In this document: positions 1 through 43,392 of the stretch, in pieces
How the letters are laid out: each line of letters starts with the position of its first letter
Position numbering within the stretch: position 1 is the stretch's first letter
Source: Actinomycetes bacterium
GTDB lineage: Bacteria; Actinomycetota; Acidimicrobiia; Acidimicrobiales; Poriferisodalaceae
Assembly: GCA_024228575.1 (NCBI GenBank)
Contig: JAAETH010000852.1
Span: 1-43,392 of the forward strand
DNA: 43,392 nucleotides
Direction: 5' to 3'
Notes under the pieces: model-generated
What the model saw: the letters and a program-made list of their open reading frames with translations, nothing else
Databases searched by the model: none
Told to the model about the DNA's origin: nothing
Position numbers and translations under genes: made by a program

Positions 1-86
1 CTGACGAGCTCACAACCGAGTTCGGACAGGCTCTTCGCCAGGTCGACTATGCCGGTCTTGTCAAAGACCGAAAGTAGTGCACGCAT
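1..86 (-). CDS. purH: Bifunctional purine biosynthesis protein PurH, N-terminal fragment
   Basis: Only the first 28 or so codons are inside the window; the gene continues off the left edge. The peptide begins MRALLSVFDKTGIVDLAKSL, which matches the conserved opening of the IMP cyclohydrolase (MGS-like) domain of PurH. That enzyme performs the last two steps of IMP synthesis (AICAR formylation and ring closure) in the cytoplasm. The ATG at 84-86 is preceded by a GGGAGC ribosome-binding sequence about six bases upstream, which supports this start. The upstream 180 bases separate it from a divergent small gene and hold no further coding sequence that I can support. The identification rests on a short but characteristic stretch. 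Confidence 0.8.
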   Translation of the reverse strand, partial: MRALLSVFDKTGIVDLAKSLSELGCELV

Positions 87-264
87 CAAAAGCTCCCGAG
101 TAGCACCTACTCCATGAACATAGGCGCTGTGCATGCGAGCGGCGCACACGGTTTCAGCGAATGCTCACGCTGGGAGTCGCAGTGAGCCCAAAACCGGCTC
201 CGCTGGGCCGCTGCCCGCGGTTGGAGTAGCGTTCGGGTGACCTGTCAACCCAAAGGGGCTCAAA

Positions 265-648
265 ATGAACCTGAAACCGAGCGCAATCACCATGATGGCC
301 GGTGGCGTACTTCTCTTCGTCTCGACGTTCATCGACTGGGTCGGCGGCGGCCCCTATGGCGCCAACGGTCTGGAGACCGACGCATTTGGGCTCCTCGGCA
401 TCATCGTGCTCCTGGTTGGCCTGGCAGTCGCCGGACTCACCGCAGCCACAACCTTCGGCAACGTGAAACTGCCTGAGGACATCATGGGATTCACTATGGA
501 TCAAGTCGTGATGGAACTCGGAATCATCGCCTTCGTGCCCACCTTCGCATTGCAGTTCGCATCCAATTCCAAATTCGGACTCACGTTGGCGTGGCTGTCG
601 GCGGCCGCGATCGTCGTCGGTTCCGTCCTCAAGCAGAAGGGGAACTGA
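265..648 (+). CDS. Small uncharacterised four-helix membrane protein
   Basis: I do not recognise this 127-residue protein. It shows about four hydrophobic segments (roughly residues 8-25, 41-63, 82-100 and 104-121) with short loops, so it is most likely an integral membrane protein. There is no signal-peptide cleavage motif and no catalytic motif that I can identify. The ATG is preceded by AAAGGGG at a suitable distance. It stands alone, divergent from purH and convergent with sucD, so the neighbours say little about its role. Reading frames on both strands overlap it, but this one alone has a membrane-protein composition and a ribosome-binding site. Confidence 0.65.
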   Translation: MNLKPSAITMMAGGVLLFVSTFIDWVGGGPYGANGLETDAFGLLGIIVLLVGLAVAGLTAATTFGNVKLPEDIMGFTMDQVVMELGIIAFVPTFALQFASNSKFGLTLAWLSAAAIVVGSVLKQKGN

Positions 649-712
649 CCAGAGTTCTGGCGAACACGAATTGGAGCAATCCGTCGGTCGCGATGAGCCG
701 CTCGTCACAAAC

Positions 713-1597
713 TCAGAGAGAAGCGACGATCTCCGCCATCAGGTCGCCGGCCTCGGTCGGGTTCAGACCGACCTTCACACCGGCATCTCCCAGAGCGTCC
801 ATCTTGGCCTGTGCGGTTCCCTTCCCGCCCGAGACGATGGCGCCGGCGTGGCCCATCTTCTTGCCAGGGGGAGCGGTCACACCAGCGATGTAGGAGGAGA
901 CCGGCTTCGACATGTGGTGCTTGATGAACTCGGCTGCTTCTTCTTCGGCCGATCCGCCGATCTCGCCGATCATCATCACAGCCTTGGTCTCGGGGTCGGC
1001 TTCGAAGGCACGTAGGCAATCGATGAACGAGGTGCCCGGAACCGGGTCGCCACCGATGCCGACACAAGTGGTGACGCCGATGTCCTTTTGTTTCAGCTCG
1101 TACAAGGCCTGGTAGGTGAGAGTTCCCGATCGGCTGACGATGCCAACCGGACCACCGGATTTGGCGATGTGGCCGGCGGTGATGCCGATGTTGCACTTCC
1201 CAGGGCTGATGATGCCAGGGCAGTTCGGACCCAGGAGCTGAACGTTCGGAAAGTCGCGCCGGAGCTTGTTGAAGAACCAGGCCTCATCGTGGGCGGGAAC
1301 ACCCTCGGTGATGGCCACTATGAACTCGACACCGCCTTCGGCGGCCTCCATGATGGCGCCCCTCACGCCGGGGGCCGGTATGAAGATGCAGCTTGCCGTG
1401 GCGCCGGTCTCGGCGACCGCGTCGGCAACCGACGCGTAGATCGGGATACCGTCCACATCGGAGCCGGCCTTCTTCGGGTTGGTGCCCGCCACGACCTGGG
1501 TGCCGTATTCGCGGTTCAACATGCCGTAGTAGCGGCCTTGGGAACCGGTGAGGCCCTGGTAGACGACCTTGGTGTTCTCGTCGACGAAGATGCTCAT
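713..1597 (-). CDS. sucD: Succinyl-CoA synthetase (ADP/GDP-forming) subunit alpha
   Basis: This subunit, with SucC, interconverts succinyl-CoA and succinate with substrate-level phosphorylation in the TCA cycle. The 294-residue length is normal. The N-terminal part is a CoA-binding Rossmann fold (GLTGSQGRYY, residues 16-24). The phosphohistidine site is visible as GHAGAIVSGGKGTA with His250, and LGPNCPGII (residues 122-130) is the usual family signature. It lies 13 bases downstream of sucC on the same strand, so the two are probably co-transcribed with stoichiometric expression. No convincing intrinsic terminator is visible in the 64 bases between its stop and the convergent small membrane-protein gene. 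Confidence 0.97.
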   Translation of the reverse strand: MSIFVDENTKVVYQGLTGSQGRYYGMLNREYGTQVVAGTNPKKAGSDVDGIPIYASVADAVAETGATASCIFIPAPGVRGAIMEAAEGGVEFIVAITEGVPAHDEAWFFNKLRRDFPNVQLLGPNCPGIISPGKCNIGITAGHIAKSGGPVGIVSRSGTLTYQALYELKQKDIGVTTCVGIGGDPVPGTSFIDCLRAFEADPETKAVMMIGEIGGSAEEEAAEFIKHHMSKPVSSYIAGVTAPPGKKMGHAGAIVSGGKGTAQAKMDALGDAGVKVGLNPTEAGDLMAEIVASL

Positions 1598-1610
1598 TGG
1601 TCGTCTCTCC

Positions 1611-2750
1611 TCAGCTCGCCAGCTCGACAGCCCGGCGGGCCGCGTCCAGCATCGTGTCTTCCATCTGCAGGGCGTTGCTCAAGTGGGGCTGCAGGATCGC
1701 ACGACCCTCGTCAGCGTTGGTTCCATCGAGACGGATCACGATAGGAGCCTCGATCTGAACCCGGTCCATGGCCTCGACGATGCCATTGGCAACCTCTTCA
1801 CCCCGGGTGATGCCGCCGAAGATATTGATGAAGATCGCCTTGACGTCGGGGTCGTTGTTTATGACCTCGAGCGCTCCGGCCATGACATCGGCATTTGCTC
1901 CGCCACCGATGTCGAGGAAGTTGGCCGCTGCACCGCCGACCTGATTGACGACGTCGACCGTGCTCATTGCCAGACCGGCACCGTTGGCGATGACCCCAAC
2001 CGATCCCTCGAGCCCCACGTACTGGAGGCCCTTCTCGTGGGCCGCGGATTCACGTTCGTCGCGGGGTTGTGTCTCGTCGAACTGTGCGTAGTCGTTGTGA
2101 CGGAACTCGGAGTTGCCGTCGAGGGTGACCTTCGCATCGAGGACATGTACACGTTTGTCGGGTGTGAAGATGAGGGGGTTGATCTCGCACAGATCGGCAT
2201 CGCCCTCGACGTAGGCTCGGTAGAGCTTGACCAGGATGTCGATGGCCCCCTCGGTGGCGTCGGGATTGAGGTTCGCTGCCTCGACCCACGCCCTTGCGGC
2301 CTCTTCGGTCAGCCCATCGACGGGGTCGACCCAGATCTTGGCGATGGCATCGGGATTCTGCTCGGCAACAGCCTCGATCTCGACACCACCCTCGGCCGAC
2401 AACATGCCCAGGTGTTTCTTGGCGGAACGATCGAGTGTGAAGCTGGCGTAGTACTCCTCGGCGATGTCGGAGGCCTTCTCGATCCACACACGTTTGACGA
2501 TGTGGCCCCTGATGTCGAGGCCCAGGATGTTGCCAGCGTGTTCGCGGACATCGTCGACGGTTGCGGCGAATTTGACGCCGCCCGCCTTACCTCGCCCACC
2601 GGTGTGCACCTGGGCCTTGACCATTACGGGCGTCCCTATGCGCTCGGCCGCGCCCACGGCCTCGTCGACCGTGAATGCCACCTCGCCAGGCGAAATGGGC
2701 ATGCCATAGGTCGCGAAGAACTGCTTGCCTTGATATTCGAAGAGATCCAC
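1611..2750 (-). CDS. sucC: Succinyl-CoA synthetase subunit beta
   Basis: The ATP-grasp subunit of succinyl-CoA synthetase has 379 residues, close to the family norm. It opens with MDLFEYQGKQFFATYGMPIS, the typical SucC start. The ATP-grasp nucleotide-binding half follows to about residue 230, and then the C-terminal ligase domain carries NFLDIGGGAN and the GGITRGEEVANGI loop. ATP or GTP preference cannot be decided by eye. It is the first gene of a sucCD pair. The 214-base gap to pcrA contains a possible TAGTAT -10 element about 55 bases before the start codon. Confidence 0.97.
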   Translation of the reverse strand: MDLFEYQGKQFFATYGMPISPGEVAFTVDEAVGAAERIGTPVMVKAQVHTGGRGKAGGVKFAATVDDVREHAGNILGLDIRGHIVKRVWIEKASDIAEEYYASFTLDRSAKKHLGMLSAEGGVEIEAVAEQNPDAIAKIWVDPVDGLTEEAARAWVEAANLNPDATEGAIDILVKLYRAYVEGDADLCEINPLIFTPDKRVHVLDAKVTLDGNSEFRHNDYAQFDETQPRDERESAAHEKGLQYVGLEGSVGVIANGAGLAMSTVDVVNQVGGAAANFLDIGGGANADVMAGALEVINNDPDVKAIFINIFGGITRGEEVANGIVEAMDRVQIEAPIVIRLDGTNADEGRAILQPHLSNALQMEDTMLDAARRAVELAS

Positions 2751-2803
2751 TCGGCCACTCCAGGTCGATTCCGGCGCACACCGATCGCGCCAACAGCAAG
2801 GCC

Positions 2804-2809
2804 ATACTA
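2804..2809 (-). promoter_or_regulatory. Possible -10 element of the sucCD promoter
   Basis: TAGTAT on the minus strand fits the actinobacterial TANNNT -10 pattern and sits in the 214-base gap upstream of sucC. No good -35 hexamer lies at 17 bp; the nearest TTG-type hexamer (TTGATC) is 20 bp away, so this is weak. Confidence 0.25.
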
Positions 2810-2964
2810 GGCGGGTCGCGAGGCCAGCAGATCAACCCGAGCTCTCCGAGCGGAACTGACGGTTCACCTCCGGTCGAATGTGCGACGAGTTCGGCGCCTC
2901 TATCGACCTCGCAGAGACCGTGGTCGAGGCTGCCGAACCTGCCTCAACGAACCACCCGACGAGC

Positions 2965-5247
2965 TCAGATCTTCTCGAGCGGGGCCCACCCGAGCAACAG
3001 GCGCTTCTCGCCCACGTCGGAGAAGCGAGCGACGACCTCGGCGTTCTCGCCTGTGCCGATGACGTCGAGCACCACACCTTCGCCGTACTTCGTGTGACGC
3101 ACATCGTCGCCGGGCTTGAGCGAGGGACCCGAGGTTTGACCGGTGTCGGCACCGGCTTGTATGGCTCGTTCGACGACCCGCTCCTTCGCCTGTTCGCGAC
3201 GTTGAGCCCTTCGGCCTTCCTGACGGTCGGACAGAGACAGCCGCCGGCCCGAACCGATCGGAGCAGAGAAGTCTGGGTCGTCGTCGAGCCCGTCGAGAGC
3301 CCTCAACGAGGGGCGGCCACCTCGCCTTCGAGGGCCCGAAGATCGGTCGTCGATGAGCTCTGCGGGAATCTCGTCTATGAATCGGCTTGGAGGGTTGTAC
3401 TGGGTCGAGCCATACATGGTTCGGCTCCAGGCATTGGTCATGTAGAGGCGTTCCTGACCCCGGGTGATGCCGACGTAGCAGAGCCTGCGCTCCTCCTCGA
3501 GCTCGTCGGGTTCGCCCAGTGATCTCAGGTGGGGGAAGACGCCGTCCTCGAGCCCCATGATGAACACGGTCGGGAACTCGAGCCCCTTCGCGGAGTGCAG
3601 CGTCATGATGATTACCTGCGACTCGTCGCCGTCGAGATCGTCGGTGTCGGCAACCAACGAGACCTGTTCGAGGAATTCGGCGATGTCCTCGTGTTCGTAG
3701 GCGCTGCCGAGCAATTCGGCCAGGTTCTCGAGACGGCCTTCGGCCTCGATCGACCGCTCCGCTCTGAGCTCGTCGAGGTAACCCGAGCGCTCGAGCGCCG
3801 ACTCGAGGATGGCCGAAGGGCCCTCCTCGACCATCTCGGTGAGCGAATCGATCATCTCGATGAACGTGACGATACCTTTGGCCGCCCTCCCGGAAACGCC
3901 GGCCTTTTCCCAGTCGCGAAGTGCGTCGAGAAAGGTGACACCGTTTGTAGTCGCCCAGGCATCGACCTTGGCAATACTCGAGTCGCCAACACCCCTCTTG
4001 GGTGTGTTGACAATGCGCTTCAGCGACACCTCGTCGGCAGGGTTGGCCACCGCACGCAGATAGGCGAGAGCATCCTTGACCTCGCGACGGTCATAGAACC
4101 GGGTTCCGCCAACGACCTTGTAGGGAATGCCGAGCTTGACCAGATGTTCCTCGAGCACACGGCTCTGGGCGTTGGTGCGAAAGAAGACGGCAACATCGCT
4201 CCATCGAATGTCGCCATGACTGTGCAGGCGAGTGATCTCGCCGGCCACCCACGCGGCCTCGTCCGACTCGTCGTCGCCCTGGAACCGGACGATCCTGTCT
4301 CCGCTGTTCTTGTCGGTCCAGAGATCCTTGGGTTTGCGGCTGGCGTTTTTTGCGATGACAGCGTTCGCCGCATCGAGAATGGTCTGTGTCGATCGATAGT
4401 TCTGGTCGAGAACGATGACGGTCGAGTCGGGGAACGCGTGCTCGAACTCGAGAATGTTGCGAATATCTGCGCCGCGAAACCGGTAGATCGACTGGTCACT
4501 GTCGCCCACCACACAGATGTTCTTGTGGGCAGCGGCCAGCATGAGCACGATCTCGTTCTGGGCCTTGTTGGTGTCCTGGTACTCGTCGACCATGACGTGC
4601 CCGAACCGCTGCTGGTAGTGGTTCAAGACATCGGGTGCAGCCACGAACAGTTCGACCGTGACCGTCAACAGATCGTCGAAGTCCATGGCGCCGGCCTTCA
4701 GCAGCCTGCCCTGATAGTCGACGTAGACGTCGCCGATCTTGCGCTCGAAGATGGTGGCGGCGCAATCGCGGTACTGCTCGGCGCTGATCAGTTCGTTCTT
4801 GGCCGTCGATATGTGGCCGTGAACCGTGCGTGGTGGGAACTTCTTTGGATCGATGCCAAGATCGCGCAACACGTAGCCGGTGAGCCGAACCGCGTCGGAT
4901 TGATCGTAGATGCTGAACGACGACGGATAGCCGAGAACCGACGCATCTCGCCGCAAGATCCGCACACACGCGCTGTGGAACGTCGAAACCCACATCTTCT
5001 CGGCCACAGGTCCGACGAGACCTCCGATACGCGACCGCATCTCGTCTGCGGCCTTGTTCGTGAAAGTGATCGCGAGGATCTCGAAGGGTGAAGCTCCCTG
5101 CTCTATGAGGTGGGCGATTCGATGGGTGAGAACGCGCGTCTTGCCCGAACCGGCGCCCGCGACGACGAGCAGCGGGCCCTGCTCGTGAAGTACGGCGTCG
5201 TACTGGGCTGGATTGAGTCCGTCGAGGATGGGCGCTGGAGAAGCCAT
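2965..5247 (-). CDS. pcrA: ATP-dependent DNA helicase, UvrD/PcrA type
   Basis: A superfamily 1A 3'-5' helicase of 760 residues, acting in nucleotide-excision repair, replication restart and removal of RecA or RNA polymerase from DNA. The helicase motifs appear in order: Walker [17 protein letters not shown] near residue 30, [14 protein letters not shown] (motif II), [19 protein letters not shown] (motif III region), [10 protein letters not shown] (motif IV), [20 protein letters not shown] (motif V) and [13 protein letters not shown] (motif VI). After about residue 700 there is the short C-terminal domain typical of PcrA ([14 protein letters not shown]), which in relatives contacts RNA polymerase. 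The start ATG is only nine bases from a TAGTCT -10-like element, so the mRNA may be nearly leaderless. It is divergent from the Pat-like gene. PcrA is more likely than UvrD1 paralogues, but paralogues cannot be separated here. Confidence 0.95.
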
Positions 5248-5301
5248 GTCCGTCCGAGACTAGCCAGAGGGTGAGACCGCCGAGTTCAGTAGCCTGATGA
5301 T
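5248..5301. promoter_or_regulatory. Divergent promoter region of pcrA and the Pat-like gene
   Basis: This 54-base gap has to hold the promoters of both divergent genes. On the plus strand TAGCCT (5290-5295) lies six bases before the ATG at 5302, the spacing expected for a leaderless mRNA. On the minus strand TAGTCT (5257-5262) lies nine bases before the pcrA ATG. Neither has a good -35 hexamer, which is common for this kind of promoter. The assignment is by pattern only. Confidence 0.4.
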
Positions 5302-6309
5302 ATGGGTGAGAAGGCCTCGCCACCCGAGTGGTACAGACACACGCTGGATCTCGACGCGGCACGATCACTCGTCGAGATCGAGTACAAACCCGGCGAGGTG
5401 ATGATGGCAGCGGCATCGCCCGGTGACGAATTCCTCATCATCGTCGACGGACAATGCCGAATCGTCGAACGCCAGACCGTTTCGGGCGTTCATCACCCAC
5501 TTGGCGTCGACGGTCCCGAGATCGCGCGGGTCGGGCCGTACGCACTCGTAGGAGAGATCGGTCTGCTGAGCCGAAACGTCCACCGTCACGACGTCATCGC
5601 CCTGGGGCAGGTCACCGCCCTTCGCGGAGATGCCGAGACATTTGCAGAACTACTGGAAGATCACACTCTCGCCGAGATGATCGGCTCGACCGCTGCTCGC
5701 CGATTGGCAGAGCAGGTCGTTCCAATTGTGGCCACAACACGGATGGGTCGCAGCACGATGTTGCGGCCGATGCTGCCGATCGACAGGCCCGACTACATCC
5801 AGAAACTCGCCACCGCGTCGGCCGAGACGATACTGAACCGCTTCTTCTCACGCGCCCGGCCAACGCCGCGAGTCGTCGAAAGGTTGCTCAACATCGATTT
5901 CGTGCACCAGTTCGTCTGGGTGGCGGTAGACCCCGACAACCCGACGACGACCTGGGGCGAGGGCCGCTACGTCATCGATCAACGCCACGAGAGCACCGTC
6001 GAGTTGGCACTGGCAGTCGACGAGGGCCAGCGCGGTGCCGGCCTCGGCTACCTGCTGGGTGGAGCGGTCGCGGCGTCGGCTGCCGCTGTCGGCTTCGAGA
6101 AGCTCAGCGTCTATGTGTTGTCCGAAAATGTGGCGATGAGGAAGGTGCTCGACCAGATCGATGCCCATTGGCGCCGATTCGAACCAGGGGTCGTTACCAC
6201 GACGGTGGCACCTGGAGACCTTGCCGAGGCGCTGGTGCCCGAGTTGATCGAGCCGATAGACCTGGCCACCCACGACCTGATCCACGCCGCGGAAGTCGCA
6301 TTGTCGTAG
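5302..6309 (+). CDS. Cyclic-nucleotide-binding GNAT acetyltransferase, Pat-like protein lysine acetyltransferase
   Basis: This 335-residue protein joins an N-terminal cNMP-binding beta-barrel (about residues 15-140) to a C-terminal GNAT domain (about 150-300). That is the architecture and length of mycobacterial Pat (Rv0998/MSMEG_5458), which acetylates acyl-CoA synthetases and other proteins in response to cAMP. The phosphate-binding cassette reads GEIGLL (84-89) followed by Arg95. The GNAT acetyl-CoA loop is QRGAGLG (243-249). Glu234 in STVELALAV lines up by eye with the catalytic glutamate I recall for the mycobacterial enzyme. NIDFVHQFVWVAVD (197-210) also resembles Pat. The residues after Arg95 are His-Asp instead of the small residues usual at this point, so ligand choice is uncertain. 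It may be translated leaderless from the ATG. The acetylation targets are unknown, and no acyl-CoA synthetase gene is adjacent. Confidence 0.82.
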   Translation: MGEKASPPEWYRHTLDLDAARSLVEIEYKPGEVMMAAASPGDEFLIIVDGQCRIVERQTVSGVHHPLGVDGPEIARVGPYALVGEIGLLSRNVHRHDVIALGQVTALRGDAETFAELLEDHTLAEMIGSTAARRLAEQVVPIVATTRMGRSTMLRPMLPIDRPDYIQKLATASAETILNRFFSRARPTPRVVERLLNIDFVHQFVWVAVDPDNPTTTWGEGRYVIDQRHESTVELALAVDEGQRGAGLGYLLGGAVAASAAAVGFEKLSVYVLSENVAMRKVLDQIDAHWRRFEPGVVTTTVAPGDLAEALVPELIEPIDLATHDLIHAAEVALS

Positions 6310-6399
6310 AGGCCGGCGGGTGGGTGCGCTGCGCGGTGTCAGGGGCTATCGCCCAATCCTGTTTGTGGTACCTCAAGGTCACAACGGCAGTGGCGGCAC

Positions 6400-6405
6400 T
6401 ATCGT
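6400..6405 (+). promoter_or_regulatory. Probable -10 element of a leaderless start for the LLM oxidoreductase gene
   Basis: TATCGT ends seven bases before the GTG start codon at 6413. The same hexamer is the -10 of the much stronger groES promoter in this window. No clear Shine-Dalgarno sequence lies between it and the GTG, consistent with a leaderless mRNA. The -35 region is poor. Confidence 0.4.
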
Positions 6406-6412
6406 CGCCTGG

Positions 6413-7351
6413 GTGACAGACAACCACCCGTTTCGATTTGGGATTCAGGCCAGCAGGGCAACCTCACTCTCCGAATGGACCGAAATTGCTCGCAAGGTCG
6501 AAGACCTGGGCTACTCGACCCTGACGATGGCCGACCACTTCGACGATCACCTGGCGATCGGACCTGCCCTGGCCACGGCCGCCGCGGCAACCAGCCACCT
6601 GCGCCTGGGCACGGTTGTGTTCTGCAACGACTTCCGCCATCCGGCCATGCTCGCCAAGGAGGTCGCCACACTCGACCTGCTGTCGGAGGGAAGGATCGAG
6701 TTCGGTCTCGGGGCGGGGTGGATGACCGCTGACTACGAGGGCACAGGTCTCACCCTCGACAGGCCCGGAGTACGAATCGAACGCATGCTCGAATCACTCG
6801 AAATCTGCCGCGGCCTATTTGGCTCCGACCCCGTGAACTTCGAAGGAGACCACTACACGATCACGGATCTCACCGGATCTCCACAACCGGTACAGCCCGG
6901 TGGTCCACCAATTCTCATCGGCGGCGGCGGCCCGCGAATGTTGCGCTTGGCCGGACGCCATGCAGACATCGTCGGTATCAACTTCAACCTCAACCCAGGG
7001 GTCTTCAGCCCTGACTTGGGCGTCGACGCGGTTCCCGAACGAGCAGATCAGAAGATCGCATGGGTCAAGGAGGGCGCAAGTGACCGCTGGGGAGACCTGG
7101 AGGTTCAGGTACGTATCCACCTCGCTGTCATCACCGACGACAGGGAGGGAACCGCTGCGGCCCTGGGCCCGACCTTCGGGCTGACGGTCGACGAAGCCCT
7201 CGGGACACCGTTCGCCCTCGTCGGCACAGCAGAACAGATCGCCGACGATCTGATCGCCCGGCGCGAACGATGGGGAATCAGTTATGTGACCGTCGGACTC
7301 GAATCCCTCGACGACTTCGCACCGGTTGTCGACCTGATTTCGGGCCGCTGA
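6413..7351 (+). CDS. LLM-class flavin/F420-dependent oxidoreductase
   Basis: A 312-residue luciferase-like TIM-barrel oxidoreductase. The start [20 protein letters not shown], the [14 protein letters not shown] segment and the [17 protein letters not shown] loop are typical of the actinobacterial F420-dependent subfamily often named after MSMEG_2516. The substrate of that group is unknown. The GTG at 6413 is chosen because residues upstream of it in the frame are not conserved in character and a TATCGT -10 lies seven bases before it. Its TGA overlaps the ATG of the following Nudix gene by one base (TGATG), so the two are translationally linked. F420 use is inferred from family membership, since the coenzyme cannot be read from sequence with certainty. 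Confidence 0.85.
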
Positions 7352-7857
7352 TGAACCGACTACCCCACTGCCCCATGTGTGGTGAACACGTCGATCTCGA
7401 GGTTCCGGGTACGTGCCCGGCATGTCTTGCCCCCCACTTCAGGAACGCTCGGCCGACAGCGGGTGGGCTGGTGGTGGACAACGGTCGGATCCTTCTCCTC
7501 TGCAGGGCTATCGATCCATACCTCGGCCACTGGGACATCCCTGGTGGATTCTGTGACGGCGCCGAGCTGCCCGCAGACGCGGCCGTACGCGAACTCTTCG
7601 AGGAGACGGGCATCAGGTCGACCGCTGGTTCGATGATCGCCATGGCTCTCGACGAGTACGAGATGGCCGGTGTCGAGTTCGACACCCTGAACACCTACTT
7701 CGAACTGATCCCCGAGTCGACCACCATCACCCTCGACCTGGATGAGAACTCCGAAGCGGGGTGGTTTGCCCCCGACGAGATTCCGTGGCACCAGCTGGCG
7801 TTTCCAAACCACCAAACCCAGATACTGGAGACCTGGGCCCGCCTTCAGGTTGTGTAG
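7351..7857 (+). CDS. Nudix hydrolase with N-terminal zinc ribbon
   Basis: A 168-residue Nudix hydrolase. The N-terminus has a zinc-ribbon-like set of cysteines (C7, C10, C22, C25; CPMC and CPAC). The Nudix box is complete, running from [10 protein letters not shown] to [11 protein letters not shown] with the metal-binding REXXEE glutamates. Relatives with this layout hydrolyse nucleoside-diphosphate derivatives such as ADP-ribose or NADH; the substrate here is not determinable. The ATG at 7351 is chosen because it overlaps the previous stop codon and because the zinc ribbon begins just after it. The 3' end overlaps the convergent argJ end by 13 bases, so antisense pairing of the two mRNA tails is likely. 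Confidence 0.88.
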
Positions 7858-8993
7858 TCGGCGTTGATCCTGATGTAGCCATCGGTCAGATCACACCCAA
7901 AGACGGTGAACTCCCCGCCTGCGACACCGAGGGACACGTGGATGAGCACCTCGGGGCCCGCGAGATATTCCGAGAGCGCTGCAAGCTCGAGGTCGCCGGG
8001 CAGGCGCGGATAGACCTCCTCGGTGCCAAAACGAATGACGACGTTGTCCTGTTCGATATCGGTCTCGTCCGAACATTTCCCGATGGCCATGGCGACGCGA
8101 CCCCAATTCGGGTCGGCTCCATGGACGGCCGTCTTCACCAGCGGCGAATTGACGATTGCCTTCCCGACACGTTTGGCCTGCGCGTTGTCGCGCGCTCCGT
8201 CGACCTTCACCACGATGAGCGTCTCGGCACCCTCACCATCGGCCGCGATCTGTCGAGTGAGATCGAGGGCGACAATCCCGAGAGCCTGCTCGAGCAGAGC
8301 CGAGTCGACCGGTCCCGCAGCCCCCGACGCCATGACAACCGCTGTGTCGCTGGTCGAGGTGTCAGTGTCGACGCTGACCGCGTTGAACGTCTTGTCGACG
8401 ACCCGGCGCCACATCGGATCGAGGTCTGAGCTGGCGATCTCGGCATCGGTCGCGACCACGGTGATCATCGTCGCCATGTCGGGCTCGATCATCCCAACAC
8501 CCTTGGCGATGCCCACAACCGAAGCCGGCCCGGCACTGGCGGATGCGGTCTTTGGGTGTGTGTCGGTGGTCATGATGGCTGCGGCCGCGTCGGCAACCTC
8601 GGCGTTGGCGTCGGTCCAGCTCTGGGTCGCAAACCAGGTCCTGACCCTGTCCATCGGCAGAAGCCGGCCGATGACACCGGTCGCCGCGACCAGGATGTCG
8701 CGATCATCACAACCGACCAGCGATGATGTGAGACCGGCCATCTCCCTTGCATTGGCGAGGCCCTCCGGGCCGGTGGCCACATTTGCGTTGCGGGCCACGA
8801 TCACCATCGCTTGGGCCGTCCCGTCCGCTCCGTGTTCGCGTGACACGACGATGCTCGGGCCAGCGAAGAGGCTCCTGGTGTAGAGGCCAGACGTCGGAAC
8901 CGGACGATCTGTCGCAATGATAAGAACGTCGGGCTTGTCGTCCTTGATGCCGATGTTGCCCGTGTGTGCGCTGAATCCCTGGGGAAACTCCAT
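7845..8993 (-). CDS. argJ: Arginine biosynthesis bifunctional protein ArgJ (ornithine acetyltransferase)
   Basis: ArgJ transfers the acetyl group of N-acetylornithine to glutamate, and in bifunctional forms also uses acetyl-CoA, recycling the acetyl group in arginine synthesis. The 382-residue precursor self-cleaves before a threonine nucleophile. This is visible as [13 protein letters not shown] with Thr175, giving alpha and beta chains. [17 protein letters not shown] near residue 290 is the other family signature. Unusually, no other arg gene is adjacent; it lies four bases downstream of guaA on the same strand, so it is probably co-transcribed with it. Whether it is mono- or bifunctional cannot be read. 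Confidence 0.95.
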
Positions 8994-8997
8994 CAGA

Positions 8998-10545
8998 TCA
9001 TTCCCATTCGATCGTTCCAGGTGGCTTCGAGGTGATGTCGTAGACCACTCGGTTGATGCCGTCGACTTCGTTGATGATGCGGCTGGAGATGGCTGCCAAC
9101 ACGTCGTGAGGCAGCCTGGCCCAGTCTGCCGTCATGGCGTCCTCGCTGGTGACAGCCCTGACGATGATGGGCCGCTCGTAGGTGCGCTCGTCTCCCATTA
9201 CGCCGACCGATCTGATGTCGGCGAGCACGGCAAAGGCCTGCCAGATGTTTCGCTCGAGCCCGGCGACAGCCAGCTCCTCGCGAACGATGAGGTCGGCATG
9301 CTGGAGGATCGCGACCTTCTCCGGGGTGACCTCTCCGAGGATGCGCACACCGAGACCAGGGCCGGGGAACGGCTGACGCCAGACGATCTCGTCGGGTAGC
9401 CCGAGCTGAGAACCGACAGCTCGAACCTCGTCCTTGAACAAGCTGCGCAGCGGCTCGACGAGCTCGAACTCCATGTCGTCGGGGAGCCCGCCGACATTGT
9501 GGTGGCTCTTGATCTTGGCCGCCTCGCTGGTGCCACTCTCGATGACGTCGGGGTACAGGGTCCCCTGCACGAGGAACTTGGCGTCGGTGATGCCACCGCT
9601 GGCCCGTTCGAAGATACGGATGAACTTCTCGCCGATGGCCTTGCGTTTGTCCTCGGGATCGACGACGCCGGAGAGGGCATCGAAGAACTCGGCGGCGGAA
9701 CGTTCGTGGACCAGCTCGATACCTTGGGTCCGGCGGAAGGTCTCGACGACCTGTTCTCCCTCGCCGTGACGCATCAATCCCGTATCGACGAACACACAGG
9801 TCAGCTGACTGCCTATGGCCTTGTGCACGAGGGCAGCGGCAACGGCACTGTCGACACCCCCGGACAGGCCACAGATCGCCCGGCGGGTACCGACCTGGGA
9901 ACGGATGGCTGCAACCGACTCGTCGATGATGTCGGCCGTGTTCCAATCGCCAGGCAGGTTGCAGACATTGCGCACGAACCTCTCGATGAGGCGCTGCCCG
10001 TGAGGTGTGTGGACCACCTCTGGATGGAACTGCACGCCGTAGATCCGTCGATCGAAGTTCTCCAGCACGGCGACAGGGGCATCGGGGGTGCTGCCCGTGA
10101 CAACAAAACCACCGGGTGCTTCGGTGATGGCATCGAAGTGACTCATCCAGACCGGTTGCTCGAACGGGCTCTCGTCGTCGAAGAGATCTGAGTGCCCCTT
10201 GCGGATCATGCTCGTGCGTCCGTACTCGCCCCTGCCCGAACGATCGACCACTCCACCGAGTTGCTGGGCTACCAGTTGGGCCCCGTAGCAGATTCCCAGA
10301 ACCGGGATGCCGAGTTCGAATATCGCAGGGTCGACGGTGGGTGCACCCTCGACGTGAACCGACTTCGGCCCTCCGCTGAGGATGATTCCAGCTGGAGACA
10401 TCTCCGCAATCTCGGCTGCACCCAGACCATGAGGGACGATCTCGCTGTAGACGTGGGCCTCACGAACCCGTCTGGCGATGAGTTGGGCGTACTGCGCCCC
10501 GAGATCGACAACAAGAACAGTGGCGTGAGAATGAGAGGTTTCCAT
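8998..10545 (-). CDS. guaA: GMP synthase (glutamine-hydrolysing)
   Basis: Converts XMP to GMP using glutamine and ATP. Its 515 residues contain a class I glutamine amidotransferase domain with the triad Cys86 (LGICYGAQL), His174 and Glu176 (QFHPEVVHT). Next is an ATP pyrophosphatase domain with the P-loop SGGVDS (228-233), and then the dimerisation domain ending in KPPGTIEWE, the standard GuaA C-terminus. argJ follows after four bases. The 111-base gap to the upstream EAL gene has TAACCT and TATCGC hexamers but no matching -35, so I do not call a promoter there. No guanine-type riboswitch fold was recognised. Confidence 0.98.
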
Positions 10546-10639
10546 GGCTGCCTCTGGCGCGATAGGAAACCAGCGAGGTTAGCAGCGTGGGTCACTATTC
10601 AGCTCTGCCCAGCGTTTTCACCTCAGGCGTAAGACATCC

Positions 10640-10654
10640 GAACCCGCAGGGTTC
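10640..10654. other. Short perfect hairpin between the EAL gene and guaA
   Basis: A 6-bp inverted repeat (GAACCC/GGGTTC) with a three-base loop begins directly after the stop codon of the upstream GGDEF/EAL gene. No T-run follows on the minus strand, so it is at best a weak terminator or an mRNA-end stabiliser. Confidence 0.35.
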
Positions 10655-10656
10655 AT

Positions 10657-13224
10657 CTAGTCCACCGTTGAGGCGACTTCGCTGCTTCCAACAGATTCCC
10701 CGCCAGGTTCAACCAAGCCGTCCGGCGCAACCTCGTCGTAGCCCAGCAGTGCCTTCAACGTCGGAAGATCGTCATACCATGCGTCAAGCTCTTCCCGTGT
10801 CAGCGGCTTGGCCATGAAGAACCCCTGAGCCGTTTCGCAGCCGAGATCGCGAAGCCGTTCGAAACTCGCGAGATCCTCGACACCCTCGGCCACTACAGAA
10901 AGACCGAGAGAGTGGGCAAGTTCGATGGTGCTCTTGACGATGACCTGATCGTGTTCATTGTCGGCCAGGTGGGTGATGAATGCTCGGTCGATCTTCAAGG
11001 TGTCGATGGGCAACATCCGCAGATAGGACAACGACGAGTAGCCGGTGCCGAAGTCATCGACGAACAGGGTGAAGCCCATGCCGCGCAAACACATCAATGT
11101 GTCGATGACCCGCTGCTCGTCGGCAGCGAGCGCAGACTCGGTCAGCTCGAGACCGATCAGGTCGGGGGTCAGTCCGTATTCCGAGACCAACCCCTGCACC
11201 TTCTGGGGCAGGGCCGGATCGACGACATCGTGAACCGACAGATTGACGGCGATCTTGATGGGGATTCCTCTGTCGAGCCAACGGCGCGCTTCGGCGACCG
11301 CCATCTCGAGGACCAGGTCGGTGATCTCACCGATCAGGCCCGCTGTCTCGGCAAGTTCGATGAACTCATCCGGCGGAACAGGCCCCAACTCGGGATGGGT
11401 CCATCTGATCAGGGCCTCGACGCCAAGAACGTCACCCGTGGCAACCTCGACCTTTGGCTGGAACCACAGCTCGAACTCCTGCCTGTCGATCGCCCCACGC
11501 AGACCCGAGATCAACTGAACGCTGCGTTGCTGAGCCGCGTCGAGGTCAGGCGTATAGGCCCAACTGTGACGCTTGCGCACGCCCGCCTCTGCGAGGGCTA
11601 GATCGGCACGCCTCACCACCGTCGCGGCATCGAGTGGGTCGAGGGGTGTGCTCTCCGCGAGACCGACTCTGCACCTCATGTCGACACGGAGTGCGCTCGC
11701 ATCGGCCTGCTCGGACACCGCGGCGGTCAGGGCACGGGCAACAACATCGATGCGTGCATCGATGTGGCCGGGAACAGCCACGGCAAACGTCGCACCATTC
11801 AGCCGGGCCATCGAGATGGCGTGTGAGCCGACGGACGACTCGACGCGGCGTGCAGCCTCCACCAACATGGCATCACCTATGGCGTGTCCGAGGGTCTCGT
11901 TCACCGCGTCGAACGACATCAAACCCACGGCGAGGACCGAACACGACTGGCCCAGAGGCTGGGCTTCGATCTTGGCCAGGAATTCACCACGGTTGTCGAG
12001 CCCGGTCAGCTCGTCGCGACGCGATGCCTCGTCAAGCTGACGCACGAACAGACCATTGCGCAGGGTGGCCGAGAGTTGCCTGGCGAGTGCACCGACCTGC
12101 TCGGTGTTCGACTGATCGAACCGGCCGACCGAATCGGCATCCTTCGTTGCCACGAACAGCACATCCTGACCGTCGAGGCTCAACCGGACGACGATGACCT
12201 GCCCGCCACCAGCATTGAGCGACTCGCGAATGCCCAAGCTGAGATCGTCCACCTCGAGGAGAACGGGCTCGATCGAGGCGAGGTTCATCCATTGCTGGCC
12301 CACACCGGACGGCAGATGGTGGTGCCCGAGTAGTCCATCGGACAGGTGATACACCCCGGCCGGCCCGAAGGCACCGTCGTTGGGCGCGATCATCGCGACG
12401 TTGGAAGCGGCGATGATGTCGACGACATCGGTCATGGCGGTACGAAGAACTCGGTCGACGTCAACGTCGTTGGCGATCGTGCGGCTGAAGTCATGGAGGG
12501 TTTGCAGGCCCGTGTAACGACTGGTGGTCAGTGCGTGCTGGCGGAAGACGGCTACTGACCCCACACCAACAATGGAAAGGAAGAACGCATGCCAAGCGCC
12601 CATCCGGATCGCGCCTGCACCAACAACACCCACCGATCCGGCGATGATCATCACCAACATCTGGGCGTTGAACACATCCACGGCTTGGCGACGTCGCGGC
12701 CGCCCTTCAAAGATCGTGATAGCAGCGAAGACCGCAAACACGCTGGCCGTGTCCGCGGCCGCGACACCGGCGATGGCAGCCAATCCATCACGAAGTGATG
12801 CTCCGTGGCCATGACCCAACCATTCGTAGACCCTCACCGCCATCGCGACTTCGAGACCGAACATGGCGGTGTTGAACACCACCTTGAACAGAACCGATCT
12901 CCTGAACACGACGAGAGCGATAGCCCCACCGAGTGCCCTGGCCACGAGCAGACCGAGGGGATCGACGAAGAACAGTGCCATGACCATCATCGTCTCGTGA
13001 ATCGAGAATGTGTGAGCCTGCTTGCGGATCTCGATGTGGAATACGACGGCTTCGGTGACAACAAACCCGACCGCGAACACCGGAACCGCCGGCCACCAGT
13101 CGTGGTGCGGACTCAGATCGACGCTCAGCAAGATCAGGGCCGTCATCACAACCATCGCGGCTGCCAACGCCAGTACCTTCTGAACCGGAGACAGACGAAG
13201 AAGGAGGCGGCCGGGCATGCTCAT
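10657..13224 (-). CDS. Membrane GGDEF-EAL protein, probable c-di-GMP phosphodiesterase with degenerate cyclase domain
   Basis: 855 residues. About seven hydrophobic segments fill residues 15-228, probably a membrane sensor. A GAF-like region follows (about 240-390), then a GGDEF domain (about 400-560) and an EAL domain (about 570-815). The GGDEF signature is replaced by NGATF (476-480), and the metal-binding aspartate of the usual LDID stretch is missing (LMSF), so diguanylate cyclase activity is very unlikely. The EAL domain keeps EALIRW (603-608), AVNLSV, LELTES (693-698), DDFGTGYSSL (723-732), KIDRAF and EGVE (780-783), so c-di-GMP hydrolysis is likely. The degenerate half may bind GTP or dimerise. 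It acts at the cytoplasmic membrane. Its low-conservation tail after 815 is acidic. Input signal and target process are unknown. Confidence 0.9.
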   Translation of the reverse strand: MSMPGRLLLRLSPVQKVLALAAAMVVMTALILLSVDLSPHHDWWPAVPVFAVGFVVTEAVVFHIEIRKQAHTFSIHETMMVMALFFVDPLGLLVARALGGAIALVVFRRSVLFKVVFNTAMFGLEVAMAVRVYEWLGHGHGASLRDGLAAIAGVAAADTASVFAVFAAITIFEGRPRRRQAVDVFNAQMLVMIIAGSVGVVGAGAIRMGAWHAFFLSIVGVGSVAVFRQHALTTSRYTGLQTLHDFSRTIANDVDVDRVLRTAMTDVVDIIAASNVAMIAPNDGAFGPAGVYHLSDGLLGHHHLPSGVGQQWMNLASIEPVLLEVDDLSLGIRESLNAGGGQVIVVRLSLDGQDVLFVATKDADSVGRFDQSNTEQVGALARQLSATLRNGLFVRQLDEASRRDELTGLDNRGEFLAKIEAQPLGQSCSVLAVGLMSFDAVNETLGHAIGDAMLVEAARRVESSVGSHAISMARLNGATFAVAVPGHIDARIDVVARALTAAVSEQADASALRVDMRCRVGLAESTPLDPLDAATVVRRADLALAEAGVRKRHSWAYTPDLDAAQQRSVQLISGLRGAIDRQEFELWFQPKVEVATGDVLGVEALIRWTHPELGPVPPDEFIELAETAGLIGEITDLVLEMAVAEARRWLDRGIPIKIAVNLSVHDVVDPALPQKVQGLVSEYGLTPDLIGLELTESALAADEQRVIDTLMCLRGMGFTLFVDDFGTGYSSLSYLRMLPIDTLKIDRAFITHLADNEHDQVIVKSTIELAHSLGLSVVAEGVEDLASFERLRDLGCETAQGFFMAKPLTREELDAWYDDLPTLKALLGYDEVAPDGLVEPGGESVGSSEVASTVD

Positions 13225-13351
13225 CGTCGTCCCTCACCGCGCGCAAGAACAACGCGGGCCAGCAACGCCGGCAAAGAAATGCGGTCGCAGGTCGAGTCGT
13301 ACACGGTTCCTCACCTACCCGTCGACCCTTTTGGCCCCTCGATGAGTCTTT

Positions 13352-13363
13352 GGAACCGGTTCC
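13352..13363. promoter_or_regulatory. Perfect 12-bp palindrome upstream of the GGDEF/EAL gene
   Basis: GGAACCGGTTCC is a perfect dyad lying five bases beyond the stop codon of the Nudix gene and about 130 bases before the EAL-protein start. It could be an operator for a dimeric regulator, but nothing else supports that and chance occurrence is possible. Confidence 0.2.
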
Positions 13364-13367
13364 CTCG

Positions 13368-14045
13368 TCAGCCGACGATGACCAGATCGAGGAGCTGATG
13401 CAGCATTGCTGCCGTTGCCCCCCAAACAGTGTCTCCCACGAGTTCGAAGAAATGCACGGCCCGTTCGTGGCCGTATACGCCACTGGTCCAGCGTTCCTCG
13501 CGATAGACCCCCGGCTCGATCAGCTCAGCGATGGGAACCAACAGGACCCTTTCGACCTCTGCTGGGCTCGGCTCGAGGGCGGGAAGCTCATCGATGCGCC
13601 CTACGAACGGGTGGATCGAAGACTTCGAGGACACGGTGGCCAACCGATCGAGCTCGCCGACCAACGTCACCCGTTCGCGCGAGAGTCCTATCTCTTCCTC
13701 GGTTTCGCGCAGCGCCGTCGTGGTGAGTGGTTCGCCGGGTTCTTGCCTACCACCAGGAAAGCTGACCTCTCCTGTGTGCGACTTCAACTGGATGCTGCGG
13801 GTCGTGAGGACTACATAGGCCTGACCGTTGCGCTCAAATAGGGGAACAAGAACAGCCGAATTGTGCTTGGGGGGAGGTGTGCCTGTGAACCTCACGCCCG
13901 GCTCGTGTGAGGCAACTCGTTCGCAGATCTGATCGAGTGAAGGAGGCCGGGTTGCCGAGGCCCAGGGTGGAGGGCCACCCAGCCTCGAATCCACAGGGCG
14001 CGGGATCTGCTGCGGGCCGCCACGCCCCGGAGATGAGTTCACCAC
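13368..14045 (-). CDS. Nudix hydrolase, CoA pyrophosphatase (NudL) type
   Basis: A 225-residue Nudix protein. The sequence VVLTTRSIQLKSHTGEVSFP before the Nudix box is the extra signature of the CoA-diphosphatase group (UPF0035), which splits CoA into 3',5'-ADP and phosphopantetheine. The box itself is GGRQEPGEPL then ALRETEEEIGL with all metal-binding glutamates. The first codon taken is GTG; a second GTG follows directly, and the first 45 residues are proline-rich and poorly conserved, so the true start may be later. It begins just beyond the groEL terminator. A TATTAC stretch at 14053-14058 might be its -10 element. The 143-base gap to the EAL gene shows no clear promoter. Confidence 0.85.
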   Translation of the reverse strand: MVNSSPGRGGPQQIPRPVDSRLGGPPPWASATRPPSLDQICERVASHEPGVRFTGTPPPKHNSAVLVPLFERNGQAYVVLTTRSIQLKSHTGEVSFPGGRQEPGEPLTTTALRETEEEIGLSRERVTLVGELDRLATVSSKSSIHPFVGRIDELPALEPSPAEVERVLLVPIAELIEPGVYREERWTSGVYGHERAVHFFELVGDTVWGATAAMLHQLLDLVIVG

Positions 14046-14062
14046 AAGCAGCGTAATAGTGA

Positions 14063-14106
14063 GGACAGAAAACAGCGAAGGGATCCCGACCGAAGCCGGG
14101 ACCCCC
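14063..14106 (-). terminator. Intrinsic terminator of groESL
   Basis: On the minus strand, 31 bases after the groEL stop, a strong stem pairs 14095-14106 with 14078-14090 around a TTCG tetraloop. It has 11 or more pairs with two G-T wobbles and is followed by TTCGCTGTTTTC. This is the clearest rho-independent terminator in the window. Confidence 0.8.
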
Positions 14107-14136
14107 TGGACACTGAAACCGGGTACAAACCCAGGT

Positions 14137-15786
<1,650 letters not shown>

Positions 15787-16077
15787 TTACTTCACCACCG
15801 CCAGCACGTCGCGGGCGTTGAGGATGAGAAGGTCCTCGCCAGCAACGGCGATCTCGGTGCCGCCGTACTTGCTGTAGACGACGGTGTCGCCCTCGGCGAC
15901 ATCGACTGGGATGAGCTCACCGGTTGTGTCCGAGCGGCGACCCGGACCCACGGCAAGGACGGATCCCTGCTGGGGCTTTTCCTTGGCGGTGTCGGGGATG
16001 ACCAGGCCACTGGCGGTGGTCTCCTCGGCATCGTTGGGACGCACAACGATGCGGTCCTCGAGCGGCTGAAGATTCAT
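15787..16077 (-). CDS. groES: Co-chaperonin GroES (10 kDa)
   Basis: The heptameric lid of GroEL; 96 residues, normal length. It starts [19 protein letters not shown], has the mobile-loop region [19 protein letters not shown] (residues 21-39) and ends with [21 protein letters not shown] ribosome-binding site lies about ten bases before the ATG. The CIRCE dyad sits 23 bases further upstream, so heat-shock induction through HrcA repression is expected. Confidence 0.99.
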
Positions 16078-16099
16078 GTTGACGTGCCTCCGTTGGGCA

Positions 16100-16126
16100 T
16101 TAGCACTCTCAAATGGCGAGTGCCAA
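16100..16126. promoter_or_regulatory. CIRCE operator (HrcA binding site)
   Basis: TTAGCACTC, nine bases, GAGTGCCAA. This is the CIRCE inverted repeat (TTAGCACTC-N9-GAGTGCTAA) with a single mismatch in the second arm. It lies between the groES promoter -10 and the start codon, overlapping the expected transcription start, which fits repression by HrcA. No hrcA gene is in the window. Confidence 0.93.
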
Positions 16127-16154
16127 CGATACGGCCGCCATCAGCCGTCGACAA
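16126..16154 (-). promoter_or_regulatory. groESL promoter
   Basis: On the minus strand TTGTCG (16149-16154), a 17-bp spacer and TATCGT (16126-16131) form a good sigma-70-family promoter. The -10 abuts the CIRCE operator, so transcription would start inside the dyad about 40 bases before groES. Confidence 0.7.
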
Positions 16155-16236
16155 CCTCTCTTTTTCTTCCCCGCTCACGGAGGTCGTCTGCACAACGTCC
16201 GGTGCCGGCCCCACCCCTGCCGCGCGGACCACACCG

Positions 16237-17277
16237 TCAGTCGAGGAATGAGATGGCCATGCGGGGATCGGCGCCCACATCGAGTCCCGTCGGGCCATGG
16301 GCCTGCAACCGATACCAACCAGCCGCAGCGACCATGGCCGCGTTGTCTGTGCACATGGATCGGCTCGGAAGGTGACACCCGAGTCCGTCGGCGACACACG
16401 CCGCTTCGACCGCTGCGCGCAGGGCACTGTTCGCAGCTACTCCTCCCGCCAGACAGATGCCGGTAGCACCGACGTCTCTTGCTGCCCGACGTGCCTTTTC
16501 GACCAACACCTCAACAACTGCTGCCTGAAACGAGGCAGCCACGTCGGGGATCGACACGTCCGGATTGGCACGGACATGGTTGATCACCGCCGTCTTCAAT
16601 CCACTGAACGAGAAGTCGTATCCGTCCTTCATCATCGCTCGCGGAAAGGAGATGGCCGTCGGGTCGCCACCTCGGGCCGCCTCGTCTATCGCTGGCCCGC
16701 CCGGATACCCCAGATCGACGAAACGAGCGACCTTGTCGAAGGCTTCTCCGGCAGCGTCATCGAGCGTCGCCCCCAACAGCCGGTACCTCTCGGGACCCAC
16801 GAGTACCACCAGCATCGTGTGACCGCCGGAAACGAGCACCATCACAAGAGGAAACTCGACATCGGGTGCATCGAGAAGGGCCGCGTGAAAATGGGCTTCG
16901 AGGTGGTTCACACCGACGAACGGAACACCCCACACGAGGGCGAGAGCTTTTGCGGCGCTGACACCCACAAGCAATGAGCCGATCAGGCCGGGACCGACGG
17001 TGGCGGCCACAGCCCCGATATCGGAGTCTTCCACCCCGGCCTCGACCATGGCCTCTGCCAGTACTGCCGTGATGCGCTGCTCGTGTGCACGACCGGCCAC
17101 CTCGGGCACAACTCCGCCGAAGGCGGCGTGCAGGTCCACCTGGCTCGACACAACATTGCTCTTGACCTCGCGGCCTCCGACAACGACGGCTGCCGCGGTT
17201 TCATCGCACGAGCTCTCGATGCCGAGCACTACCAGGTTCGGGTCGAGACCAATGGCGGAATCGAACGGGTTCGTCAT
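16237..17277 (-). CDS. tsaD: tRNA N6-adenosine threonylcarbamoyltransferase TsaD
   Basis: TsaD transfers the threonylcarbamoyl group to A37 of ANN-decoding tRNAs to make t6A, working with TsaB and TsaE. The 346-residue protein shows LGIESSCDETAAAV near the N-terminus, the metal-binding HLEAH, LVSGGHTMLV and GGVAANSALR, all diagnostic. The ATG at 17277 is preferred over a frame extension of 30 residues because it overlaps the rimI stop in ATGA and starts just before the conserved core. With tsaE, tsaB and rimI it forms a complete set of t6A partners apart from TsaC, which makes the threonylcarbamoyl-adenylate and is not here. About 110 bases separate it from the groES promoter, with no clear terminator. 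Confidence 0.98.
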   Translation of the reverse strand: MTNPFDSAIGLDPNLVVLGIESSCDETAAAVVVGGREVKSNVVSSQVDLHAAFGGVVPEVAGRAHEQRITAVLAEAMVEAGVEDSDIGAVAATVGPGLIGSLLVGVSAAKALALVWGVPFVGVNHLEAHFHAALLDAPDVEFPLVMVLVSGGHTMLVVLVGPERYRLLGATLDDAAGEAFDKVARFVDLGYPGGPAIDEAARGGDPTAISFPRAMMKDGYDFSFSGLKTAVINHVRANPDVSIPDVAASFQAAVVEVLVEKARRAARDVGATGICLAGGVAANSALRAAVEAACVADGLGCHLPSRSMCTDNAAMVAAAGWYRLQAHGPTGLDVGADPRMAISFLD

Positions 17278-17816
17278 GAGGACCTCCACTCGGTGTGGTG
17301 ATCGAACGACGCCTCGATGTCGCGCATCCGGGATCGGAAAGCCGAGCCGCCGATATCGTTGGCCCACATCACGACGGCATCTTCACGGTTGTCGGTGTAA
17401 TAGCCCTTGCGAACGCCGGCCCGTTCGAACCCGAAGCGTCCGTACATTCGCTGAGCATCGATATTGGAGACTCGAACCTCGAGAGTTAATGCCTCACAGG
17501 CCGAGTCGAGGGCCCCTCGGACAAGTGCCAACAACGCTCGGCTGCCGACGCCGATCGAGCGGTGATCAGGATCCGTCGCAACCGACGTGACGTGCCCATC
17601 GGACCCGACCACCATCAGTCCCCCGTAGCCGACGACCTTCCCCGCGCTTCGGACGATGCGGTACACCCGGTTGGAGCCATTCGCCAGCTCCTGCAAGTAC
17701 ATGGCCAGCGACCAGGGGCGTGGATAGACCTTGGCATCGATAGCCCTGACGGCCTTCAGATGGCGTTTGGTCATGGGCTCGACCACGATGATCGCCCTAT
17801 CCGCGGCGGGGATCAT
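17274..17816 (-). CDS. rimI: Ribosomal-protein-S18-alanine N-acetyltransferase RimI-like GNAT
   Basis: A GNAT acetyltransferase of 180 residues lying between tsaB and tsaD, the usual position of rimI in actinobacteria. Visible features are EPMTKRHLKAVRAIDAKVYP at the N-terminus, the acetyl-CoA loop DPDHRSIGVGSRAL and VRVSNIDAQRMYGRFGFERA. RimI acetylates the N-terminus of S18, and in some bacteria its role is wider. The ATG at 17816 overlaps the tsaB stop by four bases (ATGA), and the stop overlaps tsaD the same way, so the three genes should be translated together. The substrate is inferred from context. Confidence 0.88.
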   Translation of the reverse strand: MIPAADRAIIVVEPMTKRHLKAVRAIDAKVYPRPWSLAMYLQELANGSNRVYRIVRSAGKVVGYGGLMVVGSDGHVTSVATDPDHRSIGVGSRALLALVRGALDSACEALTLEVRVSNIDAQRMYGRFGFERAGVRKGYYTDNREDAVVMWANDIGGSAFRSRMRDIEASFDHHTEWRSS

Positions 17817-18523
17817 GGGTTTGGTCCCCCTCGGGCGGCACTCTTCCAATTCGGGGTTGCGTCGGGTTCACGAAGGTAGATCGGTTCGATATCGCGAGGT
17901 TGCACGAACTCCTCACGAACGGCCTTGCTGTGCGCCAATTCTGCAAGGGCAGCCGCCGACGGGTACCGCAGGCTCTCGGTCGCCATCTCGACACCGCGCA
18001 ACCTGCAGAACGTGTCGGCGTAGCGTGACATTCCATCGCCGACGAACAGGCAGTCCTCGCCGAACGCCTCGACGACACCACCCACGACATCAGGTGTTGT
18101 GACGGTGGGCTCTGTCAGGCGTTGTACTCCGCCGTGAACCCTTCTGTACGTCGCGACGAAGATCTCGCCGCGGCGAGCATCGACGCCGGCCACGATGTGT
18201 CGCTCGGTCAGCCTTGCCGAGAATGCCAGCAGATCGAGGCTAGAGATACCAACCATGGGAATACGCAGTGCGTGGGCCATCGTCTTGGCCGTCGAGAGGC
18301 CGACGCGCAGGCCCGTGAACAGCCCCGGACCGACGTCTACGGCGACAGCCCCGAGGTCGGCGGGTACGACCCCTGCCTGTCTGCACACGAAGTCGATGGC
18401 CGGAACCAGCGACTCGGCGTGACGGCGATCGCGGCTGGCGTGAAACGATGCGACGGCTCCATCGAAGCTCGCCAGAGCAACTCCTACTTGTGGAGTGGCC
18501 GTCTCGATCGCCAGTATCAACAT
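17813..18523 (-). CDS. tsaB: tRNA threonylcarbamoyladenosine biosynthesis protein TsaB
   Basis: An ASKHA-fold partner of TsaD, without the metal-binding histidines of TsaD. The 236-residue protein starts MLILAIETATPQVGVALASF, and carries HAESLVPAIDFV and VDVGPGLFTGLRVGLSTAKT, both typical. The frame extends a further 58 codons upstream, but that extension is arginine-rich, overlaps tsaE and is not part of the family. The ATG at 18523 overlaps the tsaE 3' end by seven bases. TsaB bridges TsaD and TsaE in the t6A complex. Confidence 0.96.
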   Translation of the reverse strand: MLILAIETATPQVGVALASFDGAVASFHASRDRRHAESLVPAIDFVCRQAGVVPADLGAVAVDVGPGLFTGLRVGLSTAKTMAHALRIPMVGISSLDLLAFSARLTERHIVAGVDARRGEIFVATYRRVHGGVQRLTEPTVTTPDVVGGVVEAFGEDCLFVGDGMSRYADTFCRLRGVEMATESLRYPSAAALAELAHSKAVREEFVQPRDIEPIYLREPDATPNWKSAARGGPNP

Positions 18524-19035
18524 GACCGGACCGCCGCAGCGCTGGACAGATCCTTGATCTGCTCGAGACGATCGGACCACACTTCGCCCACCGATTCGAA
18601 CCGTAGGACGCGGTCGTCGGGTGAGATCGGATCTCCCATGTGGATGCGCACCACGAGGTAGGAGCGCGGAAGCTCTGACGCGACGAGATCGCCCCACTCG
18701 ATGATGGTGACACAGTCGTCGTCGAGCAGTTCAGGAAGAGCAAGGTCAAGAACCTCGCCGGGACCATCGAGGCGATAGACGTCCAGGTGGTGCACATCGA
18801 GGGTCTCTCCTCGATACTCGTGGACCAGGGTGAAGGTAGGGCTCGTGATGCGATCGGCCACCCCGACTGCAGCCCCGAAACCCTGAACAAACGCGGTCTT
18901 GCCAGCGCCCAGGTCGCCTGCGAGCACGATGAGATCGCCGGGACGGGTCACCGAAGCAACGGCGGAGGCAATGGAGCGGGTCTCGTCGACGGAGTCGCTG
19001 GCAATCTCGATCACGTCATCTGATGTTACGACCAT
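18517..19035 (-). CDS. tsaE: tRNA threonylcarbamoyladenosine biosynthesis ATPase TsaE
   Basis: A small P-loop ATPase required for turnover of the TsaB-TsaD complex; 172 residues. The Walker A motif is GDLGAGKT (40-47). TSPTFTLVHEYRG and HHLDVYRL follow, then IIEWGDLV; these are family signatures. It begins 24 bases after alr and overlaps tsaB by seven bases, so it continues the same transcript. Confidence 0.97.
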   Translation of the reverse strand: MVVTSDDVIEIASDSVDETRSIASAVASVTRPGDLIVLAGDLGAGKTAFVQGFGAAVGVADRITSPTFTLVHEYRGETLDVHHLDVYRLDGPGEVLDLALPELLDDDCVTIIEWGDLVASELPRSYLVVRIHMGDPISPDDRVLRFESVGEVWSDRLEQIKDLSSAAAVRSC

Positions 19036-19059
19036 CGCGAGCCTGAGCGAGTGAATCGT

Positions 19060-20181
19060 TCACCCCACGCCGACTCTTGGAACTCGCGCCGTGATGCGAG
19101 TGAGGATCTCGTAGGGGATTGTGCCGCAGCGGTCGGCCAGGTCCTCGACCGTGATGCTCTGTTGCCCCTGCGAACCCACAAGAACCACCTGGTCGCCGTT
19201 GTAGGCCGTGCCGTCGCCGATATCGATCATCGTCTGATCCATGCACACGCGACCTACCACGGGGTAGCGGGTGCCGCGAATCAGAACCTCGGCGCTATTC
19301 GAAGCAGCCCGCGGATACCCGTCGCCGTACCCGACAGGCAGTGTCACCACACGGGTCTGTCGACTGGGAGCCCAGGTCGACCCATACCCGACAGAGGAAT
19401 CGGCGGCGACCACCTTGAAGTACACGACCGTCGACATCCAGGACAGGACCGGCTCTACCCCGAGGGCGCGAACCGTCTCACGACTCGGATAGAGGCCATA
19501 GGTCAGAACCCCGGGCCTCACCAGGTCGAGATGACTCTCGGGTAGCTGGGCGATAGCGCCCGAGTTGGCGATATGGCGAATCGGCGGCTCTGCCAGATCG
19601 CCCAACAGATCGGTTGCGCCCACAAAACGCTCGAGCTGGCGTCTGGCATCGTCGAGGTCGGCCGAGTCTGCGTTGGCGAAGTGTGAGAACACCCCTTCCA
19701 CCACGAGATCGTCACAGGCGTAGGCCTGCTCAAAGAACGCATGCGCGTTCTGATAGTGCACCCCGATGCGCTCCATGCCGGTGTCGATCTTGAGGTGAAC
19801 AGCTGGCTTCATTCCACGCTGGTGGGCGATGGTCGCCACCTGCACGAGCTTGTCGATCGAAGGCACGGTGAAGGTCAGGTCGTGATCGAGAAACAGACCG
19901 ATCTGACTTTCGACCGCTCCACCGAGAACGTGGACGATCCCGGTGAAACCCAGTCGCCTTGCCTCGATGCCTTCCTCGACATACGCAACGGCGATACGAC
20001 CGACCCCCAACCCTTCGAGATGGGGGACTACCAAGGCAAGTCCGTGACCATAGGCATCGGCCTTCAACACCGGCATGACCTGGCTCGCCGGGCCGACATG
20101 GTTCTCGATTGCGGTGATGTTGCGGGTGAGGGCGCCGAGGTCGACAGTGCAATATGTCGGACGCACCGCTGGATCGGTCAC
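19060..20181 (-). CDS. alr: Alanine racemase
   Basis: A PLP enzyme that makes D-alanine for peptidoglycan. The 373-residue product has the PLP lysine Lys40 in VLKADAYGHG, the barrel motif KIDTGMERIG, and LPVGYGDGYPR and GRVCMDQTM in the C-terminal domain, where the tyrosine base lies. The GTG at 20181 is chosen because it overlaps the nnr stop codon (GTGA) and starts directly before the conserved PTYCTVDLGAL. The long upstream extension of the frame lies within nnr and is rejected. Position between nnr and the tsa genes is common in actinobacteria. Confidence 0.97.
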   Translation of the reverse strand: MTDPAVRPTYCTVDLGALTRNITAIENHVGPASQVMPVLKADAYGHGLALVVPHLEGLGVGRIAVAYVEEGIEARRLGFTGIVHVLGGAVESQIGLFLDHDLTFTVPSIDKLVQVATIAHQRGMKPAVHLKIDTGMERIGVHYQNAHAFFEQAYACDDLVVEGVFSHFANADSADLDDARRQLERFVGATDLLGDLAEPPIRHIANSGAIAQLPESHLDLVRPGVLTYGLYPSRETVRALGVEPVLSWMSTVVYFKVVAADSSVGYGSTWAPSRQTRVVTLPVGYGDGYPRAASNSAEVLIRGTRYPVVGRVCMDQTMIDIGDGTAYNGDQVVLVGSQGQQSITVEDLADRCGTIPYEILTRITARVPRVGVG

Positions 20182-21620
20182 CCCTCGATGATGGCGCGCG
20201 CAGCACCCATCGAGCCAACGATGTCGCCCGCGACCACTCCGAGCCGCCCCGCCACTCGCCCAGCGATGGCATGCCAATGGGCGGTGGCCGCGATCAGCCT
20301 GGCCATGTCGTCGATGTCGGAGCCACGGTGGCACGCGAGCACGGCCCCGATCGCTCCAGCCAAGACGTCACCCGACCCTGCAGTGGCCAACCGCTCGTCA
20401 CCCTCCGTCGACAGCCAGACGTCGCCTTCGGGTGAGGCCACAACGGTTGTCGGGCCCTTCAGAAGAACCGTTGCTTGCGTCGTCGCGGCCAACCGGCGCG
20501 CGGCGTCGACCCTGTCCCGCTCTGGTGCGAAACCGACGAGTTGGGCGTACTCACCATCGTGTGGTGTGATCACGATGGGGGAAACGGCCCCGGCGATAAC
20601 CTCGGGCCGTCCGGCCAGGAAACGCAGCCCATCAGCATCAACAACACACGGAACGGGCGACTCGACTATCAGGGAAGCGACCGCGGCGGCCGTCTGGCCA
20701 CCGGCCCCCAGGCCCGGTCCGACGACCAACGACCCGAAACGATGCAGATCCGAGAGCACCGACGCGACACGATCCTCGGGACGGTCGCCAGCAGTACCGC
20801 GCCCAACAACCTCGACGGGAAGACCGGGGGGCACCTCGGGGACGAGTCCTCCGGCGACGACCATGCCGGCACCTGCCCTAATGGCTGAGCCCGCGGTCAG
20901 GCGAGCGGCACCCCACATTCCGGCGCTCCCGGCGACCACACGAACAGCGGAATTCCACTTGTGGTCGGACCGTTGCCGCCTCGGGAGCACCGTGCGAGCA
21001 ACCTCGTCATCGACCATCCACGTGCGGACCGCCGCCGGTCCGAGATCGAGGCCGATGTCGACGACAACAACGTCACCACAAACAGAGGGGCCGTCGCCGA
21101 GAAACATCCCCACCTTGGGCCCACCAAATGTGACCGTCACGCCCGCTGCATTTGATCCGAGATCTGTTCCGACCGTTGCATCGAGACCACTTGGAACATC
21201 GACGGCGAGGACTCGTTGATCAGCCACCAGCAGGGGTGCCTCGTATCGCCGGGAGAGGCCGGTCCCGAACGCTGCATCGATGACCAGGTCACACTCCCCG
21301 ATCGACGAGACCTCTGGATCGACGACTTCGACCCTCACACCACGCTCGGCCAGGCGGCGCGCCGCCACCAAGCCGTCGGCGCCGTTGTTTCCCGGGCCCG
21401 CCACCACAACAACCCGGCGCCCGTAGGTACCGCCCAAGACCTCGATGGCAACCCGTGCCACCGCACGACCCGCCCTCTCGATCAGGGATGCGATGTCGGG
21501 AGCAGCGTCGTCGACGAGGTGTACCTGCTCTGGCGTGAGCACAGGTGTGGGCCATGGGCCACCCGGGCGCCAGTGGCGCAACGTCACGACGTCACGATGT
21601 CCAGTGTTTGGCGAGGACAT
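20178..21620 (-). CDS. nnr: Bifunctional NAD(P)H-hydrate epimerase / ADP-dependent NAD(P)H-hydrate dehydratase
   Basis: This enzyme repairs hydrated NADH and NADPH. The N-terminal epimerase domain (about residues 28-215) contains VAGPGNNGADGLVAARRLAE and VDVPSGLDA. The C-terminal ribokinase-like dehydratase (about 225-480) contains VVGPGLGAGG, the VITPHDGEYAQLVG segment and TAGSGDVLAGAIGAVLA. The 480-residue total is normal for the fused form. The ATG at 21620 overlaps the glmS-like gene by 29 bases. A GTG at 21587, five bases after that gene's stop, is an alternative start. Its end overlaps alr by four bases. Confidence 0.95.
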   Translation of the reverse strand: MSSPNTGHRDVVTLRHWRPGGPWPTPVLTPEQVHLVDDAAPDIASLIERAGRAVARVAIEVLGGTYGRRVVVVAGPGNNGADGLVAARRLAERGVRVEVVDPEVSSIGECDLVIDAAFGTGLSRRYEAPLLVADQRVLAVDVPSGLDATVGTDLGSNAAGVTVTFGGPKVGMFLGDGPSVCGDVVVVDIGLDLGPAAVRTWMVDDEVARTVLPRRQRSDHKWNSAVRVVAGSAGMWGAARLTAGSAIRAGAGMVVAGGLVPEVPPGLPVEVVGRGTAGDRPEDRVASVLSDLHRFGSLVVGPGLGAGGQTAAAVASLIVESPVPCVVDADGLRFLAGRPEVIAGAVSPIVITPHDGEYAQLVGFAPERDRVDAARRLAATTQATVLLKGPTTVVASPEGDVWLSTEGDERLATAGSGDVLAGAIGAVLACHRGSDIDDMARLIAATAHWHAIAGRVAGRLGVVAGDIVGSMGAARAIIEG

Positions 21621-24600
21621 AGACGGGCTCGCTCAGAAGGTCGATGACCTGCACGTTGGCCAGGAGGTCGTCGCGGAAACTCGGCTCGGTCTCGGTAACG
21701 GCGTCCTTCAGAGCCGCGTAGCGGCCTCGGTAACCCTGCATGACGGTGCGCATGGCATCGGCGCCAAGACGGTCGGGCATAACAACATGCAACAGACACA
21801 GCCCGGTCGGCTGGGTGTCCTTGACCTCGGGAATGATGATAATCATGCGTCCGTCGCTGCGACCCTCGCTGACCGTGACCTCACGTTCGAAAGCCGCACG
21901 GTGTTTGGTACCTCGAAGTGTCGGGATCGCTTCGGTTCGGGTTGGAATGTCGCGGGAGATACCACCCCGATCGATGACCTGCACCAATGCGTCACCCTCG
22001 ACGTCGCCGTCGATGCGGTAGCGGGTGTAGCCACGAACGTCGAGCACGACAGGATCGAGCGCCGCGAGGGTGCGAAGCGAACGGTAGGTCAGACGATCGC
22101 GCGGAGCGCCGGCGGCGAGGACAGCCCTGACGAGTTCCGATTCCAGCAAGGTCTCGTCCGACCGCGAAATCCCGACGGTGACCGTCTTGGCCTGATGTTT
22201 GATCGCGTCGACCGGCCGGGTCAGCTCGTCGATGGCCAAGGACAACGCACGTGTGAGATCGTCGATGACAACTGCGGGGGTGCCGACCTTGCCGAAGTCG
22301 ACCTGGAAACGGTCGAGCGGCACCAACCCCGAGGCATAACGCAGGAGATTGGACAGTCGGACCGCCGTGCTGGCTTCGAGATTGCCGTCGTATCGATTGG
22401 AGCGAAGGCTGTCGAAGAACCGCGACGTGGGAACCGCAAGGTGGGCGACGACCTCGTCGGACTTGCCGGCCTCCCAGCCTTCGTCGACGGCCGCCTCGAT
22501 GATCGAGCGGCATTCACGGAGGGGGTGTGCAAGCGCATCGATGGCCAGCGCTGATTCGTAGCCGAACAGATGACCGGCAACGGTGGCGAGCACGAAGTCG
22601 ACCAATGGATGCACCGTGGGCAAGGCGACGAGGTCGACAGCTGCGCTGAAGCGGCTGGTGTCGCCAGAAGCCAACACGATGGGAGTCGCCTTGTGGGCCC
22701 GGAAGATCGCGATCTCTTTGGCCACATCGTCGGCGGTCGAGCCGACCAGCCCCGCGGCGCAGACCAGGATCATCGGCTCTGACGACAGGTCGATGTGTTT
22801 CTTGTCTTCGGTACTGTCGCAGGCGATGGCCTTGTAGCAGAGCTCGCTGAGCTTGATACGAAGTTCGCGCGCAGCGGTTGCGTTGGCTCCGTTGCCAACA
22901 ACAGCCCAGTAGCGTTTTGCCGGCGAGTGCCGTCGAGCAATCTCGCCGATGTGAGGCTGATCGGCGATCACTTTGGCCATGGCGTCGGGCAGTGCCCTGA
23001 TGGCGGTGAGAAGTTCGGAGATATCGGCCGCGGGTGCCGCATCACCGAGGGCGCTACGGGCGATGGCACACGCCAGCAATGCGCCCGCGGCGATCTGGGC
23101 GTAGAACGCCTTGGTCGAGGCAACGGACATCTCGACATCTCTACCGTCGCTCGTGTAGAGCACACCGTCGCACCGATCGGTGAGATCGCTGCCCCTGCGA
23201 TTGACGATCGCTATGACGGACGCGCCGCGACCCCTGACCAGGTCGACAGTGCGGTTGGTATCGGTGGTGGTTCCCGACTGACTGACCGCCACGATGAGGG
23301 TGTCGCTCATGTCTGCGCGCAGACCAAAACCCGACAACTCGGTCGCCAGTATCGACTCGACCTTGATGCGTCCGTCGACGAGCGGAGCGAGGAAGGCGCC
23401 GAGACTTTCGCCTGCTACTGCGGCGGTGCCCTGGCCGATCGATACGATGCGATTGATCTGACCAGACGTGAGTTTGGCCGCTACCGCGGCAGGAAAAGAG
23501 GTCTCGTCGAGACTCTCCGACAACACTGCGTCGCACTCCGAGATGCGGCCGCGAAGTGTCTTGCGGAACGACTCGGGGGCCTCTCCCACTTCCTTCAGGA
23601 AGAAATGGGGAGCGTCGCCGAGGTCGATGTCGCGCGTTGTTATCTCGGGGTTGATCAGCTCGGATGGGGCGATACACAGCTCGGTTCCGTCGTAGGAATG
23701 CCGGGTCATTCCCGCAATGTCGCCCGCTGCGGTTGAGTCGAGTCGCAGGATCTGACCGCGCGAACCAACTGGATTGTTGAGGTCGGAAGGTGTTTCGCCA
23801 TCGAGGCGCAGGTACCGATCGGACTCCTCGACGACACCATACGGTTCGGACGCCACGATGAAGGAATGGTCGGCAAGGCCGACGTAGAGAGCCTGCCCCG
23901 AACCTCTCAGAGCGAGATACAAGGTGTTCGGGTCTGTGGCCATGTGAGTGCCGATCGCCACCGAACCCTCGAAGCTGGCAACCGAGGAACGAAACGCCTC
24001 GATCGGCGAGTCGCCGTCTTCGAGACCTCTTGCGACGAGGGTCGGTATGACCTTGGCGTCGGTGGTGATTTCGGGTGCAATTTCGAGTCGATGATGCGCC
24101 TTGAGGTCGGCGAAGTTGTCTACGTCTCCGTTCAGCACCGATGTGACCAGTGGACCCTCCAGGTTGCCCAGCTCGCACGAATCGAGTGGATGTGCGTTGG
24201 CCTCGGAGATGATTCCGATCGAGGCCCAACGGGTGTGTCCCAGAACCGTCGTGTGAGCGTCCGGATTCGACAGGGCTCTGGCGAGGAGTTCGTCGGCAGC
24301 GATGGCGGCTCGCAGGGACGCAGTGTTGTCGCCCAGCTCGCCGATCTCGGCGGCGGCCTTGTAGACGAAGATGGCGAGCGAATCGTCGACACGAACCGCT
24401 CCCGACCGGAACATGCTGTCGCTGGCTCTGGCGCCCAGGTCGCCGCGAGCGTCGACCTCGATAGGAACGATGCCGTGGTTCTGGACAACGATCTCAACAC
24501 CGGCCGAGTCTCGGCCCCTGACCTCGAGACGGTCGAGTGCGGACAGCGCTACCTGAACAGCCCAATATCCGGCCACTTCGGCCGTCGAGGGCATGATGGG

Positions 24601-25017
24601 GGCCAGCGCGGCGATGGCGCCGGCGTTTCGAACGCGGTCTCGAAGGATGGCCCAGGCGGCATCCTTCAGCAGTACTAGAGCCTGGTTGACCTCCTCGGTG
24701 GAAACGCCGAAGTCGATCCGGCCGGCATCGACCAACTCGTCGAGCGCTGCGACCGTGTCGCCGAAACACTCGGCTTGGGCAGCGAGTTCGGCCAACAGTT
24801 CAGCGTCTCCGACCAGTGCTCTCACACCTGGGAGCGACCGCAGGTCTCGGTCGAAGTCGGCGGCGAGTTCGGCAACCTCGACCAAGAGCTGAACACTCGG
24901 GGACTCGCTGGCCTGACCCAATCGATCGAGCACCTCGTCCATTCGGCGCCGAACCACGTCTGGAGGAAGGGGTTCGCGGTCGTCTGGACTACGGACAACA
25001 CCGATGATTCCGCACAT
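21592..25017 (-). CDS. glmS: Giant GlmS-like glutamine:fructose-6-phosphate aminotransferase with insertion and C-terminal extension
   Basis: At 1141 residues this is nearly twice the roughly 610 of normal GlmS, which makes glucosamine-6-phosphate. The start MCGIIGVV, with nucleophile Cys2, fixes the ATG at 25017. In normal GlmS the LxRLEYRGYDSAG motif comes about 25 residues later. Here LDRLEVRGRDSAG is at 161-173, after a mostly helical insertion of about 140 residues. HTRWA (261-265) and NGDVDN (296-301) complete the glutaminase. Two SIS domains follow: SQSGTTTDT at 579-587, ASTKAF at 633-638, and a second domain at about 700-830 with Glu725 and His741 where the catalytic pair is expected. 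RPVDAIKHQAKTVTV (934-948) resembles the normal C-tail with its Schiff-base lysine (Lys944), but is separated from SIS2 by about 100 residues and followed by about 190 extra. glmM is directly upstream, which supports an amino-sugar role. Confidence 0.85.
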   Translation of the reverse strand: MCGIIGVVRSPDDREPLPPDVVRRRMDEVLDRLGQASESPSVQLLVEVAELAADFDRDLRSLPGVRALVGDAELLAELAAQAECFGDTVAALDELVDAGRIDFGVSTEEVNQALVLLKDAAWAILRDRVRNAGAIAALAPIMPSTAEVAGYWAVQVALSALDRLEVRGRDSAGVEIVVQNHGIVPIEVDARGDLGARASDSMFRSGAVRVDDSLAIFVYKAAAEIGELGDNTASLRAAIAADELLARALSNPDAHTTVLGHTRWASIGIISEANAHPLDSCELGNLEGPLVTSVLNGDVDNFADLKAHHRLEIAPEITTDAKVIPTLVARGLEDGDSPIEAFRSSVASFEGSVAIGTHMATDPNTLYLALRGSGQALYVGLADHSFIVASEPYGVVEESDRYLRLDGETPSDLNNPVGSRGQILRLDSTAAGDIAGMTRHSYDGTELCIAPSELINPEITTRDIDLGDAPHFFLKEVGEAPESFRKTLRGRISECDAVLSESLDETSFPAAVAAKLTSGQINRIVSIGQGTAAVAGESLGAFLAPLVDGRIKVESILATELSGFGLRADMSDTLIVAVSQSGTTTDTNRTVDLVRGRGASVIAIVNRRGSDLTDRCDGVLYTSDGRDVEMSVASTKAFYAQIAAGALLACAIARSALGDAAPAADISELLTAIRALPDAMAKVIADQPHIGEIARRHSPAKRYWAVVGNGANATAARELRIKLSELCYKAIACDSTEDKKHIDLSSEPMILVCAAGLVGSTADDVAKEIAIFRAHKATPIVLASGDTSRFSAAVDLVALPTVHPLVDFVLATVAGHLFGYESALAIDALAHPLRECRSIIEAAVDEGWEAGKSDEVVAHLAVPTSRFFDSLRSNRYDGNLEASTAVRLSNLLRYASGLVPLDRFQVDFGKVGTPAVVIDDLTRALSLAIDELTRPVDAIKHQAKTVTVGISRSDETLLESELVRAVLAAGAPRDRLTYRSLRTLAALDPVVLDVRGYTRYRIDGDVEGDALVQVIDRGGISRDIPTRTEAIPTLRGTKHRAAFEREVTVSEGRSDGRMIIIIPEVKDTQPTGLCLLHVVMPDRLGADAMRTVMQGYRGRYAALKDAVTETEPSFRDDLLANVQVIDLLSEPVYVLAKHWTS

Positions 25018-25064
25018 ATTGGCGAGGCTACCCTTCGAGTCTGGATTGGCGGCCGCGACGCGGC

Positions 25065-26402
25065 TCAGACAGTGTCGGCCATGCCATATCGAGCACACAC
25101 TGCCTCTTCGAGCCGGTCGGCGATCGCGCGTGCCAATTCAGCACTTGTCGACTCGACCATTACCCGCACCAGGGGCTCGGTTCCCGAACTACGAACGAGA
25201 ACACGACCACCAGATCCCAATTCGCGCGATGCAGCTTCGATTTCGCCTTCAAGATCGGCGGCAGGATCTTCTGGGCGGACGCGTGTAGCGACGTTCACCA
25301 GGAGTTGGGGCACCGTCTCCATGACCTCTGACGCCATCCGCCCAAGATCGCCATTGGACCGGGCGACAAGATCGGACAACAGCAGGCCGGCCAAGATGCC
25401 ATCTCCGGTTGTGGCGTGAGAGGTGAAGACCAGATGACCCGACTGTTCGCCGCCGAGCGACCAGTTGCCGGCGGCGAGAGCCTCGAGCACATATCGATCG
25501 CCGACGGGAGTGACCTCGACATTGATGCCACGTTCTTGCATCGCCCGATGCAAGCCGAGATTCGACATGACCGTGACAACAAGGGTGCGGTCACAGAGTT
25601 GCTGTCGGCGATCCAGATCTATCGCAAACAAGCACAACAACCGATCGCCGTCGACCGTGTTGCCAGAGGCATCGACTGCGATGAGCCGGTCGGCGTCGCC
25701 ATCGAATGCCAAGCCGAGGCTTGCCCCTGACTCGACGACACGCCGCGCCAGCGCCCGCGGATCGGTCGAGCCGACACCGTCGTTGATGTTTTGCCCGTCG
25801 GGTTCGGCGTGCATGACCTCGACCGAAGCGCCTGCCAGACGGAACGCGTCGCCGGCGACAGGAGATGCGGCACCGTGGCCACAGTCGAGCACGATTCTCA
25901 GGCCATCGAGCGTGCGTCCGTCGAGTGTGTCGACAAGCATGGTCACGTACTCGACGCGGGCATCGAGATCTCGGTGAACCCAACCGACGTTGTGAGGGTC
26001 TCCGCTCGGATCGACCGAGGCCAAGCCGTCGAGAGTTGCCTCGATGGCTGCCTGGGTTGCGTCGTCGAGCTTGTGCCCGCCACGACCGAAGATCTTGAGG
26101 CCGTTGTCGTGCCAGGGGTTGTGCGACGCCGACACTATGACGGCACCCGCGTCGTGAATCGACGCCAGGTAGGCGACACCAGGGGTCGGCATGACACCCA
26201 CGTCAAAGACGTCTGCACCTTCGGCTGCAAGCCCAGCTGCGACAGCGCCGTCGAGCATCGGACCCGATCGGCGCGGATCGCGTCCGATGTACCACTTGGG
26301 GAGTCCCATGACCCGCGCTGCGGCGCGGCCCAACCTGAGGGCCAATTCGGGTGTGAGCTCGGCGTTTGCCGGACCGCGTAGGCCGTCGGTACCGAACCTC
26401 AC
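25065..26402 (-). CDS. glmM: Phosphoglucosamine mutase
   Basis: Converts glucosamine-6-phosphate to glucosamine-1-phosphate on the way to UDP-GlcNAc. The 445-residue length is normal. It begins MRFGTDGLRGPANAELTPEL, has the phosphoserine loop SASHNPWHDNG with Ser93, the metal loop FDGDADRLI and the sugar-phosphate loop RSSGTEPLVRV. It starts only ten bases after rpsI and precedes the glmS-like gene by 47 bases, so two consecutive steps are encoded together and tied to ribosomal protein expression. Confidence 0.98.
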   Translation of the reverse strand: MRFGTDGLRGPANAELTPELALRLGRAAARVMGLPKWYIGRDPRRSGPMLDGAVAAGLAAEGADVFDVGVMPTPGVAYLASIHDAGAVIVSASHNPWHDNGLKIFGRGGHKLDDATQAAIEATLDGLASVDPSGDPHNVGWVHRDLDARVEYVTMLVDTLDGRTLDGLRIVLDCGHGAASPVAGDAFRLAGASVEVMHAEPDGQNINDGVGSTDPRALARRVVESGASLGLAFDGDADRLIAVDASGNTVDGDRLLCLFAIDLDRRQQLCDRTLVVTVMSNLGLHRAMQERGINVEVTPVGDRYVLEALAAGNWSLGGEQSGHLVFTSHATTGDGILAGLLLSDLVARSNGDLGRMASEVMETVPQLLVNVATRVRPEDPAADLEGEIEAASRELGSGGRVLVRSSGTEPLVRVMVESTSAELARAIADRLEEAVCARYGMADTV

Positions 26403-26412
26403 CGGCGCAAAC

Positions 26413-26805
26413 TCAGCGCTTCGAGTACTGAGGAGCCTTGCGCGCCTTCTTGAGACCGTACTTCTTGCTTTCCTTCTTGCGGGCGTCGCGAGTGAGCAAG
26501 CCGGCAGCCTTCAGGGTGGGACGGCTCTCGGGGTCGAGGGCGACGAGAGCACGTGCGATACCCATGCGCAGCGCGCCGGCCTGACCGCTGACTCCGCCTC
26601 CATCCATCGTGACGTCGACGTCGTAGGCCTCGCCGGTCTCGGTGACTTCGAGGGGAAGCGAGACGATCATGCGGTGGGTCGCTGAAGGAAAGTAGTCCTC
26701 GAACGGCCGCTTGTTGATGGTTATCTGACCCGATCCAGGGCGCAGGCGAACACGAGCGACGGCCCGCTTGCGACGACCGGTGGTTTGTACGAGAGGTGCA
26801 CTCAT
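26413..26805 (-). CDS. rpsI: 30S ribosomal protein S9
   Basis: A 130-residue S9. It shows [17 protein letters not shown] near the start, [19 protein letters not shown] in the middle and the invariant ending [12 protein letters not shown] that reaches the P-site tRNA. The ATG at 26805 is chosen because it fits the family N-terminus; a much longer in-frame extension lies within rplM. It follows rplM by 17 bases as usual. Confidence 0.98.
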
Positions 26806-26822
26806 TTGGGACTCCGATGGGC

Positions 26823-27275
26823 TCAGCGGGAGCTGGCGCGGGCGTGATCGATGGCGAGTGGGGCGGGCTGCTGGGCCGAATGTGGATGGTCGGGGCCGGC
26901 GTAGACCTTCAGCTTGGTGAGCATCTGTGCTCCGAGACGATTCCTCGGCAGCATGCCCTTGACGGTGCGGCGGATGGCCTCGTCGGGGCGCCGGTCGAGC
27001 AGGTTGCCGTAGGTTTCCGAGCGCAGACCACCGGGGTATCCGCTGTGACGGTGAATCATCTTGGTGTTGCGCTTGTCGGCCGTGAGCACAACCTTGTCGG
27101 CGTTCACGATGATGACGTGGTCGCCGGTGTCGAGGTGTGGGGTGTAGATGGGCTTGTGTTTGCCGCGGAGCACCCGGGCGACCTCGGTGGACATGCGGCC
27201 GAGCACGAGATCGGCCGCATCGACCACAAACCAATTGCGCTCGATCTCGGAAGCGCTGACGGAATAGGTACGCAC
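26823..27275 (-). CDS. rplM: 50S ribosomal protein L13
   Basis: A 150-residue L13. The GTG at 27275 starts [20 protein letters not shown], where the family begins, and a GAGG sequence lies eight bases upstream. [20 protein letters not shown] and [13 protein letters not shown] are family signatures. The C-terminus runs about ten residues past a typical L13. It is the first gene of the series that continues through glmM, alr and tsaD, with its own promoter upstream. Confidence 0.98.
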
Positions 27276-27359
27276 GAGAGAAACCTCAAGATATCTGGTG
27301 GAGCGGCACACGAGGAGGCACGCTCAGGGCGGCCCGACGAGTTGCTGGACCGAGGGGCA

Positions 27360-27388
27360 AGGATACGGCCCAATCTGGACATCCGCAA
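27360..27388 (-). promoter_or_regulatory. Promoter of the rplM-rpsI-glmM series
   Basis: On the minus strand TTGCGG (27383-27388), 17 bp, TATCCT (27360-27365). Transcription would start near 27353 and give an untranslated leader of about 78 bases before the rplM GTG. It lies in the 171-base gap after truA and matches the promoter type seen before infA and groES. Confidence 0.6.
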
Positions 27389-27446
27389 CAGGTGGAGTCA
27401 CATAGTGGTGCAACACGGCCAGCCTGGGCGACCGAGGAACGCAGTG

Positions 27447-28190
27447 TCAGTACGTGACATCGACGAGGGTGAGACCTCTTGGGGGCGCGGGTGAGACTGC
27501 AATGGCGCGGTTGGGGGTAGCCAACATTCGCAAGATCAGGTCACTGGATTCACGCCCGCGGCCCACGGCGACAAAGGCCCCGACGAGCGAACGCACCATC
27601 TGGTGGCAAAAAGCGTTGGCCTCGATGTCGAGCCACACCTCGTCGTCGTGTGGGGTCCATTCACAGGTTCGGACGCGGCGAACCAGGGAAACCCCGGGGT
27701 CGCGCTTCGGAGGACGGCAGAACGCTGTGAAGTCGACCTCGCCCCGAACCGCCAGGGCCGCCATGTTCATCGCCGTGAGGTCGAGGATCTCGGGGACGTG
27801 CCAGACCTGATCGGCTCGCAGCGGATCGGGTGTGGGCGTCATCAGCACACGGTATCGGTAGCGGCGACCCACGGCCGAGAATCGGGCGTGGAACGACTCG
27901 TGTACCACGCTCGCAGTCAGTACGGCGAGGTCGGGCGCACAGAGCTTGTTCAACGACGAACGCAGACGTCCAGGATCGAAGTGAGGGGCATTGGTCGTGA
28001 AGCTGACAACCTGACCGGAGGCGTGTACACCCTTGTCGGTACGGCCGGCAACATCGACGGACACGGCGTGGCGCAGTACCCGTTCGAGTTCGCGCCCGAG
28101 CAAACCCTCGACTGTGGGAACGCCAGGATTTCTGGCGAAGCCGTGAAACGCCGATCCTCGGTACGCCAGATCGAGCCTGACCCGGGTCAC
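27447..28190 (-). CDS. truA: tRNA pseudouridine(38-40) synthase TruA
   Basis: Makes pseudouridine at positions 38-40 of tRNA anticodon arms. The 247-residue protein starts at the GTG at 28190 (VTRVRLDLAYRGSAFHGFAR) and holds the catalytic aspartate in AGRTDKGVHASGQVVSF. FCHQMVRSLVGAFVAVGRG near residue 205 is the other signature. It begins 17 bases after rplQ and closes the alpha-type operon. No strong terminator follows it. Confidence 0.96.
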   Translation of the reverse strand: MTRVRLDLAYRGSAFHGFARNPGVPTVEGLLGRELERVLRHAVSVDVAGRTDKGVHASGQVVSFTTNAPHFDPGRLRSSLNKLCAPDLAVLTASVVHESFHARFSAVGRRYRYRVLMTPTPDPLRADQVWHVPEILDLTAMNMAALAVRGEVDFTAFCRPPKRDPGVSLVRRVRTCEWTPHDDEVWLDIEANAFCHQMVRSLVGAFVAVGRGRESSDLILRMLATPNRAIAVSPAPPRGLTLVDVTY

Positions 28191-28207
28191 GAGCCCGAGG
28201 GGTTCAC

Positions 28208-28558
28208 CTAGACGAGCTCGATGCGTGCCATGGGCGCCTTGTCGCCATAACGCGGCCCGAGCTTGAGGATGCGCAGGTAGCCGCCTTGGCGATCCTGGTA
28301 GCGCGGCGCAATGTCGTCGACGAGCTTCTGGACCATCTCGATGTCGCCCAGATCGGAGACCAGCTGGCGGTGGCGGTGCAAGCCGCCCTTCTTGGCCTTG
28401 GTGATCATCTTCTCGGCGACCGGGCGCAAGGCCTTGGCCTTGGCCTCTGTGGTGTCGATGGCTTCTGCCGCGAACAGCGAGGCAGCCAGGTTCTGCATCA
28501 TCGACTTCTGGTGGGCGGACGACCCGCCGAAACGTTTGCCTTTGGTGGGGGTGGGCAT
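28208..28558 (-). CDS. rplQ: 50S ribosomal protein L17
   Basis: A 116-residue L17 starting MPTPTKGKRFGGSSAHQKSM, with NLAASLFAAEAIDTTEAKAK and ending with the typical GPRYGDKAPMARIELV. It follows rpoA by 11 bases. In some actinobacteria L17 carries a long C-terminal tail; this one has none. Confidence 0.98.
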   Translation of the reverse strand: MPTPTKGKRFGGSSAHQKSMMQNLAASLFAAEAIDTTEAKAKALRPVAEKMITKAKKGGLHRHRQLVSDLGDIEMVQKLVDDIAPRYQDRQGGYLRILKLGPRYGDKAPMARIELV

Positions 28559-28569
28559 TTGAGAATCTC

Positions 28570-29517
28570 CTAGACGCCGGCAGACATGCCGCGCAGGGCA
28601 AGGCCACGCTCGTCGAGCTTGACGATGACCTCGTCGAGGGACTTCTGGCCGAAGTTGGTGATCGAGAGCAGATCGTCGGAGCTCTTGGTGAGGAGTTCGC
28701 CGATGGTGTTGACCTGTACTCGCTTGAGGCAATTGCGGGGACGCTCGGAGAGGTCGAGGTCCTCGATGGGAAGGTCGAGGTCGGGTGAACCGCCCGCTAC
28801 CTGGGGGAGCTCGCCGACGTCTAGACCGAGAGGCTCGTCGCTCATGTCGGCGACGAGGCCGACAAGTGTGCGAAGGGTGTCGCCGGCCGAGGCGAGCGCG
28901 TCGCGTGGCGAAATGGAGCCATCGGTCTCGATGTCCATGATGAGACGGTCGTAGTTCGTGCTCTGCTCGACACGGGTCGGTTCGACCTCGATGGCGACCC
29001 GACGCACAGGCGAGAAGATGGCGTCGACGGGAACCACCCCAATCGTCGATGAAGCCGCCGCACCGGCGGAGCTGATGTAGCCCCTTCCGCGCTCGACTGT
29101 GAGGTCGGCGGCGAGCCGACCCTTGTCGTTGAGCGTGGCGATGCGAAGCGCCGGGTTGAGACACCCGACATCGGCAGGCAACTGGATGTCGCCCGCTACG
29201 ACATCGCCCGGGCCGCGTGCATCGATTCGCACGGAAACGGGTTCGTCGGACTCGCTGGTGAGAACGACGTCCTTGAGGTTCAAGATGACGTCGGTGACGT
29301 CGTCTACGACACCGGCGATGGTGTCGAACTCGTGAAGGGCTTCGTCGAAGTTGACTTGGGTGACCGCTGCACCAGGAATCGACGACAGCAAGGTTCGCCG
29401 AAGCGAATTGCCGAGCGTGTAACCGAACCCTGGCTCGAGCGGGCCGAGAGAGAACTTCTGGCGGTTGGTTTCCTCTTCACCGAGGGCTTCCACCGTTGGC
29501 CGCTGCATGATGAGCAT
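28570..29517 (-). CDS. rpoA: DNA-directed RNA polymerase subunit alpha
   Basis: A 315-residue alpha subunit. The N-terminal domain for assembly contains LEPGFGYTLGNSLRRTLLSS and DEALHEFDTIAGVVDDVTD. The C-terminal domain for promoter and activator contact is at about 245-315 (LKRVQVNTIGELLTKS, NFGQKSLDEVIVKL). A second ATG three codons in (MQRPTVEALGE) could be the true start. It lies between rpsD and rplQ as in most bacteria. Confidence 0.98.
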   Translation of the reverse strand: MLIMQRPTVEALGEEETNRQKFSLGPLEPGFGYTLGNSLRRTLLSSIPGAAVTQVNFDEALHEFDTIAGVVDDVTDVILNLKDVVLTSESDEPVSVRIDARGPGDVVAGDIQLPADVGCLNPALRIATLNDKGRLAADLTVERGRGYISSAGAAASSTIGVVPVDAIFSPVRRVAIEVEPTRVEQSTNYDRLIMDIETDGSISPRDALASAGDTLRTLVGLVADMSDEPLGLDVGELPQVAGGSPDLDLPIEDLDLSERPRNCLKRVQVNTIGELLTKSSDDLLSITNFGQKSLDEVIVKLDERGLALRGMSAGV

Positions 29518-29549
29518 TTGGCGCTGACTCCTGAGGCGCTGGGAACGGA

Positions 29550-30167
29550 CTACTTGCTGTACAGCTCAACGATGAGCTGTTCGCGGACTGGAATATCGAT
29601 CTGCTCACGGGAGGGCAGCTCGCGGACCGTGACCTGCTGGCCACCATCGCCGCTCTCGAGCCACGCGGGGGCCGCACGGTCGAGAACGTCTAGGTTCCAT
29701 CGAACAACCGTCATGTTACGAGCCTTGTCGCGCAACTCGATGACGTCGCCCTTGCGGACACGGAAACTGGGGATGTTCACCCCGCGGCCGTTCACGTTGA
29801 CGTGGCCGTGAGAGACAAACTGGCGAGCCTGACGGCGCGTCGCTGCCCAACCGGACCTGTACACAACATTGTCGAGACGACGCTCGAGAAGCTGGAGCAG
29901 GAGGTGACCGGTGACGCCCTGACGGCGGCTGGCCTCGGTGTAGACGTTGCGGAACTGACGCTCGGTCATGCCGTAGGAGAAGCGAGCCTTCTGCTTCTCC
30001 TGGAGCTGCACCAGGTACTCCGAGTTGTTATTGCGGCGGCGATCGCGGCCGTGGTCGCCTGGCGGGTAGGGACGACGGTCGAGAGCCTTGGTCTCTCCCG
30101 TGGTGCCCCAGATGTTCACGCCGAGACGTCGCGAAACTCGTGCCTTTGGACCGGTGTAACGAGACAT
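29550..30167 (-). CDS. rpsD: 30S ribosomal protein S4
   Basis: A 205-residue S4, starting [20 protein letters not shown]. The S4 RNA-binding domain contains [20 protein letters not shown] and the [12 protein letters not shown] loop. There is no N-terminal zinc-binding cysteine cluster, so it is the zinc-independent form. The ATG at 30167 is two bases after the rpsK stop. S4 often represses its own operon translationally, but no known target structure was identified here. Confidence 0.98.
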
Positions 30168-30169
30168 TG

Positions 30170-30568
30170 TCAGACCCTCCGACGCTTCGGTGGACGACAG
30201 CCATTGTGTGGAACGGGTGTTACGTCCTTGATGCCGGTGATCTCGATACCGGCGCTCTGGATGGAACGGATTGCAGTCTCGCGGCCCGAGCCGGGGCCCT
30301 TGACCTCGACATCGACCTTGCGAACACCGTGCTCCATGGCGCGCCGCGCGGCCTGTTCGGCGGCCTGCTGAGCGGCGAACGGGGTCGACTTGCGCGATCC
30401 CTTGAAGCCGACGTTGCCCGCAGATGCCCACGACAGCGCGTTGCCCTGGAGATCGGTGAAGGTGATGATCGTGTTGTTGAACGAACTCTTGATGTGAGCG
30501 ACGCCGTGCGTGACGCTCTTGCGTTCGCGGCGACGGGGACGACGTCCTCCGGCTGGTGGCTTTGCCAT
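30170..30568 (-). CDS. rpsK: 30S ribosomal protein S11
   Basis: A 132-residue S11. It has [20 protein letters not shown] near the N-terminus, [20 protein letters not shown] and the ending [18 protein letters not shown], all invariant in the family. It sits between rpsM (60 bases upstream) and rpsD (two bases downstream). Confidence 0.98.
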
Positions 30569-30628
30569 GAATCTCTCGGTGTCTCTGTGTTTGTGTCGGT
30601 GTGAGTCGTGTTGTGTTGCAGGCTCGCG

Positions 30629-31009
30629 CTATTTGCGCGGGGCCTTCTTCTTGCCGGCAACAGCGCGCTTGGGCCCCTTGCGGGTACGAGCGTTGGTATG
30701 GGTGCGCTGGCCGCGCACTGGAAGGCCACGACGATGGCGCAGGCCCTGATAGCACCCGATCTCCATCTTGCGCTTGATGTCTTGGGAGACATCGCGGCGC
30801 AGATCGCCTTCGATCTTGAAGTTTTCGTCGATGTAGCCGCGGAGGTGGTTGACCTCGTCGTCGGTGAGGTCGCGGACCCGCGTGCTGGGGTCGATGCTCG
30901 TGGCGTCGCAGATGACGTCGGCGCTGCTGCGGCCGATGCCATAGAGATATGTGAGCGAGACGACCACGCGCTTTTCGCGGGGGATGTCGATGCCGGCGAT
31001 ACGTGCCAT
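30629..31009 (-). CDS. rpsM: 30S ribosomal protein S13
   Basis: A 126-residue S13, beginning [20 protein letters not shown]. The helix-two-turn-helix contains [14 protein letters not shown], and the basic tail [20 protein letters not shown] reaches tRNA. It follows rpmJ by 16 bases. Confidence 0.98.
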
Positions 31010-31025
31010 TTGGTTTCTTACTCCC

Positions 31026-31139
31026 CTAGCCCTGACGCTGCTTGTGGCGCGGGTTGGTGCAGATGACTTGGACGCGGCCGCGACGCCTGATGATGCGGCA
31101 CTTGTCGCAGATTCGCTTGACGCTTGGTTGTACCTTCAT
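31026..31139 (-). CDS. rpmJ: 50S ribosomal protein L36
   Basis: A 37-residue protein read directly from the minus strand: [20 protein letters not shown] followed by [17 protein letters not shown]. The zinc ligands of the C+ type are present (Cys11, Cys14, Cys27, His32). It lies between infA (75 bases upstream) and rpsM, its normal place. It is too short for many ORF callers. Confidence 0.96.
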
Positions 31140-31214
31140 GACGACCTTCGATGGTTGTGCCGGCCCGTTCGCCGGGTCGGCCTGCCGATTCGATGTGATC
31201 CGGAACGGTCCGGG

Positions 31215-31439
31215 CTACTTGTACCGATAGGTGATGCGACCACGGCTCAGGTCGTACGGGGTCAATTCGACCTGCACCCGATCGCCGGGGAGGATGCGAA
31301 TGTAGTGCATCCTCATCTTTCCGCTGATGTGGGCCAGAACACTGTGCCCATTGTCGAGTTCAACTCGGAACATCGCTCCTGGAAGCGGCTCGACGACCTT
31401 TCCTTCCAGGACGATCACATCGTCTTTCGGTTTCGGCAG
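31215..31439 (-). CDS. infA: Translation initiation factor IF-1, probable CTG start
   Basis: IF-1 binds the ribosomal A site during initiation. The body reads [40 protein letters not shown] and [20 protein letters not shown], unmistakable for the family. No ATG, GTG or TTG lies at the right place. The codon that gives a normal 74-residue protein is CTG at 31437-31439, with AGAGGAG seven bases upstream, an ideal ribosome-binding site. The alternative GTG eight codons in would remove the first beta-strand and lacks a ribosome-binding site. It heads the rpmJ-rpsM-rpsK-rpsD-rpoA-rplQ-truA transcript, with a leader of about 107 bases. Confidence 0.93.
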
Positions 31440-31552
31440 TGTATTTCTCCTCTTAGGTGACAGCCTCCCGGCAACGAGTTGAAGTCGCAGGAAGGCGTCG
31501 ATGGTGACCGGCGGACTCGAGCATGCGCTTGTGCGCACTCGGCCGACGTTGC

Positions 31553-31581
31553 AGGATAGCGTCCTGTGGGGCCAACGCCAA
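31553..31581 (-). promoter_or_regulatory. Promoter of the infA-rpoA operon
   Basis: On the minus strand TTGGCG (31576-31581), 17 bp, TATCCT (31553-31558), in the 150-base gap between adk and infA. Transcription would start near 31546. The -10 hexamer is identical to that of rplM. This separates the alpha-type operon from the spc operon. Confidence 0.6.
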
Positions 31582-31589
31582 GCCCCAAA

Positions 31590-32168
31590 TCAGGGGTTGC
31601 CCCCAGGATTTTCGAGTCGGGTGTCGATTGCCTCGGCCAGTCGTGCTTCGACCGTGTCCTCGTCGCCGAATCCATCGATGGAGATGAGACGTTCGGCGGC
31701 GGCGAAATGGTCGAGTAGCGGGGCGGTCTGTTCTGAGTAGAGGTCGAGGCGACGACGGATCGCATCCTCTGTGTCGTCTTCGCGACCCCTGGCGAGCATG
31801 CGGGCCACGACGATCTCGTCGGGTACGTCGATGCTGATGGCGAGATCGATGCCGCCCGGTGCGAGGGCACCATCGAGCCACTCGGCCTGGGCCGACGTGC
31901 GAGGAAACCCGTCGAGGACGAAACCCTCTGACGCGTCGGACTCGCGAAGGCGTTCGTCGACGATCGACATCATGAGATCGTCGGGGACGAGGTCACCGGC
32001 ATCCATGACACTCTTGGCGCGCTGGCCCAGTTCGGTTCCTGCGGCCACCGCTGACCGCAACATGTCGCCGGTGGAGATGTGGGGGATGTTGTAGCGCTCG
32101 GTGAGACGCAGGCATTGGGTGCCCTTGCCTGCTCCTTGTTTTCCCATGACGATCAGCCGGTGCGTCAT
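31590..32168 (-). CDS. adk: Adenylate kinase
   Basis: Interconverts 2 ADP with ATP and AMP. It has 192 residues, the short form without the long LID that is usual in actinobacteria. The P-loop is GKQGAGKGT (residues 9-17). STGDMLRSAV and VLDGFPRTSAQAEWL form the AMP site. ARGREDDTEDAIRRRLD contains the short-LID arginines. Its ATG at 32168 overlaps the secY stop by four bases (ATGA). In many bacteria map follows adk; here the next gene is infA. Confidence 0.97.
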   Translation of the reverse strand: MTHRLIVMGKQGAGKGTQCLRLTERYNIPHISTGDMLRSAVAAGTELGQRAKSVMDAGDLVPDDLMMSIVDERLRESDASEGFVLDGFPRTSAQAEWLDGALAPGGIDLAISIDVPDEIVVARMLARGREDDTEDAIRRRLDLYSEQTAPLLDHFAAAERLISIDGFGDEDTVEARLAEAIDTRLENPGGNP

Positions 32169-33502
32169 TTGAGGAATCCCTCGTAGTTGCGCATCATCAG
32201 CTGGCTGTCGACCTGCTTCATGGTTTCGAGGGCAACACCGGCAGCGATGAGAATCGACACACCACCGAACGAGATAGCCGCCCCTCCGCCGCCACCTTGT
32301 GAGCTGACGGCGCTGAGACCCGGAGCGGTGATCGCAATGAGCACGGAGGGAACGAGAGCAACTGCGGCGATGAACACCGCACCGGGAAGGGTAATGCGTG
32401 AGAGGACCCTGGACAGGTAACGCTCGGTCTGGGGACCGGGCCGGATGCCCGGGATGAAGCCACCCTGCTTGCGGATGTTGTCGGCCTGCTTGATCGGATC
32501 GAACGTGATGGCGGTGTAGAAGTACGCAAACCCGATGATCATCAGGCCGAACACGACGATGTACACCGGGTTGGAGGGCTGGGTCAGGTAGTCGTTGATA
32601 ATCGTCTGGAACCACTCCCACGGGACCACATTCGACAAGAGGACGGGCAAGAACAGCACCGAACTGGCGAAGATGATCGGGATGACGCCCGACTGGTTGA
32701 CCTTGAGGGGGATGTAGGTGCTCTGCCCGCCGTAGAGCCGACGGCCCATCTGGCGTTTTGCAAACTGCACGGGAATGCGGCGCTGGCCCTGCTCGATGAA
32801 GATGATCGCGACCATCAAGCCGATGGCCACCAGGATTGCGATCGCCAGATAGAGATTTCCTTCGGTCGCCCGCAGCCGGGCACCATCGAAGGGAATGCCG
32901 GACACGACCGAGGCGAAGATCAGCAATGACATGCCGTTGCCCACACCACGTTGGCTGATCAGCTCGCCCATCCACATGAGCAGGGCGGTTCCGGCTGTGA
33001 GCGACAAGATGACCAGCATCACTCGACCGATGGTGAACTGGGGCAGCACGGTGATGCCGGTGGTGTTGCCGAGCGCAGAACCCCCGCCACGACCGAACAC
33101 GAAGGTGATACCGGTGGCCTGCAAAAAGGCGATGGCCAGCGTGAGGTACCTGGTGTACTGCGTGATCTTGCGCTGACCGACCGCACCTTGTTGCTGTAGC
33201 TCCTCGAGCTTCGGGATCGCGACCGTGAGGATCTGGATGATGATCGACGCGGTGATGTAGGGCATGATGCCCAGCGCGAAGACCGCGAAGTTGGTCAAGG
33301 CGCCGCCCGAGAACAGGTTCATGATGGCCAGCACACCACCGGTCTGTTCTGCGCTTTCACGCAGCTGCAAGATGGCGTCGAAATCGATGCCTGGAACCGG
33401 GATCTGTGATCCGATCCTGTAGAGGCCGAGGATGCCGATCGTGAACAGGATCTTGACCCTGAGATCGGGCACCTTGAAGATGTTGCGCATACTCGACAGC
33501 AC
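32165..33502 (-). CDS. secY: Protein translocase subunit SecY
   Basis: The channel subunit of the SecYEG translocon; 445 residues with ten predicted transmembrane helices. Signatures are YRIGSQIPVPGID at the first helix, FSGGALTNFAVFALGIMPYI (plug region), GVGNGMSLLIF and GFAYFYTAITFDP with NIRKQGGFIPGIRPG near the end. A second ATG at codon 5 (MRNIFKVPDL) is an alternative start. It overlaps adk at its 3' end. Confidence 0.98.
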   Translation of the reverse strand: MLSSMRNIFKVPDLRVKILFTIGILGLYRIGSQIPVPGIDFDAILQLRESAEQTGGVLAIMNLFSGGALTNFAVFALGIMPYITASIIIQILTVAIPKLEELQQQGAVGQRKITQYTRYLTLAIAFLQATGITFVFGRGGGSALGNTTGITVLPQFTIGRVMLVILSLTAGTALLMWMGELISQRGVGNGMSLLIFASVVSGIPFDGARLRATEGNLYLAIAILVAIGLMVAIIFIEQGQRRIPVQFAKRQMGRRLYGGQSTYIPLKVNQSGVIPIIFASSVLFLPVLLSNVVPWEWFQTIINDYLTQPSNPVYIVVFGLMIIGFAYFYTAITFDPIKQADNIRKQGGFIPGIRPGPQTERYLSRVLSRITLPGAVFIAAVALVPSVLIAITAPGLSAVSSQGGGGGAAISFGGVSILIAAGVALETMKQVDSQLMMRNYEGFLK

Positions 33503-33538
33503 TCGTAGCTCCCTGGTGTGTCGTTGCCGTCAGTGACG

Positions 33539-34030
33539 TCAGCGGTTGGTGTGCTGATTCCCCTTGGCCGGCGGACGAGGTCCACCGAAGGGAAGCGGCA
33601 GCGTCTCTACGGTACCGCCGGCGGCTGTGATGGCCGCTTCGGCAGACTTCGAAAACGCATGAGCCTTGACTGTGACGGCAGTGGCGATCTCGCCGCGACC
33701 GAGGATCTTGACGAGTGCCGACTTGCCGACGAGTCCGTGTTCGCGCAACAGGTCGGGGGTCACCTCGTCGACTTCGAGGCCCGAGACAACGTCGAGGTTG
33801 ATCGCCTGGTACTCGACGCGGAATGGGTTGGTGAACCCCTTCAGCTTCGGGAGACGACGCTGGAGAGGCTGCTGACCACCCTCGTACCAGAGTGGGACCT
33901 TGCTGCGGGCCTTTTGCCCCTTGGTGCCGCGGCCGGCAGTCTTGCCACCCTTGCCCGCGATACCGCGACCGACGCGGTGGCGGCTCTTCTTTGCACCCTC
34001 TGCGGGGCGCAGATCGTGTGGCTTCAGCAT
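33539..34030 (-). CDS. rplO: 50S ribosomal protein L15
   Basis: A 163-residue L15, starting MLKPHDLRPAEGAKKSRHRV, with the glycine-rich GRGIAGKGGKTAGRGTKGQK and the GGQQPLQRRLPKLKGFTNPF segment. The C-terminus is about 15 residues longer than in E. coli. It begins directly after the rpmD stop and precedes secY by 36 bases. Confidence 0.98.
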   Translation of the reverse strand: MLKPHDLRPAEGAKKSRHRVGRGIAGKGGKTAGRGTKGQKARSKVPLWYEGGQQPLQRRLPKLKGFTNPFRVEYQAINLDVVSGLEVDEVTPDLLREHGLVGKSALVKILGRGEIATAVTVKAHAFSKSAEAAITAAGGTVETLPLPFGGPRPPAKGNQHTNR

Positions 34031-34222
34031 CTAGCTGTCTCCTTCGGAGGGCTCGACGGCGACCAGGTGTGCGACCTTGCGCAACATTCCCTGGAGTACG
34101 GGCCCGTCGGCCAGAGTATTCGACTTGCCGATTCGACCCAGACCGAGGGCGCGAAGTGTTCCACGATGGACGGGCTTGTTGCCGATGGCCGATCGCACCT
34201 GCGTAACCTTCAGGTCGCTCAT
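34031..34222 (-). CDS. rpmD: 50S ribosomal protein L30
   Basis: A 63-residue L30. It opens [20 protein letters not shown] and ends with [20 protein letters not shown]. The ATG at 34222 overlaps the rpsE stop in ATGA, and the stop abuts the rplO start with no gap. Confidence 0.96.
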
Positions 34223-34851
34223 GACTCACCATCCCCGCCGACCGATGCGGCCGTCTTGGACTTCTGAGTTTCGCGGTAGGCCTTCAGCAGGCCGGCCGGG
34301 ATGCACTCCTCTGGCGAGAGGCCGCGCATCGCAGCGATCTCGTCGGGACGCTTTTGCGCCCTGAGTCCCTCGATCGTCGCCTTTGCGACGTTGATGTGGT
34401 TCGAAGAGCCGAGTGACTTCGCCAACACATCGGCGATACCGGCCTCCTCGAGAATGGCCCGCGCAGCTCCGCCGGCTATGACGCCGGTACCGGGAGCGGC
34501 CGGCTTGAGCAGCACCTTGCCTGCGCCGAGCTCGCCGAGGACGGGATGGACAATGGTGGAACCGGCGAGGGCTACCTCGAATAGGTTCTTCTTTGCCTCC
34601 TCGGTGCCCTTCTGGATGGCGAGGGGCACCTCCTTGGCCTTTCCGTAGCCCAGACCGACCCGTCCGGCGCCGTCACCGATGACGACGAGGGCGGTGAAGG
34701 CAAAACGACGCCCACCCTTGACGACCTTGGCGACACGGTTGATGTCGATGACGCGAGACTCGCGGAGGCCGTCGGAATCGCGGCCGTGCCGATCGCGCTC
34801 GGGGCGACGGTTGTCGTCGCGACGGTTTCCTCTTTGTTGGTTGTTACCCAT
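34219..34851 (-). CDS. rpsE: 30S ribosomal protein S5
   Basis: A 210-residue S5. The first 30 residues are a charged extension rich in Arg, Asp and Asn, common in actinobacteria. The double-stranded-RNA-binding-like domain has [19 protein letters not shown] and [20 protein letters not shown], and the C-terminal domain has [15 protein letters not shown] and [15 protein letters not shown]. The start overlaps the rplR stop by one base (TGATG). Confidence 0.98.
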
Positions 34852-35207
34852 CAGAACTCCAGTCCACCTTCACGGGCGGCATCGGCCATGGCCGCGACCC
34901 GGCCGTGATACTTGTTACCACCTCGGTCGAAGACGACTCGCGAGACCCCGACCGCCGAAGCGCGTTTTGCGATCAGGTCACCGACGCGTGACGCGGCGTC
35001 CTTGTTGCCGGTGTAGCCACCACTTCCGATGTCGGCCTCGTGGGTGGAGGCCGAGGCGAGGGTGCGTCCGTTGAGGTCGTCGATGATCTGGGCGACCACG
35101 TGACGATTCGAGCGGAAGATAGCGAGGCGTGGACGTTGTGGCGTACCGACGATCTTCTTGCGCACTCGGGTGTGCCGACGAGCTCGCGCGTGTTGGTTGT
35201 TGCTCAT
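34851..35207 (-). CDS. rplR: 50S ribosomal protein L18
   Basis: A 118-residue L18 that binds 5S rRNA. It has the basic start [20 protein letters not shown], then [18 protein letters not shown] and the ending [26 protein letters not shown], which is invariant. It follows rplF by 22 bases. Confidence 0.98.
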
Positions 35208-35229
35208 GATGCTCGTGCCTACTGCTCAA

Positions 35230-35769
35230 TCACTTCGCGGCCTTGCCGGCCTTGCGGAGAACGTATTCGTCTACGTAGCGGATGCCCTTGCCCTTGTAGG
35301 GCTCGGGTGGGCGGTGTTTGCGGATGTCCGCCGCCACCTGGCCGACGAGCTGCTTGTCGATACCCAGCACCTTGATGCTGGTCGGGGTCGCGACCTCGAA
35401 GGTCACTCCCTCGGGTGCATCTACGAACACCGGGTGGGAGAAACCCAGAGCAAGCTCGAGCTGGCTCGGACCCTTGGACTGGGCGCGATACCCGACGCCG
35501 ACGATCGCGAGTTCCTTGGTGAAACCCTCGTTGACGCCCTTGACCATGTTGGCGACAAGCGCCCTGGTCAGGCCGTGCAGCGATCGGGTGTCGCGTTCGT
35601 CGTCGGTGCGAGAGACGTTGATCATTCCATCGTCGACCGATACCGAGATCGACTCGGGGATCTCTTGGGTGAGCTCACCCTTCGATCCCTTGACCGCGAC
35701 AGTTCTGCCATCGACGCTGACGTCGGTGCCGTTCGGGACGGTGATGGGTGCTTTTCCGATTCGTGACAT
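35230..35769 (-). CDS. rplF: 50S ribosomal protein L6
   Basis: A 179-residue L6 of normal length. It starts [20 protein letters not shown], has [20 protein letters not shown] in the second repeat and ends [20 protein letters not shown]. It lies six bases after rpsH. Confidence 0.98.
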
Positions 35770-35775
35770 GGATAC

Positions 35776-36180
35776 CTACCAGACGTAGCAGAGCACTTCG
35801 CCGCCGACCTTGCGCTTGCGCGCTTCGCGGTCGGTCATGAGGCCCTGGCTGGTCGACAAGACTGCGATACCCAGTCCACCGAGGACCCGAGGGGCCTCCG
35901 TGGACTTGGTGTAGACGCGGAGGCCCGGCTTGGAGACACGGGTGATGCCCGAGATGGTCTCCTTGCGGTCCTCGGAATATTTGAGGCCGATCTTCAAGGT
36001 GTTCTGAGGACGATCCTCGGGCCTCTCGATCTCGAAGCCGTCGATATAGCCCTCGGCGGCGAGAATGCCGGCGAGTGCTTCCTTCAGCTTCGAGGACGGC
36101 ATCTTGACGTCGTCCTTGCGTGCTTGCGACGCATTTCGAATGCGTGTGAGCATGTCGGCGATTGGGTCGGTCATGGTCAT
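35776..36180 (-). CDS. rpsH: 30S ribosomal protein S8
   Basis: A 134-residue S8. It starts [20 protein letters not shown]; the second methionine is an alternative start. [20 protein letters not shown] and [20 protein letters not shown] near the end are typical. In E. coli S8 represses the spc operon translationally by binding near rplE; no matching structure could be confirmed by eye. Confidence 0.98.
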
Positions 36181-36193
36181 TGACGTGCCCTCC

Positions 36194-36379
36194 TCACCAG
36201 CTCGCCTTGGTCACACCGGGCAGTTCGCCGGCGTGAGCCATTTCACGGAAGCAGATTCGGCAGAGGCCGAACTTGCGGTACACCGCGTGCGGGCGCCCGC
36301 AGCGGCGGCAGCGACTGTAGGCGCGCACCTTGAACTTGGGTGTGCGCTTCTGCTTCTCGATGAGTGCCTTTTTGGCCAT
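36194..36379 (-). CDS. rpsN: 30S ribosomal protein S14, zinc-binding type Z
   Basis: A 61-residue S14 of the short zinc form, with [20 protein letters not shown] supplying the four cysteine ligands. It is named rpsN or rpsZ in different genomes. Its ATG overlaps the rplE stop by one base. The zinc form at the main ribosomal locus leaves open a zinc-independent paralogue elsewhere. Confidence 0.98.
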
Positions 36380-36948
36380 TAGTTCTGTCCCTCCCGCTTG
36401 AACGGGAATCCGAGCGCACTGAGAAGAGCGCGACCGTGGTCGTCGTTGGTTGCCGATGTCACGAGCGTGATGTTCATGCCCCTGGTGGAGGACACCTTGT
36501 CGTAATCGATCTCGGGGAAGATCAACTGCTCGGTCACACCGAAGGTGTAGTTACCCCGACCGTCGAATGCCTTGGGCGGAAGCCCGCGGAAGTCGCGAAT
36601 TCGGGGGATGGCCAGCGTTACCAGGCGGTCGTAGAACTCCCACATCTGGTTGCCGCGAAGTGTCACCTTGGCGCCAATGGCGTTGCCTTCGCGGAGCTTG
36701 AAGCCGGCAATCGACTTCTTCGCCCTGGTCGGCACTGCCTTTTGGCCGGCGATCGTGGTGAGATCGGACAAGGCGCCGTCGAGGTTGGCCCTGTTCGTGA
36801 GCGCCAGCCCGACGCCCATGTTGAGCCCGATCTTCTGCAGCCTGGGAACCATCATCACGTTGGGTAGCTCGAGCTCTTCTTTGAGTGCATCGCGCACCTG
36901 CTCGCGGTAGATGGCCTTCATGCGGGGTTCGGTTGTTGTGGCGGTCAC
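36379..36948 (-). CDS. rplE: 50S ribosomal protein L5
   Basis: A 189-residue L5 that binds 5S rRNA and contacts P-site tRNA. It has [38 protein letters not shown] and the ending [16 protein letters not shown]. It overlaps rplX upstream by four bases and rpsN downstream by one, a tight chain. Confidence 0.98.
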
Positions 36949-37253
36949 GACAATTCCTCCCCTGATGCCTTGTGATAACGAACCTTGCTGCCCGCTTCGA
37001 CTCGATAGCCGACGCGACCGGGCTTGCCGGTCTTGGGGCAGATGACAGCGATATTGCTGACATCGAGCGGAAGGATCTTCTCGATGATGCCGCCCTGCTG
37101 GTTGGCTTGAGTGGGTCGCGTGTGGCGTTTGACCACGTTCACTCCCTCGACCAGGACCTTGTTGCGGTCCGGGTTGACGTGTACGACCTCGCCCTCGGCT
37201 CCACGGTCCTTGCCCGTGAGTACCTGAACGCGATCACCCTTCTTGATCTTCAT
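36945..37253 (-). CDS. rplX: 50S ribosomal protein L24
   Basis: A 102-residue L24, beginning [20 protein letters not shown] (a KOW motif), with [20 protein letters not shown] and [20 protein letters not shown]. The ATG at 37253 is chosen by this family start; the longer frame reading into rplN is rejected. One base separates it from the rplN stop. Confidence 0.98.
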
Positions 37254-37254
37254 G

Positions 37255-37623
37255 TCACAACACCTCCGGAGCGAGCGACACAATGCGCATGAAACGTTTC
37301 TCGCGAAGCTCACGGCCGACGGGGCCGAAGATTCGTGTGCCCCGGGGCTCGTTGTTGTTGTTGATCAGAACGGCAGCGTTCTCATCGAAGCGAATGTATG
37401 ACCCGTCGGGGCGTCGCCGTTCCTTGCGGGTCCGAACGACCACACAACGAACAACCTCGCCCTTCTTGACGTTCGCGCCAGGAATGGCGTCCTTCACGGT
37501 AGCGACAAATACGTCCCCGACCGTGGCGTAGCGACGTCTGGAACCGCCAAGCACCTTGATACAAAGCACCTCGCGCGCGCCGCTGTTGTCTGCGACCTTC
37601 AGCCGGCTTTCCTGTTGAATCAT
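37255..37623 (-). CDS. rplN: 50S ribosomal protein L14
   Basis: A 122-residue L14, starting [20 protein letters not shown], with [20 protein letters not shown] and the ending [14 protein letters not shown]. It overlaps the rpsQ stop in ATGA. Confidence 0.99.
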
Positions 37624-37901
37624 CGGGCGCGCTCCACCACTTCGACGAGGCGCCAGCGCTTCGTCTTGGATAGTGGGCGGGTCTCTGCTACTCGAACCCG
37701 ATCGCCGATGCGGACATCGTTCTGCTCGTCGTGGACGTACAGCTTCTTGGTGCGCTGGACGGTCTTGTTGTAGCGACGGTGGCGAACACGCTCGACGACA
37801 GCGACGACGGCGGTCTTGTCCATCGTGGTCGAAACGACGAGGCCTTCGCGAACCTTGCGACGATTCGGACGCTCTTCTGGGTTGGCGGACTCGGTGGACA
37901 T
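37620..37901 (-). CDS. rpsQ: 30S ribosomal protein S17
   Basis: A 93-residue S17. After a short charged lead, [20 protein letters not shown] begins the OB fold, and [20 protein letters not shown] and [18 protein letters not shown] complete it. The ATG at 37901 shares one base with the rpmC stop (TGATG). Confidence 0.98.
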
Positions 37902-38116
37902 CAGCTCTCCTCCGCCAGAAGCTCGGCGGCAGCGATCTCGCGCTCGCGCAAGATCGTGTTGATGCGTGCGACCTGGCGCTTCGCCTTGGTCACTTCGGAC
38001 GGGCTCTCGAGCTGACCGGTGACGAACTGAAAGCGCAGGTTGAACAGCTCTTGTTTGGTTTCTGCCAGACTGTCGACGAGTTCGTCGTCGTCGAGTTGGC
38101 GCAGATCCTTGATCAT
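37901..38116 (-). CDS. rpmC: 50S ribosomal protein L29
   Basis: A 71-residue L29 of two antiparallel helices, starting [20 protein letters not shown] with [18 protein letters not shown] and [16 protein letters not shown]. The ATG at 38116 overlaps the rplP stop by one base. The longer frame extending into rplP is rejected. Confidence 0.97.
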
Positions 38117-38532
38117 CACATCGCTCCTTCGCGGATGACGATGCGAGCCTTGATCGGCAGCTTCTGGATAGCACGCGACAGGGCGGCGCGACCCAGTTCC
38201 TCGTCGACACCGCCGAGCTCGAACATGATGCGGCCCGGCTTCACCACTGCGATCCAGCGCTCGGGGTTTCCCTTGCCAGAACCCATGCGGGTCTCGGCGG
38301 GCTTCACGGTGACCGGTTTGTCCGGGAACACCCGAATCCAGACCTTTCCACCACGCTTGACGTGACGGGTCATCGCGATACGACCAGCCTCGATCTGGCG
38401 GGCGGTGATCCACCCAGGCTCGAGAGCCTGGATACCCATGTCGGCGAACTGGAGCGTGTCGCCACCTTTGGCTGCACCCTTCATCCGACCCCGGTGGTGC
38501 TTGCGGTGCTTGACCTTCTTCGGCATCAACAT
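38116..38532 (-). CDS. rplP: 50S ribosomal protein L16
   Basis: A 138-residue L16 near the A-site tRNA. It starts [20 protein letters not shown]; the second ATG two codons in is the usual family start. [20 protein letters not shown] and [20 protein letters not shown] are typical. The start overlaps the rpsC stop by one base. Confidence 0.98.
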
Positions 38533-39464
38533 CAGTCGGCATCTCCGGGTCGGAAGCGGTCGGTACCACCGCCAGAGTCACGGGTGTTGCGCTCGATCTC
38601 TTCTTCCTCGGCGAGCAAGCGCTCGAACTCGGGATCGGCTTCCTTGATGAGAGGAGCCGGCTCCTCGGCGACGACTTCCTCGACAGGTGCGGGCGCAGCG
38701 GGCGGAGCGGCTGTGGCGGCCTCGGCGGCACGACGGCCACCCGAGGAAACTACGGCACTGGGCATCTGTGGTGCGGCGGCGCCGCCGGTTGCCAAGGCAG
38801 CTTCGCGAGCGATCTTGTCGTCCGCGGAGACCTTGTAGGGAAGGATGTCTCCCTTGTAGAGCCACACCTTGACGCCGATGCGACCGGCGGTGGTGCGGGC
38901 CTCGCGGAAGCCATAGTCGATGTCGGCGCGCAGGGTGTGCAGCGGGACCCGACCCTCGCGGTACCACTCGGTGCGAGACATCTCGGCACCGCCCAGGCGA
39001 CCAGAGCACTGGACCCGGATTCCGAGAGCGCCGGCCTTGAGTGCGTTCTGCACGGCACGTTTCATCGCACGACGGAAGGCCACACGACCCGCAAGCTGGT
39101 CTGCGACACCCTGGGCAATCAGGGCAGCGTCGAGTTCGGGCTGCTTGATTTCCTGAATGTTGAGCTGGACCTTCGGGTTGCCCGAGATCTTGGTCAAGCC
39201 GGCACGAAGGCGGTCGGCCTCAGATCCGCGACGGCCGATGACGATTCCGGGACGTGCGGTGTGCACGTCGACGCGGAGACGATCGCGGGTGCGCTCGACC
39301 TCGACGCGGCTGATCGCGGCGTGGGGAAGTTCGGTCCGCAGGTAGTTGCGGATCTTCCAGTCCTCGATGACGTTGTCCTGGTACTCCTTGTCGGAGAACC
39401 AGCGCGACTTCCAGTCGGTGGTGACACCGAGTCGGAAACCGTAGGGGTTGATCTTCTGACCCAT
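38532..39464 (-). CDS. rpsC: 30S ribosomal protein S3 with long C-terminal tail
   Basis: The S3 core is normal: [20 protein letters not shown], the KH motif GIVIGRRG (73-80) and the C-terminal domain with [20 protein letters not shown] and [10 protein letters not shown]. The protein has 310 residues, about 75 more than E. coli S3. The extra part (about 222-310) is rich in Ala, Pro and Glu and carries no recognised domain. Such tails occur on S3 of several actinobacteria. The ATG at 39464 is set by the family start, and the frame upstream lies within rplV. Confidence 0.97.
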
Positions 39465-39465
39465 G

Positions 39466-40338
39466 TCAGGCCTCCTCGCCCTCGACGTCAGCGGCCTTGG
39501 CACGGGTGCCGGCCTTGATGAAGCCAGCCGCAACGGCTGCCTCTGCAGTTGAGAAATAGACCTCGGCGACGGTGGTGTCGTACCAGCGGCCGTCGGGCTC
39601 GTGGTACTTCATCGAGTCGACGTTGCCCTTGACCAGATACCCGTCGGGAATCGAGCCATCGGCAGGCGGAGCAATTGAACCTTCTCCGTAGGGGGACTCG
39701 TCGGAGACATTGGCCTCGCCATCGGTATCGGCGTCTTCGGCGTTCCACTCGCCAACAGCCTCGGCGTCTTCGGCATCGGGAGCGTCCGCCTCTTCGGCAG
39801 TGGTCTCGACAGAGTCGTCGACGAGGGCGTCCTGGACCTCGTCGTCGACGATTGTGTCCTGGACGTCGTCATCGCCTTCGGTCTGACGGCTGGCGGCAAC
39901 ACGCGCGCTGCGGTCTGCACGACTCTGGCGGGTGGCCGAAGCAGTCGCTACCTCCGAGCGCATCTCGAGCTCCTCGTCGTCGAGACGAGCGACGACCACC
40001 GTGATGTGGCAGGTGCGCTTGTTGATGCGGGTGGCACGTCCACGGGCACGAGGACGCCAGCGCTTGAGGGTGGGCCCCTCGTTTGCGAAACACTCGGCGA
40101 CGTACAACTCGTCCTCGTCGAGGCCCTCGTTGTGGGTGGCGTTGGCGATGGCCGACGACAGGACCTTCTCGATGATCTCGGCAGCGCCGCGGTCACAGAA
40201 CTGGAGGATGTCTGCGGCGTCGGCCACGTCCTCGTCACGAATCAGGTTGAGCACGACGCGCGCCTTGCTGGCCGAGAGGCGTGCGTAGCGGTGTGTAGCG
40301 CGGGCACCTGCAACCTCGGTGAGATCGACGGTGCTCAT
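39466..40338 (-). CDS. rplV: 50S ribosomal protein L22 fused to acidic linker and extra C-terminal domain
   Basis: Residues 1-125 are L22, lining the peptide exit tunnel: [40 protein letters not shown] and [17 protein letters not shown]22 usually ends near here (110-120 residues), but this protein has 290. Residues 128-152 are basic, 154-215 are strongly acidic (Asp, Glu, Ala, Val), and 225-275 form a compact unit: [48 protein letters not shown]. This unit resembles short C-terminal domains that I recall attached to some actinobacterial ribosomal and secreted proteins; its function is unknown. The frame is open throughout with normal codon use, so this is a real fusion, not a sequencing error. 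Confidence 0.95.
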
Positions 40339-40613
40339 CGGCGGCCCTTGCGTTCCTGTCCGGCGTGGAACTTGAACGTGCGGGTTGGAGCGAACTCGCC
40401 CAGCTTGTGCCCGACCATCGACTCGGTGATGTACACGGGCACGTGTTTGCGGCCGTCGTGGACCGCGAGGGTGTGGCCGATCATGTCGGGAATGATTGTC
40501 GAGCGGCGCGACCAGGTCTTGATGACCTTCTTCGCTCCACTCTCGTTGAGAACATCGACCTTCTTCAGGAGATGTTCGTCGACGAACGGGCCCTTCTTGA
40601 GGCTGCGTGGCAT
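40335..40613 (-). CDS. rpsS: 30S ribosomal protein S19
   Basis: A 92-residue S19, starting [20 protein letters not shown], with [20 protein letters not shown] and [20 protein letters not shown]. Its stop overlaps the rplV start in ATGA. Confidence 0.99.
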
Positions 40614-40616
40614 GTG

Positions 40617-41453
40617 CTACCTCCGCGATCCGCGCGTGCGACGGCGACGGACGATCATGTCGGTGGACTTCTTCTTGCGATCCCTGGTGCGGCCCTCGGG
40701 CTTGCCCCATGGTGATACCGGGTGTCGACCACCCGAGGTCTTGCCCTCGCCGCCACCGTGAGGATGGTCGACGGGATTCATGGCCACGCCACGGGTCTGG
40801 GGGCGAACGCCCTTCCAGCGGTTGCGGCCGGCCTTGCCGATCTTGATCAGGTCGGCTTCGGCGTTTCCAACTTCGCCAATCGTGGCGCGACAGTCGATCG
40901 AGACCCGACGCATTTCGGTGCTGGGAAGACGCAGTGTGGCAAAGTCGCCTTCCTTGGCGACGAGCTGAACACTGGCACCGGCGCTACGGGCCATCTGGCC
41001 ACCCCCGCCCGGCTTGAGTTCGACGTTGTGGACGACGGTACCCACGGGGATGTAACGCAGAGGCAGAGCGTTGCCGGGGCGGATCTCGGCGTGCTGTCCG
41101 CTGTTGATGATGTCGCCGACGTCTATTCCGTTCGGGGCGAGGATGTAGCGCTTCTCGCCGTCGTGGTAGTGCAGCAAGGCGATGCGGCAGTTGCGGTTCG
41201 GGTCGTACTCGACCGTTGCCACGGTCGCGGGCACACCGTCCTTGTGGCGACGGAAGTCGATGACACGATAACGCTGCTTGTGGCCGCCTCCGCGGTGGCG
41301 AGCCGTCTTGCGACCATTGTTGTTGCGACCGCCGGTCGAGCTCTTCTTTGCGAGCAGCGACTTCTCTGGGCGGTCGGTGGTGAGCTCGGAGAAGTCGGCC
41401 GATGTCTGGAATCGGCGGCCCGGGCTCGTTGGCTTGCGTGAGCGAATACCCAT
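40617..41453 (-). CDS. rplB: 50S ribosomal protein L2
   Basis: A 278-residue L2 of normal length, needed for peptidyl transferase assembly. It starts [20 protein letters not shown], has [20 protein letters not shown] and the conserved C-terminal [20 protein letters not shown] containing the key histidine region. rpsS follows after three bases. Confidence 0.99.
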
Positions 41454-41455
41454 TA

Positions 41456-41746
41456 TCAGGCCCCGAACAGATCGATGGAGTCGCCCTCGATGAGGGTGAC
41501 GATGGCCCGCTTGGTATCAGGCCGCTTTCCGTAGGTGAAGTTACGCCGGTTGCGTATGCGCTTGCCCTTCCGGTTGAGCGTGTTCACCTTGGCAACCGAG
41601 ACATCGAAGATGGCCTCTATTGCATCCTTGATCTCGGGCTTGGAAGCCGAGGGGTGAACGACGAAGGTGTAGACGTTGTCTTCGAGCAGTGCGTAGGACT
41701 TCTCCGACACGACCGGGGCGATGACTACATCGCGTGGATCTTTCAC
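41456..41746 (-). CDS. rplW: 50S ribosomal protein L23
   Basis: A 96-residue L23, the docking site for trigger factor and SRP at the exit tunnel. It has [40 protein letters not shown] and the loop [20 protein letters not shown]. Its ATG overlaps the rplD stop by four bases. Confidence 0.98.
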
Positions 41747-42375
41747 GATTCACCTTCGGTTTCGTCGGCTCCAGGCAGCGTCGAGGTGGTGAAGACCAGC
41801 CAATCGCTGCACAGGATGTCGTAGGCGTTGAGTTCCGATTGTTTGAGAAGGTGAACGCCCGGAATGTTGCGGAAACTCCGAGTGGCGGCTTCGTCTTGTG
41901 AATCGACCACAAGCACGACTCGACCGGTCAGATCGAGTGCCTGCATGGCAGCCACGGCCTCCCTGGTCTTGGGTGTCTCGAAGCTCCACTTGTCGACGAC
42001 GACGAGCCGGTCGGACTGAACACGATCCGACAGAGCCGAGGCGAGAGCCAGCTTGACGACCTTCTTGTTGACCTTCTGGCGGTAGCTGCGCGGCCTTGGG
42101 CCGTGCACGACGCCACCACCGGTCATCTGGGGCGCACGACTGGTGCCTTGACGGGCCCGTCCCGTGCCCTTTTGGCGGAAAGGTTTTGCGCCACCACCAC
42201 GTACCTCGGAACGGGTGAGCGTCGAGTGGGTTCCGCGCCGACGAGCCGCCAGCTGCGCTGTGACGACCTGATGGAGGACGGGCACGTTCGGCTCGATGCC
42301 GAAGAGTTCATCGGAAACCACGACGGTTCCGGCGTCGCTGCCCGACTGGGTCTTGACGTTGAGGGTGATGGACAT
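41743..42375 (-). CDS. rplD: 50S ribosomal protein L4
   Basis: A 210-residue L4. The exit-tunnel loop contains [40 protein letters not shown] and [20 protein letters not shown]. In E. coli L4 also represses its own S10 operon through the leader RNA, which matters here because the space before rplC is full of hairpins. It follows rplC by seven bases. Confidence 0.98.
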
Positions 42376-42382
42376 GATCTCG

Positions 42383-43018
42383 CTATCCCTTCACCGCATC
42401 GCGAACGACGACGACGGCACCCTTGGGCCCGGGCACGGAGCCCTTGACCAGGATGATCTCGGCCTCGGCGTCGGACTTGACGACCGTGAGGTTCTGAGTG
42501 GTGACCTTCTGGGCACCCATGCGGCCTGCCATGCGTGTTCCCTTGAACACGCGTGCAGGGGTCGCACAGGCTCCGACGGCACCGGGCTTGCGGTGCACTC
42601 GGTGAGCACCGTGGCTCGCCTTCTGGCCCGAGAAGTTGTGACGCTTCATCGTGCCGGCAAAACCCTTGCCCTTTGAAACTGCGGTGACATCGATGCGCTC
42701 GCCGGCCTCGAGGAGGCTTGCGTCGATCTGTTGTCCGACCTCGTACTCACTGACATCGTCGAGGCGAAGCTCTACGAGCCTTACGCCCGGCTCGACACCA
42801 GCGTTCGCGAAGTGGCCAGCCTCTGGCTGAGGCAAACGGTTCTCGTTCACCGAGCCGTAGGTGACCTGGAGCGCTGTGTAGCCGTCGTTCTCGGCTGTCT
42901 TGATCTGCACGACGCGGCACGGCGACACTCGGAGCATCGTCACGGGTACGACGCGGTTGTCATCGTCCCACAGCTGTGTCATGCCGACCTTCTCGGCAAC
43001 AATCGCCTTGTTCGCCAT
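42383..43018 (-). CDS. rplC: 50S ribosomal protein L3
   Basis: A 211-residue L3, starting MANKAIVAEKVGMTQLWDDD. SKGKGFAGTMKRHNFSGQKA, SHGAHRVHRKPGAVGACATP and GTRMAGRMGAQKVTTQNLTV form the family core. The ATG at 43018 is preferred to a frame extension of 40 codons that reads through the hairpins. The AAGAGAGAGA stretch before it is only a fair ribosome-binding site. rpsJ, normally directly upstream, is not within the remaining 374 bases of the window. Confidence 0.98.
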   Translation of the reverse strand: MANKAIVAEKVGMTQLWDDDNRVVPVTMLRVSPCRVVQIKTAENDGYTALQVTYGSVNENRLPQPEAGHFANAGVEPGVRLVELRLDDVSEYEVGQQIDASLLEAGERIDVTAVSKGKGFAGTMKRHNFSGQKASHGAHRVHRKPGAVGACATPARVFKGTRMAGRMGAQKVTTQNLTVVKSDAEAEIILVKGSVPGPKGAVVVVRDAVKG

Positions 43019-43075
43019 TGGAGGCGTCTCTCTCTTGACGGTTGTGAGCCACCCGGCTGAGTGACCCGCTGCTGA

Positions 43076-43096
43076 GGGAGGGCGATGAGCCCTCCT
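43076..43096 (-). other. Leader hairpin 1 before rplC
   Basis: GGAGGGC/GCCCTCC form a 7-bp stem with a five-base loop (gatga), extendable by one G-T pair. It lies about 58 bases before the rplC start. The bases that follow it on the plus strand (CCTCTGTTGC) resemble those flanking the tandem repeat next to it, so it may be a diverged member of that set. Confidence 0.6.
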
Positions 43097-43099
43097 CTG

Positions 43100-43157
43100 T
43101 TGCGGGCACCCGAGGGTGCCCTCCTCTATTGCGGGCACCCGAGGGTGCCCTTCTCTG
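43100..43157. repeat. Two tandem 29-bp units, each a strong hairpin
   Basis: Two consecutive 29-base units (43100-43128 and 43129-43157) differ at only a few positions. Each contains GGGCACC, a CGAG tetraloop and GGTGCCC, giving 7-bp GC-rich stems at 43104-43121 and 43133-43150. On the minus strand each hairpin is preceded by a purine-rich AGAGAAG/AGAGGAG stretch that looks like a ribosome-binding site. No T-run follows, so they are not classical terminators. Confidence 0.8.
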
Positions 43158-43169
43158 TTCTCTCACGCG

Positions 43170-43201
43170 AACGCTCCGCATGGCATGGCCAGCGGAGCGT
43201 T
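43170..43201. other. Long imperfect hairpin in the rplC upstream region
   Basis: AACGCTCCGC pairs perfectly with GCGGAGCGTT over 10 bp; inside, TGGC pairs with GCCA around an ATG loop with one bulged A. It lies about 150 bases before rplC. On the plus strand it is followed by a modest T-rich stretch (GGTTCGGTTTTG), so on that strand it could act as a weak terminator. Confidence 0.55.
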
Positions 43202-43326
43202 GGTTCGGTTTTGCTTCGTGGTTCCCGTCTTGCCGTTGAACACGGCAGGGCCTTCAAAGACGTCGATTCGAGGCTTGGGCTGAGCCCATGCCAGCTGCGC
43301 CACCGGGTGCGGCGCACGAAGATCGA

Positions 43327-43355
43327 ACGATACCCGCGCGATCGGCGGGGCACAA
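43327..43355 (-). promoter_or_regulatory. Possible promoter for the rplC operon
   Basis: On the minus strand TTGTGC (43350-43355), 17 bp, TATCGT (43327-43332). The -10 is the same hexamer as in the groES promoter. Transcription would start near 43320 and give an untranslated leader of about 300 bases containing all the hairpins. It competes with the open frame over the same bases. Confidence 0.35.
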
Positions 43356-43392
43356 CCCCTCGAAGCCGGCGAATTCGAATCTGCAACGACAA

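Follow-up and report, generated by a model that had tools for sequence, protein, structure and literature searches.

Amino-sugar synthesis starts with GlmS, which has been studied intensively as a model of both ammonia channelling and feedback control. In the window (the whole stretch of DNA analysed here, 43,392 nucleotides), the gene directly downstream of glmM encodes a GlmS-like protein of 1141 residues, whereas a canonical GlmS has ~610. The question is whether such an enlarged protein is the working GlmS of the cell and, if so, what its added parts do. The gene order is rpsI-glmM-glmS-nnr-alr-tsaE-tsaB, and neither a glmS ribozyme nor any other Rfam RNA was found in the window.

17813-18697, minus strand: tsaB (TIGR03725)
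18517-19035, minus strand: tsaE (TIGR00150)
19060-20334, minus strand: alr, alanine racemase (TIGR00492)
20178-21620, minus strand: nnr, NAD(P)H-hydrate repair, overlapping the end of glmS (TIGR00196, over the cut-off)
21592-25017, minus strand: long GlmS gene, 1141 residues plus stop (59-sequence alignment)
25065-26402, minus strand: glmM, phosphoglucosamine mutase, directly upstream of glmS (TIGR01455, 493.7 bits, over the cut-off)
26413-26790, minus strand: rpsI, ribosomal protein S9, the 3' part of an ORF at 26413-27234 (NF001099)

The 1141-residue GlmS-like frame described in the initial annotation was recovered with the same coordinates and motifs. Its start is the ATG at 25017 and the protein opens MCGIIGVV. 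The mechanical ORF has an alternative start, GTG at 25098; the MCGI start is preferred because it yields the Ntn nucleophile and because M1-C2-G3 is invariant among 59 aligned sequences (the window protein and 58 relatives at 55-69% identity). Three additions, at residues ~10-144, 829-933 and 957-1141, are constant in the long GlmS clade, with added regions of ~147, ~108 and ~198 residues throughout. The entire clade keeps this layout, which is therefore neither a product of chance nor a frameshift artefact; frameshift, fusion and assembly artefacts are ruled out because more than 100 independent genomes carry it unbroken.

The catalytic parts lie between and around these additions.

25012-25014, minus strand: Cys2, N-terminal nucleophile of the glutaminase (invariant in 112 of 112 sequences reaching it)
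23698-24585, minus strand: remainder of the glutaminase domain, residues 145-440, including H261-R263-W264, N296-G297 and D320 (Pfam GATase_6, E 3e-8; invariance; structure match to E. coli GlmS)
22534-23622, minus strand: two SIS subdomains, residues 466-828, with S579-Q580-S581, S634, K722, E725 and H741 (Pfam SIS, E 6.5e-17; VIA Z 37 to the isomerase domains of GFAT-1 and GlmS; invariance)

Pfam assigns one SIS and one GATase_6 domain to the protein, and the landmarks HTRWA (261-265), SQSGTTTDT (579-587), ASTKAF (633-638), E725, H741 and K944, which the initial annotation had already listed, are all present and invariant. Positions without variation in the 59-sequence alignment comprise M1, C2, G3, R167-G168, H261-T262-R263-W264, N296-G297, D320, S579-Q580-S581-G582, S634-T635-K636, E725, H741 and K944. 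In a larger set of 119 rows, in which rows without a given position are contig-end sequences or have an undetermined base, C2, R167, H261, R263, W264, N296, G297, D320, S579, Q580, S581, T584, E718, K722, E725, H741 and K944 are unchanged in 112-118 long sequences, and the sole change at the tested catalytic positions is one Thr-to-Ser at T531. The AlphaFold model (pLDDT 87, pTM 0.78) was matched by Foldseek to E. coli GlmS and human GFAT-1 over the core from end to end (E 1e-22 to 2.6e-24); VIA structure comparison gave Z 37-38 over ~570-590 residues to the same two enzymes, and the glutaminase domain matches 1xff. The R-loop, HTRWA, SIS1 and SIS2 are in register in a profile alignment with classical GlmS, and the equivalence of the tails is given by the match between KHQAKTVTV and NLAKSVTV. 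The catalytic residues of human GFAT-1, namely Lys558, Glu561, His577, Lys676, Cys2, Asn123 and Gly124 (PMC7000685), correspond to K722, E725, H741, K944, C2, N296 and G297, respectively. The assignment of K944 as the Schiff-base lysine, made in the initial annotation, gains support from its alignment with the AK[ST]VTV tail, in which it never varies.

The long form nevertheless scores below the curated cut-offs of the family models: 217 bits against 418 for TIGR01135 and 234 bits against 381 for NF001484, with other members of the clade at 190-237 bits to TIGR01135 where the match is full length. It departs from the canonical GlmS equivalog in this score, in its R-loop signature and in the position of its tail. 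The sequence features of GlmS/GFAT (EC 2.6.1.16) are all present, i.e. the Ntn Cys nucleophile, the glutamine-pocket and oxyanion residues (R263, W264, N296, G297 and D320), two SIS subdomains with the phosphate-binding SQSGxTxDT motif and catalytic Lys, Glu and His, and a C-tail with its lysine. From sequence and model together, we strongly infer that the long protein is catalytically a GlmS. By homology, Cys2 would hydrolyse glutamine, and the ammonia would travel along a channel that Trp264 and the C-tail close off; fructose-6-phosphate, its ring opened by His741, would form a Schiff base with Lys944, be isomerised by Glu725 and be aminated.

The genome to which the window belongs is 96.9% complete and carries one copy of the long GlmS. 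No classical GlmS over the cut-off was found in it, the remaining matches being either short or limited to the amidotransferase end of the model, and it encodes no second SIS-domain protein; a second, normal glmS in this genome is thereby rejected. In a sample of 118 genomes from the order, the long form occurs in 71 (called by the profile of its C-terminal domain), the classical form in 43 (TIGR01135 over the cut-off) and both together in none, an exclusion with a chance of 6e-28 if the two were independent and shared ancestry is ignored. The remaining four of the 118 are in neither list, and one of them (G327) has a fragment of the classical form where a contig ends. Smaller genome samples agree with the exclusion; the lone genome with both forms, G101, has a contamination estimate of 5%. 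The conjecture of the initial annotation that this is the working GlmS of the cell is thus strongly supported by the sole copy, the exclusion across the 118 genomes and the common operon slot, and its check for a normal-length GlmS elsewhere came back empty in a 97%-complete genome.

A few genomes merit separate mention. The two loci of G101 are G101:C313 and G101:C155. Neither the long C-terminal domain nor a classical GlmS rises over threshold in G265, G312 and G284, of which the first two share one family (f87) and have small genomes, 98% and 95% complete. At G047:C1:1179749-1183184 the long gene lies in two overlapping frames that split at about residue 745, just past the active-site His, as a result of either a sequencing error or a real break. 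In genus g4 (G004, G012, G018, G022, G026 and others) the gene is longer still, with a match of ~1217 codons, open frames of up to 1386 and residues that the window protein lacks.

Long and classical glmS both sit between glmM and nnr. On the GlmM tree the GlmS type switches at least six times. Within family f64, one genome with the long form (G247) and one with the classical form (G151) have close GlmM sequences and a different GlmS at one locus, and within family f37 two genomes (G066 and G095) differ in GlmS type from a third (G081), again at one locus. The long gene is apart from glmM in family f67 (G162, G183 and G225) and in G101. All long forms make up one clade, which a very long branch divides from the classical forms. 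Because the slot is common, the switches on the GlmM tree are repeated and the long clade is single, the pattern is that of one gene displacing another of equivalent function. In most of this actinobacterial class the long form stands in place of canonical GlmS, and it occurs patchily elsewhere in the phylum; the profile sampling covered genomes around the lineage of the window, inside the phylum. Long forms were not found on plasmids, where the matches were classical GlmS and relatives below 60% identity.

The additions and the two catalytic elements that they affect are as follows.

24586-24990, minus strand: insertion 1, residues ~10-144, helical bundle between β1 and α1 of the Ntn glutaminase fold (AlphaFold model, pLDDT mostly 80-96)
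24499-24528, minus strand: R-loop LEVRGRDSAG, residues 164-173 (109 of 109 long against 25 of 25 classical sequences with the motif found)
22219-22533, minus strand: insertion 2, residues 829-933, helical segment that separates SIS2 from the catalytic C-tail (AlphaFold model)
22165-22218, minus strand: catalytic C-tail RPVDAIKHQAKTVTVGIS, residues 934-951, with K944 (K944 invariant; internal, not the C-terminus)
21595-22149, minus strand: C-terminal extension, residues 957-1141, GAF/PAS-like α/β domain (model m076e6ec6c64f, pLDDT 92.5)

Insertion 1 accounts for the displacement from Cys2 of LDRLEVRGRDSAG, which starts at residue 161 compared with about residue 20 in E. coli GlmS, as had been noticed from the sequence. 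Its modelled helices span residues 19-38, 42-59, 62-70, 72-97 and 107-138, and its length is similar throughout the clade (~147 residues across the region). No other part of the protein is as poorly conserved: the mean identity is 44% (alignment A3), and the majority residue is at ~0.4 for residues 26-50 and 76-100. Pfam and PDB profile searches gave no relative. The bundle probably follows β1 at the end away from Cys2 and is more likely a contact surface than a part of the active site; it might serve for docking or oligomerisation, and scaffolding, as the initial annotation proposed, is a possible role for it.

The R-loop reads LE[V/I]RGRDSAG in the long form and LEYRGYDSAG in the classical form, and both classical R-loop tyrosines are replaced in the former, by Val/Ile166 and Arg169. 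In human GFAT-1 the C-loop is held by two tyrosines of the R-loop and the tryptophan of the Q-loop (PMC7000685). Classical tails end AK[ST]VTVE-stop; in the long form the tail reads KHQAKTVTVG[IV]S and ~198 residues follow beyond the lysine. Together, the R-loop and tail signatures split the two clades without exception among the sequences in which the motifs were found. The tail of canonical GlmS is a free C-terminus. In the long form it is an internal linker, because insertion 2 precedes it and the domain of residues 957-1141 comes after. The gap of ~100 residues between SIS2 and the tail seen in the initial annotation can now be described as the third insertion, residues 829-933, predicted to be helical, which has 103-142 residues in other complete members of the clade. 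The low-confidence segments of the model (residues 266-270, 731-744 and 945-956) are the Q-loop, the active-site His loop and the tail, and the second half of the C-tail falls within the last of these (pLDDT <50); this is as expected for mobile elements modelled without ligand or partner subunit. The tail would thus tether the helical segment 829-933 to the GAF/PAS-like domain 957-1141, and its closure could be controlled from both ends.

The C-terminal extension has no Pfam family, and searches for known families among the additions (Pfam on every member, PDB profile searches) returned scattered chance matches only. For the segments 10-155 and 950-1141, singled out in the initial annotation, Pfam and PDB profiles likewise gave no family; the predicted structure is a helical bundle for the first and a GAF/PAS-like fold for the second. 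The domain matches GAF and PAS domains with Z 7-9 over ~70-98 residues, values that are common for small α/β domains, and the matches include the GAF domains of the nitrogen-PTS enzyme PtsP. In structural terms only, the predicted domain appears to fold like GAF/PAS sensors. It is conserved about as well as the catalytic core (68% column identity, 0.62-0.75 per 25 residues), and R973, D974, R999, Y1000, D1016, R1027, K1038, R1057 and E1109 are invariant polar residues; no ligand-binding motif was identified in it. In the sampled order the domain occurs in long GlmS only, besides weak profile matches (E 1e-4 to 1e-2) to a ~770-residue protein that reads as methylmalonyl-CoA mutase; these were treated as chance because they cover mostly one short stretch.

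Judged against other systems, canonical GlmS (E. coli, PDB 1jxa/2j6h; TIGR01135) has in common with the long form the Ntn glutaminase, two SIS subdomains, the catalytic residues, the AK[ST]VTV tail and the slot adjoining glmM, and differs at 26-30% identity in lacking the three additions, in the R-loop and in the position of the tail. Human GFAT-1 and fungal Gfa1 have the same fold (Z 38), the same catalytic residues and an addition to the core. That addition is a loop with phosphorylation sites in the glutaminase-to-isomerase region, UDP-GlcNAc binding to the isomerase domain (PMC7000685, PMC7948480), whereas the additions of long GlmS come after β1, before the tail and after the tail. The SIS-family deaminases and isomerases NagB-II, AgaS and FraB have the tandem SIS fold (Z 24-31) and, unlike long GlmS, no glutaminase domain.

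Could the protein instead be a paralogous amidotransferase acting on another sugar phosphate, with glucosamine-6-phosphate coming from some other source? Its low identity to GlmS, the ~8.5 changes per column in total on the separating branch and the score under the family cut-off would fit such a paralogue. However, it is the sole SIS protein of the genome, classical GlmS is excluded wherever the long form occurs in the 118 genomes, all GlmS catalytic residues are kept, the gene adjoins glmM, whose enzyme uses glucosamine-6-phosphate, and a GlmU-like gene is present (346.8 bits, slightly below the cut-off, as in five of 14 control genomes); we regard this explanation as very improbable. A different proposal accepts a working GlmS and takes the added parts as purely structural, setting oligomeric state or stability without sensing a ligand. 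Long additions often have that function, the N-terminal bundle is poorly conserved, no ligand motif was found and there is no sequence kinship with a sensor family. Against it stand the core-like conservation of the C-terminal domain, its many invariant polar residues and the fact that a domain with a fold of sensor type is joined straight to the catalytic tail; a purely structural role is a real possibility, if short of probable.

The origin of the domain is a related matter. Its widest fold match is residues 172-358 of 7jsr_A (Z 9.0, 162 of 197 residues, r.m.s.d. 4.2). The large 180-kDa glutamate dehydrogenase (PDB 7jsr) has an N-terminal PAS region (PMC8175468), and we infer that residues 172-358 are a PAS module of it. 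The two domains might then derive from one module, a nitrogen-status sensor common to two unrelated enzymes: the alignment is longer than the ~70-98 residues of the GAF/PAS matches, the 1630-column dehydrogenase alignment gives its best profile match at 264-301, within the same region, and the window genome encodes a large glutamate dehydrogenase too. Sequence homology between the two was rejected as not significant (hhalign E 0.11-0.14, with 11 of 60 shuffles scoring as high), the r.m.s.d. is large and GAF domains of unrelated proteins reach equal Z, which makes a shared module doubtful. This dehydrogenase resembles long GlmS in being a central enzyme of nitrogen metabolism that is unusually large and has extra domains. 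The two have unrelated catalytic parts, and the domain is N-terminal in the dehydrogenase and C-terminal in long GlmS. The copy in the window genome (L163, contig C123) is of the 180-kDa class, which is patchy in relatives (6 of 41).

The reading that we prefer is that the window protein is the only glucosamine-6-phosphate synthase of the organism, a member of a divergent long class with GlmS chemistry and a tail probably gated by a sensor domain; taken as a whole, this is very likely. The suggestion in the initial annotation that the additions are regulatory is favoured at the level of fold only, by the GAF/PAS-like C-terminal extension, and nothing found favours the UDP-GlcNAc or second messenger that it had named. 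Judging from the anatomy of the protein, closure of the tail is probably under the control of the sensor domain, which might sense a metabolite or a partner and move the tail between open and closed positions, thereby gating both glutaminase and synthase activity. A nitrogen or carbon metabolite is a reasonable first guess at the ligand, and no more, made because many of the matches are GAF domains, those of PtsP included. In its fullest form, the C-tail would be a tether from a helical lever to a GAF/PAS-like sensor, through which the signal from a metabolite would exert mechanical control over active site and ammonia channel, in a self-regulated GlmS spread by whole gene displacements; we offer this version tentatively, as an idea that may well prove wrong in part.

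The catalytic kind is already known. In the literature searched, most subscription journals lying outside it, we could not find an earlier description of the architecture, of the tethered tail or of displacement across the class. Most species of one actinobacterial group appear to run the entry to cell-wall sugars on a GlmS of nearly double size in place of the ordinary form, and the divergence of the long form would explain why the usual GlmS annotation models miss the enzyme in these genomes. A mobile tail tied at both ends offers a natural experiment on the coupling of two active sites by tail closure, and it suggests that a bacterial GlmS may have built-in allostery.

Follow-up and report, generated by a model that had tools for sequence, protein, structure and literature searches.

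The leader of the Escherichia coli S10 operon stands before rpsJ, not before rplC, and in L4-controlled S10 leaders of this type an attenuator hairpin is followed by a U-tract. Published work on the E. coli leader describes it as a long, highly structured element heading the operon that includes the genes for uL4 and adjacent proteins, with uL4 controlling both transcription and translation (PMC10931766). Another candidate leader at an S10-type operon is the rpsJ motif RLC-47-1, described for Peptostreptococcaceae (PMC11109978), and 20 new ribosomal leaders (r-leaders) are collected in Table 1 of Eckert and Weinberg (2020; PMC7247131). That table has no rplC leader of Actinobacteria and no leader for uL3, and its sole entry with rplC as the first gene is L4 in Archaeoglobi. 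Among open-licence papers, supplements aside, we found no earlier account of an rplC leader in Acidimicrobiia, and one elsewhere is possible.

Here we consider positions 43019-43392 of a window, the whole stretch of DNA that was analysed (43,392 nt). We read this stretch as the likely 5' untranslated leader of an S10-type operon that begins with rplC, and probably as an autoregulatory ribosomal-protein leader. With the E. coli leader it shares length, a high degree of structure and its place at the head of an operon for uL4 and neighbouring proteins (PMC10931766), while differing in that it precedes rplC instead of rpsJ and has no match in Rfam. RLC-47-1 is comparable as a candidate leader at an S10-type operon, although that motif lies upstream of rpsJ and in another phylum (PMC11109978). 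What it has in common with the r-leaders, as presented in PMC7247131, is a structured, covarying element of the 5' UTR found consistently ahead of ribosomal-protein genes. For Acidimicrobiia, which are known mostly from metagenomes, it would supply the largest ribosomal-protein operon with a candidate leader family.

Contig, promoter and 5' hairpins

The window is one complete contig of a 960-contig genome assembly. The rplC gene (uL3; 42383-43018, minus strand) starts at 43018 and is the first of a series of ribosomal-protein genes (rplC-rplD-rplW-rplB and onwards). Eight bases ahead of its ATG stands AAGAGAGAGA (43027-43036, minus strand), Shine-Dalgarno-like by sequence, the counterpart of which in the nearest relatives is AAGAGGAAGA; the relatives named here are mostly assemblies of Acidimicrobiales and of other Acidimicrobiia. 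The first-pass annotation took the leader to have replaced rpsJ, the S10 gene, and proposed locating that gene. A search of the whole assembly, the completeness of which is listed as 96.9%, found no S10 gene in it, and a search of 61 genomes, 60 relatives plus that of the window, gave rpsJ in 49. The contig ends 37 bases past the -35 element described below, so that 43019-43392 is all the sequence upstream of rplC on it. Since the contig ends there and the assembly has no S10 gene, the lack of rpsJ in the window is an edge effect, and a replacement is not supported. The assembly (G000) comprises 6.15 Mb in its 960 contigs, and the other genomes of the family are far smaller, 1.7-4.0 Mb. Five related contigs (L011, L012, L024, L025 and L029) start 566-674 bases upstream of rplC, approximately where rpsJ begins, as though a repeat immediately ahead of it had broken the assemblies.

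The candidate promoter proposed at first, TTGTGC-17-TATCGT, stands up to comparison with the relatives. Its -35 element TTGTGC (43350-43355, minus strand) and, after a 17-base spacer, its -10 element TATCGT (43327-43332, minus strand) are recognised by sequence and in the relatives: a comparable pair of the type TTGNNN-16..19-TANNNT lies upstream of the conserved core in 44 of 55 non-redundant loci, whereas 100 shuffles gave 2.7 on average and 8 at most. From these elements we infer a transcription start near 43317-43323, which would place the leader in the 5' UTR with its promoter upstream. The transcript would begin with P0 (43272-43316, minus strand), two 5'-terminal hairpins predicted at 43316-43296 and 43292-43272 (folding z = -2.64). 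Sequence from promoter to core is also well folded in the relatives, 33 of 43 giving z < -1 against shuffles (mean z -2.08), and what is kept there is the structure, the sequence of the P0 stem itself being variable.

The conserved core

Between the promoter and rplC lies a conserved block that was absent from the first-pass annotation, a structured core of 108 bases (43163-43270, minus strand) delineated by alignment, covariation and a covariance model. It comprises GACGUC, the helices P1 (43261 and 43259-43255 with 43218-43213), P2 (43250-43247 with 43227-43224) and P3 (43199-43192 with 43179-43172), and a tail UUCGCGUGA (43171-43163), all on the minus strand. P1 and P2 are separated by an internal loop (AAGG at 43254-43251 on the 5' side and AACCA at 43223-43219 on the 3' side, together spanning 43219-43254, minus strand, and enclosing P2), which we propose as the site of protein contact. 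The consensus in the relatives reads GAYGUC, a stem with the conserved internal loop, GCACAACC, RYGCUCCG...CGGAGCRY and the tail UUYGCGUGA.

The structure was evaluated on loci with rplC. From 111 of these, 77 distinct cores remained after leaving out exact duplicates, the window itself found again (L009), two loci with too short an upstream region (L066 and L114) and one not matching the P3 pattern (L099); alignment A1 holds 56 of the 77, picked by eye to thin out near-duplicates. Its 18 base pairs are 17 predicted by RNAalifold and one added by hand (columns 22:55). Among the 56 cores standard pairs occupy 97.2% of 1007 cells, compared with 83.0% in shuffled alignments, and double changes occur in 143 cells, compared with 42.5, neither value being reached in any of 500 shuffles. 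With the pairing partner slid along A1 as a control, only 32-46% of the cells are paired. A scan of all column pairs, with no structure supplied, places pairs of P1-P3 at eight of the top nine positions. The one other pair, 18:61, is non-canonical and lies inside the internal loop, where its covariation suggests a specific non-canonical contact; the two columns are mostly non-standard (A-G 20, C-C 11 and G-U 8 of 56). The columns invariant in A1 (n = 56) are G7, A8, G10, U11, G20, A58, C59, G66 and C67, and three of these (G20, A58 and C59) belong to the internal loop.

A covariance model of 98 positions, R1, also matches 20 of 20 held-out genomes. These were chosen among the R1 hits in the class outside the window's order and their cores are not among the 56; 19 of them have best partial BLAST identities of 72-94% and L254 has no BLAST match. 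In their alignment 95.0% of the cells are paired, with 40 double changes against 12.3 in shuffles and 32-56% pairing in slid versions, figures that lean towards structure because the genomes were found with R1 and the alignment was fitted to it. Both alignments point to a conserved secondary structure supported by covariation.

In the window's genome R1 matches strongly once (83.2 bits), and the second-best hit, of 21.3 bits, overlaps that one on the opposite strand. Of 296 genomes of the class Acidimicrobiia 132 have a match at E <= 0.01, and for 130 of these E is < 1e-8. In a sample of the phylum 35 of 396 genomes are matched, 28 strongly and all of these in the same class, and seven weakly elsewhere (E 1e-5 to 7e-3). 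None of the seven weakly matching stretches encodes any of the 16 ribosomal-operon proteins of the window (tblastn). Of four inspected more closely, L182 as sequence, one lies just past a gene end (L178), one at a gene end (L179) and one is intergenic (L180). We take the weak matches to be chance hairpins. No relative was found in viral contigs.

Could such an element act without a ligand, as a constitutive 5' stabiliser protecting the mRNA, as an insulator, or as the remnant of a terminator that stops read-through from upstream? P0, kept at the 5' end of the transcript as a structure and not as a sequence, would suit this, and so would a hairpin downstream of a 23S gene in another locus (L190, 4745-4813), which ends in a GUUCGCGU similar to the tail of P3 (a weak match, 5.7 bits). 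The invariant bases of the internal loop and the non-canonical covariation at 18:61 exceed what a plain hairpin needs, and a core lying downstream of the promoter is not a terminator of upstream genes only. We regard this explanation as unlikely, and favour a ribosomal-protein leader, for which a 98-position model and, as a candidate protein-binding site, a short internal loop are now defined.

The tandem hairpin array

The attention of the first-pass annotation had been drawn to hairpins closer to rplC. Two tandem units of 29 nt (unit 1, 43122-43150; unit 2, 43093-43121; minus strand) are 97% identical, each contains GGGCACCCTCGGGTGCCC, and their 13-nt linker occurs in a third copy, after which there is a third hairpin GGGCUCAUCGCCC (43080-43092, minus strand). 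The array folds strongly (43089-43165, z = -4.35, as good in none of 200 shuffles), as does the region as a whole (43000-43392, z = -4.76, none of 100 shuffles); beside the start codon (43019-43092) folding is at chance level (z = -0.34). The hairpins first reported are therefore real as tandem, strongly folding units, with two corrections: the CGAG loops belong to the plus strand, the sense strand having CUCG loops, and at the predicted energy minimum the two units form one long hairpin with each other instead of two separate ones. The AGAGRAG stretch noted ahead of each hairpin is present in the sequence, as AGAGAAG and AGAGGAG.

It had been suggested that the units represent a mobile intergenic repeat family, and a genome-wide search for the 29-bp unit was proposed. 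Their palindromic character would fit such a family, and yet with three mismatches allowed the unit occurs in the 6.15 Mb genome at two places only, both within the array, and the core has a single strong match. The likelihood of a mobile or dispersed palindromic repeat is practically nil, and within this assembly (96.9% complete) it is refuted. The tandem hairpins were duplicated locally and have no counterpart elsewhere in the genome.

Against Rfam, neither a scan of 20 relatives nor a permissive search of the window gave a family at threshold. The one weak local match, over two hairpins at 43070-43121, is to the L2-Alphaproteobacteria leader (RF03142; 22.6 bits, E 0.002). Since the score is below the curated gathering threshold of 37.8 bits, membership of that family was rejected; the match lies outside the conserved part, in the lineage-specific array, and none of the 20 relatives reaches any Rfam threshold, which leaves kinship with RF03142 highly improbable.

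Seen across the relatives, the array occupies the least conserved part of the stretch, an example of how an eye-catching repeat may draw attention away from a less obvious but conserved element beside it. The two closest relatives, L010 and L011, have no array. The relatives share no general structure from the core to the start codon (of 53 loci 12 have z < -1; the mean z is -0.42), and repeats are found there in 9 of 77 loci, counting the window. The eight others all carry related units of about 31 nt, of the GCGGCCCGCTGAGCGGGC type and unlike those of the window, and belong to another genus. In L032, L034-L038, L056, L061, L064, L067 and L070 the number of hairpin units of about 31 nt lying between the core and rplC ranges from one to four; across these closely related genomes this gives a natural copy-number series ahead of a ribosomal operon. 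The presence of two unlike units at the same position suggests that the site tolerates, or favours, the duplication of hairpins.

These observations bear on whether the array itself is the regulator, be it an attenuator or the site of a ribosomal protein. Its strong folding and the recurrence of a different tandem array at the same place in another genus speak for such a role; its absence from L010 and L011, copy numbers between one and four in a single genus, and the failure of the core-to-start stretch to fold better than shuffles across the relatives speak against it, and we hold it to be very unlikely. Most likely the tandem hairpins are a spacer-like local duplication, and the sensor would lie elsewhere, in our preferred reading in the core. 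The rplC reading frame is open upstream as far as a GTG within the first tandem hairpin (43138-42383, minus strand), probably by chance, as the array is missing in the nearest relatives.

Proposed regulation and the split S10 operon

Comparison of the genomes brings out a promoter, a covarying structure, a position before rplC, a single copy and co-occurrence with a separated rpsJ. A new family of ribosomal-protein leader is the best reading, in keeping with where the element lies, its structure and its single copy. A ribosomal-protein-binding leader was among the functions proposed in the first pass, although the support for it comes from the core upstream of the tandem hairpins and not from the hairpins. 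The proposed parts of the leader are its own promoter, P0, the core (P1-P2 with the internal loop, then P3 and the tail UUYGCGUGA) and the lineage-specific tandem array. An operon protein made in excess would bind the nascent RNA at the internal loop between P1 and P2, lowering expression; the ligand may be uL4, by the precedent of the E. coli S10 operon, or uL3, as the product of the first gene. With it the cell can probably adjust its output of ribosomal proteins.

Binding might affect transcription, through pausing or attenuation at P3, a step we put forward with less conviction than the binding itself. An attenuator, as suggested at first, is a possible form of such control, although no U-rich terminator was detected in a scan of the sense strand. 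There the U stretch after P3 is weak and the tail is U-poor; the attenuator hairpin with U-tract of E. coli-type S10 leaders has no terminator-like counterpart on the sense strand. The same leader could instead act on translation, the bound protein blocking the loading of ribosomes, a variant compatible with the best explanation. Translational control is usual for ribosomal-protein leaders, and the distance from core to ATG is most commonly 45-50 bases (median 48, 77 loci). The same distance ranges from 9 to 154 bases, and pairing of the core with the ribosome-binding site was rejected, the duplex energies in four tests being no better than permuted ones (784 to 1450 of 2000 permutations as good). 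Simple masking of the ribosome-binding site fits poorly with the wide spread and the lack of pairing, which argue mildly for transcription control at P3. Control of translation is a tentative option, and control at the level of transcription has slightly better odds. Mimicry of 23S rRNA was also considered and rejected: in the 23S rRNA of two relatives nothing resembled the core (best match 6.5 bits, E 1.1). A hand scan gave 49 and 47 loose hits, which weigh neither way.

The genomic context was compared in a set chosen by hand, consisting of 36 positives, about one per family among the 132 genomes matched, and 20 negatives listed of 164. In 33 of the 36 positives the core immediately precedes the L3 domain, both being on one strand; of the rest, one (G045) is cut by contig ends and two (G233 and G337) are weak matches elsewhere. 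The element thus appears, by the comparison of these genomes, consistently upstream of ribosomal-protein genes. S10 and the L3 domain are 499-14369 bases apart in the positives (27 of 33 measurable), and 279 and 276 bases apart in G233 and G337, as in other negatives. Both genes are present in 18 of the 20 negatives, 12 of which, all from other orders, have distances of 141-358 bases. The remaining six (476-730 bases) all belong to the window's own order and had been missed by the default search; with the filters off, three gave divergent full matches (33.5, 28.7 and 19.2 bits), G073 a partial match only (14.6 bits), and G318 and G336 none.

As most genomes without the leader keep rpsJ beside rplC, the leader goes with the split S10 operon, and the family is tied to a rearrangement of that operon; what the sequences give is a correlation among related genomes. 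One may imagine, with considerable reserve, that after the S10 operon was cut between rpsJ and rplC the rplC part gained a promoter and an autoregulatory RNA whose internal loop (NNNG/NACCN) would be a protein-binding site of a kind not described before, perhaps one for uL3, and that the tandem arrays downstream expand and contract by lineage and may tune expression.

In genome G009 two ORFs on the opposite strand, of 206 and 456 aa, part rpsJ from the leader and rplC (L233, 6264-8349). With opposite-strand frames between the two genes, rplC there very probably has a promoter of its own. The longer ORF is, by eye, serine hydrolase-like.
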